A stretch of DNA of 64,000 bases from positions 1-64,000 of the forward strand of contig NZ_JAOWLB010000002.1 in NCBI RefSeq assembly GCF_025751555.1, read 5' to 3'. Shown here in pieces: positions 1 to 64,000 of the stretch (its first letter is position 1; the number at the start of each line of letters is the position of its first letter). The notes under the pieces are model-generated. The model made no database searches. It was not told the DNA's origin and saw only the letters and a program-made list of their open reading frames with translations. The position numbers and the translations under genes were made by a program. This DNA is from Ruegeria aquimaris (lineage in GTDB: Bacteria > Pseudomonadota > Alphaproteobacteria > Rhodobacterales > Rhodobacteraceae).

Positions 1-349
1 AACCAAGAGTCATCTGTCTGATGTACATCGTTCCAAAAGAAACGTTGCACGCTCAAACAGTGAAGCTGACACTCCATTATCGGCGCTACCGCTCACGCCA
101 CTCGGACGCAAACACCATCACCTAAGAGTGCGATATACAGACATTCGTCCATCGAAACGAACCAAACCGCCCGCATATCTCTTCAGTCATCCATCAATGT
201 CAAACAGCACTGCAACCCAGAGGCCAAAAACAAGACCGATGCGCCAATCCCTCAGCGCGCCCGCCCCGATCATACCTCGAATGCCGCCGTCTCTCCAGCG
301 TGTCCAGCCGTCTCTCCGACCCGTCCGCAGCACCTCAGCGCCGCCGGTG
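1..349 (-). promoter_or_regulatory. rRNA operon leader (5' end of an rrn transcript)
   Basis: Read leftward, this stretch runs from the promoter at 356-384 to the window edge without a credible gene. It contains a boxA-like antitermination element at 198-209 (minus strand TGCTGTTTGACA, near the general boxA TGCTCTTTAACA). A strong promoter, an AT-rich upstream element, a boxA and a roughly 350-nt non-coding leader are the usual start of a bacterial rRNA operon. I infer that the 16S rRNA gene begins just left of position 1. The 16S itself is not in the window, so this is inference from the leader alone. Two GGAGAGACGG repeats lie in the first part of the leader. Confidence 0.7.
198..209 (-). 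promoter_or_regulatory. boxA-like antiterminator site
   Basis: Minus strand TGCTGTTTGACA matches the boxA pattern (TGCTCTTTAACA) at 10 of 12 positions. It lies about 140 nt after the expected start of the leader transcript, a normal position for an rrn leader boxA. In the known system NusB/NusE bind boxA RNA to protect rRNA transcripts from Rho. Confidence 0.65.
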
Positions 350-355
350 AAGCGC

Positions 356-384
356 TATCTACGGTCTCTCCCCAACAGCCGCAA
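356..384 (-). promoter_or_regulatory. strong sigma-70-type promoter of the rRNA operon
   Basis: On the minus strand a -35 TTGCGG (379-384) and a -10 TAGATA (356-361) are separated by exactly 17 bases. Directly upstream (about 388-415) the strand is T-rich with two runs of T or A, like an UP element. Transcription should start near position 349 and run left into the leader. The spacing, upstream AT tract and downstream boxA together support an rRNA promoter. Confidence 0.7.
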
Positions 385-670
385 GGCCCTTTTTACAAAA
401 AAATCAAAAAACTTCCAAAATCTTCGGAGCCCCATGATTTCATACGGTTAGAAAGCCCCAGCATCACCAAACCCCAAGAAACCCGGCTCGCTGACAAGCT
501 CTGGTAACCAGAATCCCCGGGAGAATCCGGCGATCCCCCGAACATGAGGGCAAAGCACGGGCTCACCACAACAGCAGAGTTCCTCTCGAAGATCGCCCCA
601 CCAACCGCCCTCACGGAATCATCGGGCAGTACTTGCTCCCCGGAAAATCCCCCCCGACAAAGTCGGGTCA
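385..670. other. intergenic region between rRNA promoter and msrQ
   Basis: No credible gene is seen on either strand; open frames here have atypical composition and no ribosome binding site. At 653-667 a hairpin (CCCGAC-AAA-GTCGGG) lies a few bases after the msrQ stop codon. On the minus strand it is followed by a G-run and then ATTTT, so it could act as a weak terminator for the msrPQ transcript. Confidence 0.5.
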
Positions 671-1264
671 TCAAGCTGTTCGGCGCCGGAAGGCTGGTAA
701 CCTCAGTGCAAGAAGAAGTAGAATCATGCCGAGATAGATCAGCGGTTCGAACCGGAATCCCTTGACCAGCATCAGGTAATGGATCGCGCCCAACACGACC
801 GCTGGGTAGACAAGACGGTGCAAACGGCGCCACGCGTTACCCAGCCTCCGCACCGACCAGTTGTTCGAGGTCATCGCCAGCGGCAGCAAGAGCGCGAACC
901 CGACCATACCAATGGTGATATAGGGGCGCTTGAGGATATCCGCCCAGATCTGGGCCGGTATCTGAACGTCCAGCACCAGCCAGACGAGCAGGTGGCAGCT
1001 GACATAGTAGAACGCCAACACGCCAATTGAGCGGCGGAACTTCATCAGATTGAGACCGAGATAGCGCCGCAAGGGAGTGATCCCCAAACCAAGGATCAAG
1101 CTTTGCAACGCCAGTTCGCCAAGCCGATGCTCGATCTCCTTGACGGGATCAATGCCAAGCTGCCCGGTTATCCCAAGCCACAGCCAAACCGGTACAGGTA
1201 AAACGCCAATCATATAGACCAGCCAAACCGGCACCCGGCGGAGATATCCGTTCACACGATCCAC
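671..1264 (-). CDS. msrQ: MsrQ, heme-binding membrane subunit of the MsrPQ methionine sulfoxide reductase
   Basis: This 197-aa integral membrane protein passes electrons from the quinone pool or cytoplasmic flavin to periplasmic MsrP, which repairs oxidised methionines in envelope proteins. It has about six hydrophobic segments and the YedZ-type ferric-reductase-like fold. Conserved histidines are visible in the contexts ..SCHLLVW.. and ..RRLHRLVY.., expected heme ligands. Its ATG lies 3 bases after the msrP stop, so the two genes form one leftward operon. Length and gene order match the MsrPQ (YedYZ) family. Confidence 0.93.
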   Translation of the reverse strand: MDRVNGYLRRVPVWLVYMIGVLPVPVWLWLGITGQLGIDPVKEIEHRLGELALQSLILGLGITPLRRYLGLNLMKFRRSIGVLAFYYVSCHLLVWLVLDVQIPAQIWADILKRPYITIGMVGFALLLPLAMTSNNWSVRRLGNAWRRLHRLVYPAVVLGAIHYLMLVKGFRFEPLIYLGMILLLLALRLPAFRRRTA

Positions 1265-1267
1265 GGT

Positions 1268-2167
1268 TCAGAAGTATTTCGCCAGATCCATACCTTCGTA
1301 AAGCCCGGCGACCTCTTTTTCGTACCCGTTGAACATCAATGTCGGTACCCGTTTGACAAAGAACCCGCCACCGATCTTGCGTTCGCTCGCCTGGCTCCAC
1401 CGCGGGTGGCTGACCTCGGGGTTCACGTTGCTGTAGAACCCGTATTCGCTGGGGATCGCCATGTTCCAGCTGGTCGGCGGCTCCTTGTCGGTCAGGGTGA
1501 TCCGCACGATCGACTTGATCGACTTGAACCCGTATTTCCATGGCACCACCAGCCGCAGCGGCGCGCCATTCTGGTTGGGCAGCGGCCTGCCATAAATGCC
1601 GGTCGCCATCAGGGTCAGCGGGTGCATCGCCTCGTCCAGCCTGAGCCCCTCGCGATAGGGCCACTCCAACACCGGATAGCGGGTGCCGGGCATTTCCTCG
1701 GGCCGGTAGAGAGTTTCAAAGGCGACGTATTTCGCCCCCTCCTTTACCCCGGCCATGGCAAGCAGATCTGCCAGTTCGAACCCGTTCCAGGGGATCACCA
1801 TCGACCAGGCCTCGACGCAGCGGAACCGATAGATTCGTTCCTCGACCGTCATTTCCGACATAATGTCCTGAAAGTCATAGTCGCCGGGCCGGTCGACCAT
1901 GCCGTCGATCTTGACCGACCATGGCTTGGTGGTCAGCAGATGGGCGTATTCCGCCGGGTCGCCCTTGCCGGTGCCGAACTCGTAGAAGTTGTTGTAACCG
2001 GTGATCTCTTCCCAACTGTTCGGCTCAAGCGTTTCTGCCCTTGCCCGCCCGGCAACCGCCGTCAGGCCGCTTGCGGCCAGACCGGCCAACACATGGCGGC
2101 GGTTCAAGAAAGCGGCCTCGGGCGTGATGTCGGCACGGCTAAGGTCATTGTTCCAGCGATGGGCCAT
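1268..2167 (-). CDS. msrP: MsrP, periplasmic molybdopterin methionine sulfoxide reductase catalytic subunit
   Basis: MsrP (YedY) reduces protein-bound methionine sulfoxide in the periplasm using a molybdenum cofactor. The 299-aa product starts with a twin-arginine signal (RR at residues 23-24, then a hydrophobic stretch ending in ARA), as expected for export of a folded cofactor protein. The oxidoreductase molybdopterin domain follows, with the molybdenum-ligand cysteine in the motif FRCVEAW. The frame opens further upstream, but the ATG at 2167 is preceded by GGAG and gives the canonical Tat N-terminus. It is co-transcribed with msrQ. Confidence 0.94.
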
Positions 2168-2272
2168 CGGGCACTCCGTTACTTTCACATCCGAAGAGTG
2201 TAGAGCCGACGGACCAAACCGCCAACGCAACTCGCTTCACAGCTGCGTTGCCAACCTGAAACAATTGACGCG

Positions 2273-3826
2273 TCAGACAACGCCGAGACGCTTCAACCCC
2301 TCCTCGAATTGCTTGTTGCCGCGCGCCCGCGCCACGCCCTCGGCGCCGAGCAATACCGAAGGGTAAAGGTCATTCATCTGCACCGAGGTTCCATCGTCGC
2401 AGACGATCCGGACATGCCGTCGGCGCATCTGCCGGGGTTCGGCCACACCGACCGAATGGGCGATGGTCTCGACTTCGCCGATCACGGCACGCGCATAGGC
2501 GGCCACACGCTTTTCCTTTTCCTGCACCACAAGCCCCTTTTGCAGAGAGGGGATGTGGGTTGTGATCCCGGTCGGGCAGGTGTTCTTGTTGCACTTAAGC
2601 GCCTGGATGCATCCCAAAGAGAACATGAACCCACGCGCAGAAGCGATGAAATCGGCGCCTAGGCAAATTGCCCAGGCGACGTCGCCCGGGGCGACCAGCT
2701 TGCCGGCGGCGATGATGCGGATGCGGTCGTGCAGGCCCGCAAGGTCGCGCAGGTCGACCATGCGGATCAGCGCCTCGCGCAGCGGCAGGCCCACCAGGTC
2801 GATCAGCGGCATGGGCGCCGCGCCGGTACCGCCCTCGCCACCATCGACCGCGATGAAGTCCGGCGCGCTGTCGTCGCCGCGTTCGCGAATCTTGCGGAAA
2901 AACTCGAACCAGGGGTCGGCCGAGCCCATGCAGGTCTTGATCCCAACGGGCTTGCCGGTGACCTCGCGCACGTGATTGATCAGGTCGAGCAACCCGTCGA
3001 AATCGTCGACCTCGCGGTGCCGGTTGGGCGAGATCGCGTCCTTACCCATTGGAACGCCACGGATTTTCGAGACCTCCTCATCGATCTTGGCAGCGGGCAG
3101 GATGCCGCCCTTGCCCGGTTTGGCACCCTGGCTCAGCTTGATTTCGAACATCTTGACCTGGGGCAGCGCCGCCACCTCGCGCAGTTTCTCGTCGCTCAGG
3201 TTACCCTCGGCATCACGCACCCCGAACTTGGCCGTGCCGATCTGAAAAACGATGTCGCAACCCCCTTCGAGGTGGTAGGGCGACAAGCCGCCTTCGCCAG
3301 TGTTCAGCCAGACCCCCGCCACCTTTGCGCCGCGTGACAGGGCCTTGACCGCGGGCTTGGAAATCGCGCCATAGGACATGCCAGAAATGTTGAAAAAGGA
3401 CGGCGCAAGATAGGGTTGGCGGCAGGTCGGCCCGATCAGCATCGGTTCGGTCGTGGCATATTGGTCGTCGAGCGGCGGAAAGGGCGCGTTCATAAAAATC
3501 GGAGTACCGGGGATGCTCAGGTTGCGGGTCGAGCCAAAGGCCACCGTGTTCCCCTTGGCCTCGCTGGCATTGTAGACCCAGTTGCGCTGCGCCCGGTTGA
3601 ACGGCATTTCCTCGCGATCCATGGCAAAGAAATACTGCCGAAAGAACTCGCCTAACTCTGTGAAAATATTACGAAATCTCCCGATTACCGGGTAGTTTCG
3701 ACGGATCGCATCCTGTGTCTGGAACCTGTCGACAAAGAAAAGGACGACAAACAGAAGCGCGGCCAGGCCAAGGACGCCGATGAAGATGATGGCCATCACT
3801 TCAATGGAATTATACGCGAAACCCAT
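2273..3826 (-). CDS. FMN-binding glutamate synthase family protein
   Basis: This 517-aa protein corresponds to the synthase domain of the glutamate synthase large subunit without the N-terminal glutaminase domain. It starts with one membrane-spanning segment (residues about 10-32). A TIM-barrel FMN domain follows, with a glycine-rich loop in ..VDGGEGGTGAAP... A cysteine cluster, CIQALKCNKNTCPTG, matches the [3Fe-4S] site of the family. The ATG at 3826 has GGAG upstream. Stand-alone enzymes of this family are common in proteobacteria, but their exact reaction is poorly defined, so I do not assign gltB. It is 105 bases upstream of msrP. Confidence 0.85.
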   Translation of the reverse strand: MGFAYNSIEVMAIIFIGVLGLAALLFVVLFFVDRFQTQDAIRRNYPVIGRFRNIFTELGEFFRQYFFAMDREEMPFNRAQRNWVYNASEAKGNTVAFGSTRNLSIPGTPIFMNAPFPPLDDQYATTEPMLIGPTCRQPYLAPSFFNISGMSYGAISKPAVKALSRGAKVAGVWLNTGEGGLSPYHLEGGCDIVFQIGTAKFGVRDAEGNLSDEKLREVAALPQVKMFEIKLSQGAKPGKGGILPAAKIDEEVSKIRGVPMGKDAISPNRHREVDDFDGLLDLINHVREVTGKPVGIKTCMGSADPWFEFFRKIRERGDDSAPDFIAVDGGEGGTGAAPMPLIDLVGLPLREALIRMVDLRDLAGLHDRIRIIAAGKLVAPGDVAWAICLGADFIASARGFMFSLGCIQALKCNKNTCPTGITTHIPSLQKGLVVQEKEKRVAAYARAVIGEVETIAHSVGVAEPRQMRRRHVRIVCDDGTSVQMNDLYPSVLLGAEGVARARGNKQFEEGLKRLGVV

Positions 3827-3939
3827 GCCGGAACTCCGATATATTGATATGTCTCAAGGACGGATGTGATCTGTGGTTCAAGACTGTAACCGATTGGCGC
3901 GTCGTGCAAGGCGCGTCACATCACAAAGGGAGAAGCGCT

Positions 3940-4377
3940 ATGAAACAGTTAATGCTGGCACTGACACTTGCGGCAACCGCAACCGCCGTATCCGCTCAGG
4001 ACATGGTAACCTATTCAACCGACGAAAGTTTTTCCGATGTCGCCTTTGCCGTGGAAAGCGCGATTGTCGGACGCGGGCTGGTCATAGACCATGTCAGCCA
4101 TGTGGGGGACATGCTGGAGCGCACCCGGGCCGACGTGGGATCGGACGTGGTTCTGTTTGAAAAGGCCGAGGTTTACACGTTCTGCTCGGCCACCGTATCG
4201 CGCCGGGTGATGGAGGCGGATCCGATGAACATCGTGTTCTGCCCCTATGGGATCTTCGTCGCCCAGAAAGCCGGATCGGAAGAGGTGCTGGTCGGGTTCC
4301 GAGGCTATCCCGAGGGGCCGATGCAGGAGGTTCAGGGGCTCTTGGACGGAATCGTGCGCGAGGCCGTCGACCAGTAA
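3940..4377 (+). CDS. secreted DUF302 domain protein
   Basis: This 145-aa protein has a cleavable signal peptide (residues 1-20, hydrophobic core LMLALTLAATATAVSA). The mature part has the DUF302 fold pattern: a start like YSTDESFSDVAFAVESAIVGRGL, then ..VCPYGIF-like strands around FCPYGIFV. DUF302 proteins are small, often periplasmic, and of unknown function; some roseobacter and sulfur-oxidiser relatives sit near redox genes. The start at 3940 is chosen because AAGGGAGAA precedes it and it gives the signal peptide. It diverges from the FMN glutamate-synthase-like gene. Confidence 0.8.
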   Translation: MKQLMLALTLAATATAVSAQDMVTYSTDESFSDVAFAVESAIVGRGLVIDHVSHVGDMLERTRADVGSDVVLFEKAEVYTFCSATVSRRVMEADPMNIVFCPYGIFVAQKAGSEEVLVGFRGYPEGPMQEVQGLLDGIVREAVDQ

Positions 4378-4388
4378 ATTCGGACCAA

Positions 4389-4436
4389 ATTGACCGTTTT
4401 GTACGCCGCTCCAGGGTGGGATTGACCGTTTTGTAC
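4389..4436. repeat. two 16-bp direct repeats spaced 32 bp (operator-like)
   Basis: ATTGACCGTTTTGTAC occurs exactly twice, at 4389-4404 and 4421-4436, so the repeat period is 32 bp or about three helical turns. The pair lies between the DUF302 gene and the next small secreted protein, 70-120 bases upstream of that gene's ATG. The helical phasing suggests binding of a regulator to tandem sites. No known regulator motif is recognised. Confidence 0.6.
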
Positions 4437-4508
4437 CATCAAGAACGGCCAGTTTCGATCCGTTCCGGGCCTCCGCGCGTATCCCTTTCAGAGGAAAGGA
4501 GCGCCCTG

Positions 4509-4904
4509 ATGCCGAGAGTTGATCTGTGCCACATTGCAAGTCTGGCAACCATTGTGACCGCGACCGCGGCGGCGGCTGGAAACGAATCCCGATCGGCCGC
4601 CTATCCGGTGGCGGGCGGGTTGATCGAGGTGGTGGCCGCGTTTTCCGAAAACGCGATCTATTGGTGCGGCGTGGGCGACCATGCGCTGACCCGGTTGGGC
4701 CTGCCCGGCAGCCAGCGCATCTATGTCTGGCAGGGGCCATCGCCCAGCCGTGCCCGACCGGGTGAACGGGCGGTGACCTTTGGCTTTGCGCCGCCGCCTC
4801 AGGGAAGCGCCCCTGCCCTGACCAATGATGTCGGGATCATCGGCAACACGCTGACGGTCAGTCAGGCCAAGAAGACCTGTGACGAGCGGACCGCCAGCGG
4901 GTAA
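4509..4904 (+). CDS. small secreted protein of unknown function
   Basis: The predicted 131-aa protein has an N-terminal signal-like segment (hydrophobic stretch around residues 8-24, then AAAAGNES). The mature part has two cysteines, WCGVGDHA and KKTCDER, that could form a disulfide. The product ends a few residues after the second. The frame opens earlier, but the ATG at 4509 has GAGGAAAGGAG immediately upstream. I recognise no domain; a similar pattern occurs in small roseobacter periplasmic proteins. It lies 3 bases from the convergent DUF6629 gene. Confidence 0.65.
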   Translation: MPRVDLCHIASLATIVTATAAAAGNESRSAAYPVAGGLIEVVAAFSENAIYWCGVGDHALTRLGLPGSQRIYVWQGPSPSRARPGERAVTFGFAPPPQGSAPALTNDVGIIGNTLTVSQAKKTCDERTASG

Positions 4905-4907
4905 GGC

Positions 4908-5603
4908 TCAGGACTGGGTGCGCCGTGCCGGGTCGCCCGCGCGGTCGTCGCGCGCCAGGGCGGACATCATGTAAACGATGTAACCCGAGATCAGCGCGGC
5001 CAGGAAACACCAGATCGAGGTGAAGGCATAGGCGGCAAAGACAAAGCCCGCCGCGACCGAGGCCACGATCAGCACACCAAAGATGCGCACCTGCCGATGG
5101 GAGGATCCCAGCAACGGCAGGCAGATCACCAGGGCGTAAACGAGGCGTGCGATCGTCTTGGCGGTCTCGCCGGGGAACATGCCCGGGTTTTCATACTGGA
5201 TCGAATGCCGGACCAGATAGATGTCGAGCGTGTCGGGGTTGACCAGCACCGGCAGGTACAGCGCCGCGCCAAGGCAGAAGCCAAAGGCGGCCAGTCCCGC
5301 AAACAGCCGTTGGCGGGTGCGGTCAGGCTCGACCAGGGCTGCGGAGAGTGGCACCCAGAAGGGCCAGAACCAATAGGCAAAGAACAGAAACACCAGCGCC
5401 GCACCGCCGGGCTGTGCCACGTCCGGGCCATCGAGCGAAAGCCACAGGATACCCTCGGACATCTGCTGGACCCCGAAGAGCAGGGGAAATGCGGCAAAGC
5501 CGAGGAACCGCGGCCGCAGGTCGCGCGCCCTGCGCAACGAGACCGCCCCGCCCGCGATCAGGACGGTGCCGGCGACAAAGCTTGAGGTGGCGGAAAAGCA
5601 CAT
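4908..5603 (-). CDS. DUF6629 family integral membrane protein
   Basis: This 231-aa protein has seven likely membrane helices and begins MCFSATSSF, a signature start for the DUF6629 group. A conserved ..FGVQQMSEGILWLSL.. segment lies in the second to third helix region, and ..QYENPGMFPG.. in a loop. The family is found across bacteria; its function is unknown. An AGGAGGC ribosome binding site lies directly before the ATG at 5603. No operon partner is evident: the next leftward gene, clpB, is upstream and ends with its own terminator. Confidence 0.75.
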   Translation of the reverse strand: MCFSATSSFVAGTVLIAGGAVSLRRARDLRPRFLGFAAFPLLFGVQQMSEGILWLSLDGPDVAQPGGAALVFLFFAYWFWPFWVPLSAALVEPDRTRQRLFAGLAAFGFCLGAALYLPVLVNPDTLDIYLVRHSIQYENPGMFPGETAKTIARLVYALVICLPLLGSSHRQVRIFGVLIVASVAAGFVFAAYAFTSIWCFLAALISGYIVYMMSALARDDRAGDPARRTQS

Positions 5604-5710
5604 GGGAGCCTCCTTGGCGCAAGCTTAGGCGACAGGAGCGGGAGGGGCAAACGCCCGGTTGTCCGGGCGGCTCCTTTCGTTGGCAGGGATGCTCAACCGA
5701 CAATGCCGGA

Positions 5711-5743
5711 TAAGAAAAGGCCCGCCGGTGCTGGCGGGCCTTT
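5711..5743 (-). terminator. intrinsic terminator of clpB
   Basis: An 11-bp perfect stem (AAAGGCCCGCC / GGCGGGCCTTT at 5716-5726 and 5733-5743) with a six-base loop lies 18 bases past the clpB stop. On the minus strand the stem is followed by TTTTCTTATC, the expected U-tract. Confidence 0.85.
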
Positions 5744-5761
5744 CTGTTGCAGTGTCGCGGA

Positions 5762-8380
5762 TCAGTGGACCACAGCGTCATCCGGGCGCGGGCGGTTCGA
5801 GCTGACCACGCGGTCGCCGATGATCAGCCCCTCGTCCCCGGCGGTGATGGCGATGGTCTCGCCGTCCTTGATCTCGCCCGCCAGCAGCTTCTCGGCCAGC
5901 GGGTTTTGCAGGTCGCGCTGGATCACGCGCTTGAGCGGGCGGGCGCCATAGACCGGGTCATAGCCCGCATCCGCCAGCCAGGTCCGCGCCGCGTCGTCCA
6001 GGTCCAGCCCGATCTTGCGGGTGGCCAAACGCTTGGCCAGGCGGGCCAGCTGGATCGACACGATCCCGTCCATATCGGCGCGCTTGAGACGGTCGAAGAT
6101 GATCGTCTCGTCGAGCCGGTTCAGGAACTCGGGCCGGAAATGCGCGCGGACCGCATCCATCACGTCGCGCCGCGCCGCGCTGGCGTCGGAGCCTTCGGGC
6201 AGCTGGCTGAGCGCCTGGCTGCCGAGGTTCGAGGTCAGCACGATCAGCGTCTGCTTGAAGTCGACATGATGGCCCTGACCGTCAGTCAGCATGCCGTCGT
6301 CGAGCACCTGCAAGAGCACGTTGAATACGTCCGGGTGGGCCTTTTCCACCTCGTCGAACAGCACCACCTGATAGGGCCTGCGGCGGACCGCCTCGGTCAG
6401 CACCCCGCCCTCGTCATAGCCGACATAGCCCGGAGGCGCGCCGATCAGGCGGGCGACCGCGTGTTTCTCCATGAACTCGGACATGTCGATGCGCACCATC
6501 GCGGCGTCGTCGTCAAAGAGGTATTCGGCCACCGCCTTGGTCAGTTCGGTCTTGCCCACACCGGTCGGCCCGAGGAACAGGAACGAGCCCAGCGGGCGGT
6601 TTTCATCGTTGAGCCCAGCGCGTGCGCGGCGCACCGCGTTGGCCACGGCGGTGACGGCCGCGTTCTGGCCGATGACGCGCTTGTGCAGCTCGTCTTCCAT
6701 GCGCAGAAGCTTCTCCCGCTCGCCTTCGAGCATCTTCGACGTCGGGATGCCGGTCCAGCGTTCGACCACCGCCGCGATCTGTTCGGGGCGGACGGTTTCC
6801 TCGGCCATCAAGCCGGTGTCCTCGCGGGTTTCCGCCTCGGCCAGCTGCTTCTCCAGCCCCGGGATGATGCCATAGCTGAGTTCACCCGCGCGGCCCAGGT
6901 TGCCCTCGCGCTTGGCAATCTCCAGTTCGGCGCGGGCACGGTCGAGCTGTTCCTTGAGGTCACGCCCCGAGGCCAGCTTGTCCCGTGCCGCCTGCCATTG
7001 GGCGGTCATTTCGGCGCTGCGTTCCTGCAACTCGGCAAGGTCCTTTTGCAGCGTGGCAAGCCGGTCTTTGGATGCGGCATCGTCCTCGCGCTTCAGCGCC
7101 TCTTCCTCGATCTGCATTTGCAGGATCTGACGGTCGAGTTGGTCCAGTTCCTCGGGCTTGCTGTCGACCTCCATCCGCAGGCGGCTGGCCGCCTCGTCCA
7201 TCAGGTCGATCGCCTTGTCCGGCAGGAACCGGTCGGTGATATAGCGATGGCTGAGCGTCGCCGCCGAGACCAGCGCCGAGTCCGAGATGCGCACACCGTG
7301 GTGCAGCTCGTATTTCTCCTTGATGCCGCGCAGGATGCTGATCGTGTCCTCGACGGTCGGCTCCTCGACCATCACCGGCTGGAACCGGCGGGCCAGCGCC
7401 GCGTCTTTTTCCACGTATTTGCGGTATTCATCCAGCGTGGTGGCACCGATGCAGTGCAATTCGCCCCGCGCCAGCGCCGGTTTGATCAGGTTGGCCGCGT
7501 CCATCGCGCCGTCGGATTTCCCGGCACCGACCAGCGTGTGCATCTCGTCGATGAACAGGATGATTTCGCCCGCAGCGGCGGTCACCTCGTTCAGCACGGC
7601 CTTGAGCCGCTCCTCGAACTCGCCGCGATATTTCGCACCGGCAATCAGCGCGCCCATGTCGAGCGCCAGGAGCTTCTTGTCGCGCAGGCTCTCGGGCACA
7701 TCGCCGTTGACGATGCGCAGCGCCAGGCCCTCGGCGATGGCGGTCTTGCCGACGCCCGGCTCACCGATCAGGACGGGGTTGTTCTTGGTCCGGCGGCTGA
7801 GCACCTGCATCGAGCGGCGGATTTCCTCGTCGCGTCCGATGATCGGGTCGATCTTGCCCTCGGCGGCGGCCTCGGTCAGGTCGCGGGCGTATTTCTTGAG
7901 CGCGTCATAGCCCTCTTCCGCGCTCGCCGTATCGGCGGTGCGGCCCTTGCGGATGTCGTTGATCGCCTCGTTGAGCTTTTGCGCGGTCACAGAACCGGCA
8001 TCCAGCGCCTCCTTGGCCTTGGATTTGACCATGCAGAGCGCCATCAGCACACGCTCGACCGGAACAAAGCTGTCGCCCGCCTTCTTGGCGATCTGCTCTG
8101 CCTCGTCCAGCACTTTGGCGGTCTGGCCGTCGAGATAGACCTGGGCCGCGTCGCCGCTGACCTTGGGCAGTTTCGACATCGCCACGTCCAGCGCCTCGAC
8201 CACGCGCGACGGCGCGCCACCGGCGCGGGTGATCAGGTTGCTCGCCAGCCCCTGATCGTCATCCATCAATGCCTTGAGAAGGTGTTCGGGCGCCAGCCGC
8301 TGGTGCCCCTCGCGCAGTGCAATGGTCTGCGCCGCCTGCACGAAACCGCGTGCACGCTCGGTGAACTTGGACAAGTCCAT
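5762..8380 (-). CDS. clpB: ATP-dependent disaggregase ClpB
   Basis: ClpB is a hexameric Hsp100 chaperone that, with DnaK/DnaJ/GrpE, pulls polypeptides out of heat-induced aggregates. The 872-aa product shows the Clp N-terminal repeat domain and a first AAA+ module with Walker [10 protein letters not shown]. The long M-domain coiled coil (about residues 400-530, rich in E, K and L) follows. The second AAA+ module has Walker [10 protein letters not shown]. The size is normal for the family. The ATG at 8380 has GGAGAGAAAG upstream; an in-frame start six codons earlier is less likely. A heat-shock-type promoter candidate is listed separately. Confidence 0.97.
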
Positions 8381-8454
8381 CTTTCTCTCCTTTTCCAAGC
8401 GCCCTGTCTTGCCTGCGCCTGCCTAGCAGCACGCGGCGGTATGGGCCTCGAACC

Positions 8455-8484
8455 CAATCTGGGAACTATTCCCCCGGCTTCAAG
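8455..8484 (-). promoter_or_regulatory. possible RpoH (heat-shock) promoter of clpB
   Basis: On the minus strand CTTGAAG (8478-8484) is followed after 14 bases by CCAGATTG-like sequence (CCCAGATTG at 8455-8463). This resembles the alphaproteobacterial RpoH pattern of CTTG and a CC-AT-rich -10, and lies about 75 bases upstream of the clpB ATG. The -10 overlaps a palindrome, GGGAA-CTA-TTCCC (8461-8473). Heat-shock control of clpB is well known; this placement is my inference. Confidence 0.4.
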
Positions 8485-8521
8485 AGCTTGGCCCCAAGAA
8501 GCCTCAATCTGATACAGTTTT

Positions 8522-8550
8522 CCCTATTTTCCCCTATTGTCGCCCCTATT
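8522..8550. repeat. three CCCTATT direct repeats
   Basis: CCCTATT occurs at 8522-8528, 8532-8538 and 8544-8550, in the AT-richer gap between clpB and the following small gene. Starts are 10 and 12 bases apart, roughly one helical turn. This could be a tandem regulator site or chance clustering in a short low-complexity tract. Confidence 0.4.
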
Positions 8551-8597
8551 TGGCAATATTTCCGGTGTCACATGGTTCCAGAACATGGAGACCCGTG

Positions 8598-8858
8598 ATG
8601 CTGATCACCAATATCGAAATCTCGCGCTACAGCTATTGCGCCAACACCTCGCGCCATTCCGCCAGCGTCTGCCTGACGCTTGCCGACCGAATCGTGACGC
8701 TGTTCTGCTCACTCGATCTTCCGGGCGAGGCCAATCCGGTCTCGCGCGCGCAGGCCTTTGTTGGCGACGCGTTGCGGCAGATGCGGCGGATGCCTGAATT
8801 CCGCTCGGGCAAGCAGGAACTCCGGATCGACGAAGGCCTCGCCCTGGGCGCGGCGTAA
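8598..8858 (+). CDS. small protein of unknown function
   Basis: This 86-aa protein starts at an ATG with GGAG ten bases upstream. It begins MLITNIEISRYSYCANTSRH and has a hydrophobic-amphipathic middle (ASVCLTLADRIVTLFCSL) with three cysteines in its first half. No signal peptide or known domain is recognised. The codon bias (G/C third positions) fits a real roseobacter gene. It stands alone between clpB (divergent) and pyrF, and its tail is followed by palindromic GC-rich sequence. Related short proteins may exist in other roseobacters, but I cannot confirm that here. Confidence 0.6.
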   Translation: MLITNIEISRYSYCANTSRHSASVCLTLADRIVTLFCSLDLPGEANPVSRAQAFVGDALRQMRRMPEFRSGKQELRIDEGLALGAA

Positions 8859-8869
8859 CCCGGTCGGCG

Positions 8870-8932
8870 TGCCCGCGCCGCGCGGATGCGCGGCGCCCGG
8901 CCCAAGGCTGTAATGCCCCCTCAAGGGGGCGT
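8870..8932. repeat. GC-rich palindromes between the 86-aa gene and pyrF
   Basis: Two hairpins sit side by side: GCCGCGC-GGAT-GCGCGGC near 8878-8895, and GCCCCC-TCAA-GGGGGC at 8915-8930. No T-run follows, so they are not classical terminators. They resemble the palindrome cluster downstream of ilvD (51230-51256). Confidence 0.45.
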
Positions 8933-9032
8933 TCAGGCGCGGGACCGCACCTTGCGGGTGCATTCCGATCCGCGCTTGCCTCGGCAGGGCCTGCCCTCTA
9001 TGTACGGGCGACCCCTGCCGGAGGATCCCCAG

Positions 9033-9767
9033 ATGACCGATACCCCCCTTGCAGACGATCGCCTGATCGTCGCCCTTGACGTCCCCAACGCGCTGGACGG
9101 GCTGAACATGGCCGAACGGCTGGGCGACATGGTGACGTTCTACAAGATCGGGCTGGGCATGCTTACGGGTGGCGGGCTAGCGCTGGCCAACGAGCTGAAG
9201 CAGGAACACGGCAAGCGCATCTTCCTGGACATGAAACTCTTCGACATCGGCAACACGGTCGAGGCGGCGGTGCGCGGGCTGGCACAGTACGATCTGGATT
9301 TCCTGACCGTGCATGGCGATCCGCATGTGGTGCGCGCCGCCAAGGAAGGCGCCGGTGGCAAGGATCTTAAGATCCTCGCTGTGACCATCCTGACCTCGCT
9401 GGAGCGCACCGACCTGGATGCCGGGCTGATGCTGCCCGGTACGGTCAGCGAACTGGTGATCGAACGCGCCGCGCGTGCCTTTGCGGCAGGGGCCGACGGG
9501 ATCATCGCCAGCCCGCAGGAGGCCGCCGCCATCCGCGCCCTACCCGAGGCGTCCGGGCGGCTGATCGTGACGCCGGGGGTGCGCCCGGCGGGCGCGGATC
9601 TGGGCGACCAGAAACGGGTGGCCACGCCCGCCAACGCCATCGCCGATGGTGCCGACCACATCGTGGTCGGCCGTCCGGTGGTGCGCGCCGCCGACCCGCG
9701 CGCCGCGGTCGCAGCGATCCTGCGGGAAATGACCTCGCCGCAAGCCATCGCGCCGAACCGGGCCTGA
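9033..9767 (+). CDS. pyrF: orotidine 5'-phosphate decarboxylase
   Basis: PyrF makes UMP from OMP, the last step of de novo pyrimidine synthesis. The 244-aa product has the family hallmarks: LIVALDVPN near the start, the catalytic KLFDIGNTV block (lysine with aspartate), ..DFLTVHGDP.., ..VTILTSL.. and the phosphate-binding ..VGRPVVRAADPRAAV.. near the end. The frame opens much further upstream, but the ATG at 9033 has GAGGA about eight bases before it. It appears to be a single-gene unit. Confidence 0.95.
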   Translation: MTDTPLADDRLIVALDVPNALDGLNMAERLGDMVTFYKIGLGMLTGGGLALANELKQEHGKRIFLDMKLFDIGNTVEAAVRGLAQYDLDFLTVHGDPHVVRAAKEGAGGKDLKILAVTILTSLERTDLDAGLMLPGTVSELVIERAARAFAAGADGIIASPQEAAAIRALPEASGRLIVTPGVRPAGADLGDQKRVATPANAIADGADHIVVGRPVVRAADPRAAVAAILREMTSPQAIAPNRA

Positions 9768-9917
9768 CACCGGCGCGGCGGTGCCGACCGGGGGCAAAAA
9801 GTTCTTGAAGAGCGGCGCGGCGCAGGCATCAAGTGACCCTACGTCAGCCTGATTTCCTGCCTAACAGCCTGAAAAACAGGTCTTTCCGCGATTTCCGCGC
9901 CATTTTGCCGCTGTGCC

Positions 9918-10074
9918 CCCAAAAACACATCAAAAAGGTGAGTTTTGGGTCTTGCCGACTCGGGCCTACTCCGCCGCGGGATTTTGAGCGACCCTAATCC
10001 TCGAGACACTCCCCAACGAACCATGTCTTCCTGAGGTTCGTTACCTCCCCCCGCCCAGTGTGCGGGGGGTCTTT
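9918..10074 (+). ncRNA. candidate structured small RNA ending in a terminator
   Basis: Three consecutive stem-loops, the last with the form of an intrinsic terminator (CCCCCCGC...GCGGGGGG then TCTTTCT), suggest a rightward transcript of about 150 nt between pyrF and the convergent Nudix gene. The stretch before the last stem reads TTACCTCCCC, complementary to a Shine-Dalgarno core, a feature of many trans-acting bacterial small RNAs. I do not recognise a named family and see no clear promoter, so it may instead be the 3' end of a pyrF transcript. Confidence 0.35.
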
Positions 10075-10076
10075 CT
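10045..10076 (+). terminator. intrinsic terminator downstream of pyrF / candidate RNA
   Basis: A GC-rich stem (CCCCCCGC paired with GCGGGGGG, loop CCAGTGT) is followed on the plus strand by TCTTTCTC. No T-run follows on the minus strand, so it should stop rightward transcription before the convergent Nudix gene. Confidence 0.6.
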
Positions 10077-10101
10077 CGACAGATTGTTTTGGATCACCTG
10101 T

Positions 10102-10536
10102 TCAGACCCGCCGCCGGAATTCGGGGCTGCCAAGATATTTGTCCAGTTGTTCGGCGAAATGCGGCACCGCCTTGGGGTGGCGGACATAGTCATGCGGCGG
10201 CATCAGCCGCCATTCCTGACCCTCGTCGCCCAGAACGACCTGCGTGCCCCAGCTCGCGGGCAGATGCGCGGCAAAGAACCAGACGCGGCCACGCGGCCGG
10301 GGGTAACTGACACGCCAGATCACCTGATCAGCGGGCACCATCAGCCCGACCTCTTCGCGGGTTTCGCGCAGAGCGCAGTCGAGCGGGGTTTCATCGCCGT
10401 CGCGCCCGCCGCCGGGCAGGTCCCAATGATCAGGCCAGGGGATATCGGCCCGGTCGTCGCGGCGGATCACCAGCAGCGACGGCCCCAGGAACAGGGCCAG
10501 CTTGGCGCCGGAAAACTCCGTCTGGTCCTGTGTCAC
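10102..10536 (-). CDS. Nudix hydrolase
   Basis: This 144-aa enzyme should cleave a nucleoside diphosphate linked to another moiety, using Mg2+. The Nudix box is complete: GGRDGDETPLDCALRETREE followed by VGL. Other expected strands are present, such as LPGG just before the box. The substrate cannot be told from sequence. Translation probably starts at the GTG at 10536, with GGAGAGAAAAG directly before it. It diverges from dinB with 68 bases between them. Confidence 0.9.
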   Translation of the reverse strand: MTQDQTEFSGAKLALFLGPSLLVIRRDDRADIPWPDHWDLPGGGRDGDETPLDCALRETREEVGLMVPADQVIWRVSYPRPRGRVWFFAAHLPASWGTQVVLGDEGQEWRLMPPHDYVRHPKAVPHFAEQLDKYLGSPEFRRRV

Positions 10537-10604
10537 CTTTTCTCTCCGCTGCGAGTCGGTCTAGATAGGGGTGATATAACCCGTTCTCCGTTCGGATACA
10601 CCCG

Positions 10605-11867
10605 ATGAGCTCTGCACCCGGACTTTGCCGCGCATGCCTGGCCCGGACCGGCGAGGCCCGGCGCTGTCCGACCTGTGGCAGCCCACGGGTGCTGCGCCAC
10701 CCCGAACTGGACACGCTGACCATCGCGCATATGGATTGCGATGCCTTTTATGCCAGCGTGGAAAAGCGTGACAATCCGGACCTGGCCGACAAGCCGGTGA
10801 TCATCGGCGGCGGCAGGCGCGGCGTGGTCTCGACCGCGTGTTATGTGGCGCGCATTCGCGGCGTGCGCTCGGCCATGCCGATGTTTCAGGCGCTGAAGCT
10901 CTGCCCCGATGCGGTGGTGATCAAGCCGCGCATGTCGGTCTATGCCGAGGTGTCGAAACAGATCCGCGCGATGATGGACGAGCTGACCCCGGTGGTGGAG
11001 CCGCTGTCGCTGGACGAGGCGTTCATGGACCTGTCCGGCACAGAGCGGCTGCATGGGCATCCACCCGCGGTGATGCTGGCGCGGCTGGTCAAGCGGATGA
11101 AGGACGAGCTGGGCGTGACCGGCTCGATCGGGCTCAGCCACAACAAGTTTCTGGCCAAGGTGGCCTCGGACCTGGACAAGCCGCGCGGGTTTTCGGTGAT
11201 CGGGCGGGCCGAGACGGCGGAATTCCTGCGCGACAAGCCGGTGCGGCTGATCTGGGGCATCGGACCGGCGGCGCAAGAGAGCCTGGAGCGCGCGGGCATT
11301 CGCAGCTTTACCGACCTGTTGCGCTGGGATCAGGAGGCGCTGGTTGCCCGGTTCGGGGCCATGGGCCAGCGGCTGTGGCATCTGGCGCGCGGCGAGGATC
11401 ACCGGCGGGTTTCGGCGCATGATCCGATCAAGTCGATCAGCAACGAGACCACGTTTTTCGAGGACACAGCCAGTATAGACGTGCTGGACGGCCATATCTG
11501 GCGGATGGCGGAAAAGGTGGCCGACCGGGCAAAGGCGCGCGGGCTGGCGGGGCGGGTGGTGACGCTGAAGCTGAAACGCGCCAATCACCGTATCCTGTCG
11601 CGGCAACAGGCGCTGCGCGACCCGACCCAGATGGCCGATCGGATCTATCGCACCGCGCGCGCGCTGTTCGACCAGCTGGGGGATCAGGGGCCCTATCGCC
11701 TGCTGGGCTGCGGGCTCTCGCATCTGTGCCCCGAGGCCGAGGCGGATGTGTCGGGCGACCTGCTCGACCCGCAGGCGGCGCAGCGGGCGCGCGCCGAGCG
11801 CGCCACCGACGAGATCCGCCGACGGTTCGGGTCGGACGCGATCATCAAGGGGCGCGGGATGCGCTGA
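10605..11867 (+). CDS. dinB: DNA polymerase IV (Y-family translesion polymerase) with N-terminal zinc-ribbon-like extension
   Basis: DinB copies past damaged bases at the cost of fidelity. In this 420-aa protein the catalytic palm starts with HMDCDAFYASVE (first metal Asp at residue 44) and contains LSLDEAFMDL with the second acidic pair. The ..SIGLSHNKFLAKVASDLDKP.. motif and the little-finger domain follow. Before residue 40 there is an added segment with C8, C11, C21 and C24 in two CxxC pairs, a likely zinc knuckle seen in many alphaproteobacterial DinB proteins. There is no obvious LexA box in the 68-base promoter region. Confidence 0.93.
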   Translation: MSSAPGLCRACLARTGEARRCPTCGSPRVLRHPELDTLTIAHMDCDAFYASVEKRDNPDLADKPVIIGGGRRGVVSTACYVARIRGVRSAMPMFQALKLCPDAVVIKPRMSVYAEVSKQIRAMMDELTPVVEPLSLDEAFMDLSGTERLHGHPPAVMLARLVKRMKDELGVTGSIGLSHNKFLAKVASDLDKPRGFSVIGRAETAEFLRDKPVRLIWGIGPAAQESLERAGIRSFTDLLRWDQEALVARFGAMGQRLWHLARGEDHRRVSAHDPIKSISNETTFFEDTASIDVLDGHIWRMAEKVADRAKARGLAGRVVTLKLKRANHRILSRQQALRDPTQMADRIYRTARALFDQLGDQGPYRLLGCGLSHLCPEAEADVSGDLLDPQAAQRARAERATDEIRRRFGSDAIIKGRGMR

Positions 11868-11882
11868 ACCCGGTGCCGGGGG

Positions 11883-13505
11883 TCAGCGCAGGATCATGTC
11901 CAGCGGCCATTGCATGTCATGCCTGAGCAGGATCGACTTTTCCGCGCCCGGCGCCAGGTCGAACCGCCATTCCAGCAGGCCCTGCTTGTCCTCGGGGTTT
12001 TCGATGTCGGGGCGCGGGGTGGCGGAATGGGTGATCACCAGATCCTCTTGCATCGAGACCGGGACAAGATCGAGCAACCGGACGGGCCAGTTCCGGGCGC
12101 CGAGGTTTTCGATTGTGATCCGCACCTCTTCGCGACTGGTATTGGTGCGGTTGATGATGCCGCTGTCGCCTTCGTTCTTGTCCAGACGGACGCGATCCAG
12201 CCGCAGATCCTCGACCGGACCAAAGGCCAGCGTCGCCTCGGCACCGGCGGGGATCTGGTCTGTGTTTCCGCGCCCGATGAGGGTGTTGTCGAGCGAAAAG
12301 CTGTTCTCGTAACTCTCGAAAATCGGCTCGGGCGAGGTATTGGTGAACGTCGCCATCAGAAAGGCCGTTTCGTCGTGGAGCGGCACGGCACGGGCAAAGA
12401 TCTCGGCCTCGAACCCCAGGGTATCGAGCGCCAGGCGCACCTGGTCGACATCGTTGGCCACGGTGACCGGGTTCGGGAAGGCATAGCTGGCCTCAACGTC
12501 GTTAAAGCTGGCATAGGCGCCTGCGGCCTCGTCGAAAATCACCGGCGCCTCGGCCAACGGTTCGGACAGGCTTTCTGTTCGTGATAGCAATTTCGGGGCG
12601 GGCTGCGGCGGGGCCGGTTTCTCGATCCGCAGCCAAAGCGGCGACAGATCGCGGGGGGCGATGGTGTCGCTGATCCGCAGGGTGGACAACGTCAGCATCA
12701 CATCGCGCCAATCCTCGCCGCTGTATTGTGCAACCTCGGCGCCGCGCTTGATCGACAACTGTGCCGGTTCGCTCTGCGCCAGCGAGAATTCATAGGTGGG
12801 GCGCCAATCTGCCTCGACAAAATATGACAGCTCGATCCGCGCGGTGGCGGCGGTGTCGGTGTTGAGGGCGGCGACGACCTGCACCCGATCCTTACCCGCG
12901 GTGAGCAGGGCGGCAAGCGCCTGTTCGGCGTCTCGAAGGGCCGCTTCCAGATCCTCGCGTGCGTCGGCCATGCCGCGCAATTCCTGCCGGGCGGCCAGCA
13001 TGTCGCGGCGGGCTTGCAGCACCCGGGTGCCGACAACCGAGACCAGATCGTCCAGCGCCGTGGCATCCGCCGACAGCGCATCCCCCCCGCCCAACCGTTC
13101 GAGAAAGGCGATCTGGGCGGCGGCGGCGTCAGAACGGCTGGTGATGGCCGCCTCGGCATCGGCGTGCCCGTCCAGCGCCGCCCGCGCATCCTTGACCGCA
13201 GCGCGCGCCGCCTCGATCGCGGGAGAGTCGGTGCCGGCCAGCGGGTCGAGGGCGCTGTCGCGCAGCGAGACCGCGCCCAGAACCGCGCCTGTGACCGCGA
13301 TGCGCGGGGTCTGATGGGCGGCGCCCGGCGGCAGGTCGGGCAGAACGATCTGATGCGTGCCAGCGGGCAGATCCAGCGACAGGTGGCGCGTGACCCGGGC
13401 AACCCCGGGATAGACGGTGACCGCCTGCGGGCTGCCACGCAGAACAAACGTGTCGGCCAGCGCGGGAGAGGTCAGGCAGAACGCAAGAACAAGGGCGGCG
13501 CGCAT
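11883..13505 (-). CDS. mucoidy inhibitor MuiA-like protein (DUF4139/DUF4140)
   Basis: This 540-aa exported protein has a signal peptide (MRAALVLAFCLTSPALA). An N-terminal DUF4140-type domain follows (..VTVYPGVARVTRH..), then a coiled-coil middle rich in A, D, R and E (about residues 95-220). The C-terminal DUF4139 beta domain contains ..ELSYFVEADWRPTYEF.. and ends ..LRHDMQWPLDM... Family members occur in bacteria and eukaryotes without a defined activity. The start at 13505 is chosen for its signal peptide and AAGGAA upstream; the frame continues into the neighbouring gene's antisense. It converges on dinB with 15 bases between stops. Confidence 0.82.
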   Translation of the reverse strand: MRAALVLAFCLTSPALADTFVLRGSPQAVTVYPGVARVTRHLSLDLPAGTHQIVLPDLPPGAAHQTPRIAVTGAVLGAVSLRDSALDPLAGTDSPAIEAARAAVKDARAALDGHADAEAAITSRSDAAAAQIAFLERLGGGDALSADATALDDLVSVVGTRVLQARRDMLAARQELRGMADAREDLEAALRDAEQALAALLTAGKDRVQVVAALNTDTAATARIELSYFVEADWRPTYEFSLAQSEPAQLSIKRGAEVAQYSGEDWRDVMLTLSTLRISDTIAPRDLSPLWLRIEKPAPPQPAPKLLSRTESLSEPLAEAPVIFDEAAGAYASFNDVEASYAFPNPVTVANDVDQVRLALDTLGFEAEIFARAVPLHDETAFLMATFTNTSPEPIFESYENSFSLDNTLIGRGNTDQIPAGAEATLAFGPVEDLRLDRVRLDKNEGDSGIINRTNTSREEVRITIENLGARNWPVRLLDLVPVSMQEDLVITHSATPRPDIENPEDKQGLLEWRFDLAPGAEKSILLRHDMQWPLDMILR

Positions 13506-13566
13506 CGAGAAGGTTCCTTCAAACGGGTAGCGGGCCGAGTTTTGCACGCGGGGCGGGGTATAGGAA

Positions 13567-13585
13567 CCGCTTTCCTTGAAAGCGG
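13567..13585. terminator. hairpin between amidohydrolase and MuiA-like genes
   Basis: CCGCTTTC-CTT-GAAAGCGG is a perfect 8-bp stem with a 3-base loop, lying between the N-formylglutamate amidohydrolase stop (13618) and the next leftward start (13505). The minus strand continues TTCCTATA, a weak U-tract, so it could be a terminator or attenuating hairpin. Confidence 0.4.
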
Positions 13586-13617
13586 CCCCGTCGGCCTGGT
13601 GCGGCGGGTGGCCGCCC

Positions 13618-14478
13618 CTACTCGGCCGCCAGTGGCATGCGCTCCGGCCCGATGGCCGCGATATCGGCGACCACGCCGCGCAAGAGCGCGCGCATCGCGT
13701 CGAAATTGGCGTTCGGGCTGATCGTCGCCTCGTCCATATAGAGGGCGCGGTCGATCTCGATCTGGATCGCGTGCTGGCGGCGCGAGGGGCGGCCATAGGC
13801 CTGGGTCACATAGGCGCCTGCAAAGGGCGAATTGCGCACCACGTGCAACCCGGCTGTGGCAAAGGCGGCCTCGACCCGGTCGACCACCTCGGACGAGGCC
13901 GAGGCGCCGAACCGGTCACCCAGGACCACTTCGGGTCGCTTGGAATGGGAGCGGCTGGTGCCATCCAGCGCCTCGCGCGGCATCGAATGGCAGTCGATCA
14001 GAATCGCCTGACCAAACCGCGCATGCGATTCGTCCAGAAGCCGCTGAAGCCGGTTGTGATAGGGGCGCCAGACCTGGTTGACGCGCGCGGTCGCCTCGGC
14101 CAGGGGCAGCTTGCCGCGATAAATCGCCCGACCTCCGGCCACGACGCGGGGAATCACCCCCAGGCCCGAGGCGACGCGCGGGTTGTGACCGCCCTTGCGC
14201 ACGCCCTCGATCAGGGCCGGGTCAAGCTCGTCGGCGCTGCGGTTGAGGTCGAGATAGGCGCGGGGCGCGACGGCGGTAAGAAACGGCGCGCCGAAATCGG
14301 GGGCGGCGTCGAACAGCGTGTTTACAAAGGCGTCCTCGGAGGAGCGAATCGAATGATTGTCCAGTATGGTCTGGGTCAGGAAGGTCGGCGGGTAGTGCGA
14401 GCCGCTATGCGGCGAGGCAAATACCACGCAGGAGGTGCGGTTTCCCGGCAGGGACAGATTGTAGGCGGCTTGGACCAT
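13618..14478 (-). CDS. N-formylglutamate amidohydrolase family protein
   Basis: This 286-aa metal-dependent amidohydrolase belongs to the family that includes HutG (N-formylglutamate to glutamate plus formate, last step of one histidine-degradation route). Motifs include FASPHSGSHYPP near the start, ..APRAYLDLNRSADELDP.., and ..ILIDCHSMPR.., whose histidine and aspartate are expected metal ligands. No hut genes flank it, so the physiological substrate may differ; several stand-alone homologues exist in roseobacters. Confidence 0.85.
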   Translation of the reverse strand: MVQAAYNLSLPGNRTSCVVFASPHSGSHYPPTFLTQTILDNHSIRSSEDAFVNTLFDAAPDFGAPFLTAVAPRAYLDLNRSADELDPALIEGVRKGGHNPRVASGLGVIPRVVAGGRAIYRGKLPLAEATARVNQVWRPYHNRLQRLLDESHARFGQAILIDCHSMPREALDGTSRSHSKRPEVVLGDRFGASASSEVVDRVEAAFATAGLHVVRNSPFAGAYVTQAYGRPSRRQHAIQIEIDRALYMDEATISPNANFDAMRALLRGVVADIAAIGPERMPLAAE

Positions 14479-14533
14479 GGACGCTCCTTGTTGAACAAAA
14501 TCATAGACCGGAAAATAGTTCGGTCAAAAGCCC

Positions 14534-14562
14534 TTGATCCCCCCGCCGACTCCTTTTATAGA
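14534..14562 (+). promoter_or_regulatory. promoter of the tRNA-Val transcript
   Basis: TTGATC (14534-14539) and TATAGA (14557-14562) are separated by exactly 17 bases, a near-consensus housekeeping promoter. Transcription would start near 14570, about 60 bases before the tRNA, and could continue into rpmJ, whose terminator is at 14935. Confidence 0.7.
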
Positions 14563-14628
14563 CCCCGCTTACCGGCGCGGGCTACCGCGCCCCATTACGT
14601 TCTGGGGCAGGCGCGCGACGGCAATCAT

Positions 14629-14703
<75 letters not shown>

Positions 14704-14780
14704 TGATTTCATGCCTCTGTTCGCACAGGGGACCCGCGTAACCCAGGCGCTGGCCCGCGCCGCAGGAATTGGAGACGACC

Positions 14781-14906
14781 ATGAAGGTCAGGAACTCGCT
14801 CCGCTCGCTCAAGTCCCGCCACCGGGACTGCCGCGTCGTGCGTCGCAAAGGCCGCGTCTATGTGATCAACAAGACGCAGCGCAAGTTCAAAGCCCGCCAG
14901 GGCTGA
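14781..14906 (+). CDS. rpmJ: 50S ribosomal protein L36 (cysteine-free paralogue type)
   Basis: This 41-codon gene encodes a very basic protein beginning [14 protein letters not shown] and ending KFKARQG, the L36 pattern. The C-C-C-H zinc ligands of the classical form are lost (only one cysteine remains), so it is the zinc-independent (YkgO-like) type usual in alphaproteobacteria. GGAGACGACC precedes the ATG. It lies 77 bases after tRNA-Val and is followed by a strong terminator, so both may share one transcript. Confidence 0.95.
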
Positions 14907-14934
14907 ACTGTCGCAAGACATTCGAGCTTCAATC

Positions 14935-14967
14935 AAAACCGCGCCTTTGGGCGCGGTTTTGTTGTTT
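14935..14967 (+). terminator. intrinsic terminator of rpmJ
   Basis: AAAACCGCGC (14935-14944), a 6-base loop and GCGCGGTTTT (14951-14960) form a perfect 10-bp stem, followed by GTTGTTT. It is 28 bases after the rpmJ stop. Confidence 0.88.
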
Positions 14968-15040
14968 CGGGGCGGCGATTTCCTGGTTCCCGCACCGGGC
15001 CGGGGCGCGTTAGGCTTCTCTTGTGCAGAGGGAGGCCGCC

Positions 15041-16648
15041 ATGTCCGACAAGCCCAACATCATTCTCATTCTCGCCGACGACCTGGGGTTTGCCGATCTG
15101 GGCTGTACCGGCTCCGAGATCCGCACGCCCAATATCGACGGGCTGGCGCGTGACGGGGCGCTGCTGACGGCGATGTACAATTGCGCGCGCTGCTGCCCGA
15201 CACGGGCGTCGCTGTTGACCGGGCTTTACCCGCATAATGCCGGGATCGGCCATATGGGGGCCGATCTGGGCACGCCCGCCTATCGCGGCTTTCTGCGCAA
15301 CGACTGCGCCACCATCGCCGAGCACCTGCGGGCGGCGGGCTATCGCACCTGCATGTCGGGCAAGTGGCATGTCGGCGGGGATTTCATGGCGCGCGAGGTG
15401 GACAGCTGGCGGGTGGGCGATGTCGACCACCCCACCCCGCGCCAGCGCGGGTTCGACCGGTTCTATGGCATCGTCGACGGCGTCACGCATTTCTTCTCGC
15501 CGCATTACATGCTGGAGGACGATACCCGCGTCGAAACCTGGCCGGACGATTTCTATTTCACCGACGCGATCACCGACAAGGCCATCGGCATGGTCGAGGA
15601 GGCGGTGGAGATGCAGCAACCCTTTTTCCTCTACCTCGCCCATACCGCGCCGCATTGGCCGCTGCATGCCCATCCGCAAGATATCGCGCGCTATGACGGG
15701 GTCTATGGGCGCGGCTGGGACGCGCTGCGCGGCAGCCGCCACGAGACGATGAACGCGATGGGCCTGTTTCAGACCAACTGGCAGATCAGCCCGCGCGACG
15801 AGGATGTCTGCCCCTGGGAGGCCGCACCGCACAAGGATTGGGAAGCGCGCAAGATGGCCACCTATGCCGCCATGGTGGACCGGATGGACCAGTCCATCGG
15901 CACGCTTCTGGCGGCGCTGAAACGGCTGGGACAGTTCGACAACACGCTCATCCTGTTTCTCAGCGACAATGGCGGATGCGCCGAGTTCATGGCCGAGGAC
16001 GGCTGGGCCAAGTTCTTTCCCGACACCACCCATGACGGGCGGCATATCGAGATGGGCAACCGGCCCGAGATCATGCCCGGCAGCGCTCTGACCTATCAGA
16101 GCTATGACAAGCCCTGGGCCAATGTGTCGAACGCGCCTTTCCGCAAGTTCAAGCATTACGTGCACGAGGGCGGCATCTCGACCCCGCTGATCGCCCATTG
16201 GCCCGGCAGGATCGCGGCGCCTGTGCCGCTGCACGCCGCCTGTCATGTGGTCGATATCCTGCCGACGATCCTGGAAGTCGCGGGCGCGCAACCTGTTGCG
16301 GAGCTGGGCGGGCATGGAATGCAGCCGCTGCAAGGCGAGAGCCTGCTGGGCCTGCTGCGCGGCAAGGACTGGGAGCGCGAACAGCCGATCTTTTTCGAGC
16401 ACGAGGGCAACAGCGCCATTCGGCTGGGCCAGTTCAAGCTGGTGCGGCTGCACGGGCAGGACTGGGAGCTGTACGATATGGAAGCGGACCGGACCGAGCT
16501 GCACGACCTGATCCGGGGCGAGGCCAGCCGGGCAACGGCGCTGGTGGCCCAGTATCAGGACTGGGCTGACAAGACCGGCGTGCTGGACTGGACCATCGCC
16601 CTGCCCCGGCTGCTTGCCGCCTGGCAGATGGACAATGCCGAAGGATGA
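15041..16648 (+). CDS. arylsulfatase-family sulfatase
   Basis: This 535-aa sulfatase hydrolyses a sulfate ester; the natural substrate is not evident. It has the metal-binding NIILILADDLG near the N-terminus. The sulfatase signature C51-C52-P53-T54-R55 followed by ASLLTG carries the C-x-P-x-R core whose first cysteine becomes formylglycine. Further conserved parts are GKWHVGG and LSDNGG. No signal peptide is seen, so it is probably cytoplasmic. GAGGGAGG precedes the ATG at 15041. The required formylglycine-generating enzyme is not in the window. Marine bacteria use such enzymes to obtain sulfate or carbon from algal sulfate esters. Confidence 0.9.
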   Translation: MSDKPNIILILADDLGFADLGCTGSEIRTPNIDGLARDGALLTAMYNCARCCPTRASLLTGLYPHNAGIGHMGADLGTPAYRGFLRNDCATIAEHLRAAGYRTCMSGKWHVGGDFMAREVDSWRVGDVDHPTPRQRGFDRFYGIVDGVTHFFSPHYMLEDDTRVETWPDDFYFTDAITDKAIGMVEEAVEMQQPFFLYLAHTAPHWPLHAHPQDIARYDGVYGRGWDALRGSRHETMNAMGLFQTNWQISPRDEDVCPWEAAPHKDWEARKMATYAAMVDRMDQSIGTLLAALKRLGQFDNTLILFLSDNGGCAEFMAEDGWAKFFPDTTHDGRHIEMGNRPEIMPGSALTYQSYDKPWANVSNAPFRKFKHYVHEGGISTPLIAHWPGRIAAPVPLHAACHVVDILPTILEVAGAQPVAELGGHGMQPLQGESLLGLLRGKDWEREQPIFFEHEGNSAIRLGQFKLVRLHGQDWELYDMEADRTELHDLIRGEASRATALVAQYQDWADKTGVLDWTIALPRLLAAWQMDNAEG

Positions 16649-16713
16649 CTGCGGCAGAATTACCCGACTGAAATAATCGGTTTTAACTTGCATCACCGTG
16701 AGTTTCAGGTAAT

Positions 16714-16728
16714 TGACTAAATCAGTCA
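16714..16728. promoter_or_regulatory. Iron-Rhodo-box-like palindrome upstream of the iron-binding protein gene
   Basis: TGACT-AAATC-AGTCA, a 5-bp inverted repeat with 5-bp spacer, sits 30 bases before the start codon of the ferric-iron binding protein. It resembles the Iron-Rhodo-box described for iron-responsive genes of Rhodobacterales, bound in Rhodobacter by IscR. A similar element lies before the cognate permease gene at 20540-20554. Confidence 0.65.
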
Positions 16729-16757
16729 GATAACCGGAATCGCGAGAGACCCCTGCC

Positions 16758-17765
16758 ATGATGAAGACCACCACCGCAATCGCCGCCGCCCTGATCGCCA
16801 CATCGGCTGTCGCAGAGGGCGAGTTGAACGTCTATTCGTCGCGCCATTACGACACCGACGAGCGGCTCTATTCGGATTTCGAGGCGGCCACCGGCATCCG
16901 CATCAACCGGATCGAGGGCAAGGCCGACGAGCTGGTCGCCCGGATGCAGGCCGAGGGCGCGAACTCGCCCGCCGATATCCTGATCACCGTCGACACCTCG
17001 CGCCTGTCGCGCGCCAAGGAGGCGGGCATTCTGCAAGCCATCGACAGCCCGATCCTGGAAGAGCGTATTCCCGCCAACCTGCAAGACGCCGACAACCAGT
17101 GGTTCGGTTTTTCCCAGCGCGGGCGGATCATCTTTTTCGACAAGGCCGACGTGAGCGAGCCGCCGATGACCTATGCCGACCTGGCCGACCCGAAATACAA
17201 GGGGCAGGTCTGTATCCGCTCGTCGACCAACGAGTATAACCAGACCCTGCTGGCCGCCATCGTCACCCACGAGGGGCGCGACGCGGCCAAGGCCTGGGCC
17301 GAGGGCGTGGTTGCCAACATGGCGCGCGATCCGCAGGGCGGCGATACCGACCAGCTGCGCGGCATCGTGTCGGGCGAGTGCGAGATCGCGGTGTCGAACA
17401 CCTATTACTTTGCCCGTGCGATCCGAACCGATGTCAAGGGCCTGTCCGACAGCCGCGACATGATCGGCTGGGTGTTCCCCGACCAGGACGGCAACGGCGC
17501 GCATATGAACCTGTCGGGCGCCGGTGTGGCCGCCCATGCGCCCAACCGCGACAATGCCATCAAGTTCCTCGAATACCTCGCCAGCGATCAGGCGCAGGTC
17601 TATTTCTCGAACGGCAATGACGAGTTCCCGGCGGTTGAGGGTGTTGCCCTGGCCGAGAACGTGGCGGCGCTGGGCGCGTTCAAGGCGGATGCGGTCAACC
17701 TGTCGGATGTGGCGGCCAATATCCCCGAGGCGCAGAAGATATTCAACGAGGTCGGCTGGAAGTAA
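16758..17765 (+). CDS. Fe(3+) ABC transporter periplasmic binding protein
   Basis: This 335-aa FbpA/FutA-family protein captures ferric iron in the periplasm. It has a signal peptide (residues 1-19, ending AVAE) and starts its mature part ELNVYSSRHYDTDERL, typical of the family. The iron-binding tyrosine pair is visible in VSNTYYFAR. The start has MMK; either methionine is possible. It is followed by one copy of the intergenic repeat (17810-17839) acting as a likely terminator. The permease is encoded nearby on the other strand (18834-20501), but no ATPase partner is present in the window. Confidence 0.9.
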   Translation: MMKTTTAIAAALIATSAVAEGELNVYSSRHYDTDERLYSDFEAATGIRINRIEGKADELVARMQAEGANSPADILITVDTSRLSRAKEAGILQAIDSPILEERIPANLQDADNQWFGFSQRGRIIFFDKADVSEPPMTYADLADPKYKGQVCIRSSTNEYNQTLLAAIVTHEGRDAAKAWAEGVVANMARDPQGGDTDQLRGIVSGECEIAVSNTYYFARAIRTDVKGLSDSRDMIGWVFPDQDGNGAHMNLSGAGVAAHAPNRDNAIKFLEYLASDQAQVYFSNGNDEFPAVEGVALAENVAALGAFKADAVNLSDVAANIPEAQKIFNEVGWK

Positions 17766-17809
17766 GCCACCCGGCGGAGGGGGCTCCGCCCCCGTCGCGC
17801 GGGGCGCGA

Positions 17810-17839
17810 CTCCCCCGGAGTATGTTGGGCAAAATGAAG
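17810..17839 (+). repeat. roseobacter intergenic repeat, copy 1
   Basis: CTCC-CCC-GGAG-TATGTTGGGCAAAATGAAG. The short hairpin CTCC/GGAG followed by a T-rich tract and a conserved AAATGAAG tail is shared with copies at 37041, 40696 and 60591. It lies shortly after the iron-binding protein gene in the terminator orientation. Confidence 0.7.
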
Positions 17840-17947
17840 GGGCGGGCCATGGTGCCTGCCCCTTTTCATTTGCGCGGGCCGGAGCCGGGGCGTAGGCTGG
17901 GGCCAGTATTCTCTGACGTTCCTTTTTGCTTCCATCGGGGTTGAACC

Positions 17948-18823
17948 ATGCCGATGACATCTGTCCTGCTGGCCGACATCACCGGCAGCACCGCGCTTTA
18001 TGACAGGTTAGGCCAGCAGCCGGCGATGGAGCGCGTCGGCGCGATGCTGGCGCGGTTGCGCGAGATCGCCGAGGAGAACGGCGGACGCTGCATCAAGATG
18101 CAGGGCGACGATGCGCTTTGCCGGTTCGACGCGCCCGAAGGGGGTTATGCCGCCGCGCGGCAGATGCTGGCCGAACCCTGGCCGCATGGGCTGAACCTTC
18201 ATGCGGGTCTCTATTGGGGTGAGGCCGAGGAGACCCGGGGCGACATGTTCGGCGACGCGGTAAACGTGGCGGCACGGCTGGCGACGTTGGCCAAGGCGGG
18301 TGAGATCCTGGCCGGGAACGCGGCGGTCGAGGCACTGGACGACGGCGCGCGTGAGGCATTCCTGCCGATCGGGCGGATCCGGCTGAAAGGCAAGTCCGAG
18401 GCGACACGGGTCTATTCGATCACCCAGGGCGCCAGCGACGGGCGCACCACCATCGCCGGGGGCTTTGCGGCGCTGACGCGGGCGCGTACCGAGAGCGCCG
18501 AGTTCCGTAGCGTCGACGGGGTCTGGCACCTGTCCGAGGGGCAGAGCCTGACCGTGGGCCGCGCCGAGGGTTGCGACATCCGGCTGAGCGAGCCCTGGGT
18601 GTCGCGCCAGCATGGACGGCTGGAGTTGCGCGGCGCGGTTCTGGAATATGCCGACCATTCCAGCGCGGGCAGCGCGGTATTGCCCGAGGACGGGCCCGCG
18701 GTCGATGTGCACCGGCGGGCGGTGCCCCTGATGGGCACCGGTGTGCTGCTATTCGGGACCGGAGACCAGAGCGCGGCGGGCGCGCGGCTGAGCTATGCCA
18801 CCAACGACCTGATCCCCGAGTGA
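17948..18823 (+). CDS. class III nucleotide cyclase with C-terminal FHA domain
   Basis: The N-terminal half (residues about 5-150) is an adenylate/guanylate cyclase domain: LLADITGST with metal Asp at residue 10, the second Asp in KMQGDDALCRF (54), and ..GDMFGDAVNVAARLATLAKAGEIL.., the dimer-interface and nucleotide region. The C-terminal part (about 195-285) is a forkhead-associated phosphothreonine-binding domain, with LTVGRAEGCDIRL and WVSRQHGRLEL. Together they suggest cAMP production tied to a phosphorylated partner. The 291-aa protein has no membrane segment. It converges on the iron permease gene with 10 bases between stops. Confidence 0.87.
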   Translation: MPMTSVLLADITGSTALYDRLGQQPAMERVGAMLARLREIAEENGGRCIKMQGDDALCRFDAPEGGYAAARQMLAEPWPHGLNLHAGLYWGEAEETRGDMFGDAVNVAARLATLAKAGEILAGNAAVEALDDGAREAFLPIGRIRLKGKSEATRVYSITQGASDGRTTIAGGFAALTRARTESAEFRSVDGVWHLSEGQSLTVGRAEGCDIRLSEPWVSRQHGRLELRGAVLEYADHSSAGSAVLPEDGPAVDVHRRAVPLMGTGVLLFGTGDQSAAGARLSYATNDLIPE

Positions 18824-18833
18824 GGCGGCGCGG

Positions 18834-20501
18834 TTACTTTCCGCGCCCGACCTGGCGGCAGATCAGGATCACCGGCAAGAGGCCCACGGCGAGAATGACC
18901 AGCGAGGGCACGGCGGCACCTTCGAGCCGCTCGTCGCTGGCCAGACGATAGGCCTGCACCGCCAGCGTGTCGAAGTTGAAGGGCCGCATGATCAGGGTTG
19001 CCGGCAGTTCCTTCATCACGTCGACAAAGACGATGAGCAGCGCGGTCATCAGCGACGGCGTCAGGATCGGCAGGTGGATACGCCGCAGCGTGCCAAAGGG
19101 CGTCTGCCCCAGCGAGCGGGCGGCGGCGTCCATATTGGCATGCACGGTACTTTGGCCCCCCTCATAGGCGCTGAGCGCGGCGGCCAGGAAGCGCACCATA
19201 TAGGCCGCCACCAGGAGCCAGATCGAGCCGGTGACCAAAAGGCCGGTGGAGACGCCGAAGGTCGCCCGCATCCAGCCGTCGAGCGCGTTGTCGAACGAGG
19301 CGAAGGGCACCATCAGCCCCACCGCGATCACGCCCCCCGGCACCGCATAGCCCAGCCGCGCCAGATAGGCCGAGGTCTGGGCCGAACGCCCGGGGCGGAG
19401 GCGCTGGAAGAAACCGACACAGATTGCGGCCGTGACCGTGACCACCGCCGCCGTGCCCGCCAGGATCAGCGAATTGCGGATAAAGCCGACATAGCGCCGC
19501 GACAGCAGGTCCTGTTCCGATTCCAGCCCCATCAGGACCAGGATCACCACCGGCAAGACAAAGCCCAGCAGAACGGGTATGGCGCAGAGCACCAGTGCCG
19601 CCGCGGCACGCCAGCCTTTCAGCGCGCCCGCGGGCATGGCGGCGTGGCGACGGCCCGACTGGTAGTAGCGCGCCTTGCCGCGCTGGGTGCGCTCGGCCAC
19701 CGCCAGCATCAGGGCAAAGCCCAGCAGGCACAGCGCCAGCTGTGCCGCCGCCGCACGGTCGGCCATCGAGAACCAGCTGGTATAGATGCCGGTGGCAAAG
19801 GTGCGCACGCCGAAATAGGCCACGGTGCCGAAATCGGCGATGGTCTCCATCACCGCCAGCAGCACGCCACCGGCGATAGCCGGTCGGGCCATCGGCAGCG
19901 ACACCCGCCAGAACGCCGCCCAGGGGCTGGACCCCAGCGCGCGGGCGGCAAGATAGGCGGTGGCGCTTTGTTGCAGGAAGGCGGCGCGCGCCAGCAGATA
20001 GACGTAAGGATAGAGCACGAGGATCAGCATCACCGCCGCGCCCTCGGTCGAGCGGATCTCGGGGAACCAGTAGTCGCGCGGTCCCCAGCCGCTGAGCTGG
20101 CGCAGGGTGGTCTGCACCACGCCGGGGTGGTCAAGCACGAAGGTATAGGCATAGGCCAGCACATAGGCCGGGAAGGCCAGCGGCAGGACCAGCGCGATCT
20201 CCATCAGGCGGACGCCGGGAAAGCGGGTCATCGTCACCAGCCAGGCCGCGCCAACCCCCAGGCAGAAGGTTCCGGCCGCCACCAGCAGCACCAGCAACAG
20301 CGTGGTTGCCGCGTATCCGGGCAGAACCGTGGAGAGCAGGTGGCCGAGCGTATCGGTGCCGCCAGTCAGCGCCGCCAGCGCCACGGCGACCATCGGCAGC
20401 AAGCAGGCGGCGGCGATGGCATAGGCCAGCGCGCCCAGAACGCGGGTGCCCAGCGCCGTGCGGCGGCGCGAACCGTGTTCGGAATACTGGATCTCGGCCA
20501 T
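18834..20501 (-). CDS. Fe(3+) ABC transporter permease, fused two-domain type
   Basis: This 555-aa inner-membrane protein of the FbpB family carries two permease modules with about 12 helices. Each has a binding-protein-dependent transport motif: around ..RALGSSPWAAFWRVSLPMARPAIAGG.. in the first half, and ..AARSLGQTPFGTLRRIHLPILTPS.. in the second. These EAA loops dock the ATPase. The binding protein is on the opposite strand at 16758; the ATPase is missing locally. An Iron-Rhodo-box-like palindrome lies 39 bases upstream of the start. Confidence 0.9.
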   Translation of the reverse strand: MAEIQYSEHGSRRRTALGTRVLGALAYAIAAACLLPMVAVALAALTGGTDTLGHLLSTVLPGYAATTLLLVLLVAAGTFCLGVGAAWLVTMTRFPGVRLMEIALVLPLAFPAYVLAYAYTFVLDHPGVVQTTLRQLSGWGPRDYWFPEIRSTEGAAVMLILVLYPYVYLLARAAFLQQSATAYLAARALGSSPWAAFWRVSLPMARPAIAGGVLLAVMETIADFGTVAYFGVRTFATGIYTSWFSMADRAAAAQLALCLLGFALMLAVAERTQRGKARYYQSGRRHAAMPAGALKGWRAAAALVLCAIPVLLGFVLPVVILVLMGLESEQDLLSRRYVGFIRNSLILAGTAAVVTVTAAICVGFFQRLRPGRSAQTSAYLARLGYAVPGGVIAVGLMVPFASFDNALDGWMRATFGVSTGLLVTGSIWLLVAAYMVRFLAAALSAYEGGQSTVHANMDAAARSLGQTPFGTLRRIHLPILTPSLMTALLIVFVDVMKELPATLIMRPFNFDTLAVQAYRLASDERLEGAAVPSLVILAVGLLPVILICRQVGRGK

Positions 20502-20539
20502 GGCGGGTCTGGTCCGGGGTTTGCTTTTCCCCCTTAATC

Positions 20540-20554
20540 GACCAGATTAGTCGG
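20540..20554. promoter_or_regulatory. Iron-Rhodo-box-like palindrome upstream of the iron permease gene
   Basis: CGACC-AGATT-AGTCG is an inverted repeat with one internal mismatch. It has the same half-site (GACT/AGTC) and 5-bp spacing as the site at 16714-16728. It is 39 bases upstream of the permease ATG and 53 bases upstream of the divergent cyclase gene, so it could affect both. Confidence 0.55.
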
Positions 20555-20606
20555 AAATACCAGTGCCTGCTGCGCGTTTTTGCGCCCTCTGCCACGGAAT
20601 GCCGCG

Positions 20607-21758
20607 ATGACGACAACCCGAACCTCTGCCGAGATCACCCGATGGCTGCTGACCGGCGCGCGGGCCGAAAGCGGTCTGGCGGCGGTGCTCGACGGGCTGG
20701 TTGCGCGGCTGATGGCGGCGGGGTTCCGCATCGACCGGGCCACGATCGGCGCGCCGCTGATGCATCCGATCGCGCGGTCGAGTTTCTCGATCTGGGTGCC
20801 GGGCGCGGGCGCCAAGGAGAACGAGCTGATCTGGGACGAGGTCGGGATGGAGCGGCTGCACAACAGTCCGATGCATCCGATCTATGCCCGGGGCGAGGAT
20901 GTCGATTGGCGGTTGGGCGCGGTCGCCGCGCCGGGCGAATATGGCATCGGGGCCGAGTTGCGGGCGGATGGATTCACCCATTACCTGGGGCTTGCCCTGC
21001 CCTTTGCCGATGGCAGTTACAAGGGGTTGACGCTCCAGACCAAGCGGGCGGGCGGGTTTTCCGCAGACGAACGCGCGCTGTTGCGTGATCTGGTGCCGCC
21101 GCTTGCGGTGGCGGTCGAGCATCATGTGCAGCGGCGGCTGGCGCAGACGCTGATGGATACGTTCGTGGGCCAGCGCGCGGGGCGGCGGGTGCTGGAGGGG
21201 CAGATCCATCGCGGCGACGGCGACACGCTCCGCGCGGTGATCTGGATGAGCGATATCCGGGGGTTCACACGGATCGCGTCAGAGCACCCGCCAGAGCAGG
21301 TGATTGGCCTGTTGAACCAGGCTTTCGAAGGCATCACCCGGGCCATTCTGGACCAGGGTGGCGAGGTGCTGAAATTCATCGGCGACGCGGTTCTGGGGAT
21401 TTTTCCGGTTGAACAGGATGCCGAAGGCGCGGTTGCCCGCGCCGAGGCGGCGGTGGATGACCTGCGGGCGGCAATGGCGGCGCCGGACTGGCCCGAGGCG
21501 GTGCGCATCGGTGTGGCGCTGCATCTGGGCGAGGTGTTTTATGGCAATATCGGCGGGCGCGAACGGCTGGATTTCACCGTGATCGGCGCGGCGGTCAACC
21601 TTGTGGCGCGGGTCGAGGGGCTGTGCGCCGCGTTGCAAGAGCCGGTTCTGGTCACCGGCGACGTGGCGCAACTGTCCAGCCGGAGATACCGGGACAAGGG
21701 GCGGCACGTGGTCAAGGGTGTGGCCGATCCGGTTGCGGTCTTTGCGCCCGAGGGCTGA
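20607..21758 (+). CDS. class III adenylate/guanylate cyclase with N-terminal sensory region
   Basis: The 383-aa protein has a GAF-like N-terminal half (about residues 1-180, soluble). A C-terminal class III cyclase catalytic domain contains MSDIRGFTRIAS (first metal Asp), KFIGDAVLGIF (second Asp) and DFTVIGAAVNLVARVEGLC (nucleotide and catalytic Asn/Arg). It should make cAMP or cGMP in response to an unknown signal. I prefer the ATG at 20607; a TTG nine codons earlier is in frame. It is divergent from the iron permease, making two cyclases flank that gene. A terminator-like hairpin follows. Confidence 0.87.
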   Translation: MTTTRTSAEITRWLLTGARAESGLAAVLDGLVARLMAAGFRIDRATIGAPLMHPIARSSFSIWVPGAGAKENELIWDEVGMERLHNSPMHPIYARGEDVDWRLGAVAAPGEYGIGAELRADGFTHYLGLALPFADGSYKGLTLQTKRAGGFSADERALLRDLVPPLAVAVEHHVQRRLAQTLMDTFVGQRAGRRVLEGQIHRGDGDTLRAVIWMSDIRGFTRIASEHPPEQVIGLLNQAFEGITRAILDQGGEVLKFIGDAVLGIFPVEQDAEGAVARAEAAVDDLRAAMAAPDWPEAVRIGVALHLGEVFYGNIGGRERLDFTVIGAAVNLVARVEGLCAALQEPVLVTGDVAQLSSRRYRDKGRHVVKGVADPVAVFAPEG

Positions 21759-21765
21759 ACAGAAA

Positions 21766-21790
21766 ACCCCGCGCCACGGCGCGGGGTCCT
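21766..21790 (-). terminator. hairpin terminator between cyclase and PaaK-like ligase genes
   Basis: ACCCCGCGCC / GGCGCGGGGT form a strong stem between two convergent genes. On the minus strand it is followed by TTTTCTG, and on the plus strand by CCTGTTG. It should chiefly end the liv/CoA-ligase operon and may work in both directions. Confidence 0.7.
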
Positions 21791-21812
21791 GTTGTCCGAT
21801 ACGGTCGGGCGC

Positions 21813-23033
21813 CTAGTCGTAGCGGCGCTGGTCCTCGATCACCAGCCCGTCCTTGGGCAGGCTTCCGGGAGCCACGACCTCGATCGCGCCTTTCAGCTTG
21901 AGCACCTCGGCGACCGAACGGGCATAGGCGTTGCTGTCGCCGCCGGGGCTTTCGATCTGGACCGTCATCGCATCCATCTCGCCCACGCGGGTGGCGATCA
22001 CCCGTGCCTTGACGATTTCGGAATGCTTGTCGACAAGGGCCGCCACCTGCTCGGGGCGCACGAACATGCCCTTGATCTTGGTGGTCTGGTCGGCGCGGCC
22101 CATCCAGCCCTTGATCCGCATGTTGGTGCGGCCGCAGGGCGAGGCGCCCGCCATCACCGCCGACATGTCGCCGGTGGCAAAGCGGATGAGCGGGTAGTCG
22201 GGATTGAGGGAGGTCACCACGACCTCGCCCACCTCGCCCGGCGCCACCGGCGTGCCGGTGCCGGGAGTGACGATCTCGACGATCACATGTTCGTCGACGA
22301 TCATCCCCTCCATCGCCACGCTTTCATAGGCGATATTGCCCAGATCGGCGGTGGCATAGCATTGCAGGCACGAGATGCCGCGATCGGCATATTCCTTGCG
22401 CAGCGACGGGAACAGCGCGCCGCCGCCCACGGCGGCCTTGGTGAAGCTGAGCGTGACGCCCATCTCTTCGGCCTTGTCCAGGATCACCTTGAGGTAATCG
22501 GGCGTACCGGCATAGGCGGTGCAGCCGATATCGCGCGCGGCGGTCACCTGCAATTCGGTCTGGCCGGTTCCGGCGGGCAGCACCGCCGCCCCGACCGCCC
22601 GGGCGCCGTTTTCAAAGATCATCCCGGCGGGTGTGAGGTGGTAGCCGAAACAGTTCTGGACGATATCGCCCTGCCCGATCCCGGCGGCATGCAGGAAGCG
22701 ACCCATGCGCCACCAGTCATGATCGGTACCGCCCGGTTCATAGATCGGGCCGGGCGACTGGAACACATGGGCAAACCCATGCGCGGGCTTGACGGTAAAG
22801 CCACCAAAGGGCGGGTGTTCGCCCTGCGACCGGCTGAGTTCCGACTTGCGCAGCACCGGCAGCGTCGCCAGCGCCTGGGCATCGGTGATCGCGGCCGGGT
22901 CGATATCGGCCAGCAACCGGGCAAAGCCAGGCGCGGTTTTCGCGCGGGCGATCTGCTCTGGCAAGGCCGAGGCCAGATCGGCGGCGCGTTGATCGTCGGT
23001 ACGGGTTTCGAGGCCGTCGAAGAAGTCAGTCAT
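21813..23033 (-). CDS. phenylacetate--CoA ligase (PaaK-like) family protein
   Basis: This 406-aa AMP-forming acyl-CoA ligase resembles PaaK, which activates aryl acids to CoA thioesters. Seen motifs include ..VFQSPGPIYEPGG.. near the phosphate-binding loop, ..CYATADLGNIAYE.., ..YPLIRFATGDMSAV.. and ..RIKGWMGRADQTTKIKGMFVRPEQV.., which includes the hinge. The substrate cannot be stated. The ATG at 23033 gives the usual start MTDFF. Another ATG at 23048 overlaps the previous stop (TGATG) and is possible. It is the last gene of the liv operon and separated from livF by an atypical gene. Confidence 0.85.
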   Translation of the reverse strand: MTDFFDGLETRTDDQRAADLASALPEQIARAKTAPGFARLLADIDPAAITDAQALATLPVLRKSELSRSQGEHPPFGGFTVKPAHGFAHVFQSPGPIYEPGGTDHDWWRMGRFLHAAGIGQGDIVQNCFGYHLTPAGMIFENGARAVGAAVLPAGTGQTELQVTAARDIGCTAYAGTPDYLKVILDKAEEMGVTLSFTKAAVGGGALFPSLRKEYADRGISCLQCYATADLGNIAYESVAMEGMIVDEHVIVEIVTPGTGTPVAPGEVGEVVVTSLNPDYPLIRFATGDMSAVMAGASPCGRTNMRIKGWMGRADQTTKIKGMFVRPEQVAALVDKHSEIVKARVIATRVGEMDAMTVQIESPGGDSNAYARSVAEVLKLKGAIEVVAPGSLPKDGLVIEDQRRYD

Positions 23034-23047
23034 CTTTCCATCCCGCA

Positions 23048-23572
23048 TCACTGAATTTCTTTCATGAGGTTCATGATCATCTCCTCGGCATCAGCGATCT
23101 GAGTATTCAATCTTTGGATCTCGCCCAGTAATTCAGTAGCTTGATCACTCAGAACCTCACCACCAAGGGTTAGTGGTTCATTCAACAACTCTTGAACTTT
23201 CGTCCTTACTCCACCTTTCCCGACTTTGATCCGATGAAGAGTTTCGCGAGCGTGAAAACCAAGCCTCGAAGCAGCATCACTTTCAAAATCGATCAGACTC
23301 CGGCGTCGTTCCCACCGATACTCGAAGTCATTGAAACGGGGCAAAACTGTTGAAATCAGTTCTTCACTAGGTCTCTGTCCGTCTGCCAACAACTCCAAGA
23401 CAGCTCGTGTGCCACTTGGGGCAAAGTAGATATCTCGAAGCACGTCCAGCAGTGCCTGAAGCGATGCCGCATTTTTCCTCTCGTTTGATGTCCTAGCTTC
23501 GGACCTAAGCGCCCCGACAAGCTCCGAGGCACCTTTGACGAACGAAATCGCCTCTGTTAGCCCTCCCGGCAT
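23048..23572 (-). CDS. low-GC accessory protein of unknown function embedded in the liv operon
   Basis: This 174-aa soluble, highly helical protein ends in a likely coiled coil (..LLGEIQRLNTQIADAEEMIMNLMKEIQ). I recognise no domain, signal peptide or membrane segment. Two sampled 60-base stretches have 43% and 52% GC, below the adjoining genes, and the codons use more A/T. Its ATG overlaps the livF stop (TGATG at 23572), and its stop overlaps an ATG of the next gene (TGATG at 23048). Both joints have related sequence: TGATGCCGGGAGGG and TGATGCGGGATGG. This fits a gene acquired neatly between livF and the ligase. Its role may be unrelated to transport. Confidence 0.7.
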   Translation of the reverse strand: MPGGLTEAISFVKGASELVGALRSEARTSNERKNAASLQALLDVLRDIYFAPSGTRAVLELLADGQRPSEELISTVLPRFNDFEYRWERRRSLIDFESDAASRLGFHARETLHRIKVGKGGVRTKVQELLNEPLTLGGEVLSDQATELLGEIQRLNTQIADAEEMIMNLMKEIQ

Positions 23573-24408
23573 CAGCTCAGCCACCGCTTGCGGCGGCGAT
23601 AGGAGCGCACATCGCGGAAGCTCTTGCGGCCCTCATCGGACATGCCAAGATAGAACTCCTTCACATCCGGGTTCTCGCGCAGTTCCTTGGCGGGGCCATC
23701 CATCACCACGCGACCGGATTCCAGGATATAGCCATAGTGGGCATAGCGCAGCGCCACGTTGGTGTTCTGTTCGGCCAGCAGGAAGGACACGCCCTCTTTC
23801 TGGTTCAGGTCGCGGACGATCTCGAAGATCTCTTCGACCAGCTGCGGCGCCAGACCCATCGAGGGCTCGTCGAGCAGGATGGTCTCGGGCCGCGACATCA
23901 GCGCCCGCCCCATCGCCACCATCTGCTGTTCACCGCCGGAGGTATAGCCCGCCTGGCTGCGGCGACGCTCCTTGAGGCGGGGGAAGTAGTTATAGACCAT
24001 CTCCAGGTCACGCTGGATGTTGGCGCCGCCATCCTTGCGGGTATAGGCGCCGGTCAGCAGGTTTTCCTCGACAGTCAGGTGTTCGAAGCAATGGCGGCCC
24101 TCCATCACCTGGATGACGCCCTTGGTCACCAGCGCGGCCGGATCCTGTTCGTGAATGGTCTCGCCACGATACTTGATCGACCCTTTGGTCACCTCGCCGC
24201 GTTCGGAATGCAGCAGGTTCGACACCGCCTTGAGCGTGGTCGTCTTGCCGGCGCCGTTGCCACCCAGCAGCGCGGTTATCCCGCCCTTGGGCACGGTGAG
24301 GCTGACACCCTTGAGCACGAGGATCACGTGATTGTAGATCACCTCGATATTGTTGACCTCCAGCAGGGTTTCCACCTGCGCATCCGTGGTATTTGCCGCA
24401 TCCAGCAT
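23572..24408 (-). CDS. livF: branched-chain-type ABC transporter ATP-binding protein LivF
   Basis: This 278-aa ATPase powers the liv transporter. It has Walker A GGNGAGKTT, the signature SGGEQQM, Walker B ETILLDEPS and the switch LAEQN. Its C-terminus is extended with a basic tail (..RSYRRRKRWLS). The stop codon shares bases with the ATG of the embedded gene. It is separated from the binding-protein gene by 110 bases holding two strong hairpins. Confidence 0.93.
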   Translation of the reverse strand: MLDAANTTDAQVETLLEVNNIEVIYNHVILVLKGVSLTVPKGGITALLGGNGAGKTTTLKAVSNLLHSERGEVTKGSIKYRGETIHEQDPAALVTKGVIQVMEGRHCFEHLTVEENLLTGAYTRKDGGANIQRDLEMVYNYFPRLKERRRSQAGYTSGGEQQMVAMGRALMSRPETILLDEPSMGLAPQLVEEIFEIVRDLNQKEGVSFLLAEQNTNVALRYAHYGYILESGRVVMDGPAKELRENPDVKEFYLGMSDEGRKSFRDVRSYRRRKRWLS

Positions 24409-24454
24409 CCGCGCTTGTCCTCATTGGCCCCGGTTCGCCGGGGATGATCGGGGT

Positions 24455-24508
24455 GGGACGGCGGCGGACCGCCGTCCCGGGTTCGATGCGGGCCCGGATC
24501 CCGGGCCC
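24455..24508 (-). repeat. two strong hairpins between livJ-type and livF genes
   Basis: A 10-bp perfect stem GGGACGGCGG/CCGCCGTCCC (24455-24478) and an 8-bp stem GGGCCCGG/CCGGGCCC (24490-24508) lie in the gap after the binding-protein gene. Neither has a U-tract, so they are more likely to stabilise upstream mRNA or reduce read-through than to terminate fully. Confidence 0.6.
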
Positions 24509-24518
24509 GGTCCTGCGC

Positions 24519-25802
24519 TTAGTTGCAGCGCGGCGCGATGTTGTTCTCGGTCGCGTAGGCGCTCGAATCTTCCTCGATCAGCGCGCCGATGACTTCGCCG
24601 TCGGTCGGTTTGAAGTCCGAGATCAGCGACCAGGTCTTGGAGGTCGCATCCCACTGGGTCACACCCACCAGGGCGTCACCGCCGTGGTTCTCGCAGCTGA
24701 CCGAGAAGGTCGGACCGAAGTTCGGCAGGCCCAGTTCGGCCATCTTCGCTTCGGTGATCTCCAGCGCTTCCATGCCGTCGCGCATGTCGGCGGCGGTGAT
24801 GTCGGCCTTGCCCGAGATCTCCTGTGCCTTCTTCGCGGCTTCGGCTGCCAGCATGGCAGCATAGAGACCGCGGTTGTAGAGCACGGTACCAACCTGGTCA
24901 CCGGCGCCAGCCGCCTTGCCCGCGTCGATCACGTATTTCTTCAGATCGTCGAACAGCGGGAAGTCGGTGCCGACGTTGTGGAAGGTCAGCGCCTTGTAGC
25001 CGTTGGCGGCATCACCGGCGGGCAACACGTCGTTTTCCGAACCCGACCACCAGATGCCGATGAAGTTTTCCATCGGGAAGCGGATGTTGGCGGCTTCCTG
25101 AACGGCGACCTGGTTCATCACGCCCCAGCCCCACATCAGGACATAGTCAGGCTTGTCGCGACGGATTTGCAGCCACTGCGACTTCTGCTCCTGGCCCGGG
25201 TGGTCGACCGGCAGGGCGCTGAGTTCAAAGCCATGCTTCTTCGACAGCTCTTCCAGCGTGCGGATCGGTTCCTTGCCATAGGCGGAGTTGTGATAGACCA
25301 GGGCGATCTTCTTGCCCTTGATGTCGCCGCCGTTGATTTCCAGCAGGTAGTTCACCGCGCCCGAGGCACCATCCCAATAGTTGGCGGGATAGTTGAAGAC
25401 GTTCGAGAACACCTTGCCGTTCTTGGCCGACGTGCGGCCATAGCCCATCGAGTGGATCGGGATGCCGTCGGCGGTTGCCTTGGGGATCAGCTGATAGGTG
25501 ATACCGGTCGACAGCGGCTGGTACACCAGGGCGCCCTGGCCCTTGGTCGACTCGTAGCATTCAACGCCCTTCTCGGTGTTGTAGCCGGTTTCGCATTCCA
25601 GCACGTTGGCCTTGACGCCGCCGATGCCGCCATCCCGCTCGTTGAGCAGCGTGAAATAGTCGGCATAGCCGTCTGCGAACGGAATGCCGCTCGCGGCATA
25701 GGCACCGGTACGATAGCTGAGCGACGGGAATGTCAGGTCAGCAAGCGCCGGGCCGGCGGCGATCAGGGCGCTCAGCGCCACGGTTGCCAGTTTCATCTTC
25801 AT
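24519..25802 (-). CDS. ABC transporter substrate-binding protein (branched-chain amino acid/amide family)
   Basis: This 427-aa periplasmic binding protein has a signal peptide (residues 1-21, ending PALA) and the type I periplasmic fold of the LivJ/HAAT family. Motifs include ..YFTLLNERDGGIGGVKAN.., ..KKIALVYHNSAYGKE.. and a C-terminal paired cysteine. It is larger than classical LivJ (about 370 aa) and resembles binding proteins for aromatic or other organic acids, in keeping with CoA ligases at both ends of this operon. The ligand is not deducible. Hairpins lie on both sides of the gene, perhaps giving it a higher transcript level. Confidence 0.88.
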   Translation of the reverse strand: MKMKLATVALSALIAAGPALADLTFPSLSYRTGAYAASGIPFADGYADYFTLLNERDGGIGGVKANVLECETGYNTEKGVECYESTKGQGALVYQPLSTGITYQLIPKATADGIPIHSMGYGRTSAKNGKVFSNVFNYPANYWDGASGAVNYLLEINGGDIKGKKIALVYHNSAYGKEPIRTLEELSKKHGFELSALPVDHPGQEQKSQWLQIRRDKPDYVLMWGWGVMNQVAVQEAANIRFPMENFIGIWWSGSENDVLPAGDAANGYKALTFHNVGTDFPLFDDLKKYVIDAGKAAGAGDQVGTVLYNRGLYAAMLAAEAAKKAQEISGKADITAADMRDGMEALEITEAKMAELGLPNFGPTFSVSCENHGGDALVGVTQWDATSKTWSLISDFKPTDGEVIGALIEEDSSAYATENNIAPRCN

Positions 25803-25838
25803 CGGGTGTCTCCTCCCTTGGTTAGACCGATGTTGGTG

Positions 25839-25861
25839 TACGGGGGGAACCGCCCCCCGTA
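25839..25861 (-). repeat. hairpin between livM and the binding-protein gene
   Basis: TACGGGGGG-AACCG-CCCCCCGTA is a perfect 9-bp stem with a 5-base loop, 20 bases past the livM stop and 37 bases before the binding-protein start. It lacks a U-tract and probably marks an mRNA processing or stabilising point. Confidence 0.6.
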
Positions 25862-25881
25862 TCGGGTTGGACCTGTCCGCG

Positions 25882-26958
25882 TCAGTGCGGGAAGGGCCAG
25901 AGTCTGAGTTTTTCCTTGGCCACGCGCCACAGCTGCGCCAGCCCGTGAGGTTCCATGATCAGGAACACGATGATCAGCCCGCCGACGATCACCAGCTGCA
26001 AATGCGCCACGATATCCGTGGGCCAGCCAAGCATGTCTGCACCAACGACCTTGAGCACCACCGGCAGCAGCACCAGAAAGGCCGCGCCAGCGAAAGAGCC
26101 GAAAATCGAACCGAGGCCGCCGATGATCACCATGAACAGCACCAGGAAGGATTTCTGGATGCCAAAGGCCTCGCCAACCTCGACCGCGCCGAGATAGAGC
26201 GCGAAGAACAGCGCGCCGGAGATGCCGACAAAGAACGAGCTGACGGCAAAGGCGGTCATCTTGGCCTTGAGCGGATTCACCCCGATGATCTCGGCGGCGA
26301 TGTCCATGTCGCGGATCGCCATCCAGGTGCGGCCCATGGTGCCGCGGGTCAGGTTGCGGGCGATCAGGGCGCAGAGGGTCAGGAAGATCAGGCAGAACAG
26401 GTAGGTGGCCCAGGCCGGTGCGTTGGGACCGGTGATGATGATGCCGAACACGTCGCGTTCGGGCGCGTTGATCTGGCCGGAGGCGGAGTAGTTGTAGAAC
26501 CACGGCACCCGGTTGAACAGCCAGACCAGAAAGAACTGCGCCGCCAGCGTCGCCACCGCCAGATAGAACCCCTTGATCCGCAGGCTGGGCAGGCCGAACA
26601 ACACGCCGACAATCGCCGTGATGCCACCGGACAGGATCACATGGATGAACATGCTCGTCTCGGGGAAGGCGGTCATCAGCTTGTAGCAGGAATAGGCGCC
26701 CACGGCCATGAACCCGCCGGTGCCCAGGCTGACCTGGCCGCAATAGCCCACCAGAATGTTCAGCCCGATCGCGGCGATGGCGTAGATCAGAAAGGGCAGC
26801 AGCAGCGAGTTCGCCCAATAGTCGTTGATGATGAACGGGATGATCCCGAAGGCCACCACCAAAACCACGTAGTACCGATACCGGTCGAACTTGATCGGAA
26901 AGGTCTGGCTGTCGGACTGGTAGGAGGTTTTGAAATCTCCGGCTTCACGGTAGAACAT
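25882..26958 (-). CDS. livM: branched-chain-type ABC transporter permease LivM
   Basis: This 358-aa inner-membrane permease has about nine to ten helices. It shows the LivM signature ..AIAAIGLNILVGYCGQVSLGTGGFMAVGAY.. and the cytoplasmic loop ..GRTWMAIRDMDIAAEIIGVNPLKAKMTAFAVSSF.., which contacts the ATPases. It pairs with LivH. Its start lies 3 bases after the stop of the small membrane gene, so it belongs to the same leftward operon. Confidence 0.93.
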   Translation of the reverse strand: MFYREAGDFKTSYQSDSQTFPIKFDRYRYYVVLVVAFGIIPFIINDYWANSLLLPFLIYAIAAIGLNILVGYCGQVSLGTGGFMAVGAYSCYKLMTAFPETSMFIHVILSGGITAIVGVLFGLPSLRIKGFYLAVATLAAQFFLVWLFNRVPWFYNYSASGQINAPERDVFGIIITGPNAPAWATYLFCLIFLTLCALIARNLTRGTMGRTWMAIRDMDIAAEIIGVNPLKAKMTAFAVSSFFVGISGALFFALYLGAVEVGEAFGIQKSFLVLFMVIIGGLGSIFGSFAGAAFLVLLPVVLKVVGADMLGWPTDIVAHLQLVIVGGLIIVFLIMEPHGLAQLWRVAKEKLRLWPFPH

Positions 26959-26961
26959 CGC

Positions 26962-27219
26962 TTACATGCCCCCTTCGGACTGCGCGCGGTTGCGGGCCGC
27001 GGTGTCGAGTTGATTTGTCTTTTTCGCATAGCCGCTCGCTTCGGCGGCCCGAACCAGCCGCAGATATGCGGCGATCCCCATGATGAACCCTGCAAAGGCG
27101 AGGAGGCTGGCGATGAGCAGCTGCTGGTCGCTCAGGTCCTGCGCGGTCAGGGCGATGTAGCCAAAGGCCCAGAATCCCGACCAGGCGACGACATTGACGA
27201 TGGCGATCAGCTTGTTCAT
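26962..27219 (-). CDS. small membrane protein in the liv operon
   Basis: This 85-aa protein has two hydrophobic helices (about residues 4-25 and 36-57) and a charged C-terminal tail ending SEGGM. GGAGGAGACGG precedes the ATG. It lies between livH and livM, 3 bases from the latter. No domain is recognised. Because it is in the permease operon with tight spacing, it may be an accessory subunit or assembly factor; that is inference. Confidence 0.75.
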   Translation of the reverse strand: MNKLIAIVNVVAWSGFWAFGYIALTAQDLSDQQLLIASLLAFAGFIMGIAAYLRLVRAAEASGYAKKTNQLDTAARNRAQSEGGM

Positions 27220-27241
27220 CCGTCTCCTCCCTTCCTTGCGA

Positions 27242-27302
27242 AGGTTCCGGGCGGGCGGGTCTCGTTGCGCGGCACGCGCAACGGGGTCGCCCACCGGAAC
27301 CT
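27242..27302 (-). repeat. nested hairpin between livH and the small membrane gene
   Basis: AGGTTCCGG (27242-27250) pairs with CCGGAACCT (27294-27302), enclosing a second stem CGTTGCGC/GCGCAACG (27263-27270, 27276-27283). The structure begins at the livH stop codon and covers the gap to the next gene. It has no U-tract. Confidence 0.6.
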
Positions 27303-28288
27303 CAGACCCTTTCGATGATCTTCTCGCCGAACAGACCCTGCGGCCGGAACACGAGGAAGATCAGCGCCAGAACATAGGCGAACCAGTTCTCGGTCGCGCC
27401 GCCCACCAGCGGGCCGATCGCGAATTCGAACAGTTTCTCGCCGACCCCGATGATCAGCCCGCCGACAATGGCGCCGGGGATCGAGGTGAAGCCGCCCAGC
27501 ATCAGCACCGGCAGCGCCTTGAGCGCGATCAGTGACAGCGAGAACTGCACACCCGACTTGGTGCCCCACATGATGCCCGCGACCAGCGCGACAAAGCCCG
27601 CGACCGACCAGACCAGCACCCAGATGAAGTTCAGCGAGATGCCGACGCTCAGCGCCGCCTGGTGGTCGTCGGCCACCGCACGCATCGCCCGGCCCTGCTT
27701 GGTGTACTGGCTGAAGGCAACCAGCGCCGCCACCAGAAGCGCCGCGATCACGGTCGCCACGATATCGAGATTGTCGATGAAGAAGCCGTAGCCCAGGATG
27801 CCATAGGTGGTGTCGTCGATCCACACGTTCAGACCCTGCGGCAGACCCACATCCAGCGTCTTGATCTCGGAGCCCCACATCAGGTCGGCCACGCCTTCGA
27901 GGAAATAGGCAAGCCCGATGGTGGCCATGAACAGGATGATCGGCTCCTGCCCGACCAGGTGGCGCATCACGAATTGCTGCACCGCCCAGGCCAGAAGGAC
28001 CATCACGCCCATGGTCAGGATAATCGCCAGCAGCGCCGGAACGTTCCATCCGAAATGGGTGATATGGGCGCCGAAGATCGCGTTGATCAGATGCGCGAAC
28101 GGCACCTGGCCATTCATGATCCCCACCAGGGTCATCGCCGCGAACAGCGCCATCACGCCCTGGGCATAGTTGAAGATGCCCGACGCCTTGTAGATCAGCA
28201 CGAAGCCCAGCGCCACCAGCGCATAGAGCACGCCCGCCATCAGGCCGTTGAGGATCACCTCGGTGGCAAAAATCAGTTGATCAGACAT
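27302..28288 (-). CDS. livH: branched-chain-type ABC transporter permease LivH
   Basis: This 328-aa permease has about eight helices and the LivH pattern: N-terminal ..ILNGLMAGVLYALVALGFVLIYKASGIFNYAQGVM.., then ..GRAMRAVADDHQAALSVGI.., the ATPase-contact loop. It forms the transmembrane pore with LivM. It is downstream of livG and upstream of the small membrane gene in a single leftward operon. Confidence 0.93.
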   Translation of the reverse strand: MSDQLIFATEVILNGLMAGVLYALVALGFVLIYKASGIFNYAQGVMALFAAMTLVGIMNGQVPFAHLINAIFGAHITHFGWNVPALLAIILTMGVMVLLAWAVQQFVMRHLVGQEPIILFMATIGLAYFLEGVADLMWGSEIKTLDVGLPQGLNVWIDDTTYGILGYGFFIDNLDIVATVIAALLVAALVAFSQYTKQGRAMRAVADDHQAALSVGISLNFIWVLVWSVAGFVALVAGIMWGTKSGVQFSLSLIALKALPVLMLGGFTSIPGAIVGGLIIGVGEKLFEFAIGPLVGGATENWFAYVLALIFLVFRPQGLFGEKIIERV

Positions 28289-28329
28289 GTCCCGCGCCCC
28301 CGGTTTTCGTCGTGTCGTTCAGGTGAAGA

Positions 28330-29148
28330 TCAGTCATGTGCCACCCCCAGATAGGCGTCGATGACCTCCTGGTTGTTGCGCACCTCGTCGGGCGTGCCGT
28401 CGCCGATCTTCTTGCCGTAATCCATCACCACCACGCGGTCGCTCAGGTCCATGACCACGCCCATGTCATGTTCGATCAGCGCGATGGTGGTGCCGAACTC
28501 GTCGTTCACGTCGAGGATGAAGCGGCTCATGTCCTCTTTCTCTTCGACGTTCATGCCCGCCATCGGTTCGTCCAGCAGCAGCAGTTTCGGCTCGGCAGCC
28601 AGCGCGCGGGCCAGTTCGACCCGCTTTTTCAGGCCGTAGGGCAGGCGCGACACCGGCGTCTTGCGGATGTGCTGGATCTCGAGGAAGTCGATGATCTTTT
28701 CCACCGCCTCGCGATTTTCGACCTCTTCGCGCTCGGCCTTGCCGCGCCAGATCGACTGGCTCAGCAGGCCCGCGCTCATGAAGTTGAGCCGCCCGGTCAT
28801 CACGTTGTCCAGAACGCTCATGCCTTCGAAGAGCGCGATGTTCTGGAAGGTGCGCGCGATGCCCTGGCGGGCCACCTCATAGGGGCGCATCGCCGGGCGC
28901 TTCTTGCCGTGGAACCAGACCTCGCCCTCTTGCGGCACGTAAAAGCCCGAGATCACGTTCAGCATCGAGGACTTGCCGGCGCCGTTCGGGCCGATGATCG
29001 CGCGGATCTCGCCCTCGCGGATGTCAAAGCTGATATCCTTGATCGCCACCACGCCGCCGAACCGCAGGGTGATGTTCTTCATTTCCATCACCACGCCGCC
29101 GATCTTGCGGCCGTCCTCGGTGATATATCCCTCAGATGCGTCGAGCAT
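28330..29148 (-). CDS. livG: branched-chain-type ABC transporter ATP-binding protein LivG
   Basis: This 272-aa ATPase partners LivF. It has Walker A GPNGAGKSS and Walker B KLLLLDEPM followed by AGMNVEEKEDM, typical LivG. The ABC signature is replaced by LPYGLKKRVE, a variant common in the LivG family linked to acyl-CoA synthetases. The start MLDASEGY is preceded by a good ribosome binding site. It follows the acyl-CoA synthetase gene by 68 bases. Confidence 0.92.
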   Translation of the reverse strand: MLDASEGYITEDGRKIGGVVMEMKNITLRFGGVVAIKDISFDIREGEIRAIIGPNGAGKSSMLNVISGFYVPQEGEVWFHGKKRPAMRPYEVARQGIARTFQNIALFEGMSVLDNVMTGRLNFMSAGLLSQSIWRGKAEREEVENREAVEKIIDFLEIQHIRKTPVSRLPYGLKKRVELARALAAEPKLLLLDEPMAGMNVEEKEDMSRFILDVNDEFGTTIALIEHDMGVVMDLSDRVVVMDYGKKIGDGTPDEVRNNQEVIDAYLGVAHD

Positions 29149-29216
29149 CGGTGTCTCCCTTGTCTGTCGGACCGGGGTCCAGTGCGGTGGGCGCGCGCCG
29201 CGCGCCCTGCCGGCGC

Positions 29217-31208
29217 TTATTCGGCGGCCACCTTATGCGGTGCCACGGTCTGGATCTTGGCGTCGCAGATGGTCAGCGTTGCCTTGATCGCGCCCTTGCG
29301 GCCATCCTCATAGGTCACCTCGGTCACGGTCGAGACCTTGTCGGAGCCGTCATAGAGCGCGGCGATGATGTCGGCATACTTGTCCTCGACAAAGCCGCGG
29401 CGCACCTTGCGGGTCCGGGTGATCTCGCCATCGTCGGCATCCAGTTCCTTGTGCAGGACAACGAAGCGATGCACCTGGCATCCCGACAGCATGGTGTCGG
29501 CGGCAACCGACCTGTTCACCTCTTCCACATGCTTGGAGATGGTTTCCAGCACGCGCGGGTGTCCCGCCAGTTCCTGGTACGAGGCATAGGCGATGTTGTT
29601 GCGTTCCGCCCAGTTGCCGATCGCGGTCAGGTCGATGTTGATGAAGGCGACGCAGCGGTCGCGGCCATTGCCGAACAGCACGGCCTCAAGGATGTCAGGA
29701 TAGAACTTGAGCTTGTTCTCGACATATTTGGGCGCGAACATGCTGCCGTCGGCCATCTTGCCCACGTCCTTGGCGCGGTCGATTATGCGCAGGTGACCCG
29801 TGCCTTCCTCGATGAAGCCCGCGTCGCCGGTGGCGACCCAGCCTTCGGGATCCTTGGTCGAGGCGGTGCTTTCGGGGTTCTTGTAGTATTCGACGAACAC
29901 ACCGGGCGAGCGGTAATGGATCTCGCCTTTCTCGTCGATCCTGATCTCGACATCCGGCGCGGGCACGCCGACGGTGTCGGCACGCACTTCGCCATCGGGC
30001 TGCACGGTGATGAACACGGTAGCCTCGGTCTGGCCGTAGAGCTGTTTCAGGTTGATGCCCAGCGAGCGGTAGAAATCGAAGATTTCCGGCCCGATCGCCT
30101 CGCCCGCGGTGTAGCCCACGCGGAACCGGCCATAGCCCAGCGTATCCTTGAGCGGACCGTAGACCAGAATGTTGCCCAGCGCGTATTTCAGGCGGTCGCC
30201 GAAGCTGACCGGCTTGCCGTCCAGGATGCGGCCGCCGACCTTTTTGGCATGGGCCATGAAGTGGTGGAACATCCGCCGTTTCAGCGGGCTTGCATCCTCC
30301 ATCCGGATCATCACGTTGGTCAGCTGCATTTCGAACACGCGCGGCGGGGCAAAGAAATAGGTCGGCCCGATCTCGCGCAGGTCGGTCATCATCGTGTCGG
30401 GGCTTTCGGGGCAGTTCACGCAGAAGCCGCACCAATAGGCCTGTCCGATCGAGAAGATGAAGTCGCCAACCCAGGCCATCGGCAGGTAGGAGAGGATGTC
30501 CTCGCCGCGCGTCAGATGGTCGAAATCCGCCGAGTTCTTGGCGCTTTCGATGACGTTGCGGTTGGACAGGACCACGCCCTTGGGCTTGCCCGTGGTGCCC
30601 GAGGTATAGAGCATCACGCAGGTGTCGTCATAGGTGATCTCGGCGATGCGGCGATCCAGTTCGGCATCCAGCCGGTGGTGCCCGGCGCGGCCCTCGGCCA
30701 TGATGTCGTGCAGCGCGTTCATCTGGGAGTGGTCGTATTTCCGCATCCCGCGCTTGTCGGTATAGAGGATGTGCTTGACCTGATGCACCTTCTCCTGGAT
30801 CTCGATGACCTTGTCGACCTGCTCCTGGTCACCGCAGACGATGTATTTGGCGCCGCAATGCTCCATGACATAGGTCATCTCTTCGGCCACCGCGTCCTGA
30901 TAGAACGGCACCGGTACCGCGCCGACCATCTGGGCGGCGACCATCGACCAGTAATGTGCCGGACGGTTGCGGCCGATGACGGCGATGTGGTCGCCCTTTT
31001 CGACGCCGATCTCCAGAAAACCCAGCGCCATGGCACGAATCTCGGCCGCGGCTTCGGCCCAGGTCCAGCATTGCCAGATGCCGAATTCCTTTTCCCGATA
31101 GGCCGGGGCATTCCCGAACTGGGTTGCGTTGCGGTGAAGCAGCGCCGGAAGGGACTGAAGCCCCCCAGCGCCCGACTGCGACTGGACCAATGTCTTTCTC
31201 CTCCCCAT
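29217..31208 (-). CDS. long-chain-type acyl-CoA synthetase (AMP-forming)
   Basis: This 663-aa AMP-dependent ligase activates a carboxylic acid to its CoA thioester. The ATP-binding P-loop is YTSGTTGKPKG; further motifs are ..QLYGQTEAT.., ..WVATGDAGF.. and ..IIDRAKDVGKMADGSMFAPKYVENKL... Its length and insertion pattern match the FadD15-like group often found as the first gene of liv-type operons in alphaproteobacteria. With the PaaK-like ligase at the other end, the operon probably imports and activates an organic acid. The start at 31208 has GAAGGAGCGG upstream; a longer frame has no support. Confidence 0.88.
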   Translation of the reverse strand: MGRRKTLVQSQSGAGGLQSLPALLHRNATQFGNAPAYREKEFGIWQCWTWAEAAAEIRAMALGFLEIGVEKGDHIAVIGRNRPAHYWSMVAAQMVGAVPVPFYQDAVAEEMTYVMEHCGAKYIVCGDQEQVDKVIEIQEKVHQVKHILYTDKRGMRKYDHSQMNALHDIMAEGRAGHHRLDAELDRRIAEITYDDTCVMLYTSGTTGKPKGVVLSNRNVIESAKNSADFDHLTRGEDILSYLPMAWVGDFIFSIGQAYWCGFCVNCPESPDTMMTDLREIGPTYFFAPPRVFEMQLTNVMIRMEDASPLKRRMFHHFMAHAKKVGGRILDGKPVSFGDRLKYALGNILVYGPLKDTLGYGRFRVGYTAGEAIGPEIFDFYRSLGINLKQLYGQTEATVFITVQPDGEVRADTVGVPAPDVEIRIDEKGEIHYRSPGVFVEYYKNPESTASTKDPEGWVATGDAGFIEEGTGHLRIIDRAKDVGKMADGSMFAPKYVENKLKFYPDILEAVLFGNGRDRCVAFINIDLTAIGNWAERNNIAYASYQELAGHPRVLETISKHVEEVNRSVAADTMLSGCQVHRFVVLHKELDADDGEITRTRKVRRGFVEDKYADIIAALYDGSDKVSTVTEVTYEDGRKGAIKATLTICDAKIQTVAPHKVAAE

Positions 31209-31330
31209 TCCGACCCGCTCCTTCGGGCCGGACGTGACCGCGTGACCCTGACGGATCGTTGCGATTCTGCCCCAGATCAGGAACAGCGCCATTGGTCGCG
31301 GGGAAAGTTTACGTGATGTTTTCCCAATTC

Positions 31331-31368
31331 TTACGAATTGTAACAGCGTGTCCGGTAACCGCGACACG
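31331..31368. promoter_or_regulatory. two palindromes in the divergent promoter region
   Basis: TTAC-GAATT-GTAA (31331-31343) and CGTGTC-N10-GACACG (31347-31352, 31363-31368) lie between the acyl-CoA synthetase and histidine kinase genes. They are plausible operators, for instance for the response regulator encoded next, but no known consensus is matched. Confidence 0.4.
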
Positions 31369-31442
31369 GTAACCCCCGGGACCGCCACCCCTTGTTCTGA
31401 CGAATTTTGTGGTGCTAGGCAGAGAGCGGGAGGCCGGACGCC

Positions 31443-33341
31443 GTGGACAGAAGCGAACAGTGGATCAAGACGATGACCTCGGCCGGGCTGAACCTGATCG
31501 CCCAGGCCCTGTCGATCTATGACAACAACTTGCAGCTGGCGGTTTGCAACCGCCGTTTTCAGGAAATGTTTCATCTGCCCGACCGGCTGATCCGTCCGGG
31601 CGCGCGGTTCGACGACACCATTCGCTATCTCGCCCAGCGCGGCGACTACGGCGAGGTCGCCGATATCGACGCGCTGGTGCAGCACCGGGTGCAGCAGGCG
31701 CGCGCCTTTGTGCCACATTACTTCGAACGCATCCGGGCCAATGGTCAGGTCATCTCGATCGAGGGCGCGCCGCTGCCGCAGGGCGGATGGGTGACCGTCT
31801 ATACCGATATCACCCGCACCAAGCGGGTCGAGGAGCTGCTGCGCGCCCGATCCGAGGAGCTATCGGGCCAGCTGCTGGCCCATGCCGAGGAGCTGAGCAC
31901 CACCAACCGCAAGCTGGCCGCCACCATCAGCGCGCTGGAAGAGGCGCAGCGGCAGTTGACCGAGATCGAGGCGCGCACCCGCCTGACCACCGAGATGATG
32001 CCGGCCCATATCGCCCATGCGGATCGGGACGGGCATTACACCTATTCCAACCGGCGGCTGAGCGCGGTGATGCCGGGGCGGCCCTCGGACATCGTGGGGC
32101 TACATATCTCGGAGGCGCTGGGGCCCGAGGCCTTTGCCAAGATCGAGCCGCATCTTCAGGCCGCCTATGGCGGCGACAGCCCGGTTTTCGAGTTCAACGA
32201 GGCACATGACGGACGGCGCATCCGGGTGGCGTTCACTCCCGATGGCAGCGGCGGAGTCTATATCCTGTCAATGGATGTGACCACCGAAACCCAGACCCGC
32301 GTGGCGTTGCAACAATCCCGCCGCCGTGCAATGGCGGCGCAGATGACCAGTGGACTGGCGCATGATTTTTCGAACCTCTTGACCATCATCCTGGGCATGA
32401 TGTCGAAGATGGAGAAGATGGATCTGCCCGAAGAGGCCGCCGAGCTGGTCACGGCAACTCAGGCCACCGCACAGCGGGGCGGACGGCTGCTCAACCGGAT
32501 CGCCGACATGACCGGCAACCGCACCCTGCGGCCGCGCGCCACCGACATGCACGGGCTGCTCGATGACCTCAAGCTGCTGGCCACCCCCACCCTGCCGCGT
32601 GGCATCGGGTTGAGCGTGCTGGACCATACGCCTGACGAGGCGCTGATGCTGGATGCGGGCATGTTGCAGGACGCGCTGCTGAACCTGGTGCTGAACGCGC
32701 GCGACGCCTGTGGGACCAACGGGCTGATCGCGGTCAGCGCCCATGCCATCGGCCGGATCTGGATCGAGATCGCGGTGACCGATACCGGCCCCGGTTTTTC
32801 CAAGGAGGCGCTGGAGCGCGGGCTGAACCCGTTCTTTACCACCAAGGGCAGCGAAGGCTCGGGCCTGGGTCTGCCGATGGTCTATGACATGGTCAAGCTG
32901 GCGGGCGGCGACATGCGTCTGGGCAATTCGCCCACGGGCGCGGTCGTCACTTTGCGCCTGCCCTATCGCGCCGCGCCCAATGCGCAGGGCGGATTGGCGC
33001 TGCTGGTCGAGGATAACGAAGACCTGCGCGCGACCTTCCGCGACATGCTGGTCGATCTGGGGCATACGGTGATCGAGGCGACCTCGGCCGATGAGGCGAG
33101 TGCGCTGGCCGCCGATATCGAGGATATCGCGCTGGTGCTGTCGGATATCAAGCTGGAAGGCGCCGCAACCGGCATCGACCTGCTGAAACGCCTGCCGCGC
33201 GCGCTGCCCTGTATCCTGATGACCTCGCTGCCGCCGTCCGATCCGCTGCACCGCGAGGCCCTGACGCGCGGCCCGGTGCTGCGCAAGCCCTTTACCCGCG
33301 CACAACTCAGCGCATTGATCCGCACCGAGGAGACGACATGA
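31443..33341 (+). CDS. hybrid sensor histidine kinase (PAS domains, C-terminal receiver)
   Basis: This 632-aa soluble kinase contains a PAS-type module (residues about 12-125) and a coiled coil (130-180). A second PAS (180-285) is followed by a kinase core with the phosphoacceptor histidine in SGLAHDFSNLLTI. The ATP-lid motifs are NLVLNARDAC, DTGPGF and GSGLGLPMVYDM. A C-terminal receiver (about 515-630) has the phospho-Asp in LVLSDIKLEG. The GTG at 31443 is used because GGGAGG lies ten bases upstream. The stop overlaps the response regulator start (ATGA). The gene is divergent from the acyl-CoA synthetase/liv operon and may regulate it; that is inference. Confidence 0.9.
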   Translation: MDRSEQWIKTMTSAGLNLIAQALSIYDNNLQLAVCNRRFQEMFHLPDRLIRPGARFDDTIRYLAQRGDYGEVADIDALVQHRVQQARAFVPHYFERIRANGQVISIEGAPLPQGGWVTVYTDITRTKRVEELLRARSEELSGQLLAHAEELSTTNRKLAATISALEEAQRQLTEIEARTRLTTEMMPAHIAHADRDGHYTYSNRRLSAVMPGRPSDIVGLHISEALGPEAFAKIEPHLQAAYGGDSPVFEFNEAHDGRRIRVAFTPDGSGGVYILSMDVTTETQTRVALQQSRRRAMAAQMTSGLAHDFSNLLTIILGMMSKMEKMDLPEEAAELVTATQATAQRGGRLLNRIADMTGNRTLRPRATDMHGLLDDLKLLATPTLPRGIGLSVLDHTPDEALMLDAGMLQDALLNLVLNARDACGTNGLIAVSAHAIGRIWIEIAVTDTGPGFSKEALERGLNPFFTTKGSEGSGLGLPMVYDMVKLAGGDMRLGNSPTGAVVTLRLPYRAAPNAQGGLALLVEDNEDLRATFRDMLVDLGHTVIEATSADEASALAADIEDIALVLSDIKLEGAATGIDLLKRLPRALPCILMTSLPPSDPLHREALTRGPVLRKPFTRAQLSALIRTEETT

Positions 33342-34042
33342 CCGCCCCTCTTGTGACCATCCTGGACGACGAGCCGGAAATCCGGCTGATCCTGACCGAG
33401 GCGCTGGCCGAGGCCGGGTTCCGCACCCAGAGCTTTTCGCGCGCCCGCGAATTCGAAGCCTCGCTGAAACGGGTGACGCCGGATGTCTGCCTGGTGGACC
33501 TGTCGCTGCCCGATACCGATGGTCTTGCGCTGGTGCATCGTCTGGCGCTGGAACAGGGGGCGACGGTGATCATCATCTCGGGTCGGGCGCAGGTGCAGGA
33601 CCGGGTGACCGGGCTGGAACTGGGGGCTGACGACTACATCACCAAGCCGTTTGACCCGGCCGAGGTGGTGGCGCGCATCCGCGCGCGGCTGCGCGACGGG
33701 ATGCGTGGCGAGGTGCAGGGCGGCGATATCGCCAGTTTCAACGGTTGGACCGCGCATTTCGACCGCTATGCGCTGGAGGATGAAAGCGGCACGGAAACCC
33801 CGTTCTCTCATGCCGAGGGCGAGGTGCTGCGGCTGTTCCTGGAGAGCCCCAAGCGGCTGATCAGCCGGGCGCAGATGCAGGAGGCGCTGGGGGGTGCTGC
33901 GGGCGAAAGCTTTGACCGGGCGATGGATGTGCGTATCTCGCGCCTGCGCACCAAACTGCGCGAAGACCCCAAGAACCCGCGCCTGATCAAGACGATCTAT
34001 GGGGCTGGATATATCTTTCTGGGCGATGTCAGCTGGCGCTAG
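33338..34042 (+). CDS. OmpR/TorR-family response regulator
   Basis: This 234-aa transcription factor has a receiver domain with the acidic pair LDDEPE, phospho-Asp in LVDLSLPDTDG, and the KPFDP loop lysine. A winged-helix DNA-binding domain follows, with ..RLISRAQMQEAL.. and ..VDVRISRLRTKL-like ..MDVRISRLRTKLREDPKNPRLIKTIYGAGY.., the OmpR effector signature. It is translationally coupled to the hybrid kinase. The kinase also has its own receiver, suggesting a phosphorelay or a sink arrangement. Confidence 0.93.
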   Translation: MTAPLVTILDDEPEIRLILTEALAEAGFRTQSFSRAREFEASLKRVTPDVCLVDLSLPDTDGLALVHRLALEQGATVIIISGRAQVQDRVTGLELGADDYITKPFDPAEVVARIRARLRDGMRGEVQGGDIASFNGWTAHFDRYALEDESGTETPFSHAEGEVLRLFLESPKRLISRAQMQEALGGAAGESFDRAMDVRISRLRTKLREDPKNPRLIKTIYGAGYIFLGDVSWR

Positions 34043-34145
34043 GCCCGGTTGACCGGGACCGGCCAGCGACGGTAAAATGAACATGCGCGGACCGAAGCAC
34101 AGGCGGGCCAGCGCCCGCCGCAGTTCCTTTGGGAGGGAGGCTGCA

Positions 34146-34433
34146 ATGCACCCATATCTGGAGATTCGCAGGCGCATGCTGGACAAGGCCATGCGCCGCT
34201 ATGTCAGGGCCGACATTGCATGGCGGCAGGGGCTGGAGCAGGCGGCGCTGCTGGTTCCGGGCGCAATCGGCCGGGGGTATCTGATGATCGGCAATCCGGG
34301 TTCCCGGGTCCGCCGTCTCTATGATGAACGCGACCGCGCCTTGCAGCGGTTGGCAGCGGCGCGGGCCAAGTTGCACGAGGCGCGCGGCAGGGTCCGGGTG
34401 GAGCAGCGTATCCCGTTGATCGCGCACAGCTGA
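34146..34433 (+). CDS. small basic helical protein of unknown function
   Basis: This 95-aa protein is rich in arginine and alanine, with amphipathic helices, for example ..RRRMLDKAMRRYVRADIAW.. and ..RVRRLYDERDRALQRLAAARAKLHEAR... The start at 34146 is preceded by GGGAGGGAGG; an earlier in-frame ATG at 34077 has no ribosome binding site. No domain, signal or membrane segment is recognised. Its base composition is like its neighbours. Confidence 0.6.
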   Translation: MHPYLEIRRRMLDKAMRRYVRADIAWRQGLEQAALLVPGAIGRGYLMIGNPGSRVRRLYDERDRALQRLAAARAKLHEARGRVRVEQRIPLIAHS

Positions 34434-34500
34434 CTGGCACATTTCTCAGGCCCAAAGCGACACAAAATATGGTATGTAACTTGTGGGAGGGACACATATC

Positions 34501-34899
34501 ATGACAACACTCGAATTCTATACCGCCTTGACCGGGCTCTGGGTGGCCATCGCCTGGTTGCCCTATATTCTGGATCGGATCATGGTTCGCGGCCTGATGG
34601 GCGCCATGGCGAATTATGACCCGAACGCCGTTCCGCAAACGCCTTGGGCACAGCGGGCGATGCGGGCGCACAACGTCGCGATCCAGGCCTTTGCCGCCTT
34701 TGCCCCGCTCGCCGTGATGGCGATGATAAAGATACCCGAAGATGCCTATGCCGGAACGCTGGCGATGACGTTCTTCGTGGGCATTTTCGCCCATTACATC
34801 ATCTATTGCCTCGGTGTTCCGGTGCTCAGGACTCTGGCCTTTGCCCTGGCCGCGCTATCCTCGGTCGCCCTGGCCTTGCGGCTGCTCGGACTGATCTGA
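34501..34899 (+). CDS. MAPEG family membrane protein
   Basis: This 132-aa protein has four membrane helices and the MAPEG arrangement (membrane-associated proteins in eicosanoid and glutathione metabolism). The second helix and loop contain ..RAMRAHNVAIQAFAAFAPL.., the usual R-A-x-x-N-x-x-E/Q region. Bacterial members may be glutathione transferases or have structural roles; activity is unknown. GTGGGAGGGAC lies just before the ATG at 34501. It is monocistronic here. Confidence 0.82.
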   Translation: MTTLEFYTALTGLWVAIAWLPYILDRIMVRGLMGAMANYDPNAVPQTPWAQRAMRAHNVAIQAFAAFAPLAVMAMIKIPEDAYAGTLAMTFFVGIFAHYIIYCLGVPVLRTLAFALAALSSVALALRLLGLI

Positions 34900-35046
34900 A
34901 GCGGTACCCGGTCACGCCACGAAATCCACCCGGCGAGACCGGAACAAGGGGACCAAAATCTCGCGAACGGCGCGGCCCGGGTCAAAGATCCTGGCCTGTC
35001 GAACCTCGATGACTTGCGCCGGATGCGGCGAGATCCCGCTGTCGCC

Positions 35047-35742
35047 TTATGGGCGCGCATTCAGCTGTCGGATCGCCGAGGCCAGCCGTTCGCCCACCTT
35101 TCGGCTGGTCTTGCGCGCGGGATGGATGCGGTCGGGCGCAAAATAAGTCAGCCCACCCGGCGGAACGACATCCTGCATCGAGACGTAATACACCCCCTCT
35201 TCAGCTGCGGCGAGACGTGCGACCCGTGCCTCCAGCTCATCGCCGTCGTTCTTGCAATGCTCGATCGGGGTGAGCAGGTCGGGGCTGCGCAGATATCCGG
35301 TGTAGAGCACCTTTGCCCCATCGGCACGGATCCGGCGCACCAGATCGGGGATCTGTCCCGCCGTTCCATCAGCAGTGATCAAACGGTCCATCAGGGCGTC
35401 GCAGCGGCCGCAGCCGCAACCGAACAGCAGGTCGTTGCCGCCACCGTTGACGACGACCCATTCCCAGGCGCCCGGCTCGTACTGATAGGGCACGTTCACG
35501 CCACGACCGTCCTTGTCTTCGTTCCGGGTCAGCATCCAGGCGCCGCTGACCGAGCGGTCGACAACCGGTTGACCCAGTTCCTTGGAGATCACATCGGGGA
35601 TCGAGCTGCCAAAGGCGGAGTTCCACGACAGAAGCGAATCGCCGATCGCCAGGATACGCGCATCCTGATTGTGCCGGACACTGTCCTGGCAGGCGAAAAG
35701 CAGGCCGCTGAGGCCCAACAGAACAATGAATTTACGAAGCAT
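35047..35742 (-). CDS. SGNH/GDSL-family hydrolase, predicted lipoprotein
   Basis: This 231-aa protein begins with a lipoprotein signal (..LLGLSGLLFAC, lipid-anchored Cys near residue 18). The esterase fold follows: block I ILAIGDSLLSWN with the catalytic Ser, block III ..VVVNGGGNDL.. with the oxyanion Asn, and the C-terminal PDRIHP with catalytic Asp and His. It should deacylate an unknown ester or sugar at the envelope. An unusual GCGCGRCD cysteine cluster follows block III. GAGGG lies upstream of the start at 35742. Confidence 0.85.
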   Translation of the reverse strand: MLRKFIVLLGLSGLLFACQDSVRHNQDARILAIGDSLLSWNSAFGSSIPDVISKELGQPVVDRSVSGAWMLTRNEDKDGRGVNVPYQYEPGAWEWVVVNGGGNDLLFGCGCGRCDALMDRLITADGTAGQIPDLVRRIRADGAKVLYTGYLRSPDLLTPIEHCKNDGDELEARVARLAAAEEGVYYVSMQDVVPPGGLTYFAPDRIHPARKTSRKVGERLASAIRQLNARP

Positions 35743-35826
35743 TGGCGGCTGGCCCTCGTGTATCTCTGAACAATAGACGCGTGCAGATTGACAAAGGAAC
35801 ACGGCCAAAAAATGGCTAATGGCCGG

Positions 35827-37023
35827 TTATTCGTTGCCCCGGCCCAGTGCGGCAACGGCATGGTCCAGCACCCGCAGGCCCGCAACCAGATCCGCCTCAG
35901 CCGTGTCTTCCGCAAAATCGTGGCTGATCCCGCCGATCGAGGGCACGAAGAGCATCGCCACCGGCATCAGGCGCGACACATTGGTGGCATCGTGCAGTGC
36001 GCCCGACGGCATGCGCCGCCACCGCCCCGGCGCCACCGCTTCGGCGCCCTGTTCCAGTGCCGCACGCAGGGCCGGGTCCATCGCCACCGGCTCCAGCCCC
36101 AGGAGCGGGCCAAAGCTCAGCTTCATGCCGCGCGCCTCGGCCACCTCCTGCGCGGTGGCGCGGATGATCTCCTCCATCCGTGCCAGCCGCGTGGTGTCGC
36201 CATCCCGCCACTGCATCGAGAACCGCGCCCGCCCGGGCACAATGGACGAGGCGTTCGGGTGCAGGCTGACATGACCGATGGTCCAGACCGTGCGCGGGGT
36301 GACCACGTTGCGGAATCGCTCTCCCAGCCGCGTGTTGAACTCACCCAGCGCCTGGAACGCGTCGCGGCGCAGATGCATGGGCGTGGTGCCGGCATGGTTC
36401 TGCTGCCCCTCGAATGTCACCTTCATGTCGCGGATCCCGACGATATCGCCAACCACCCCGATCTGCTCGCCCTCGGTATCCAGCGTCGGCCCCTGTTCGA
36501 TATGCATCTCGACAAAGCCGGTGAACTGCGACGGATCGACAAAATCGCCTGTCAGATCCGCCATTGCGGACCGCGCGATGGCAAAGGACACGCCCGTGTG
36601 ATCACTCAGCCCATCCGCCTCGGCCAGCGGCAGATGCCCCGACCAGATGGCCGAGCCGGTAGTGACCCCGAATCGCCCCTCCTCGTCCTGGAAACTGACC
36701 ACGGAAACCGGCCTCGCGCTGCTCCGGGCGATTTCCAGCGCCGCGATCACCCCCAGCGCGCCGTCCAGCCAGCCGCCCTCGGGTTGGCTATCGGAATGCG
36801 ATCCCATCAGCAGCGACGGCCCCTGTGCCAAACCAAAGAGATTGCCGACCGGGTCGAACCGCACCTGCAACCCCGCCTCCTCCATCCGGCCCGCCAGCCA
36901 GCGACGCGCCGCGATATCCGCCTCGGAATAGGCCGGTCGCACCACGCCCTTGCCCAGCCCCGCCGCGCCAAAGCTGCGCAGCTTGTGCAGATCCTCCATA
37001 AACCGCTCCGCGTTCACCGTCAT
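35827..37023 (-). CDS. M20-family Zn-dependent amidohydrolase (allantoate / N-carbamoyl-amino-acid hydrolase type)
   Basis: This 398-aa dinuclear zinc enzyme hydrolyses an N-carbamoyl or ureido amide such as allantoate, ureidoglycolate or N-carbamoyl-L-amino acids. Seen ligands are [19 protein letters not shown] (His, Asp), FQDEEGRFG (paired Glu), VEMHIEQGP (His) and SHDFAED (C-terminal His). Substrate cannot be chosen from sequence alone. The start at 37023 has GGGAGGACAGG upstream. The upstream leader contains one copy of the intergenic repeat. It is divergent from the lysine-degradation operon. Confidence 0.85.
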
Positions 37024-37040
37024 CGCCTGTCCTCCCATCC

Positions 37041-37072
37041 CTTCATTTCGCCAAAAATACTCCCGCCGGAGG
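37041..37072 (-). repeat. roseobacter intergenic repeat, copy 2
   Basis: Read on the minus strand: CCTCC-GGC-GGGAG-TATTTTTGG then CGAAATGAAG. It sits just upstream of the M20 amidohydrolase ribosome binding site. The CTCC/GGAG mini-stem plus T-run looks like a terminator, but here it lies in a leader rather than after a gene. Confidence 0.75.
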
Positions 37073-37186
37073 CATCCGCAACCAACCACACGCGCCAGCA
37101 GCCGGGAAATTCACGCGCCCGGCGCCAAACCCCTCTGGCCCCCGGCCCGATCCTTGCCTAAGAGTCTGCCCGAAGCGGAGGATGAC

Positions 37187-37837
37187 ATGTCTCACATCAC
37201 CCTTATCCGTCATGGCCAGGCCAATACCGCCGCCCGCGACGAGGAAAGCTATGACCGGCTGAGCGAGCTGGGCCATCAGCAGGCGCGCTGGTTGGGGTCG
37301 CATCTGGCCGACACCCGCGCCCATCATCCGCGCGTCTATTGCGGCACCCTTACCCGCCACCTGGAGACGGCCGCCAGCATGGGATTGGCCGATGTGGTAC
37401 AGGACCCGCGCCTGAACGAGATCGAGTATTTCACCCTCGCCCAGCTTTTCGAGGCGCAGCACGGAATCACCATCCCCGAGGATCGCGAAGGCTTTGTCGA
37501 GCACCTGCCGATGACCTTCACCGCCTGGGCCGAAGGCCGCATCCAGGACGCGCCCGAAAGCTTCGAGCAGTTCGAAACCCGTGTTCAGGCCGCGCTCGCC
37601 GAAATCGCCCAGGGGGCGGGTCCGGCCATCGTGGTCACCTCGGGCGGGCTCATCTCGATGGTGATGCGTCAGGCGATGGGGCTGGACATACCGGCGATGG
37701 CGCGGGTGGCTCTTGCCATCATGAACACGTCGATGCATCGTCTCTACCCGATCGGCACACATCTCAGCCCGGTGCTGTTCAACGCCGTCCCGCATCTGGA
37801 GGCCCCAGAGCGGCAGTTTGCCCAGACGCATCTCTAG
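37187..37837 (+). CDS. histidine phosphatase family protein
   Basis: This 216-aa phosphatase or mutase of branch 1 has the catalytic RHG motif in ITLIRHGQANTAARD near the start, a second arginine in CGTLTRHLETA, and the C-terminal ..VVTSGGLISMVMRQ.. where the second His is replaced by a serine-glycine context. The usual H is absent there, which deserves checking. GGAGGA lies before the ATG at 37187. It is the first gene of a rightward operon with GST and two saccharopine dehydrogenases. Its substrate is unknown. Confidence 0.83.
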   Translation: MSHITLIRHGQANTAARDEESYDRLSELGHQQARWLGSHLADTRAHHPRVYCGTLTRHLETAASMGLADVVQDPRLNEIEYFTLAQLFEAQHGITIPEDREGFVEHLPMTFTAWAEGRIQDAPESFEQFETRVQAALAEIAQGAGPAIVVTSGGLISMVMRQAMGLDIPAMARVALAIMNTSMHRLYPIGTHLSPVLFNAVPHLEAPERQFAQTHL

Positions 37838-37846
37838 GGGGATCCG

Positions 37847-38461
37847 ATGCAGCTTTATTGTGCACCCGGCACCATTTCCGTGGCCGTCGCCATCGCACTT
37901 CACGAGGCGGGGATCGAGCATGAGAAGGTTCAGCTCGACTTTGGCGCCGCCGAACAGACCAAACCCGCCTACCACCAGATCAACCCCAAGGGCCGGGTGC
38001 CCGCGCTGGCGGTGCCGGGCGGCATCCTGACCGAGACCGGTGCGCTGTTGGAATTCATCGCCGAGAGCGCGCCCGACAAGGAGCTGGTTCCCACCGATCC
38101 GCTGCTCAGCGCCCGCATGCGCGAGGTGATGTATTACCTTGCCTCCACCATGCATGTGAACCACGCCCACAAGATGCGCGGCGCGCGCTGGGCCGATCAG
38201 GAGAGCAGTTGGGCCGACATGCGCGCCAAGGTGCCCCAGACGATGACCGCCTCTGCCGCCCATGTCGAGACAAACGGGCTGCGCGGCCCCTTTGTGCTGG
38301 GTGAGGCGCTTTGCATCGCCGATTGCTATCTCTACGTGGTAACCGGCTGGCTCGAGGGCGACGGTGTCGACCTGGAACCGTTCCCGAAAATCCGCGCCTT
38401 CCGCGCCGCGATGGACGCGCGCGCCTCGGTTCAGGCCGTCAAGGCCGCCGGTCTGCTTTGA
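37847..38461 (+). CDS. glutathione S-transferase family protein
   Basis: This 204-aa protein has the thioredoxin-like N-terminal domain (MQLYCAPGTISVAVAIALHEAGI) with the glutathione-binding ..GRVPALAV.. (cis-Pro) and ..LTETGALLEFIAE... An all-helical C-terminal domain follows with ..VLGEALCIADCYLYVV.., the N-capping motif. It starts nine bases after the phosphatase stop. Its placement next to lysine catabolism genes is recurrent in roseobacters as far as I know, but no link is proven. Confidence 0.88.
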   Translation: MQLYCAPGTISVAVAIALHEAGIEHEKVQLDFGAAEQTKPAYHQINPKGRVPALAVPGGILTETGALLEFIAESAPDKELVPTDPLLSARMREVMYYLASTMHVNHAHKMRGARWADQESSWADMRAKVPQTMTASAAHVETNGLRGPFVLGEALCIADCYLYVVTGWLEGDGVDLEPFPKIRAFRAAMDARASVQAVKAAGLL

Positions 38462-38475
38462 ACAAAGGACAAGAC

Positions 38476-39531
38476 ATGACGCATCTCTGGGTCCGGGCCG
38501 AACAGCGCCCCAACGAGGAACGGGTCGGACTGACCCCCGAAGGCGCCGCCGCCCTGATCGCCGCCGGTCTTCGGGTCACGGTCGAGGAAAGCTCGGTCCG
38601 CGCGATTGAGTTGGGCGGCTACCGCGACGCTGGATGCGAGATCGCGCCCGAGAACAGCTGGCCGGATGCCCCGCGCGACGCCATCATCTTTGGGCTCAAG
38701 GAATTGCCCGAGGACGGCACCCCCCTGCCGCACCGCCACATCATGTTCGGCCATGCCTTCAAGGGGCAGCATTCGGGCCGCCGCTTGCTGGAGCGGTTCA
38801 AGGCCGGGGGCGGCACGCTTTACGATCTGGAATATCTGGTGGACGAGACCGGCCGCCGGGTCGCGGCATTCGGCTATTGGGCGGGTTATGCAGGGGCTGC
38901 CGTGACGCTCAAGGCCTGGGCCGCGCAGCAGCAGGGCGGCATCTGCGGCCCGGTCGGTGTCTATCCCAGCAAGGACGCGCTGAACGCAGCGCTTGCCGCG
39001 GAACTCGACGCCACTGGCGCGCCGCGCCCCCGCGCCATCGTAATCGGCGCGCTGGGCCGGGTCGGCACCGGGGCGGCCGATCTCTGCACCGCGATGGGGG
39101 TCGAAGTGACCAAATGGGACATGGCCGAGACCGCCAGCGGCGGACCGTTCCCCGAGATCCTGGCCCATGACATATTCCTCAACTGCATCTTCGCCCGCCC
39201 CGGCACGCCGGTCTTTGTGCCACGCGAGGCACTGGGCGCCCCCCGCGCCCTGACCGCCATCGGCGACGTGGCCTGCGACCCCGACAGCGATTACAACCCG
39301 GTGCCGGTCTATGATCGCGCCACCAGCTGGGACGCGCCGGTGCTGCGCGTGGCCGAGGACCCGGTGCTTGACGTGATGGCGATCGACAACCTGCCCTCGA
39401 TGCTGCCGGTTGAAAGCAGCCAGGACTATGCCGCGCAACTCCTGCCCTCGCTGCTGACACTGACCGACCTGGAAACAGGGGTCTGGGGCCGGGCCGAGGC
39501 CGAATTCAAAACCCATATGAAAGGGATCTGA
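38476..39531 (+). CDS. saccharopine dehydrogenase (NAD+, L-lysine-forming) type / lysine-ketoglutarate reductase
   Basis: This 351-aa LYS1-like enzyme interconverts saccharopine with lysine and 2-oxoglutarate. It starts LWVRAEQRPNEERVGLTPEGA (alanine dehydrogenase-like N-terminal domain) and has a Rossmann motif GALGRVGTGAADLC. Acidic and basic active-site residues around ..FGHAFKGQHSG.. are present. In bacteria the pair LKR and SDH degrades lysine. It follows GST by 14 bases and precedes the partner reductase by 3 bases. Confidence 0.87.
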   Translation: MTHLWVRAEQRPNEERVGLTPEGAAALIAAGLRVTVEESSVRAIELGGYRDAGCEIAPENSWPDAPRDAIIFGLKELPEDGTPLPHRHIMFGHAFKGQHSGRRLLERFKAGGGTLYDLEYLVDETGRRVAAFGYWAGYAGAAVTLKAWAAQQQGGICGPVGVYPSKDALNAALAAELDATGAPRPRAIVIGALGRVGTGAADLCTAMGVEVTKWDMAETASGGPFPEILAHDIFLNCIFARPGTPVFVPREALGAPRALTAIGDVACDPDSDYNPVPVYDRATSWDAPVLRVAEDPVLDVMAIDNLPSMLPVESSQDYAAQLLPSLLTLTDLETGVWGRAEAEFKTHMKGI

Positions 39532-39534
39532 GCG

Positions 39535-40677
39535 ATGACCATCCATTGGTGTGGCACCGGCCTGTCGGCCATTCCCGGCCTGCGCCGCCTGATCGAGGCG
39601 GGCCATCCCGTCACCGTCTGGAATCGAACCGTCGAAAAGGCGCGGGCCGAGCTGGGCGACCTGACCGATGACATCCGCGCATTCGACATCGACGCATTGG
39701 GCGCGGTGTTGACCAAGGGCGACTTGGTGGTCTCGATGCTGCCCGGTGACTGGCACGTGCCGCTGGCGGAACTGGCGATCTCCAAGGGCGCGCATTTCGT
39801 CTCGTCGTCGTACATCGCGCCCGAAATGCGCGCGCTGGACGACCGCGCCCGCGCCGCCGGTGTGAGCCTGGTAAACGAGATCGGCCTTGATCCCGGCATC
39901 GACCATTTGATGGCGCATGAACTGGTGGCCGATTACCGCGCCTCTGATGCCTTCGACGCCCAGAACCACCTGAGTTTCATCTCCTATTGCGGCGGCATCC
40001 CGAAGCATCCCAACCCGTTCCGCTACAAGTTCAGCTGGTCGCCGCTGGGCGTGCTCAAGGCGCTGCGCTCGCCCTCGCGCTCGATCCGCGATTATGCCCC
40101 GCTCGATGTGGCGCGGCCCTGGGATGCGATCAGCAGTTACACCGCGCCGCTGCCCACGCCGGAAAGCTTCGAGGTCTATCCCAACCGCGATTCGCTGCCC
40201 TTCATGGGCCAGTACCATTTCGAAGAGCATTGGCCCGTGAAGGAATTCGTGCGCGGCACCCTGCGGCTCAACGGCTGGGCCGAGGCCTGGACCCCGGTGT
40301 TCCGTGAAATCGAAGCGCTTAAAGGCCCTGAGGGTGATGCCCGGCTCAAGCAGATGTCCGACCAGTTCTGGGCCGAGAACGCCTATGACGAAGGTGAACC
40401 CGACCGGGTCGTTCTCTGCGTGGGGCTGAAGGCCGAGAAGGATGGGCGCGCGGTCTGGCACAAATCATATGTGATGGATGCCTGGGGCGACGCGCGCGGC
40501 ACCGCCATGGCGCGGCTGGTCTCGATCCCGGTCTCGCTGGCGGTCGAGGCGGTATTGAACCGCGAAATCCCCGCCGGGGTACACGCCGCCTCCAGCGATC
40601 CGAAACTGCTGGCCCGCTGGATGGATGAGGTGGGCAAACTGGCGCAGCACTTGCAGATCGTGAACCACGCCGCCTGA
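39535..40677 (+). CDS. saccharopine dehydrogenase/reductase (LYS9-like) family protein
   Basis: This 380-aa NAD(P)-dependent enzyme acts on saccharopine to give glutamate and aminoadipate semialdehyde, the second step of the pathway. It has an N-terminal Rossmann start (..IHWCGTGLSAIPGLRRLIEAGH..), the conserved ..LVNEIGLDPGIDHLMAHEL.. and a saccharopine dehydrogenase C-terminal domain. Its ATG lies three bases after the preceding stop. The four-gene operon ends with a copy of the intergenic repeat at 40696. Confidence 0.87.
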   Translation: MTIHWCGTGLSAIPGLRRLIEAGHPVTVWNRTVEKARAELGDLTDDIRAFDIDALGAVLTKGDLVVSMLPGDWHVPLAELAISKGAHFVSSSYIAPEMRALDDRARAAGVSLVNEIGLDPGIDHLMAHELVADYRASDAFDAQNHLSFISYCGGIPKHPNPFRYKFSWSPLGVLKALRSPSRSIRDYAPLDVARPWDAISSYTAPLPTPESFEVYPNRDSLPFMGQYHFEEHWPVKEFVRGTLRLNGWAEAWTPVFREIEALKGPEGDARLKQMSDQFWAENAYDEGEPDRVVLCVGLKAEKDGRAVWHKSYVMDAWGDARGTAMARLVSIPVSLAVEAVLNREIPAGVHAASSDPKLLARWMDEVGKLAQHLQIVNHAA

Positions 40678-40695
40678 CCTGCGACGCGCCTGCGC

Positions 40696-40724
40696 CTTCA
40701 TTTCGCTAAAAATACTCCGGGGAG
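40696..40724 (-). repeat. roseobacter intergenic repeat, copy 3
   Basis: Minus strand: CTCC-CC-GGAG-TATTTTTAGCGAAATGAAG. It lies between the convergent LYS9-like and DUF3775 genes, in terminator orientation for the latter. A further hairpin (GCGAGGGGC-AGA-GCCCCTCGC) follows at 40726-40746. Confidence 0.75.
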
Positions 40725-40762
40725 CGCGAGGGGCAGAGCCCCTCGCCCCCCTCCACCGGGAC

Positions 40763-41077
40763 CTACATCAGATCGTTTTCGACATCCTCTGCCGAAATGC
40801 CCAGCGCATCGAGTCCGTTTTCCAGATGGTCCGGCAGATGCGGTGAGCCCAGCAGGTAATCGGCGCAGGGCGTCGTCGCCTCGGCCCGCGCGGTCGCGAT
40901 GGCCTCTTCGAACTCCTCCGCCTCGAAACTGCCGCGTCCGATCCACATGATCGCCACCAGCTCGGCCTGTTCGTCCTCGCTCATCCGGTCGATGAAGGCG
41001 CGCAGCTCGCCTTCGGCGCGCCCCAGCTCACGGGCCATCAGCGCCACTTGCGCCACCTTGCGTGCCGAAATTTCCAT
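40763..41077 (-). CDS. DUF3775 domain protein
   Basis: This 104-aa acidic protein starts MEISARKVAQVALMARELGRAEGEL. It contains ..ELVAIMWIGRGSFEAEEFEEAIATA.. and ..YLLGSPHLPDHLENGLDALG.., the conserved DUF3775 pattern. The family is confined mainly to alphaproteobacteria and has no known function. The ATG at 41077 has GGGA upstream. It seems monocistronic. Confidence 0.85.
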   Translation of the reverse strand: MEISARKVAQVALMARELGRAEGELRAFIDRMSEDEQAELVAIMWIGRGSFEAEEFEEAIATARAEATTPCADYLLGSPHLPDHLENGLDALGISAEDVENDLM

Positions 41078-41146
41078 GATTCCCAAGTCTCCTGTTCGCA
41101 TATCCTGTCTTTCATCAAACAGGCATGGCGGGTTCCGTCTTTGATC

Positions 41147-41878
41147 TCACGCAAACAGACGGACATAGAGCCACTGCGGCAGGAAACGTCCGAACCGGAA
41201 CAGCCAGGCGAAAGGTGCAGGGAAACTGGTGGCGAAACGGCGGCTGTTCATGTGCCGGAACATTGCGCGAGCGGCGTCTTCCGGCTCCATCAGCATCGGC
41301 ATGGCGAAGGTGTTGAGATCGGTGAGACGGGTCCGGATGAAACCGGGATTGACCAGTTGCACCGCGACGCCGGTGCGGTGCAGGTCGGCATGCAGGCATT
41401 CGGCCAGCGCCATCGCACCCGCCTTGGACGCCGCATAGCCGATGGCGCCCGGCAGCCCGCCAAACCCGGCGAGCGAGCCGGTGATGACGATATGGCCCCG
41501 GTCGCGGTCCACCATGCCCGGCACCACGGCCCCGAGCACCCGCAGGTAACCGGTGAAGTTCACATCCGCCATGGCCACCGCGCGGGCGCTGTCCCAATCC
41601 TGTGCCCGCATCGGCCAATAGACACCCGCCAGCAGCACCACGCCGTCGATCTCGCCCAGCGCATGCGCGGCGGCAGCGACGCTGCCGTCATCGGCGATAT
41701 CCACTGGCAGCACCTCTGCCGGGCCCGGCAAGCGGGCTGAGAGGCGCTCCAGCCCGTCGCGCCCGCGCGCGGAGAGCACGAGGTGCGCGCCGGCGGCGCT
41801 CATCTGCTGGGCCAGCGCCGCGCCCAGCCCTTCGGAGGCGCCGACCAGCCAGTATCGTTTGCCGGTCCAGTCCGTCAT
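41147..41878 (-). CDS. short-chain dehydrogenase/reductase of the ChrR/RpoE-linked operon
   Basis: This 243-aa Rossmann oxidoreductase has the TGxxxGIG-type cofactor loop as YWLVGASEGLGAALAQ (Gly-rich, with Ser-Glu). The catalytic Ser-Tyr-Lys is seen in ITGSLAGFGGLPGAIGYAASKAG. It is the last gene of the five-gene leftward operon and overlaps the DUF3833 stop (ATGA). Its substrate is unknown; membership in the RpoE regulon suggests handling of oxidised lipid products. Confidence 0.88.
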   Translation of the reverse strand: MTDWTGKRYWLVGASEGLGAALAQQMSAAGAHLVLSARGRDGLERLSARLPGPAEVLPVDIADDGSVAAAAHALGEIDGVVLLAGVYWPMRAQDWDSARAVAMADVNFTGYLRVLGAVVPGMVDRDRGHIVITGSLAGFGGLPGAIGYAASKAGAMALAECLHADLHRTGVAVQLVNPGFIRTRLTDLNTFAMPMLMEPEDAARAMFRHMNSRRFATSFPAPFAWLFRFGRFLPQWLYVRLFA

Positions 41879-42453
41879 GCAGCAGAGCGCTCCACGTTGG
41901 CGGGGTGCATGGTGGCAACCAGTTCCGCGACCTTTATCCCGTACTTGCGGAATTCAGAGCGATTGACGATGGCGCCGCCCGGGGTGAGATACATCCAGTC
42001 GGTCACGTCGACCACATGGCCACCGGCACCTTCGGGCAGGCGCAGACGATAGAGCAGGCGCACCGACGGGCCACTCTGATCGCCCCGGCCGGTGCCGATC
42101 ACGTCAGGTGCACTGGCCTGGATCCGGCCATCGTTGCCGATACTGAGCTGCCATTCGCGATCCTGCACGGTGCCGCTGTCATAGTGAAAGCGCTCGCGCA
42201 TGGTGCCGCGATTACCCTCCCATGTCGCCTCGAACGCGCCGGTAAAGCGCGAGGCGACGCGGCCGGTCGGACCATAGATGACGCCCTCGCAGGAAATCGG
42301 CCCGTTCAGATGGCTGCGCAGGTCGAACTGAGGTCCCGCCCCGGCATAGTCGCCGGGCGCTTGCGCCGAGAAGCCCGCATAGCGGCGCACCAGCAGCAGT
42401 GCGGTCACCGTCAGCGCGACACCCAGCAAGGTGAAAAGGATCGGATCTGTCAT
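41875..42453 (-). CDS. DUF3833 family protein
   Basis: This 192-aa protein has an N-terminal membrane anchor (residues about 4-24). A lipocalin-like beta-rich DUF3833 domain follows: ..HLNGPISCEGVIYGPTGRVASRF.., ..RFHYDSGTVQDREW.. and ..YRLRLPEG... It probably binds or processes a lipid at the membrane. Its ATG overlaps the MFS stop codon (ATGA), and its stop overlaps the SDR start, so all five genes are translationally coupled. Confidence 0.85.
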   Translation of the reverse strand: MTDPILFTLLGVALTVTALLLVRRYAGFSAQAPGDYAGAGPQFDLRSHLNGPISCEGVIYGPTGRVASRFTGAFEATWEGNRGTMRERFHYDSGTVQDREWQLSIGNDGRIQASAPDVIGTGRGDQSGPSVRLLYRLRLPEGAGGHVVDVTDWMYLTPGGAIVNRSEFRKYGIKVAELVATMHPANVERSAA

Positions 42454-43676
42454 GACATGTCCTCCGGATCGGTCAGGGCCAACAGGCCCAGCGCCGCCGC
42501 CTTGAGCAGGCAGGGCAGCGCGGCATAAAGCAGCGATAGCAGCGTCAGGGCGCTTGCCGGGCTGGTCGCGCCGGGTAAGTAACCGGCGGCATCGAGCATC
42601 GGCAGCAGCACCAGCGCGGCCAGCGCCAGGGTGAACTTGGTGACAAAGGCCCAGAGGCCCCAGCCCGGCGCGGCGCCCGGCGCCACCCGCGCCATGCGGG
42701 CGGCAAAGAGCGCGGGCAGCAGGGTCATGTCGGCACCCAGAGCGATACCGGACACGGCACAGATCAGGGCAAAGCCCGCCACGTCGCCCGGGCCCAGTAG
42801 TGGCACCAGCGCAAAAGCCGCGATTGACAGCGCCATACCGGCCATCAGGGTCGGCCGGGCACCCCGCCGCTCGGCCAGCATGCCCCAGAGCGGCGCGCCA
42901 GCGGCGGCGCTCAGAAAGAACAGGATCAGCAACGGCCCCTCGGCGCCGGGCGCTTCCAGCCGGTCTGCCACGAAGAACAGGAACAGGGTCGAGGAGACCG
43001 CCACCGGTGCCGCGTTCAGCCCCGCGATCAGCAGCAGGCGCCGCGCGACGGGGTCGCGCAGAACGGGCGCAAAGCCGGTATTCGGCACCGGGCCTGCGCG
43101 CCATTCCGTGCGCTGCGCCACCGTCGCGACAAGGGCGAGACCAACAAAAGCCAGGGCAAAGGCGGCATAGCCGCCCGGCAACAGGACCGGCGCGGCGGCG
43201 GCGGCGCAGATGCCCAAGAGTGCGCCCGCCTCGCGCCAGCGCGCCAGCCGGATATGACCGCCCAAACCGGTGGCATTGGTCACGCCCTGTGCGTAAAAAC
43301 AGATGGTCAGAAAGCTGAAGGCCGAGAACACCAGCACCAGCATCAGCGCGAACCAGCTCAGCGGCGGAATTGGCGGGGTTACGGCAAAGAGACCGAGCAT
43401 GCCGCCTGCCATGACCGCCGCCGCCACCGGTACCGCAACCCGCAGATGGCGGCGCAAGCGAGCGGCCAGCCAGCCAAGTCCCGGATCCTGCACCACGTCA
43501 ACGAGCCGCAATCCGAACAGCACCGCCCCCAGCGCCGTCAGGCTGACGCCGTAGGTATCGGCATAGAACTTGGGGGCATGCAGATAGATCGGCAGGCCCG
43601 CTGCCGCCAACATGGCGGCAAACAGCGCGTAGCCGGTCAGGGGTGCTGCGCGCGGCAGGGGCACGGACATGGTCAT
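42450..43676 (-). CDS. MFS transporter of the RpoE-linked operon
   Basis: This 408-aa membrane protein has about 12 helices and the glycoside-pentoside-hexuronide-like MFS organisation, with ..FGLRLVDVVQDPGLGWLAARLRR.. as the cytoplasmic loop 2 motif. Its cargo is unknown; lipids or oxidised lipid products are suggested only by context. The start at 43676 overlaps the DUF1365 stop (ATGA). Confidence 0.85.
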   Translation of the reverse strand: MTMSVPLPRAAPLTGYALFAAMLAAAGLPIYLHAPKFYADTYGVSLTALGAVLFGLRLVDVVQDPGLGWLAARLRRHLRVAVPVAAAVMAGGMLGLFAVTPPIPPLSWFALMLVLVFSAFSFLTICFYAQGVTNATGLGGHIRLARWREAGALLGICAAAAAPVLLPGGYAAFALAFVGLALVATVAQRTEWRAGPVPNTGFAPVLRDPVARRLLLIAGLNAAPVAVSSTLFLFFVADRLEAPGAEGPLLILFFLSAAAGAPLWGMLAERRGARPTLMAGMALSIAAFALVPLLGPGDVAGFALICAVSGIALGADMTLLPALFAARMARVAPGAAPGWGLWAFVTKFTLALAALVLLPMLDAAGYLPGATSPASALTLLSLLYAALPCLLKAAALGLLALTDPEDMS

Positions 43677-44434
43677 CCCCGGCTCACATCCGGGCTGTTG
43701 GGCGAGGGTTCCGAGCGGAACCGCGCACCTTTCCACCAGAGTTTCAATGCCTGCCAGTGGATCAGCGCCAGCACCCGGCGCGCGCCGAACGGACGGCGCA
43801 GCGCCGACCACAGGATCGCCCGGTTGGTCAATGGTCGCCTGTGGCCGGTCAGCGTGGCCACCAGCCCGCCCCGTTCGCGGCCATAATCGATCCAGACCCC
43901 AAGCCGGTCCGCGCTCAGGTCAAAGCGGAAGGTGTAAGACCCCTCGCGCGGCTGAAAGGGCGAGACATGCAAGAGCTTGGTCGCGCCCAACCGGTCCTGC
44001 GGGCCGATCGGCGAAAGATCGGGCTTGTGGCACAGATAGCTGTGGCGGGTGCCATAGGTGTTGGTCACCTCGGCCACCACGGCATAGAGCGCATCCTGCG
44101 CATCGAAACAGAACCAGAAGCTGACCGGATTGAACACATGCCCCAACAGGCGCGGCTGGGTCAGCAGCGCGATCCGGGCAGGCTGGGGCAGTTGAAACAG
44201 ATCGAACTGCTCGCGCAGCCAGGCCGCTCCGCGCCCCTGCCCCGGACTGCCACCGTGATCGCGGTCGAAAACGCCCGACAGGTTCGCGCGGTCGCGCGAG
44301 AAGAGGCGCGGCGCGGATACGGGCGCCTCGGGGTCGAGAAACACATAGTCCACCGAATAGCGGAACGCGTTCCGCACCGCGCCCTTGCGCCCATGGAAGG
44401 TATGGGCCGGGATATGTTCGACCATCGCGCTCAT
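43673..44434 (-). CDS. DUF1365 domain protein of the RpoE-linked operon
   Basis: This 253-aa soluble protein contains ..HTFHGRKGAVRNAFRYSVDYVFLDPE.. near its start, ..NPVSFWFCFDAQDALYAVVAEVTNTYGTRHSY.. in the middle and ..HVSPFQPREGSYTFRF.., all DUF1365 features. The family is nearly always next to a flavin amine oxidase-like protein, as here. In Rhodobacter sphaeroides the equivalent pair is needed for the full RpoE response and for unusual fatty acids. ATGA overlaps join it to both neighbours. Confidence 0.88.
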   Translation of the reverse strand: MSAMVEHIPAHTFHGRKGAVRNAFRYSVDYVFLDPEAPVSAPRLFSRDRANLSGVFDRDHGGSPGQGRGAAWLREQFDLFQLPQPARIALLTQPRLLGHVFNPVSFWFCFDAQDALYAVVAEVTNTYGTRHSYLCHKPDLSPIGPQDRLGATKLLHVSPFQPREGSYTFRFDLSADRLGVWIDYGRERGGLVATLTGHRRPLTNRAILWSALRRPFGARRVLALIHWQALKLWWKGARFRSEPSPNSPDVSRG

Positions 44435-45729
44435 TCCGCGGCAACCGGCAAGGCGACGGTGCGGTTGATGCCTGCTACCACGTCGATGGCGCTGGCCAGC
44501 CCGTCCTCGTGAAACCCGTTTTTCATCCAGGCGCCACAGAACCAGGTCGAGTTGGTTCCGTTCATCCGCGCCAGATCCTCTTGCGCGGCAAGCGCACCTG
44601 CGTCGAACACAGGATGGGCAAAGGTGGTCACATCATGGATATGTTCCTCGCGGATGCGATGGCTGGCATTCAGTGTCACGAACAGCGGGTCATCCTGCGG
44701 GATCGGCTGCAAGGAATTCATCCAGTAGGTCAGGCCGATAGGTCCGCCATTGGCGCCCTTTTCCTCGGTATGGTTCCAGCTGGCCCAGCACTTGCGCCGT
44801 TTCGGCATCATTGCGGGATCGGAATGCAACACCGCCTCATTCGGCTGGTAGCGGACCGCGCCCAAGGCCGCGCTTTCTCGCCGGGTGGCATCGGAAAGCA
44901 GCGCCAGGGTGGTGTCGGAATGGGTGGCAAACACAACCTCGTCGAACACCTGCCACTCGCCGCCCCGCATCCGGATCTCGACCCCAAGCTCGGTGCGCCG
45001 CACCCCGACGATAGGCGCACCCAGTGCCAGCGACACGCCCTTGCGGCGCATCGCCTGTTCCAGCCGGCTGACATATTCGACCGAGCCGCCCTCGACCGTG
45101 TACCATTGATGCTGGCCGGAGTAGGTCAGCAGAGCGTGGTTTTCAAAGAAGCGGATCATCGCGTGAGCCGGGAAATCGAGGATATTCTCCTTGGGCGTCG
45201 ACCAGATCGCGCCCGAAAAGGGTTCAAGGTAATAGCGCCGGAACCAGTCGCCGGTTCCAAGACGGTCGAGAAGCTGTCGGACGGTGATAGAGCGGTCCCG
45301 CGCGGCATCGGCTGCATGCGCGTTGAAGTGGAAGAGGTCGCGCACCATGCGCAGAAAGCCCGGACGCATCAGGTTGCGCCGCTGCGCGAACAGGGCGTCA
45401 GCCCCGTGCAGCGCGTATTCGACCGCACCGCCCTCGGCCGACACAGCAAAGCTCATGTCGCTTTTGGCGATTGGCACACCGAGGCGGTCGAACAGGGCGA
45501 TCAGATTGGGATAGGTGGCATTGTTGAACACGATGAAGCCGGTATCGACGGGCTGATCGCCGCGCTTGCCGGCGACGACGGTCCGGGCATGGCCACCCAG
45601 CCGGGATTCGGCCTCGAACAGTGTCACGTTGTGGGTATCGGCCAGCAGGTTGGCCGCCCCCATGCCCGAGATACCGCCCCCGATCACGGCGATCCGTCGG
45701 GGCACGCCCCCATTCAGTTCAAATGGCAT
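44431..45729 (-). CDS. FAD-dependent amine oxidase-like flavoprotein (UfaD-like, RpoE regulon)
   Basis: This 432-aa flavoprotein has the dinucleotide-binding motif VIGGGISGMGAANLL and the second FAD contact ..FEAESRLGGHARTVV... Also seen are ..TGFIVFNNATYPNL.. and a C-terminal ..STWFCGAWMKNGFHEDGLASA... Gene order matches the RpoE-controlled operon of Rhodobacter sphaeroides, where the homologue is thought to act as a fatty-acid desaturase in methylated furan fatty-acid synthesis. I base that on context and resemblance. It is the promoter-proximal gene of the leftward operon, with a candidate ECF promoter at 45759-45786. Confidence 0.85.
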   Translation of the reverse strand: MPFELNGGVPRRIAVIGGGISGMGAANLLADTHNVTLFEAESRLGGHARTVVAGKRGDQPVDTGFIVFNNATYPNLIALFDRLGVPIAKSDMSFAVSAEGGAVEYALHGADALFAQRRNLMRPGFLRMVRDLFHFNAHAADAARDRSITVRQLLDRLGTGDWFRRYYLEPFSGAIWSTPKENILDFPAHAMIRFFENHALLTYSGQHQWYTVEGGSVEYVSRLEQAMRRKGVSLALGAPIVGVRRTELGVEIRMRGGEWQVFDEVVFATHSDTTLALLSDATRRESAALGAVRYQPNEAVLHSDPAMMPKRRKCWASWNHTEEKGANGGPIGLTYWMNSLQPIPQDDPLFVTLNASHRIREEHIHDVTTFAHPVFDAGALAAQEDLARMNGTNSTWFCGAWMKNGFHEDGLASAIDVVAGINRTVALPVAAE

Positions 45730-45758
45730 GTCTTGCTCCGCCTTAACTTCATGTCAGA

Positions 45759-45786
45759 TGTACGGCCCGCGGGCGGAATCGGATGA
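45759..45786 (-). promoter_or_regulatory. candidate RpoE (ECF sigma) promoter of the flavoprotein operon
   Basis: On the minus strand TCATCC (45781-45786) is followed by a 16-base spacer and CGTACA (45759-45764). The TSS would be about 20 bases before the flavoprotein ATG at 45729. The same -35/spacer/-10 geometry occurs on the other strand (45810-45837). Rhodobacter RpoE promoters have a TGATCC-like -35. Confidence 0.6.
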
Positions 45787-45809
45787 AAAGAAAATCCTTT
45801 GCCTGTGAC

Positions 45810-45837
45810 TGATCCGCTTTGGCCCGGGCGCCGTATC
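45810..45837 (+). promoter_or_regulatory. candidate RpoE (ECF sigma) autoregulatory promoter of rpoE-chrR
   Basis: TGATCC (45810-45815), a 16-base spacer and CGTATC (45832-45837). It lies 24 bases from, and points away from, a near-identical element on the other strand. Autoregulation of rpoE-chrR is known in Rhodobacter. It also argues that translation of rpoE begins downstream of about 45845. Confidence 0.65.
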
Positions 45838-45948
45838 GTGGTTATGTTGATCGCAACGAACACAGACCGGCCCGACGCCAGCCTTGACGGGGAAAGCCCG
45901 GTCGGGCGGCGTGGCCCTATGTGCAAGGACGCGAGCGAAGGAAAGCAC

Positions 45949-46506
45949 TTGGACCGGAAACAGGACGGGGCGCGGGCAGAGAACGATTGGAGCGGTCACC
46001 TCGGCCGTATCGTAGAGGCTCAGGACAGGGCCGCCTTTGCCGAGCTGTTTGCCCATTTTGCGCCGCGCGTTAAGTCTTTTCTGATGCGATCCGGCGCCTC
46101 CCCGACCCTGGCCGAGGATTGCGCGCAAGAGGTCATGGCGACGGTGTGGAACAAGTCGCACCTGTACGACCCCACACGGGCGACCGTTTCGACCTGGATT
46201 TTCACCATTGCACGCAACCGGCGGATCGACGCCCTGCGCAAGGATCGCAGGCCAGAGCCCGAAGACCTGCCCTGGGGGCCAGAACCTGAACCGCCTGTCG
46301 CCGATGTGATGGCGATGCAGCAGGAAACCGAAATGTTGCGTGTGGCAATCCGTGCCCTTCCCGACGCGCAGCGCGAACTCATCGAACAAGCCTATTTCGG
46401 CGATCTCAGCCACCGCGAGATCGCCGCCCGCACCGGCCTTCCGCTGGGGACCATCAAATCCAGAATCAGACTGGCGCTCGACCGATTGCGCCACGCGATG
46501 AAGTGA
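45949..46506 (+). CDS. rpoE: RpoE, ECF sigma factor of the ChrR type
   Basis: This group-ECF11 sigma factor directs the response to singlet oxygen and related oxidants. Region 2 is ..FAELFAHFAPRVKSFLMRSGASPTLAEDCAQEVMATVWNK.. with ..TWIFTIARNRRIDALRKDRRP... Region 4 is ..YFGDLSHREIAARTGLPLGTIKSRIRLALDRLRHAM. The N-terminus is uncertain. A TTG at 45949 has GAAGGAAA five bases upstream and gives 185 aa, the family's usual length. ATGs at 45919 and 45844 are in frame but lack a clear ribosome binding site. The stop overlaps or abuts the chrR start. Confidence 0.92.
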   Translation: MDRKQDGARAENDWSGHLGRIVEAQDRAAFAELFAHFAPRVKSFLMRSGASPTLAEDCAQEVMATVWNKSHLYDPTRATVSTWIFTIARNRRIDALRKDRRPEPEDLPWGPEPEPPVADVMAMQQETEMLRVAIRALPDAQRELIEQAYFGDLSHREIAARTGLPLGTIKSRIRLALDRLRHAMK

Positions 46507-46511
46507 CGACC

Positions 46512-47159
46512 ATGACAGAAACAATCAAACACCACCTGACCGATACGCTGTTGACAGCCTATGCCGCCGGTAATCTGCCCGAGGCGTTCAACCTGATGGT
46601 CGCAACGCATCTGTCGCTCTGCGACAGCTGCCGCGCCCAGGCCGAAGCGCTGGAGGCTGTGGGCGGCTGCCTGCTGGCCGAGTGCGGCACCGAGGCGATG
46701 GCCGCCGATGCGCTGGAGGCGACATTTGCCCGCATCAGCACCGGCACTGCCGTACCCGCCAGGCGCCGCAATGCCTGTTCGGTGCTGCCCCAGCCTTTGC
46801 GCGACTATGTGGGGGGCGATGTTTCGGCTATCCGCTGGAAACCCGTCGGTATGGGCGTGCGGCAGGCGATCCTGCCGACCAGCAGCGCGGCCTCGGCCCG
46901 GCTGCTGTTCATCCCCGCCGGGGCCGCCGTGCCCGACCACGGGCATCGTGGCGTCGAATTGACCATGGTGTTGCAAGGAGCTTTTTCGGACGAGGTGGAC
47001 CGGTTCACGCGCGGCGATGTCGAGGTCGCTGACGAAGAACTGGAGCATATGCCGGTGGCCGATCCGGGAGAGGATTGCATCTGCCTGGCGGTGACCGACG
47101 CGCCGTTGCGGTTCAACAGCTGGATCCCCCGGTTGGTTCAGCCTTTCCTGCGGATCTGA
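46512..47159 (+). CDS. chrR: ChrR, zinc-dependent anti-sigma factor
   Basis: ChrR holds RpoE inactive until singlet oxygen or peroxide damage releases it. The N-terminal anti-sigma domain has the zinc ligands HH (residues about 6-7), then H and CDSC in VATHLSLCDSCRAQA. The C-terminal cupin has metal ligands in AAVPDHGHRGVELTM and ELEHMPV, needed for oxidant sensing. The end ..RFNSWIPRLVQPFLRI is strongly conserved. The ATG at 46512 is preferred; a GTG at 46503 overlapping the rpoE stop is also in frame. It is co-transcribed with rpoE. Confidence 0.94.
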   Translation: MTETIKHHLTDTLLTAYAAGNLPEAFNLMVATHLSLCDSCRAQAEALEAVGGCLLAECGTEAMAADALEATFARISTGTAVPARRRNACSVLPQPLRDYVGGDVSAIRWKPVGMGVRQAILPTSSAASARLLFIPAGAAVPDHGHRGVELTMVLQGAFSDEVDRFTRGDVEVADEELEHMPVADPGEDCICLAVTDAPLRFNSWIPRLVQPFLRI

Positions 47160-47222
47160 CTGTTACTTCACATGTTCGAAAAACCGACTGCGGGTTGGCC
47201 GTCATCGCGCTAGTATAGGCGC

Positions 47223-47876
47223 ATGACTTTTGTTTCCTGTAGAGAGGACCGGCACGCCAGCGGCGTGGACGCTTGCGCCACGCCGCAAGCGTTGCGTGAC
47301 AGTGTGGCGGCGATGCTGTCGCTGGCAACCGACGCCTTTCCCAGACAGGCGGGCCTGCGTTTGGCGCGTCTCGACACGCCGCTGGGCACCATGGTGGCGG
47401 GTTGCGATGACAGCCGACTGCACCTGCTGGAATTCGCCGATCGCCGGATCTTGCCGGAGCAGGTTCGCAGGCTTTATCGAGCCTGCGATGGTGATCTGGG
47501 CTTTGGTCACCACCCGTTGACGGATCGGCTGGAACGACAACTGTCAGAGTATTTCGAAGGTCGCAGAGACCGATTTGGCCTGCCTCTGGCGCTGCATGGC
47601 ACCCTGTTCACGCGCGATGTCTGGGCCGCACTGATCACTCTGCCCGCCGGGACAACAATCTCTTACGGACAGCTTGCAAAACGGATGGGCCGCAGTCAGG
47701 CGGTGCGCGCCGTGGCGCGGGCAAACGGCGCCAACCAGATCTCCATTGTAATTCCCTGTCATCGGGTTACGGCCACCGATGGCGCGCTGACCGGGTATGG
47801 TGGCGGCCTTTGGCGAAAACGCTGGCTGATTGATCACGAGGCAAAATTCTTTCCCATCCAAGGAGCGCAAGCATGA
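47223..47876 (+). CDS. methylated-DNA--[protein]-cysteine S-methyltransferase
   Basis: This 217-aa suicide repair protein removes alkyl groups from O6-alkylguanine. It has an N-terminal ribonuclease-like part (..LARLDTPLGTMVAGC..). The alkyltransferase domain has ..RDVWAALITLPAGTTISYGQLAKRMG.. and active-site PCHRVTATDGALTGYGGGLWRK, where the Cys accepts the alkyl group. There is a non-standard N-terminal extension of about 45 residues compared with Ogt. Its stop overlaps the next start (ATGA). It follows chrR, so DNA repair is coupled in location to the oxidation regulon. Confidence 0.9.
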   Translation: MTFVSCREDRHASGVDACATPQALRDSVAAMLSLATDAFPRQAGLRLARLDTPLGTMVAGCDDSRLHLLEFADRRILPEQVRRLYRACDGDLGFGHHPLTDRLERQLSEYFEGRRDRFGLPLALHGTLFTRDVWAALITLPAGTTISYGQLAKRMGRSQAVRAVARANGANQISIVIPCHRVTATDGALTGYGGGLWRKRWLIDHEAKFFPIQGAQA

Positions 47877-48646
47877 GTCAGGTTTCTATCGCCGAGCGGT
47901 TCACCGCACTGCACCGGCCCGGTGCGCCGCTGATCCTGTACAACGCCTGGGACGCCGGCAGCGCCCGTGCAATTGCAAAGGCCGGCGCAAAGGCCATCGC
48001 CACGGGCAGCTGGTCGCTTGCGGCGGCACAGGGATATGCGGACGGGCAGGAAATCCCGCTTGAGTTCGCCTTGCAGATTCTGGCCCGGATCGCGGCAGGC
48101 GTCGACCTGCCCGTCACTTTCGATTTCGAAACCGGATATTCCCAGACCCGGGTGAATCTGGCGACAAATACCGAACGGGTGATCGCGGCGGGCGCCGTCG
48201 GTGTCAATTTCGAAGACCGTCGGATTGGCGGAACCGGCCTGTTGCCTGCCGAGGAACAGGCCGAACGCATCGCAACCCTGCGCCACGCCGCCCAGGCAAC
48301 CGGTGTGCCGCTCTTCATCAATGCCCGCACCGATGTGTTCTTCCAGGGCAGCAAGCCCTTGGATCATCCCGCGCTGATGGAGGAGGCGCTGGAGCGCGCA
48401 CACATCTATGCCGCTGCCGGGGCGAACGGGTTGTTCGTCCCCGGGCTGGTGACGCCCGAGTTGATCGGAACGCTCTGCGCCGAGACCCTGCTGCCGGTGA
48501 ACATCATGCAGACCGGCAAGGCGCCGGACAACGCGACCCTGGCGGGTCTGAGCGTGGCTCGTGTCAGCCACGGCCCAATGCCATGGATCACCGCCATGAA
48601 CGGCGTGACCGAGGCGGCACAATCGGCGCTGGGGACCGATGGCTAG
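47873..48646 (+). CDS. isocitrate lyase/PEP mutase family protein
   Basis: This 257-aa TIM-barrel enzyme of the ICL/PEP mutase superfamily contains ..ILYNAWDAGSARAIAKAGAKAIATGSWSLA.., ..LPVTFDFETGY.. (metal Asp) and ..GVNFEDRRIGG.., with ..FINARTDVFF... Members cleave C-C or P-C bonds of 2-hydroxy acids, but the characteristic lyase KKCGH motif is absent, so the substrate is unknown. It is coupled by an ATGA overlap to the alkyltransferase. Its stop overlaps that of the convergent XRE-cupin gene by 4 bases. Confidence 0.85.
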   Translation: MSQVSIAERFTALHRPGAPLILYNAWDAGSARAIAKAGAKAIATGSWSLAAAQGYADGQEIPLEFALQILARIAAGVDLPVTFDFETGYSQTRVNLATNTERVIAAGAVGVNFEDRRIGGTGLLPAEEQAERIATLRHAAQATGVPLFINARTDVFFQGSKPLDHPALMEEALERAHIYAAAGANGLFVPGLVTPELIGTLCAETLLPVNIMQTGKAPDNATLAGLSVARVSHGPMPWITAMNGVTEAAQSALGTDG

Positions 48647-49212
48647 ACCGGCACACCGGGTTGTTGCGGATAGTGGTGCATGTTGAGAAAGGCGGCGCCT
48701 TCGGCACCGCTGCGATAGCCATGCGGCAGGTCGGCGGCAAAGCGCAGCCCCTGCCCGGTCCTGAGCGGCACCCAGTCCCCGTCGCGCAGAATCTCCAGCG
48801 CGCCATGCAGCACGAACACCTCTTCGGTGACACCGCTGGCATGGGCCGCGGACTCGTAGCTTTGACCGGGGGCCAGTGTCACGTGAAAGGTTTCGGCGCC
48901 AAGCATCGGGTCAAAGGGAAAGACGATCTTGACCTTGATGCTGCCGGGAAAGGTCACCGTGCGAAACAGCCGCTCGTCAGCCGGATCGCGCAGCGAGGCT
49001 GGGCCGATCAGTGCGCTGAGCGGCAGTTGGAACCCTTTGGCGATCTTCCACAGCGTCGCGATGGTGGGGCTTGATTCGCCGCGCTCGATCTGACCTAGCA
49101 TCGCCTTGCTAACCCCGGTCAGCTCGGCCGCCTTTGACAGGCTGAGGCCGGTTGCCGCGCGAACCTCGCGCAGTTTGAGGGTGACATCCCCCGATTCCAC
49201 AGCCGAGTCCAT
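48643..49212 (-). CDS. XRE-family regulator with C-terminal cupin domain
   Basis: This 189-aa transcription factor has a helix-turn-helix (residues about 12-65: ..LREVRAATGLSLSKAAELTGVSKAMLGQIERGESSPTIATLWKIAKGF..). A cupin sensor domain follows (..HVTLAPGQSYESAAHASGVTEEVFVLHGALEI..). Such regulators often bind small organic ligands and control adjacent genes. The ATG at 49212 has GAAGGGCGG upstream; a longer start at 49251 would lie within the operator. It is divergent from ilvD with an inverted repeat between them. Confidence 0.88.
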   Translation of the reverse strand: MDSAVESGDVTLKLREVRAATGLSLSKAAELTGVSKAMLGQIERGESSPTIATLWKIAKGFQLPLSALIGPASLRDPADERLFRTVTFPGSIKVKIVFPFDPMLGAETFHVTLAPGQSYESAAHASGVTEEVFVLHGALEILRDGDWVPLRTGQGLRFAADLPHGYRSGAEGAAFLNMHHYPQQPGVPV

Positions 49213-49239
49213 GTATCCGCCCTTCGATTCCACTTGTAC

Positions 49240-49273
49240 GTTATAACGCACATCGGATAGCGTGCGCTATAAC
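49240..49273. promoter_or_regulatory. inverted-repeat operator between XRE-cupin gene and ilvD
   Basis: GTTATAACGCAC (49240-49251) and GTGCGCTATAAC (49262-49273) form a 12-bp inverted repeat with one mismatch around a 10-bp spacer. Each arm carries a smaller GTTATAAC-type palindrome. Its position between two divergent starts suggests binding by the XRE-cupin regulator. Confidence 0.65.
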
Positions 49274-49318
49274 ATACGCACCTTGTTTTTCAGGGACCGG
49301 CAAAAGGGAAACAGCACC

Positions 49319-51151
49319 ATGCCAATGTACCGATCCAGAACCTCGACCCACGGCCGCAACATGGCCGGCGCGCGCGGCCTATGGCGCGCAACCGGCATGA
49401 CTGACGACGATTTCGGCAAGCCGATCATCGCCATCGTCAACTCGTTCACCCAATTCGTGCCGGGCCATGTGCATCTGAAGGACCTGGGCCAGATGGTCGC
49501 GCGCGAGGTCGAGGCGGCGGGCGGCGTCGCCAAGGAGTTCAACACCATCGCGGTGGATGACGGCATCGCGATGGGGCATGACGGCATGCTCTATTCCCTG
49601 CCCTCGCGCGAGGTGATTGCCGACAGCGTCGAGTACATGGTCAACGCCCATTGCGCTGATGCGATGGTCTGTATCTCGAACTGCGACAAGATCACCCCCG
49701 GCATGCTGATGGCCGCGATGCGCCTGAACATCCCGGCGATCTTTGTGTCCGGCGGGCCGATGGAGGCCGGCAAGATCGACATCGCCGATCTGGACATGAA
49801 GAAGATCGACCTAGTGGATGCGATGGTTGCGGCGGCGGATGACAAGTTCACCGACGAGCAGGTCAAACAGATCGAGGAAAACGCCTGTCCGACCTGCGGC
49901 TCCTGTTCGGGCATGTTCACCGCCAACTCGATGAACTGCCTCGCCGAAGCACTGGGTCTGGCGCTGCCCGGCAACGGTTCGACGCTGGCCACCCATGCTG
50001 ACCGCAAGAAACTGTTCCTGGAGGCCGGGCGCAAGATCGTCGACATCACCAAGCGGCATTATGTCGGCGAGGAAAAGGGCTTGCTGCCGCGCGAGGTCGC
50101 GACCTTTGAAGCGTTCGAGAATGCCATGAGCCTCGACATCGCCATGGGCGGATCGACCAACACCGTGCTGCACCTGCTGGCGATCGCCTATGAGGGCGAG
50201 GTGAACTTCACCATGGACGATATCGACCGGCTGAGCCGCAAGGTGCCCTGCCTGTGCAAGGTCGCGCCCAATATCCACAACGTCCACATGGAGGATGTGC
50301 ACCGTGCCGGTGGCATCTTCTCGATCCTGGGCGAGCTGAGCCGCGCTGGCCTGCTGCATGGCGACGTGCCGACGGTGCACACCAACTCGATGGCCGAGGC
50401 AATTGCAAAATGGGACATCACGGTTGCCAATAACCCCGAGGCCGAAGAGCTGTTCAAGGCCGCGCCGGGCGGGGTGCGGACGACGCAGGCATTCAGCCAG
50501 GCGAACCGGTTCAAGGAACTGGATACCGACCGTGAAAAGGGTGTGATCCGCAGCAAGGAGCACGCGTTCAGCCAGGACGGTGGTCTGGCGGTGCTGTTCG
50601 GCAATATCGCACTGGACGGTTGCATCGTAAAAACCGCCGGGGTGGATGCGAGCATTCTGAAGTTCACTGGCACCGCGCATGTCTGCGAAAGCCAGGACGC
50701 CGCCGTCAGCGATATCCTGACGGGCAAGGTCAAGGAAGGCGACGTGGTGGTGATCCGCTACGAGGGCCCGCGCGGCGGGCCGGGCATGCAGGAGATGCTG
50801 TATCCGACGAGCTATCTGAAGTCGAAAGGGCTGGGCAAGGCCTGTGCCCTTCTGACCGACGGGCGGTTCTCGGGCGGCACCTCGGGCCTGTCGATCGGCC
50901 ATGTCTCGCCCGAGGCCGCCGAAGGCGGAACCATCGGGCTGGTGCGCCAGGGCGACCGGATCGAGATCGACATCCCCAACCGCACCATCCACCTGGCGGT
51001 GTCCGACGAGGATCTGGCCGCCCGCCGCGCGGAACAGGACAAGCTGGGTTGGCACCCGGCGCAGCCGCGCAAGCGCAAGGTGTCCACCGCGCTCAAGGCC
51101 TATGCCAAACTGGCCACCAGCGCGGCCAAAGGTGCTGTGCGCCAACTTTGA
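49319..51151 (+). CDS. ilvD: dihydroxy-acid dehydratase
   Basis: IlvD dehydrates 2,3-dihydroxy acids in valine, isoleucine, leucine and pantothenate synthesis using an iron-sulfur cluster. The 610-aa product has the full-length family features: ..[17 protein letters not shown].., CDKITPGM and [17 protein letters not shown] (cluster cysteines), and [11 protein letters not shown] near the C-terminus. The C-terminal tail is slightly longer and basic. The ATG at 49319 has AAGGGAAA upstream. The divergent XRE-cupin gene may regulate it; a palindrome cluster follows. Confidence 0.95.
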
Positions 51152-51229
51152 ACCGTTGCATGGGGCGGGACGCTCCCGCCCTCGCTACATGTCCCCGGCT
51201 GACGCCGGACCCCCTTGCGGGGTTGAGCC

Positions 51230-51256
51230 GGGCGCCGCGCCAATGGCGCGGCGCCC
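51230..51256. repeat. perfect 12-bp GC-rich palindrome downstream of ilvD
   Basis: GGGCGCCGCGCC-AAT-GGCGCGGCGCCC is a perfect hairpin in the 234-base gap between convergent ilvD and the pyridoxamine-phosphate-oxidase-like gene. Nearby are CCGGG-CTTG-CCCGG and other short palindromes. No T-run follows. It resembles the palindromes at 8870-8932 and may be a repetitive extragenic element. Confidence 0.6.
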
Positions 51257-51385
51257 GACCCAACGGGAGGAGATGTTTCGTCAGAAACGTCGACGACGGG
51301 CGGGAGCGCCCCGTTCTCCGGGCTTGCCCGGCTGCTCCGAAGAACTGCAAAGGCACAGGGCAATTGCCGAGGCAAGCCGAGACGG

Positions 51386-51805
51386 TCAGCCTGCCTGACA
51401 GACCAGCGGCTCTCGCCCCATCGCCCCGATCTCGATCCGGTCGGGGATCACCTTGACCACGGCATATTCGGGATCGTCAACGCCGCTGACATAGGCCAGC
51501 AGCCCATCGAACCAGAAGGCCTCGCGGTCGCTCTGCGCGGTCGAGATCTCGGCCCGCCCCTCGACCTGAAGCCATTCCTGCGCGGTGAAATCCGCGGCCC
51601 CCGCTGTGACGTGAACCCGCGGATCGCGGCGCAGATGCGCGATCTTGCGCGAACTCAGATGGGTGCTGAACCAGATCGACAGGTCAGGCATCATCCGGCC
51701 CGCGACAAAACGCACCCAGGGGGCGCCGGTCTCGGTCACCGTGGCCAGCGAGACAAGTTGCAGGCGGGGAGCCAATGCGCGGATACGGGTCTGGATATCA
51801 GTCAT
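51386..51805 (-). CDS. pyridoxamine 5'-phosphate oxidase family protein
   Basis: This 139-aa split-barrel flavin-binding protein begins MTDIQTRIRALAPRLQLVSLATVTETGAPWVRFVAGRM, typical of the PNPOx-like family. It also has ..FSTHLSSRKIAHLRRDPRVHVTAG.. (FMN or F420 phosphate contact). It likely reduces a small molecule or binds FMN or heme; the substrate is unknown. The start at 51805 is chosen from the conserved N-terminus. It is divergent from a TetR gene and both share two operator-like palindromes. Confidence 0.85.
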   Translation of the reverse strand: MTDIQTRIRALAPRLQLVSLATVTETGAPWVRFVAGRMMPDLSIWFSTHLSSRKIAHLRRDPRVHVTAGAADFTAQEWLQVEGRAEISTAQSDREAFWFDGLLAYVSGVDDPEYAVVKVIPDRIEIGAMGREPLVCQAG

Positions 51806-51860
51806 TCGGGGTTTCTTTAAGGTCAGGGGCAGGTTTCGGGCCCTACTGCGACTCAAAAAC

Positions 51861-51919
51861 ATACATTTATGTATTTTACATAGTCACGGCGATGGCGCAG
51901 TGTAAATACATAACTGTAT
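51861..51919. promoter_or_regulatory. two ATACA-N4-TGTAT palindromes between PNPOx-like and tetR genes
   Basis: ATACA-TTTA-TGTAT (51861-51874) and ATACA-TAAC-TGTAT (51906-51919) have identical half-sites and spacing, with centres 45 bp apart. The second is 18 bases before the TetR-type start codon. This is the expected form of a TetR-family operator pair. Confidence 0.7.
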
Positions 51920-51937
51920 GTTCAACAGGGAAGCGCC

Positions 51938-52498
51938 ATGCCGCGCAGCACAAGACTCTCCGCTGAACGCTGGGTCGAGATCGGGTTGGAGACCCTGGCG
52001 CAGCAAGGCTATGTGGCCCTGAAGGCCGATCAGCTGTCGCGGGCGCAGGGGATGACGCGCGGCAGTTTCTATTATCACTTCGAAAACGTGGCCGATTTCC
52101 ATGCCGCCGTGATCGCCCGCTGGAAACATGTGGCGACCAACCGGATCATCGCCGATCTGCAAGGCACGACCGATCCGCGCGCGGCGCTGAAAACCCTGTT
52201 TCACACCGCGTTCGGCCAGCCGGAAAGCCTGGAATGGCCGATACGGTTCTGGGCCGAAAGTGAGGCGCTGGCCCGCGACGCGGTCGACGAGATCGACGCC
52301 CGGCGCATCGGTTTTCTGACCGATCTTCTCCGCGTGATGGGTCACCCATCCCCGGTGGCCCGCCGCAAGGCGCACCTGATCTATGATTGCTATCTGGGCA
52401 GCAGCCTGCGCCACAGGCTGAACCCGACGGAGCTTGAGGGCGTGGTGACCGAACTTCTGACGCTGGCGGAAACGCGTGTCCCGCCCGGCCTGTCCTGA
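51938..52498 (+). CDS. TetR/AcrR-family transcriptional regulator
   Basis: This 186-aa repressor-type protein has an N-terminal helix-turn-helix (residues about 10-55: ..LETLAQQGYVALKADQLSRAQGMTRGSFYYHFENVADFHAAVI..). The helical ligand domain that follows is not family-specific. It is divergent from the PNPOx-like gene with two palindromes between them and probably represses both. The ligand is unknown. Confidence 0.9.
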   Translation: MPRSTRLSAERWVEIGLETLAQQGYVALKADQLSRAQGMTRGSFYYHFENVADFHAAVIARWKHVATNRIIADLQGTTDPRAALKTLFHTAFGQPESLEWPIRFWAESEALARDAVDEIDARRIGFLTDLLRVMGHPSPVARRKAHLIYDCYLGSSLRHRLNPTELEGVVTELLTLAETRVPPGLS

Positions 52499-52504
52499 CC
52501 CCCT

Positions 52505-53323
52505 CTATTCACCCAGCTTCGCGTGCACTTCGTCCAGGTCGATCTCGTCAATCGGCATCTTGTTGCCCGGGTTCTCGAAATCATACTTGAACAGGTCGAA
52601 ATCGCGCTTGTAGATTTCATAGACCAGATGTTTCGACAGATCGTCGAAATAGTCTTCGACCGGGTGCAGCCGTTTCGGCCCATGCCCCTCGCTCTCGTTG
52701 AAGCGCGGGATCTTGTCGAGCCTGACCTTGTGCGGCGTCTCGATATTGTCGAGCACCTCCTGCATGCCGTCGTTGAACGCCTCGGTCCAGAATATCTTGT
52801 CGTAGCGCCCGCCGTTGCAGATGAAGGTCGAGATATGGCCCGACATCGCCGACCAGTGAATGTCCGGGTCCATCGGGCGCCGCCAGCGGATGGTGTCGCG
52901 CGCAAACAGCAGAAACCGGCGGAAACTGGCGATCTGGTCGAACTCCTGCTTGCCATCGTCGCCGCCGACCTCGACCCCGTATTTGTAGACCAGCATCGGC
53001 ACCAGGTTGCCACGGTAGCGTTTGCCGTTGCGCTGAATGCCACAGATCTTGTCGAAGAATGAACTGAGGATACGTGTGTACGGGTTACGCACACAGGTGA
53101 AGGCATAGGATTTGTGGGCCTTCACATTGCGCTTGATCGGCCCCTGGCTGGCCTCGAGCGCCCATTTGTGCAGGCCCTGCTGGGCATCATGGATGTCGCC
53201 ATCGAAGAATGTGCCGTGATCCGAGTAATACATGATCTGCCCGATGGTCGAGCAGGCGCATTTCGGCACCACCCGATAGACCACACTTTCGCTTTCCGTC
53301 ATCCATGTGCCGGGGAAACCCAT
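52505..53323 (-). CDS. sulfotransferase family protein
   Basis: This 272-aa protein resembles carbohydrate sulfotransferases (sulfotransferase family 2). It has a PAPS 5'-phosphosulfate-binding loop ..YRVVPKCACSTIGQIMYY.. and a 3'-phosphate-binding ..AFTCVRNPYTRILSSFFDK... It should transfer sulfate to a glycan or other acceptor. The start at 53323 has AGGAGGC upstream. It diverges from the GT14/DUF5928 gene, suggesting work on the same surface polysaccharide; that is inference. Confidence 0.85.
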   Translation of the reverse strand: MGFPGTWMTESESVVYRVVPKCACSTIGQIMYYSDHGTFFDGDIHDAQQGLHKWALEASQGPIKRNVKAHKSYAFTCVRNPYTRILSSFFDKICGIQRNGKRYRGNLVPMLVYKYGVEVGGDDGKQEFDQIASFRRFLLFARDTIRWRRPMDPDIHWSAMSGHISTFICNGGRYDKIFWTEAFNDGMQEVLDNIETPHKVRLDKIPRFNESEGHGPKRLHPVEDYFDDLSKHLVYEIYKRDFDLFKYDFENPGNKMPIDEIDLDEVHAKLGE

Positions 53324-53469
53324 CTGCCTTGCCTCCTGTGCCACGTGTCGCCATAATCCGGGAACGGGCGTGTTTGCTCCAAAAAACCAAATTTACTCTG
53401 TTTATTCAATCGGTCTTCACCTTTATCAGGGTAAACAACGAGCAGAAACAGGGGTCGATCGTTTCCGAT

Positions 53470-55047
53470 ATGGCAAAAATCGCCTACATCCTTTTGTGCC
53501 ACAAGGACCCTGACGCGATCGTCATGCAGGCCGAGCGCCTGACGGCCGCGGGCGACTACATGTCGATCCATTTCGACGCCCGCGCCAGGCGCGCCGATTA
53601 TGACCGCATTCGCAGCGCCCTGGCGGACAACCCCAATGTCACCTTTGCCCGCCGCCGCATCAAATGCGGCTGGGGTGAATGGTCGCTGGTGCAGGCCACG
53701 CTGAACGCCATCGAGGCGGCGGTGGACGAGTTTCCGCGCGCCACCCATTTCTACATGCTGTCGGGCGACTGCATGGCGATCAAGACCGCCGAATACGCGC
53801 ACCGCTTTCTGGATGCACACGACCGGGACTATATCGAAAGCTTCGACTATTTCGAAAGTGACTGGATCAAGACCGGCTGGAAGGAAGAGCGGCTGATTTA
53901 CCGCCACTGGTTCAACGAACGGACGCAGAAGAAACGCTTCTACGCCATGTTCGAAGCTCAGAAACGGCTTGGCCTCACCCGCGAGATTCCATCAGACATC
54001 CAGATCATGATCGGCAGCCAGTGGTGGTGCCTGCGTCGCCGCACCATCGAATGGATCCTGGATTTCACCCGCAGCCGCCGCGACGTCATGCGGTTTTTCG
54101 CCAGCACCTGGATCCCGGACGAGACATTCTTTCAGACCCTGGTCCGGCACCTGATCCCCGAGTATGAGATCGAGACCCGTACGCTGACCTTCCTGATGTT
54201 TTCGGACTATGGAATGCCGGTGACCTTCTACAACGACCATTATGACCTCCTGCTGAGCCAGGATTTCCTGTTCGCCCGCAAGATCAGCCCCGAAGCAAAG
54301 GAGCTCAAGGCGCGTCTTGGCCGTCTCTACGCGACCCACAATGTCGATTTCCAGATCTCGAACGAGGGCAGAAACCTGTTCAAGTTCCTGACCGGTCGCG
54401 GCCGAATCGGGCGACGGTTCGCCATGCGGTTCTGGGAAACCGAAAGCTCGCTGGGCCGCGAGCGTGAACTGATGATCGTGGTATGCAAGAAATGGCACGT
54501 GGCCAAGCGGCTGCTGGAACGGATCCGGCAGGTCATGAACGTGCCGACCATCGAATACCTCTTCAGCGAAGAAAGCGCGCCCCTGCCCGATCTGGGTGGC
54601 ATTCAGGCGACGCTGGAGAAACGGACCCGGCACCGCCGCGCCCTGATGCGGATGCTGTTTGAGTATTTCGAGACGGATCGTCTTGTCATCTGTCTCGACC
54701 CGTCAAATCTGGACCTGATGCACGACTTCTTTTCCGACAGGTCGGTCACCCGGATGCTGGAGATCGAATGCCAGTTCACCGACGATTATCTGATCGGTCA
54801 TGCCTATCGCGTGGGCCTGGCCGGTGAACGCACGCCCAAGGCAACGCTGGAACGGCTGTTGCCCACGATCCGCAACGAGATGACTTACGAGTCAGACCGG
54901 ATTCGCGACGCGGGATTTGCGCGCTATGGCCGCATCCACCAGACCTCGACCCCCGAGGACAATGCCGACAAGCTGGCCGAGTTTCTGTCGATCCCCTGGG
55001 ATCAGGCGCTTCGGATCATGCAGAACGACCACATGTTCGCCGACTGA
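53470..55047 (+). CDS. GT14 beta-1,6-N-acetylglucosaminyltransferase-like protein with DUF5928 domain
   Basis: The N-terminal half (residues about 1-270) resembles core-2/I-branching glycosyltransferases of GT14: MAKIAYILLCHKDPDAIVMQAERL, ..YMSIHFDARA.., ..RRIKCGWGEWSLVQATLNAIEAA.., ..FYMLSGDCMAIKTAEY.. and ..GSQWWCLRRRTIEWIL... The second half (about 300-525) is the DUF5928 domain. The first catalytic Asp/Glu context is visible in WIPDETFFQTL. No signal or membrane segment is seen. The ATG at 53470 starts the conserved sequence; longer frames upstream are out of context. Confidence 0.82.
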   Translation: MAKIAYILLCHKDPDAIVMQAERLTAAGDYMSIHFDARARRADYDRIRSALADNPNVTFARRRIKCGWGEWSLVQATLNAIEAAVDEFPRATHFYMLSGDCMAIKTAEYAHRFLDAHDRDYIESFDYFESDWIKTGWKEERLIYRHWFNERTQKKRFYAMFEAQKRLGLTREIPSDIQIMIGSQWWCLRRRTIEWILDFTRSRRDVMRFFASTWIPDETFFQTLVRHLIPEYEIETRTLTFLMFSDYGMPVTFYNDHYDLLLSQDFLFARKISPEAKELKARLGRLYATHNVDFQISNEGRNLFKFLTGRGRIGRRFAMRFWETESSLGRERELMIVVCKKWHVAKRLLERIRQVMNVPTIEYLFSEESAPLPDLGGIQATLEKRTRHRRALMRMLFEYFETDRLVICLDPSNLDLMHDFFSDRSVTRMLEIECQFTDDYLIGHAYRVGLAGERTPKATLERLLPTIRNEMTYESDRIRDAGFARYGRIHQTSTPEDNADKLAEFLSIPWDQALRIMQNDHMFAD

Positions 55048-55055
55048 TCCGGCCT

Positions 55056-55484
55056 TCAACGGATGCCGTTGGCCGCCTGAACCTCCCGGACATAGGCCAC
55101 GATCATCGTCACATCGCCCCGGCTCAGCCCCTCGACCGGCGGCATGTCGCCAAAGGGCCAGTGATGCGCGCGCACACCCAGAGTGACCGCACGATGGAAC
55201 GACTCGTCGGCATGGTGCGACGGTTCATAGATCTTGTGGATCAGCGGTGGCGCAATGCCCTGCTGGCCAGCGGCATTGGCACCATGACAGGTTGCGCACT
55301 TGGCCTGGAACAGGCGCTCTCCGATCCGGCCGTTCTCGGACAGGCTGTCCGGCACGGTTACGGCCGCCAATGCAGCGCCCGCCGCCGGAGCGGCGGCATC
55401 CTCCTGCCCCTGGGGGCGGACCCAAATGGCATAGGCCCCGGCCAGAACGGCCAACACCACAAAGAAAAGTACTGCACGTTTCAT
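55056..55484 (-). CDS. membrane-anchored or periplasmic c-type cytochrome
   Basis: This 142-aa monoheme cytochrome c has an uncleaved or cleavable N-terminal helix (residues about 4-22). Residues 60-142 form the heme domain, with CATCHG for heme attachment and GDMPPVEGLS supplying the sixth-ligand Met. It should transfer electrons in the periplasm; the partner is not clear. It is convergent with the GT14/DUF5928 gene and separate from the operon upstream by 70 bases. Confidence 0.9.
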   Translation of the reverse strand: MKRAVLFFVVLAVLAGAYAIWVRPQGQEDAAAPAAGAALAAVTVPDSLSENGRIGERLFQAKCATCHGANAAGQQGIAPPLIHKIYEPSHHADESFHRAVTLGVRAHHWPFGDMPPVEGLSRGDVTMIVAYVREVQAANGIR

Positions 55485-55553
55485 CGGTCGCTCCTGTGCC
55501 TACGATGTGCCCGGTCTGGGGGTTACAGCAGGGGTAAGGTCAAGCGCGAAAAT

Positions 55554-56198
55554 CTATTTCGACTTCCAGCTGTCGAGCCAACGCCGGAACCGACCGCGGC
55601 GTTCCTCGATCGCCTCGCCGGCGGCATAGAGACTGTCTTCGACATCCTCGATCACTGGGTCGATGCGCGCCTCGCGGAACCGGCGCCAGCGCACCCAGAT
55701 CGCCCAGAACAGCGCCGCCAACAGGGTAAGGACAATTATGTTGAACCAGGGGATCAGGCGCACGTCGGGCCCCTCCACCGGCTTGATCGCCACCGCGTTG
55801 GGAAAGATCGACAGAAATTCGTTGCGCCAGCCATAATGGGTCACCGCCACCCATTCGGGTTTGTCCTTGGACGAGATCGCGTCATTCGCCTCGGTATAGA
55901 GATTGGCGGTGTCGAACTTGAAGTAGGGCGGCCAGCTCCAGCTGGTATCCTCGTTGCGATAGACACGCGGGCGGCCTTCGGGCGTCACCCCCTGAATGAA
56001 CTGCACATCGCGGTTGATGATGTTCACTGACTGGTCGTCGGGCCGCGACCAGAAGATTCGGGTCCAGTCGTTCAGCTCCTGCCGTTCCTCATAGGTATTG
56101 ACGATGCGCACGATGTCGCGCTGCGGCAGGGTATAGTGCAGGAAGGCGGCGACGCTGAGCCAGAACAGCCCGATGATCACCCATTTGACATAGCGCAT
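55554..56198 (-). CDS. DUF1523 family membrane-anchored protein
   Basis: This 214-aa protein has an N-terminal membrane helix (residues about 6-25), a soluble, presumably periplasmic middle and a second helix (..FNIIVLTLLAALFWAIWV..) followed by a basic cytoplasmic tail. The middle contains ..LPQRDIVRIVNTYEERQE.. and ..DTANLYTEANDAISSKDKPEWVAVTHYGWRNEFLSIFPNAV.., the DUF1523 signature. Function is unknown; the family is found in Rhodobacterales. It is the last gene of the cluster with an AAA+ ATPase and is 10 bases after the small membrane gene. Confidence 0.85.
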   Translation of the reverse strand: MRYVKWVIIGLFWLSVAAFLHYTLPQRDIVRIVNTYEERQELNDWTRIFWSRPDDQSVNIINRDVQFIQGVTPEGRPRVYRNEDTSWSWPPYFKFDTANLYTEANDAISSKDKPEWVAVTHYGWRNEFLSIFPNAVAIKPVEGPDVRLIPWFNIIVLTLLAALFWAIWVRWRRFREARIDPVIEDVEDSLYAAGEAIEERRGRFRRWLDSWKSK

Positions 56199-56208
56199 GG
56201 CCAGGTCC

Positions 56209-56475
56209 TCACTTGAAATTCACGATATAGATCAGCACTGCGATCAATACCCAGGGGACAAAGTACACCCCCAGGATCAGCTTGCGCCGGAACGATCCGT
56301 CATAGGCCCTGAGACCGCGTTCGACAAAGGCCTCCTTGTCGCCCGTCTTGCCCTTTTCCTCCCACCAGCGCTTCAGCTTGCCGCGCCGCACCGCCCGGGA
56401 ATAGAGCGACAGGCCGACATAGGCCACCGTCTGCACCACCAGCAGGACAACGACAAGTCTGAGAAGTCCGATCAC
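56209..56475 (-). CDS. small two-pass membrane protein of the AAA+ cluster
   Basis: This 88-aa protein has two hydrophobic helices (residues about 2-22 and 66-85) around a basic loop ..RRGKLKRWWEEKGKTGDKEAFVERGLRAYDGSFRRKL... It starts at GTG 56475, with GGAGG about nine bases upstream. The stop of DUF6638 is at 56477, one base away, so translation is coupled. No domain is recognised. Its position between DUF6638 and DUF1523 suggests it is part of the same complex. Confidence 0.78.
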   Translation of the reverse strand: MIGLLRLVVVLLVVQTVAYVGLSLYSRAVRRGKLKRWWEEKGKTGDKEAFVERGLRAYDGSFRRKLILGVYFVPWVLIAVLIYIVNFK

Positions 56476-56476
56476 C

Positions 56477-57826
56477 CTATCGCCTCCGTATTGCGCCCCA
56501 GGGGCCGACCCGTTCGATCAGGCGTTCATCCGCCTGCGCGGGGCTTTGTGCTCCGCTCATGTCCGGCTCGTGCCCGAACAATGCCGCCCGCGCGCCTGCC
56601 TTGTCCACCTGATACTCGCGCGCGAGGAAATCGGCAACAAAGGCCCGTTTGGCCTCGGGCCAGGTCGCATAGAGGCGATAGAACAGCTCCTTGTGACAGA
56701 TGAAGAGCTGGCGCGCATCCAGCGGCGCCAGTTCCGCCAGCAACATGTTGACCAGGTCGCGGTCGGGCGTATCGGCGGCCCGCAGGCCATAGAAATAGGC
56801 CGGATGATCCGCCGAAATACGCGGCCAGTCGCCGCCGTTCTCGGCCCAGCGCGCCAGTTGCGCCAGCCCGTGATACTCATCCGGCAGCCGGTCGGCATGC
56901 ATCCGCGCCAGCCTCCGCATATCGCCCCGGTCCAGCCCCGCCGGGTTCAGCCCGGCCCCCGCGGCGGTGTCGATGACGATGAAATCCATCTTCTGCCGCA
57001 GCACCGCCGCAGCATCCATGCCGCGCGCCCGCACGATGGGTTCGGCCAGCTTGTTGAAATCGAGGAACTTGGCAATCCGGTTGCGTTCGCCGAGGTCCAG
57101 CACGTATTTCACCGGCATCTCTTCGCGGGGCTTTTCGCCCACGCAGATCATCGCCGGGTGTTCCACATCGGGGAACAGGTAGAGCCCGCCGAAATGCGCC
57201 GTCCAGAAATTGCGCTGCTCATGCGCCTTGTGGCTCAGATGCACGGGGTTGCGGCTGATATCGCCGGTCTGTTTCGAAATCCCGATCATCTCGGCGATCA
57301 GCACATCGTCGAACCAGGCGTCGTTTTCGGTCTTGAACCGTTCGATCATGGCGGCCAGCTTGTCCGCGTTCTTCAGCGTGCCGCCGACGGTGTCGGCCTC
57401 GATCTCGATCTTGCGCAGGGTGAAAAGATCGGCCGGCGAGCGCAGCTTGAAGACCGAGTTCACCAGCTCTCCCGCCACCGCATCGGTGGCGGTAAGGGCA
57501 AACAGCTGCGCCTCGTTCGCCTCGATGAACTCGCGCAGGATCGGGCGCGAGGTCGAGAATTTCACGTTCAACAGCGGCGCGCGCTTCTGCTCGGGCGTCA
57601 GCAGGATGAACTGCCGGTTGACCCCGTTGGGGTTGAGGTAGAGCGGATCACCCAGCTCGTCCCCGATCTCGGGCGAATAGCCCGAGATGTCGATGTGGAA
57701 ATCGGTAAGCGCCGTGGTCTTGCCCGCCAGATGCTGGAGCGCGCGATTATACCGCTCCACCAGCGCCGCGCTGGAGATATGGACAAGATTGCCGAACATC
57801 AGGCCGGATTGGATGAGGCGGATCAT
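56477..57826 (-). CDS. DUF6638 family protein
   Basis: This 449-aa soluble protein contains ..LVHISSAALVERYNRALQHLAGK.. at its start, ..DFHIDISGYSPEIGDELGDPLYLNP.., ..PAMICVGEKPREEMPVKYVLDLGERN.. and ..IDTAAGAGLNPAGLDRGDMRRLAR... No catalytic motif is evident. The family is alphaproteobacterial with unknown function. The ATG overlaps the stop of the low-GC AbiC-like gene (ATGA). In strains without that gene I would expect it to follow the AAA+ ATPase directly. Confidence 0.78.
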   Translation of the reverse strand: MIRLIQSGLMFGNLVHISSAALVERYNRALQHLAGKTTALTDFHIDISGYSPEIGDELGDPLYLNPNGVNRQFILLTPEQKRAPLLNVKFSTSRPILREFIEANEAQLFALTATDAVAGELVNSVFKLRSPADLFTLRKIEIEADTVGGTLKNADKLAAMIERFKTENDAWFDDVLIAEMIGISKQTGDISRNPVHLSHKAHEQRNFWTAHFGGLYLFPDVEHPAMICVGEKPREEMPVKYVLDLGERNRIAKFLDFNKLAEPIVRARGMDAAAVLRQKMDFIVIDTAAGAGLNPAGLDRGDMRRLARMHADRLPDEYHGLAQLARWAENGGDWPRISADHPAYFYGLRAADTPDRDLVNMLLAELAPLDARQLFICHKELFYRLYATWPEAKRAFVADFLAREYQVDKAGARAALFGHEPDMSGAQSPAQADERLIERVGPWGAIRRR

Positions 57827-58641
57827 ATTGCCTCTCTTTCCGAAGTGTCTTCTCTGCCGAACGCAGTTGCTGGAACAAGCTTCTCGTGCTTTGGGTCAAG
57901 CAATTTTTCCACAGGCAAGTTGTCAAACAGCTCGAACTCGACAACATACTTTATCATCTTCTCCCCTTTTGGATGGAGGCAGTTATAAAACAACAATAGA
58001 AGCTCGTGATCCGAAAGCATCGCTCTCAGAAGTTTTCCGTGCCGTTCCTGCGATTGAGGATTCTCGGAGACAGCGCGCAATGAATTATACAGAAACCTAA
58101 AATAGTGCCCGAACTCGTGACTATACTTCGTCCAAAATTCTTCGTTTATTCTCTCCAGGTTACTTTGGCTACTCCGCTTTTCGTATAGCTTTACCAAACG
58201 CTCATAATAAATCTTAATACAATCTCGACCTTTTGCGGTGACTTGCCCATTTGCGTTTATGATATCAATAGATTCGACGATACTATTCAGTGTTGCTAAC
58301 AGCTCAAAGAAAGATACTTCAAAACGCTGCGCCAACATGTTTTCGTTAGTCTTTGCGAACTCATCCTTTTGCTCGGATAAAACCCTTCGTTGCTCAGACA
58401 ATTCCTGACTCTGCAACCAAACAGTCACAATAATCCAAACAAAAGCGAGCGCTCCAGCGAAACCTGCGAGCGTATCTCCAACCTCGTTTGGTCGTGCAGC
58501 CAAAAAGATTGAGAACTTTGTTTGGCAGACGCCTTCGCTACTGCAATCAACTTGTGAACCGATCCAAAGCGCAAATAGAAACAAGGTTAGAGTTGCAAGA
58601 ACACCCCAGAACACCGGATGCAAGCACAGGCGCTTACCCAT
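57823..58641 (-). CDS. AbiC-like putative phage abortive infection protein, embedded in the AAA+ operon
   Basis: This 272-aa membrane protein resembles the putative AbiC abortive-infection family (Pfam putAbiC). It has two N-terminal helices (residues about 9-30 and 55-80), then a coiled coil (..ELSEQRRVLSEQKDEFAKTNENMLAQ..). The core has ..FFELLATLNSIVESI.., ..HYFRFLYNSLRAV.., and ..LRAMLSDHELLLLFYNCLHPKGEKM.. near the C-terminus, all typical. Two sampled 60-base stretches are 37% and 35% GC, far below the neighbours. Its ATG overlaps the end of the ATPase gene by 8 bases, and its stop overlaps the DUF6638 start. It is probably a horizontally acquired anti-phage gene expressed from the host operon. 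Confidence 0.83.
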   Translation of the reverse strand: MGKRLCLHPVFWGVLATLTLFLFALWIGSQVDCSSEGVCQTKFSIFLAARPNEVGDTLAGFAGALAFVWIIVTVWLQSQELSEQRRVLSEQKDEFAKTNENMLAQRFEVSFFELLATLNSIVESIDIINANGQVTAKGRDCIKIYYERLVKLYEKRSSQSNLERINEEFWTKYSHEFGHYFRFLYNSLRAVSENPQSQERHGKLLRAMLSDHELLLLFYNCLHPKGEKMIKYVVEFELFDNLPVEKLLDPKHEKLVPATAFGREDTSEREAI

Positions 58642-60574
58642 CCTTCCCCTCCAGATACCGTTTCTTCGCCGCGTCCATCCGGCCCATCTCGCGCACCATG
58701 CCGTCGATCGCCACCTCGTCGGACTTGTCGGCATAGCGGAACTCTGAATCCGCATAGCGGTTAATCTCTTGCACCACCATCTCGACCGTGATGGGCTGGC
58801 GCAGCTCTTCGATCATCGCCAGCTTGGTGTCATAGTCGCGGAACAGGAAAAGGTCGGGATTTTCCATCCATTCATCGGGCAGTTCGAAATCCATCGCGCG
58901 GACCTTGACCGCGTCGGTGATGTTCTTGATCGCGCGACCGGTGAAGCGTTCGTCGGCCTCCTGTATCCCTTTCAGATAGGTCCCCAACTTGGCGATGGTG
59001 TCGAGCGGGCCGACCTGCGCCCCCACCCGTTCCCACACCTGCGCCAGCCCGGCCTCGTGCGGGCGGCCATGGGCGGCGAAACTGGCGGCCACCGCGCGCT
59101 TGATCTCTTGCGCGGCATAGAGGTCATGCTCGCCCAGCGGGATATCGTGACGCTTGCCCAAGAGCAGGGCCAGGATGTCGATGTAATCCTCGCGCGTCTG
59201 CGGCCCGTCGACCAGGAACCGCGCCCCCGCCCGCTGGCGCAGGGCGTCGTCGACATTCTCGGGATAGTTCGAGAACATGCCAAAGGTGCAATTGCCGCGC
59301 ACCACGGTATTGGCGCCGGCAAAGGCCTCCATGAACACCGCCGTCACCTCCTGCTGGCCCGCGCTCGACTGGCGGTCGCCGCGCTTGCCCGCGATCTGGT
59401 CGATATCGTCGATGGTGCCGAACCCGATCACGCCGGGGTCGAGCACGTTCTGGACAAAGGCCTTGGCGTTCTGGCCCGACTTGCCCTGATAGCTGTCGAT
59501 ATTGTCGATGCCAAAGTTCTGATAGCGGAACGGATAGCCCGCGTTGCGGCAGTATTCGTCGATCAACCCCGCCATCATCTGGATCAGCGTTGTCTTGCCG
59601 GTGCCTGGCTTGCCATCGCCCATGAAGGTGAAGATGAAGCCGCCGAGTTCCGCAAACGGGTTCAGGCGGCGCTCGAAATCATAGGCCATCAGCATTTTCG
59701 ACAGCTTCATGGCCTGGTATTTGGCGATATGGTTGCCGACCACCTCGTTCGGTTTCTTGAACGTCATGGTCAGCTTGGTCGAGCGCGCCTTGGCCGCGGG
59801 GGTAAAGCCTCGCAGGGTCAGGTCATCGGCCTCGACATGCCAAGCGGCACCGGTGAAGGGGGCCAGATGTCCGGCGCCTTGTGCGCGCGCGGCGGCCTTG
59901 GCCATCAGCTGTTCGGCAAAACCGGCGGTAGCGGCGATCAGCTGCGCGTCGTCGCCCGCGAACTGCTCCAGCTTCTGGTCCAGATCCCATAGCGCGCCGT
60001 GGATCGCCAGTTGCGCGTTGTCGGTCAGAAACTCCTCGACCTCGCCCACCTCGACCGAGGTTGCGCCCAGATGCGGCGACAACAGATAGGCCAGCGAGTT
60101 TCCGAACACATGGGAGACTACCAGCGCCTCGGCGGTCAGCAATTCGGTGAACTCGCCCTTGCGCGCCGCAGGCAGGTCGCCCGCCAGATTGGCGCGTTTC
60201 AGATCGCCCAGCGGCGTGCGCTCGCCATAGCCCTCTCCCATGGCCAATGCGATCGCCAGCGCCCGGCGGATCGCCTGCGCCACGGTGGCCTGTAGCGGCG
60301 AGACCAGCGTGTCGCCGTCATCCGCCGCCTCGATCCGCTCGCGCAGATGCACCCCGTCGGGCCGGGCGGTGCGCCGCGTCACCAGACCGGGCGTGGTCGA
60401 ACGGAACCGCCGCGCTGCAGGGATGCCGGGCGAGCGCTCCTCCGCCCTGGCGGGCGTCCTCGCCTGCGCCACGCGCGGCGCATGATCGAACCCGTCCAGC
60501 AGCGCGGTGGCCGCCGGGTAATGCGCGCGGATCGCCTCTTCGCGCAGTTCCATCTGGTCGGATGTCAGGCTCAT
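58634..60574 (-). CDS. AAA+ family ATPase
   Basis: This 646-aa ATPase has an N-terminal region of about 300 residues without a recognised domain. A AAA+ module follows, with Walker A in GDGKPGTGKTTLIQM, Walker B in GFGTIDDIDQIAG, a sensor-1-type Asn in MFSNYPENVDDALRQRAG and arginine-finger candidates just after. A helical C-terminal region includes ..DERFTGRAIKNITDAVKVRA... The architecture resembles AAA+ disassembly or activation ATPases, but I cannot name a subfamily. It is preceded by copy 4 of the intergenic repeat and followed at once by the AbiC-like gene. Confidence 0.85.
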   Translation of the reverse strand: MSLTSDQMELREEAIRAHYPAATALLDGFDHAPRVAQARTPARAEERSPGIPAARRFRSTTPGLVTRRTARPDGVHLRERIEAADDGDTLVSPLQATVAQAIRRALAIALAMGEGYGERTPLGDLKRANLAGDLPAARKGEFTELLTAEALVVSHVFGNSLAYLLSPHLGATSVEVGEVEEFLTDNAQLAIHGALWDLDQKLEQFAGDDAQLIAATAGFAEQLMAKAAARAQGAGHLAPFTGAAWHVEADDLTLRGFTPAAKARSTKLTMTFKKPNEVVGNHIAKYQAMKLSKMLMAYDFERRLNPFAELGGFIFTFMGDGKPGTGKTTLIQMMAGLIDEYCRNAGYPFRYQNFGIDNIDSYQGKSGQNAKAFVQNVLDPGVIGFGTIDDIDQIAGKRGDRQSSAGQQEVTAVFMEAFAGANTVVRGNCTFGMFSNYPENVDDALRQRAGARFLVDGPQTREDYIDILALLLGKRHDIPLGEHDLYAAQEIKRAVAASFAAHGRPHEAGLAQVWERVGAQVGPLDTIAKLGTYLKGIQEADERFTGRAIKNITDAVKVRAMDFELPDEWMENPDLFLFRDYDTKLAMIEELRQPITVEMVVQEINRYADSEFRYADKSDEVAIDGMVREMGRMDAAKKRYLEGKDG

Positions 60575-60590
60575 GTCGCAGTGCCCCTGT

Positions 60591-60622
60591 CTTCACTTTG
60601 CTCAAAATACTCCCGCCGGAGG
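60591..60622 (-). repeat. roseobacter intergenic repeat, copy 4
   Basis: Minus strand: CCTCC-GGC-GGGAG-TATTTTGAGCAAAGTGAAG. It sits inside the leftward operon, between the 372-aa gene and the AAA+ ATPase gene, in terminator orientation. It may lower expression of the downstream half of the operon. Confidence 0.75.
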
Positions 60623-60641
60623 CTTGGCCCGGCAGGGCCAA

Positions 60642-61760
60642 TCAATATCGCAGAACCTGCCCACCCTCGCTCACCACGAATTTACGCACATCGGCAAAAC
60701 CCGGCGGATTGCGTTCGGCCAGAACCTGGAACGGTCGCTGCGGCAGGATGATCGACCGGCTGGTGCGCGTGGCCCCGGTCTCGGCCCCCTGCCCGCCAAA
60801 CGGGTCGAGGGCAAAGACCTCGCGCTCGACCGTGCCGAACCAGCCCGCGCGTTCCTCACGTACGTCCTCGCTTTCCAGCTCCTCGCTGGTCCAGGCGAGC
60901 GCCCAGTCCTGCCCGGCAGGGGCCTGCGCGTCCTCCAGCACCGCACGCAGCGGGCCGGTTTGTTCGGTATAGGCCGAGGAATACATCGGCCCCACGTGGA
61001 TGCGGCGCAGATGTTTCGGGTGCAGATCGTCGAAATCCTCGTCAAACCCCTTGGCGATGGTCAACAGCTTCAACCCGGCCAGCGACTGCGCCATCAGATG
61101 CGCCTGTACCTCGGGCCAGCGGCGGCTGTCCTTGGGCAGGGCCTGTTTGCCGGTATCCTCCAGCCGCATCAGATAGATCACCGGCAGGTTGATCTGGCTG
61201 TCATAGACGGCCCAATGCAGCAGGAACCGCCGCCGCTCGCCCTCGGTCGAAATCCAGTGGCATTCGGGGTCGTTGCGCACCCAGAACAGCTGCCCCCGTG
61301 CCAGTTCCTCGTAATAGAGCCGCTGCGACAGGGCGAATTGCAGCTTGGTCGGGATCTCGCGACTGCCCAGGATGGTCTGGACCATCTCGTCCTTCAGCGC
61401 CGCCTCTGACGGCATGTTGGCCAGATGGCTGGCCGCCTGCTGGGCGTCGTTGGCCATGGTCATCAGTTCGGCCGCCACCGGAAAGCCGCTATCGCGCTTG
61501 TCCATGTTGAGCGAGCCAAAGAACCGCCCCGTGTCGCGCCCGACCAGCAGGTATTTCATGCTGAGCGCGCGAAAGGTGAACAGCAACCCCGAGATATAGC
61601 GCGAGACGATGCGCACCTCATCGCGGCTGATCACGCCTTCGGCCTCCATGTTGGCGGCCACCCGGAGCAGATGGGTGGCAATCGTCTCGAACTTGCGGAA
61701 GTACCGGCGCGAGGCGAATGTATCGGTCAGGCCGACGTGATCGTGGGCGGGATCGGCCAA
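60642..61760 (-). CDS. conserved protein of unknown function in the AAA+ cluster
   Basis: This 372-aa soluble protein begins with helices (..SRRYFRKFETIATHLLRVAANMEAEGVISRDEV..). The middle has ..LQFALSQRLYYEELARGQLFWVRNDPECHW.. and ..YDSQINLPVIYLMRLEDTG... I recognise no family. Translation most likely starts at TTG 61760, four bases after the preceding stop and just after GGGGG; a later ATG would remove conserved-looking sequence. It lies between the coiled-coil protein and the ATPase, with the intergenic repeat after it. Confidence 0.72.
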   Translation of the reverse strand: MADPAHDHVGLTDTFASRRYFRKFETIATHLLRVAANMEAEGVISRDEVRIVSRYISGLLFTFRALSMKYLLVGRDTGRFFGSLNMDKRDSGFPVAAELMTMANDAQQAASHLANMPSEAALKDEMVQTILGSREIPTKLQFALSQRLYYEELARGQLFWVRNDPECHWISTEGERRRFLLHWAVYDSQINLPVIYLMRLEDTGKQALPKDSRRWPEVQAHLMAQSLAGLKLLTIAKGFDEDFDDLHPKHLRRIHVGPMYSSAYTEQTGPLRAVLEDAQAPAGQDWALAWTSEELESEDVREERAGWFGTVEREVFALDPFGGQGAETGATRTSRSIILPQRPFQVLAERNPPGFADVRKFVVSEGGQVLRY

Positions 61761-61763
61761 GGA

Positions 61764-62843
61764 TCAGCCCCCGTAGAGGTTCTTGTCGTGCTTCTCGACG
61801 ATGGCGGCGAAGCGGCGGGCAAAGCGCTCATCGGCCTTGGCCTTCTTCTCCAGCACGTCGCGGGCAAAGACCATGTGATCCTCGTGCGCCTCAAGCATGT
61901 CGGCCATCTTCTGGTTGGTCGCGGTGCCGATGGCGGCCATGGCGGTCTGCGCCTCCTGGTCGGTCTGCACGCCGATCTCGTTGATGCGGTGGGCGACATC
62001 CTGCTGCTGCGCGGTCTTCAGCGATTTGGTCAGCGCGTCATAGAGCACCACACGCTGCTGCGTGTCCGTTTGCAGCTTGTTGATCAGCACCATCTGGGTC
62101 GCGGCCTGGTTTTGCAGGCTGTCGACCCAGGTCTTGCCCTTTTCGATATAGCGTTCCAGCGTCTGGCTCTTGGCCAGTTTCACCTGCTCGTCGCGTACCT
62201 TGGCGTTATAGGCCTTGTTCAGCTCGGCCAGTTCGGTTTCCAGCTTGGTGCGCGCGGCGGCGTCCTGTTCGACGCTGATCTTGTTTTCCAGCGCGATGAT
62301 CTGCGGATCCATGGAGAGGATCTCGGCCCGCACAGCTTCCAGTTCCTGCACGGTGAATTCGCGGTCGTCCAGCGTGCCGGTCAGGTTGGTTTCGACCTTC
62401 TCTCGCTGCTGTTCCAGAACCGCCAACTGCCCTTCGAGCAGCTTAACGATCACGTCCGATTTGGCGATCAGGTCCTGCAACTTGTCGTCGATATTGGCGG
62501 TGCGCATCCGCTCCTGCCGCATCGATTCCGATTTGCCGCTGGAGAAGATGCCGACAAAGCTCTCCCACCCGGTTTTCGAGCGCATCTCGTCGAAATCCTT
62601 GGAAAAGGCCGAGGTCACATCGTCCAGCCCCATGATCAGCTCGGCAATATTGGCATTCATCACCTCGGTATGGGCATGCACGTCTTCCAGCGTGGCGTTC
62701 TCGATGTCGATATCGGCCTCGCCGGTTTCGATCTTGGCCCGCGCCGCCTCGATCCGGCTGGTCACGCCCTCGATCTGGGCCTGGCTCTCGCGCACCTTGC
62801 GCTGGGTTTCCAGGATCATTGCCTCGAACGCTGTATCAGACAT
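61764..62843 (-). CDS. long coiled-coil protein, first gene of the AAA+ cluster (TelA-like in general form)
   Basis: This 359-aa protein is almost entirely helical: residues about 8-60 and 110-260 form heptad-like coiled coils rich in E, K, Q and L. A C-terminal segment follows with ..VLINKLQTDTQQRVVLYDALTKSLKTAQQQDVAHRINEIGVQTD... The general layout is like toxic-anion-resistance (TelA) proteins, or membrane-remodelling coiled-coil proteins, but the similarity is too weak to assign. The ATG at 62843 has AAAAGGATAAAG upstream. It is the promoter-proximal gene of the leftward cluster and likely a substrate or scaffold for the ATPase. Confidence 0.75.
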   Translation of the reverse strand: MSDTAFEAMILETQRKVRESQAQIEGVTSRIEAARAKIETGEADIDIENATLEDVHAHTEVMNANIAELIMGLDDVTSAFSKDFDEMRSKTGWESFVGIFSSGKSESMRQERMRTANIDDKLQDLIAKSDVIVKLLEGQLAVLEQQREKVETNLTGTLDDREFTVQELEAVRAEILSMDPQIIALENKISVEQDAAARTKLETELAELNKAYNAKVRDEQVKLAKSQTLERYIEKGKTWVDSLQNQAATQMVLINKLQTDTQQRVVLYDALTKSLKTAQQQDVAHRINEIGVQTDQEAQTAMAAIGTATNQKMADMLEAHEDHMVFARDVLEKKAKADERFARRFAAIVEKHDKNLYGG

Positions 62844-63034
62844 GGCTTTATCCTTTTGGGTCAAATGCATGCCCTAGATATGGCATGTAACAAGGATTTA
62901 CATCCCCCTAGGGCGCAGGGATCATAAAAACTGTGGCAAACTCAGGCGCAAAAGGAAAGGCGGTTGAATCGACCTTGCAGATCGCCGCGCCTCTCGCGAT
63001 GCTGCGCCCCGAACCATTCAGAGAGAGGCGGGCG

Positions 63035-63376
63035 ATGAGCAGCTTTTTCCAACCGGTGACCCCCGAGGGGGCAGGCGAAACCGAACGCCCCGCAGCCGAG
63101 AAGGTGCTGTCGGGCGATCCGGTCTTTACCACCTGGAACCTTGAAGAGCGTGACGGGCTCTATTGCGGCATCTGGCGCGCGACGCCGGGCAAATGGCGCA
63201 TCTCTTACGACGAATGGGAGTATTGCCGCATCCTGTCGGGTCACTCTGTCCTGACTGACGCAGACGGCAACAAGATCACGCTGCGCGCAGGGGACAGTTT
63301 CATGCTGCGCCCCGGGTTCTCCGGCACATGGGAAGTGATCGAGACCACCACCAAGGATTACGTGATCCGGTTGTGA
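63035..63376 (+). CDS. cupin domain protein (DUF861 type)
   Basis: This 113-aa small beta-barrel protein contains ..GIWRATPGKWRISYDEWEYCRILSGHSVLTDADGNKITLRAGDSFMLRPGFSGTWEV.., the pattern of DUF861 cupins (ethanolamine/ureidoglycolate-type enzymes). It may act on or sense a small nitrogenous or carbohydrate compound. The ATG at 63035 has GAGAGAGGCGGG just upstream; a longer frame from 62933 lacks such a site. It converges on the creatinase gene. Confidence 0.85.
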   Translation: MSSFFQPVTPEGAGETERPAAEKVLSGDPVFTTWNLEERDGLYCGIWRATPGKWRISYDEWEYCRILSGHSVLTDADGNKITLRAGDSFMLRPGFSGTWEVIETTTKDYVIRL

Positions 63377-63388
63377 CGCGCGATGCTC

Positions 63389-63430
63389 CGCCCCCGTCAG
63401 GGGGCGAAGATTTTTCGGCGAAAAATCTCG
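63389..63430. terminator. double hairpin between convergent cupin and creatinase genes
   Basis: GCCCCC-GTCA-GGGGGC (63390-63405) and AGATTTTT-CGGCG-AAAAATCT (63408-63428) lie in the 60-base gap between two convergent genes. The first stem is followed by GAAGATTTTT on the plus strand; the second has T-rich arms on both strands. Together they should act as a bidirectional terminator. Confidence 0.7.
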
Positions 63431-63436
63431 CCTGCC

Positions 63437-64000
63437 TCAGCCGACGACGTTAAATTCCGGCCCATAGGGATAGCCGGTGATGTTCTCGTTGCCATCCTCG
63501 GTGATCACCAGGATATCGTGTTCACGATATCCGCCGGCGCCGGGTTGGTCGTTGGCGATGGTCAGCATCGGCTCCATCGAGATCACCATGCCCGGTTCCA
63601 GCACGGTGTCGATATCCTCGCGCAGCTCCAGACCAGCCTCGCGACCATAGTAATGGCTGAGCACGCCGAAGCTGTGACCATAGCCAAAGGTGCGATATTG
63701 CAACAGGTCACGCGCGGCAAAGAAATCGTTGATCTTGTGGGTGACCTCGGCGCAGCTCGCCCCCGGTTTCAGCAGCGACATGCCGTATTCATGCGCGGCA
63801 ACGTTGGCCTCCCAGATCTTCAGGCTGGCCGCGTCCACCTCCTGCACGAACATGGTGCGTTCCAGCGCCGTGTAATAGCCCGAGATCATCGGAAAGGTGT
63901 TGAGCGACAGGATATCGCCCCGTTCCAGCACCCGGCCCGTCACCGGGTTATGCGCGCCATCGGTGTTGAGCCCGGACTGAAACCACACCCAGGTGTCGCG
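63437..64000 (-). CDS. creatinase (creatine amidinohydrolase), C-terminal part, truncated by the window edge
   Basis: The reading frame is open to the right edge, so the N-terminal half lies outside the window. The visible part (188 codons) matches the M24 (pita-bread) creatinase: ..WFQSGLNTDGAHNPVTGRVLERGDILSLNTFPMISGYYTALERT.., ..YRTFGYGHSFGVLSHYYGREAGLELREDIDTVLEPGMVISMEPM.. and ..GGYREHDILVITEDGNENIT... These are strongly conserved in creatinases and contain the active-site glutamate and histidine region. Creatinase hydrolyses creatine to sarcosine and urea. The gene is convergent with the cupin gene. Confidence 0.88.
   Translation of the reverse strand, partial: RDTWVWFQSGLNTDGAHNPVTGRVLERGDILSLNTFPMISGYYTALERTMFVQEVDAASLKIWEANVAAHEYGMSLLKPGASCAEVTHKINDFFAARDLLQYRTFGYGHSFGVLSHYYGREAGLELREDIDTVLEPGMVISMEPMLTIANDQPGAGGYREHDILVITEDGNENITGYPYGPEFNVVG

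Follow-up and report, generated by a model that had tools for sequence, protein, structure and literature searches.

The window analysed here, a stretch of 64,000 nucleotides from Ruegeria aquimaris, carries on its minus strand an operon in which a gene of foreign composition sits between two conserved genes. In the direction of transcription the operon runs from a conserved coiled-coil protein of 368 aa (the coil protein, 61764..62870; its alignment, A5, includes Sinorhizobium and Vibrio) through a gene of 372 aa without a Pfam family or PDB fold match (gene 2, 60642..61760) to an AAA ATPase of 646 aa (58634..60574; PF00004, E 3.6e-11). The ATPase is the left and a DUF6638 protein of 449 aa (56477..57826; PF20343, E 1.6e-231) the right anchor gene of what we call the slot, whose contents we call cargo, and beyond DUF6638 an 88-aa ORF (56209..56475) and a DUF1523 gene (55554..56198; PF07509, E 2.2e-73) follow at junctions that the survey described below found to be fixed. 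Gene 2 is strongly conserved and gave a confident structure model (pTM 0.85) for which Foldseek returned nothing in the PDB at E ≤ 0.001; it is an orphan family. Profile searches of PDB sequences with gene 2, DUF6638 and the coil protein likewise gave nothing convincing, and there are weak matches of the ATPase to the PADLOC TRIP13 model (E 7.5e-5) and of the coil protein to EAD9 (E 7.4e-5, under the cut-off). The genes beyond the operon are housekeeping genes and not defence islands. Sinorhizobium, Shinella, Rhizobium and Vibrio have the operon core as well; in the last three the ATPase adjoins DUF6638 with gaps of 10-66 bp and no cargo, and the Sinorhizobium slot is occupied by a DUF559 endonuclease gene. 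An ancestrally empty junction is the simplest reading. In S. meliloti Ak57 (pSymB; L198, 9106-10851) the DUF559 gene is accompanied by an ISRm16 (IS4) transposase, and a second Sinorhizobium (L281) has a related slot ORF without a transposase.

The gene that fills the slot in the window (57823..58641) encodes a putAbiC/AbiP-like, membrane-anchored protein of 272 aa, as judged from its ORF, profile matches and predicted structure. As the earlier note on this DNA had described, it overlaps both neighbours: its ATG (58641-58639) and the ATPase stop (58636-58634) lie within 8 bases common to both genes (ATGGGTAA, 58634..58641), and its TGA (57825-57823) is supplied by the start of DUF6638, whose ATG begins at 57826, in a 4-base ATGA overlap (57823..57826). 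Over its whole length the gene has a GC content of 44.6% (GC3 0.48), while the ATPase has 65.1% and DUF6638 64.0% (GC3 0.84 each); the gene forms the lowest-GC 800-bp stretch of the window, with both of the sliding windows at or below 45.2% (2 of 1,264) located there. The foreign composition that the earlier note had remarked upon therefore stands, although its figure of 35-37% holds for one stretch (a minimum of 36% over the 100 bp at 58200-58299) and not for the gene mean. No mobile-element ORF was seen in the window's slot, in keeping with the earlier view that no such remnants are visible.

With respect to identity, residues 173-246 (57904..58125) match PF16872 with E 1.3e-19 and 71 bits, against a gathering cut-off of 22, over positions 2-79 of the 80 in the profile, and nothing else in the genome matches PF16872. 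The protein is a true putAbiC member, which confirms the AbiC-like assignment first made from the sequence alone. The PADLOC AbiP model PDLC02351, from a library without cut-off, also matches (E 2.1e-9, 35.8 bits, profile positions 26-169 of 223). Hydrophobic segments near aa 10 and 58 predict an N-terminal membrane anchor, and an AlphaFold model (pLDDT 86), built with 14 homologues, shows a helix at 9-29, a short loop bearing two cysteines, a long helix at 51-124 that is predicted to form the second membrane pass and a stalk, and a domain of helices that spans roughly residues 139-235. Foldseek found nothing in the PDB for this model at E ≤ 0.001. The predicted layout, a membrane anchor with a helical cytosolic domain, is AbiP-like, and the protein probably has a role in defence. 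In the papers searched, neither DUF6638 nor putAbiC is named. A relative of the protein (31% identity over 82% of its length) is encoded by the filamentous Vibrio phage vB_VipaK (L200, 2914-3762), and genes of this kind thus also travel in inoviruses.

The earlier note had proposed a comparison across related strains. In four congeneric genomes, one of them Ruegeria marina, the ATPase and DUF6638 are 91-98% and 93-98% identical at the protein level, and the window's gene is absent from all four with clean junctions. Given this absence and the PF16872 match, the gene is neither at this spot in all relatives nor outside putAbiC, the two outcomes against which the earlier note had set its proposal. 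In its place, one slot has a low-GC gene of 197 aa, another a spacer of 124 bp and a third a pair of small membrane ORFs; the fourth carries a gene of 258 aa, a case of domain exchange, in which only the N-terminal half corresponds to the window's gene. The window's protein was not found in genome G002, and R. marina (G001) encodes a protein that matches its N-terminal half (aa 1-122) at about 67%. In an alignment of 14 slot proteins the conserved part is the N-terminal anchor (around N-E-x-G-D-T-L-A-G) and the C-terminal part varies, with the putAbiC half alignable in only 4 of them. In alignment A2, which joins the window's protein with 13 slot proteins, the two-helix membrane anchor (PNEVGDTLAGFAGALAF, usually with the loop cysteine pair) is attached to differing C-terminal domains; these proteins form a modular family of membrane proteins that is concentrated in the slot.

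We surveyed the junction between the ATPase and DUF6638 with one genome per species. Of 395 genomes sampled from the family, 165 have the ATPase, so that the flanks of the slot are widespread and not universal. A set of 120 loci and 80 further named loci yielded 179 unique loci with a measurable slot, mostly from Rhodobacteraceae. Gap lengths ranged from -4 to 5914 bp with a median of 692 bp; 25 loci had gaps below 200 bp and five, all Rhodobacteraceae loci with a cargo-free operon, had gaps no longer than 20 bp. ORFs of at least 80 aa occupied 151 of the 179 slots, and the 202 cargo ORFs fell into 80 clusters, of which 57 were singletons. When species pairs with an ATPase nucleotide identity of 90-95% were compared, slot content was alike in 5 of 314. 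The junction measured at least 300 bp in 91 of 120 loci, and inserts were found at neither of two control junctions in the same operon (DUF6638 to the 88-aa gene and the 88-aa gene to DUF1523, 0/117 each). Cargo GC was below that of the host ATPase in 128 of the 151 filled loci. The junction is thus a hypervariable slot with at least 80 cargo families, some of anti-phage type, and the window's gene is one occupant of a slot whose content turns over almost completely between species. Two other junctions of the operon also receive ORFs. The one between the coil protein and gene 2 is a second, less used slot, with a sense ORF of at least 90 aa in 30 of 119 loci; many of these resemble small membrane proteins, often with ATGA-type overlaps (L076, L085, L123, L131, L176 and others). 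A third place lies between gene 2 and the ATPase, with an ORF of at least 90 aa in 12 of 121 loci (among them L085, L086, L136, L146, L188 and L193), two of these ORFs being of about 525 aa.

Pfam families recognised among the cargo of the main slot include putAbiC (7), DUF559 (4), Mrr (3) and AbiJ_NTD4 (2), as well as Schlafen AlbA_2, HNH and DUF4145, and PADLOC models found AbiP (7), type IV methyl-directed REase/PDC-S02 (3), AbiC (2), PDC-S16 and a 2TM effector. Among 100 control ORFs from beyond the operon, which encode regulators, a HIT protein and the like, none matched an Abi or nuclease model. A recognisable defence domain is present in only about one-eighth of the cargo ORFs; most cargo consists of small membrane proteins without a family, and some slots contain clearly non-defence genes (transketolase, sulfotransferase, RTX-type). 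Cargo proteins range from less than 100 aa to more than 650 aa, tandem cargo occurs, and the largest cluster comprises 37 small proteins, mostly with three TM segments. Among the Pfam families listed for slot ORFs (25 of 35 in one tally) there was no recombinase or integrase family. A GC-rich repeat of about 70-100 bp (GCGGCGAAGCCGCGACGCGCCCGACCCGCC...), which resembles a dispersed REP-type element, is found in many slots, either between cargo and DUF6638 or alone (L075, L076, L080, L081, L083, L108, L116, L122, L129 and others).

The start and stop signals of the cargo are encoded in the flanking genes. Directly before the cargo ATG in the window, within the C-terminal codons of the ATPase, lies a Shine-Dalgarno-like tract (GGAGGGGAAGG, 58642..58652), and the ATPase tail is conserved as CTGGAGGGGAAGGGGTGA, with CGGCGGTATCTGGAGGGGAAGGGGTGA as the consensus of its last 27 nt. 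Within the last seven ATPase codons, 77% of the glycines are encoded by GGG, versus 29% in the gene body (Fisher P 5e-60, for loci that are not independent), and GGAGG is found in 131 of 179 ATPase tails. The ATPase ends in GTGA or ATGA in 125 of 179 loci, 109 of which also have the Shine-Dalgarno-like motif; DUF6638 starts with ATGA in 140 of 179, and the last cargo ORF stops on an ATGA-type overlap with DUF6638 in 101 of the 151 filled slots, where the stop statistic is unbiased and the start statistic partly biased, since the ORF caller favours upstream GTG starts. From the Shine-Dalgarno tract, the GTGA/ATGA end and the ATGA overlaps it follows that ribosome site and start come from the ATPase and the stop from DUF6638. 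Promoter- and terminator-like matches in the window's slot are at chance level, which agrees with the earlier claim that the gene has neither of its own. We suggest that the junction works as a translational socket for interchangeable ORFs: because the flanks provide ribosome site, start and stop, any ORF placed in phase would be co-transcribed and probably translationally coupled, and a promoter of its own would be unneeded.

The flanking genes also bear signs of exchange. For 26 Ruegeria, identity at 4-fold sites, leaving out the 10 codons adjoining the slot, was higher near the slot than far from it in both the ATPase (0.77 versus 0.62) and DUF6638 (0.78 versus 0.55). Leisingera, Shimia and the window's genus gave a difference of the same sign; it was small in three of the four groups, and in two of eight cases, one flank of Leisingera and one of the window's genus, the interval included zero. 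The drop in synonymous divergence reaches about 150 codons into both flanks, and nucleotide constraint could be a partial source of it. Scars of recombination are seen within slots: in L076 a 49-bp ATPase 3′ end lies between two cargoes and is 98% identical to that of another species but 84% to its own, and copies of the DUF6638 5′ end lie inside the slots of L112, L192 and L133. Near-slot distances on the two sides, correlated jointly, gave a mixed result (r 0.53 in Ruegeria, -0.25 in Leisingera), which we do not count as evidence. Because divergence drops on both sides and copies of flank ends occur within slots, the best explanation is that cargo is swapped between related bacteria mainly by homologous recombination in both conserved flanking genes. 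An exchange that runs through homologous flanks would leave no mobile-element scar. The DNA may be carried by natural transformation, transduction or a gene transfer agent, the gene transfer agents of rhodobacteria being plausible candidates.

In our preferred reading, to which we assign a probability of about 0.72, the junction is a socket for interchangeable ORFs that are exchanged mainly by flank recombination, and the one in the window would encode a membrane-anchored abortive-infection protein. The putAbiC/AbiP-like product would most likely work by itself, its two N-terminal membrane helices, stalk and helical cytosolic domain serving to disturb the membrane or phage nucleic-acid metabolism upon infection. 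A possible but unlikely alternative is that the four-gene core (coil protein, gene 2, ATPase and DUF6638) is an immune or stress-sensing machine and the slot gene its exchangeable effector, restrained by the core proteins and released on infection, in which case each species would arm the same sensor with a different effector. The position of the slot is fixed over many genera, many cargoes are small membrane proteins (one matching the PADLOC '2TM' effector), slot proteins combine a common 2-TM anchor with changing C-termini, and the weak TRIP13 and EAD9 matches of the ATPase and coil protein would fit such a machine. Against it, the operon exists free of cargo in Vibrio, Shinella, Rhizobium and five Rhodobacteraceae, some cargo enzymes (Mrr, DUF559) are expected to act alone, gene 2 has no structural match, and the surroundings are of housekeeping type. 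Full-length putAbiC relatives also lie outside the operon within the same family (G265, G116, G227), and these relatives and the cargo-free operons oppose an obligatory link of the kind envisaged in the earlier suggestion that the gene exploits or senses the ATPase system.

The remaining alternatives concern how the slot came to be filled. It is improbable that the cargo is put in place by a site-specific element, such as an integron-like cassette or a transposon directed at the 3′ end of the ATPase gene: the insertions always fall at the same boundary, GC-rich repeats lie in many slots and L076 has its duplicated ATPase end, but no recombinase is found in the window's slot or among the slot-ORF Pfam families listed, the boundary sequence in common is that of the flanking genes and nothing more, and the divergence drop extends some 150 codons to either side. 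A mobile element specific for the ATPase end, which the L076 duplicate had brought to mind, was set aside because neither a recombinase nor a common boundary sequence was seen and the divergence drop spans both flanks. It is still less probable that the slot ORFs are one fast-evolving orthologous gene; the largest cluster could be such a resident, but the occupants belong to unrelated Pfam families, differ widely in length, sometimes stand in tandem, and form clusters that phmmer does not link. Least credible is the reading that an AbiC gene entered the operon in one ordinary event of horizontal transfer, for which the clean junctions and low GC of the window's locus would speak; it is refuted by the survey, in which 151 loci are filled at one and the same point, almost always with different content. 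What persists of the earlier picture of a foreign gene inserted into a conserved operon is the seamless placement, and not the single event, since the slot turns over almost completely between species.

Several known systems resemble the slot in part. Anticodon nuclease and rlo genes are nested in type I restriction hsd operons, and these too are defence genes between the genes of a conserved operon; the hsd operon, however, is a known restriction system, and cargo diversity in the slot is far larger. Chromosomal integron cassette arrays hold interchangeable promoterless ORFs at one place, whereas no integrase is among the Pfam families listed for slot ORFs, no attC site was noticed, and expression signals in the slot come from the flanking genes. 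The core defence hotspots cDHS1/2 of P. aeruginosa are multi-gene islands of 1-224 kb between core genes (PMC10250203). Like them, the slot has fixed conserved flanks and variable content with anti-phage genes, without a single mobile element, and recombination through the conserved flanks is proposed for both; it differs in usually holding one ORF, inside an operon and coupled to both neighbours, and in being spread over a family. With the same flanking genes in many genomes and high turnover even between close pairs, the slot is of the core-defence-hotspot kind at single-gene scale within an operon. Abi and nuclease families recur in slots and are matched by none of the 100 control ORFs, but most cargo is without family. 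Recombination at flanking core genes diversifies hotspots and has been proposed for those without mobile elements, and new genes are stated to integrate only rarely within operons (PMC5635113). That model of double homologous recombination in the flanks fits the divergence pattern and flank-end copies seen here, with a local drop in synonymous divergence on both sides, yet the slot lies inside an operon. At the protein level, AbiP of Lactococcus and PdpSau of an S. aureus prophage act in abortive infection with a membrane anchor and a cytosolic domain (PMC10127798), an arrangement predicted for the window's protein as well, which differs in its two predicted N-terminal membrane helices and covers the AbiP profile in part.

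The slot is a compact hotspot delimited by two easily recognised genes. In rhodobacterial genomes that carry the operon, what lies between its AAA ATPase and DUF6638 genes provides a ready list of candidate anti-phage genes, and with 80 clusters in 179 loci most of these candidates belong to undescribed families. The slot also shows how single genes could be swapped inside an operon without mobile elements, the neighbouring genes giving the expression signals, and the swapping and immediate expression of chromosomal defence genes thereby becomes a directly testable question.
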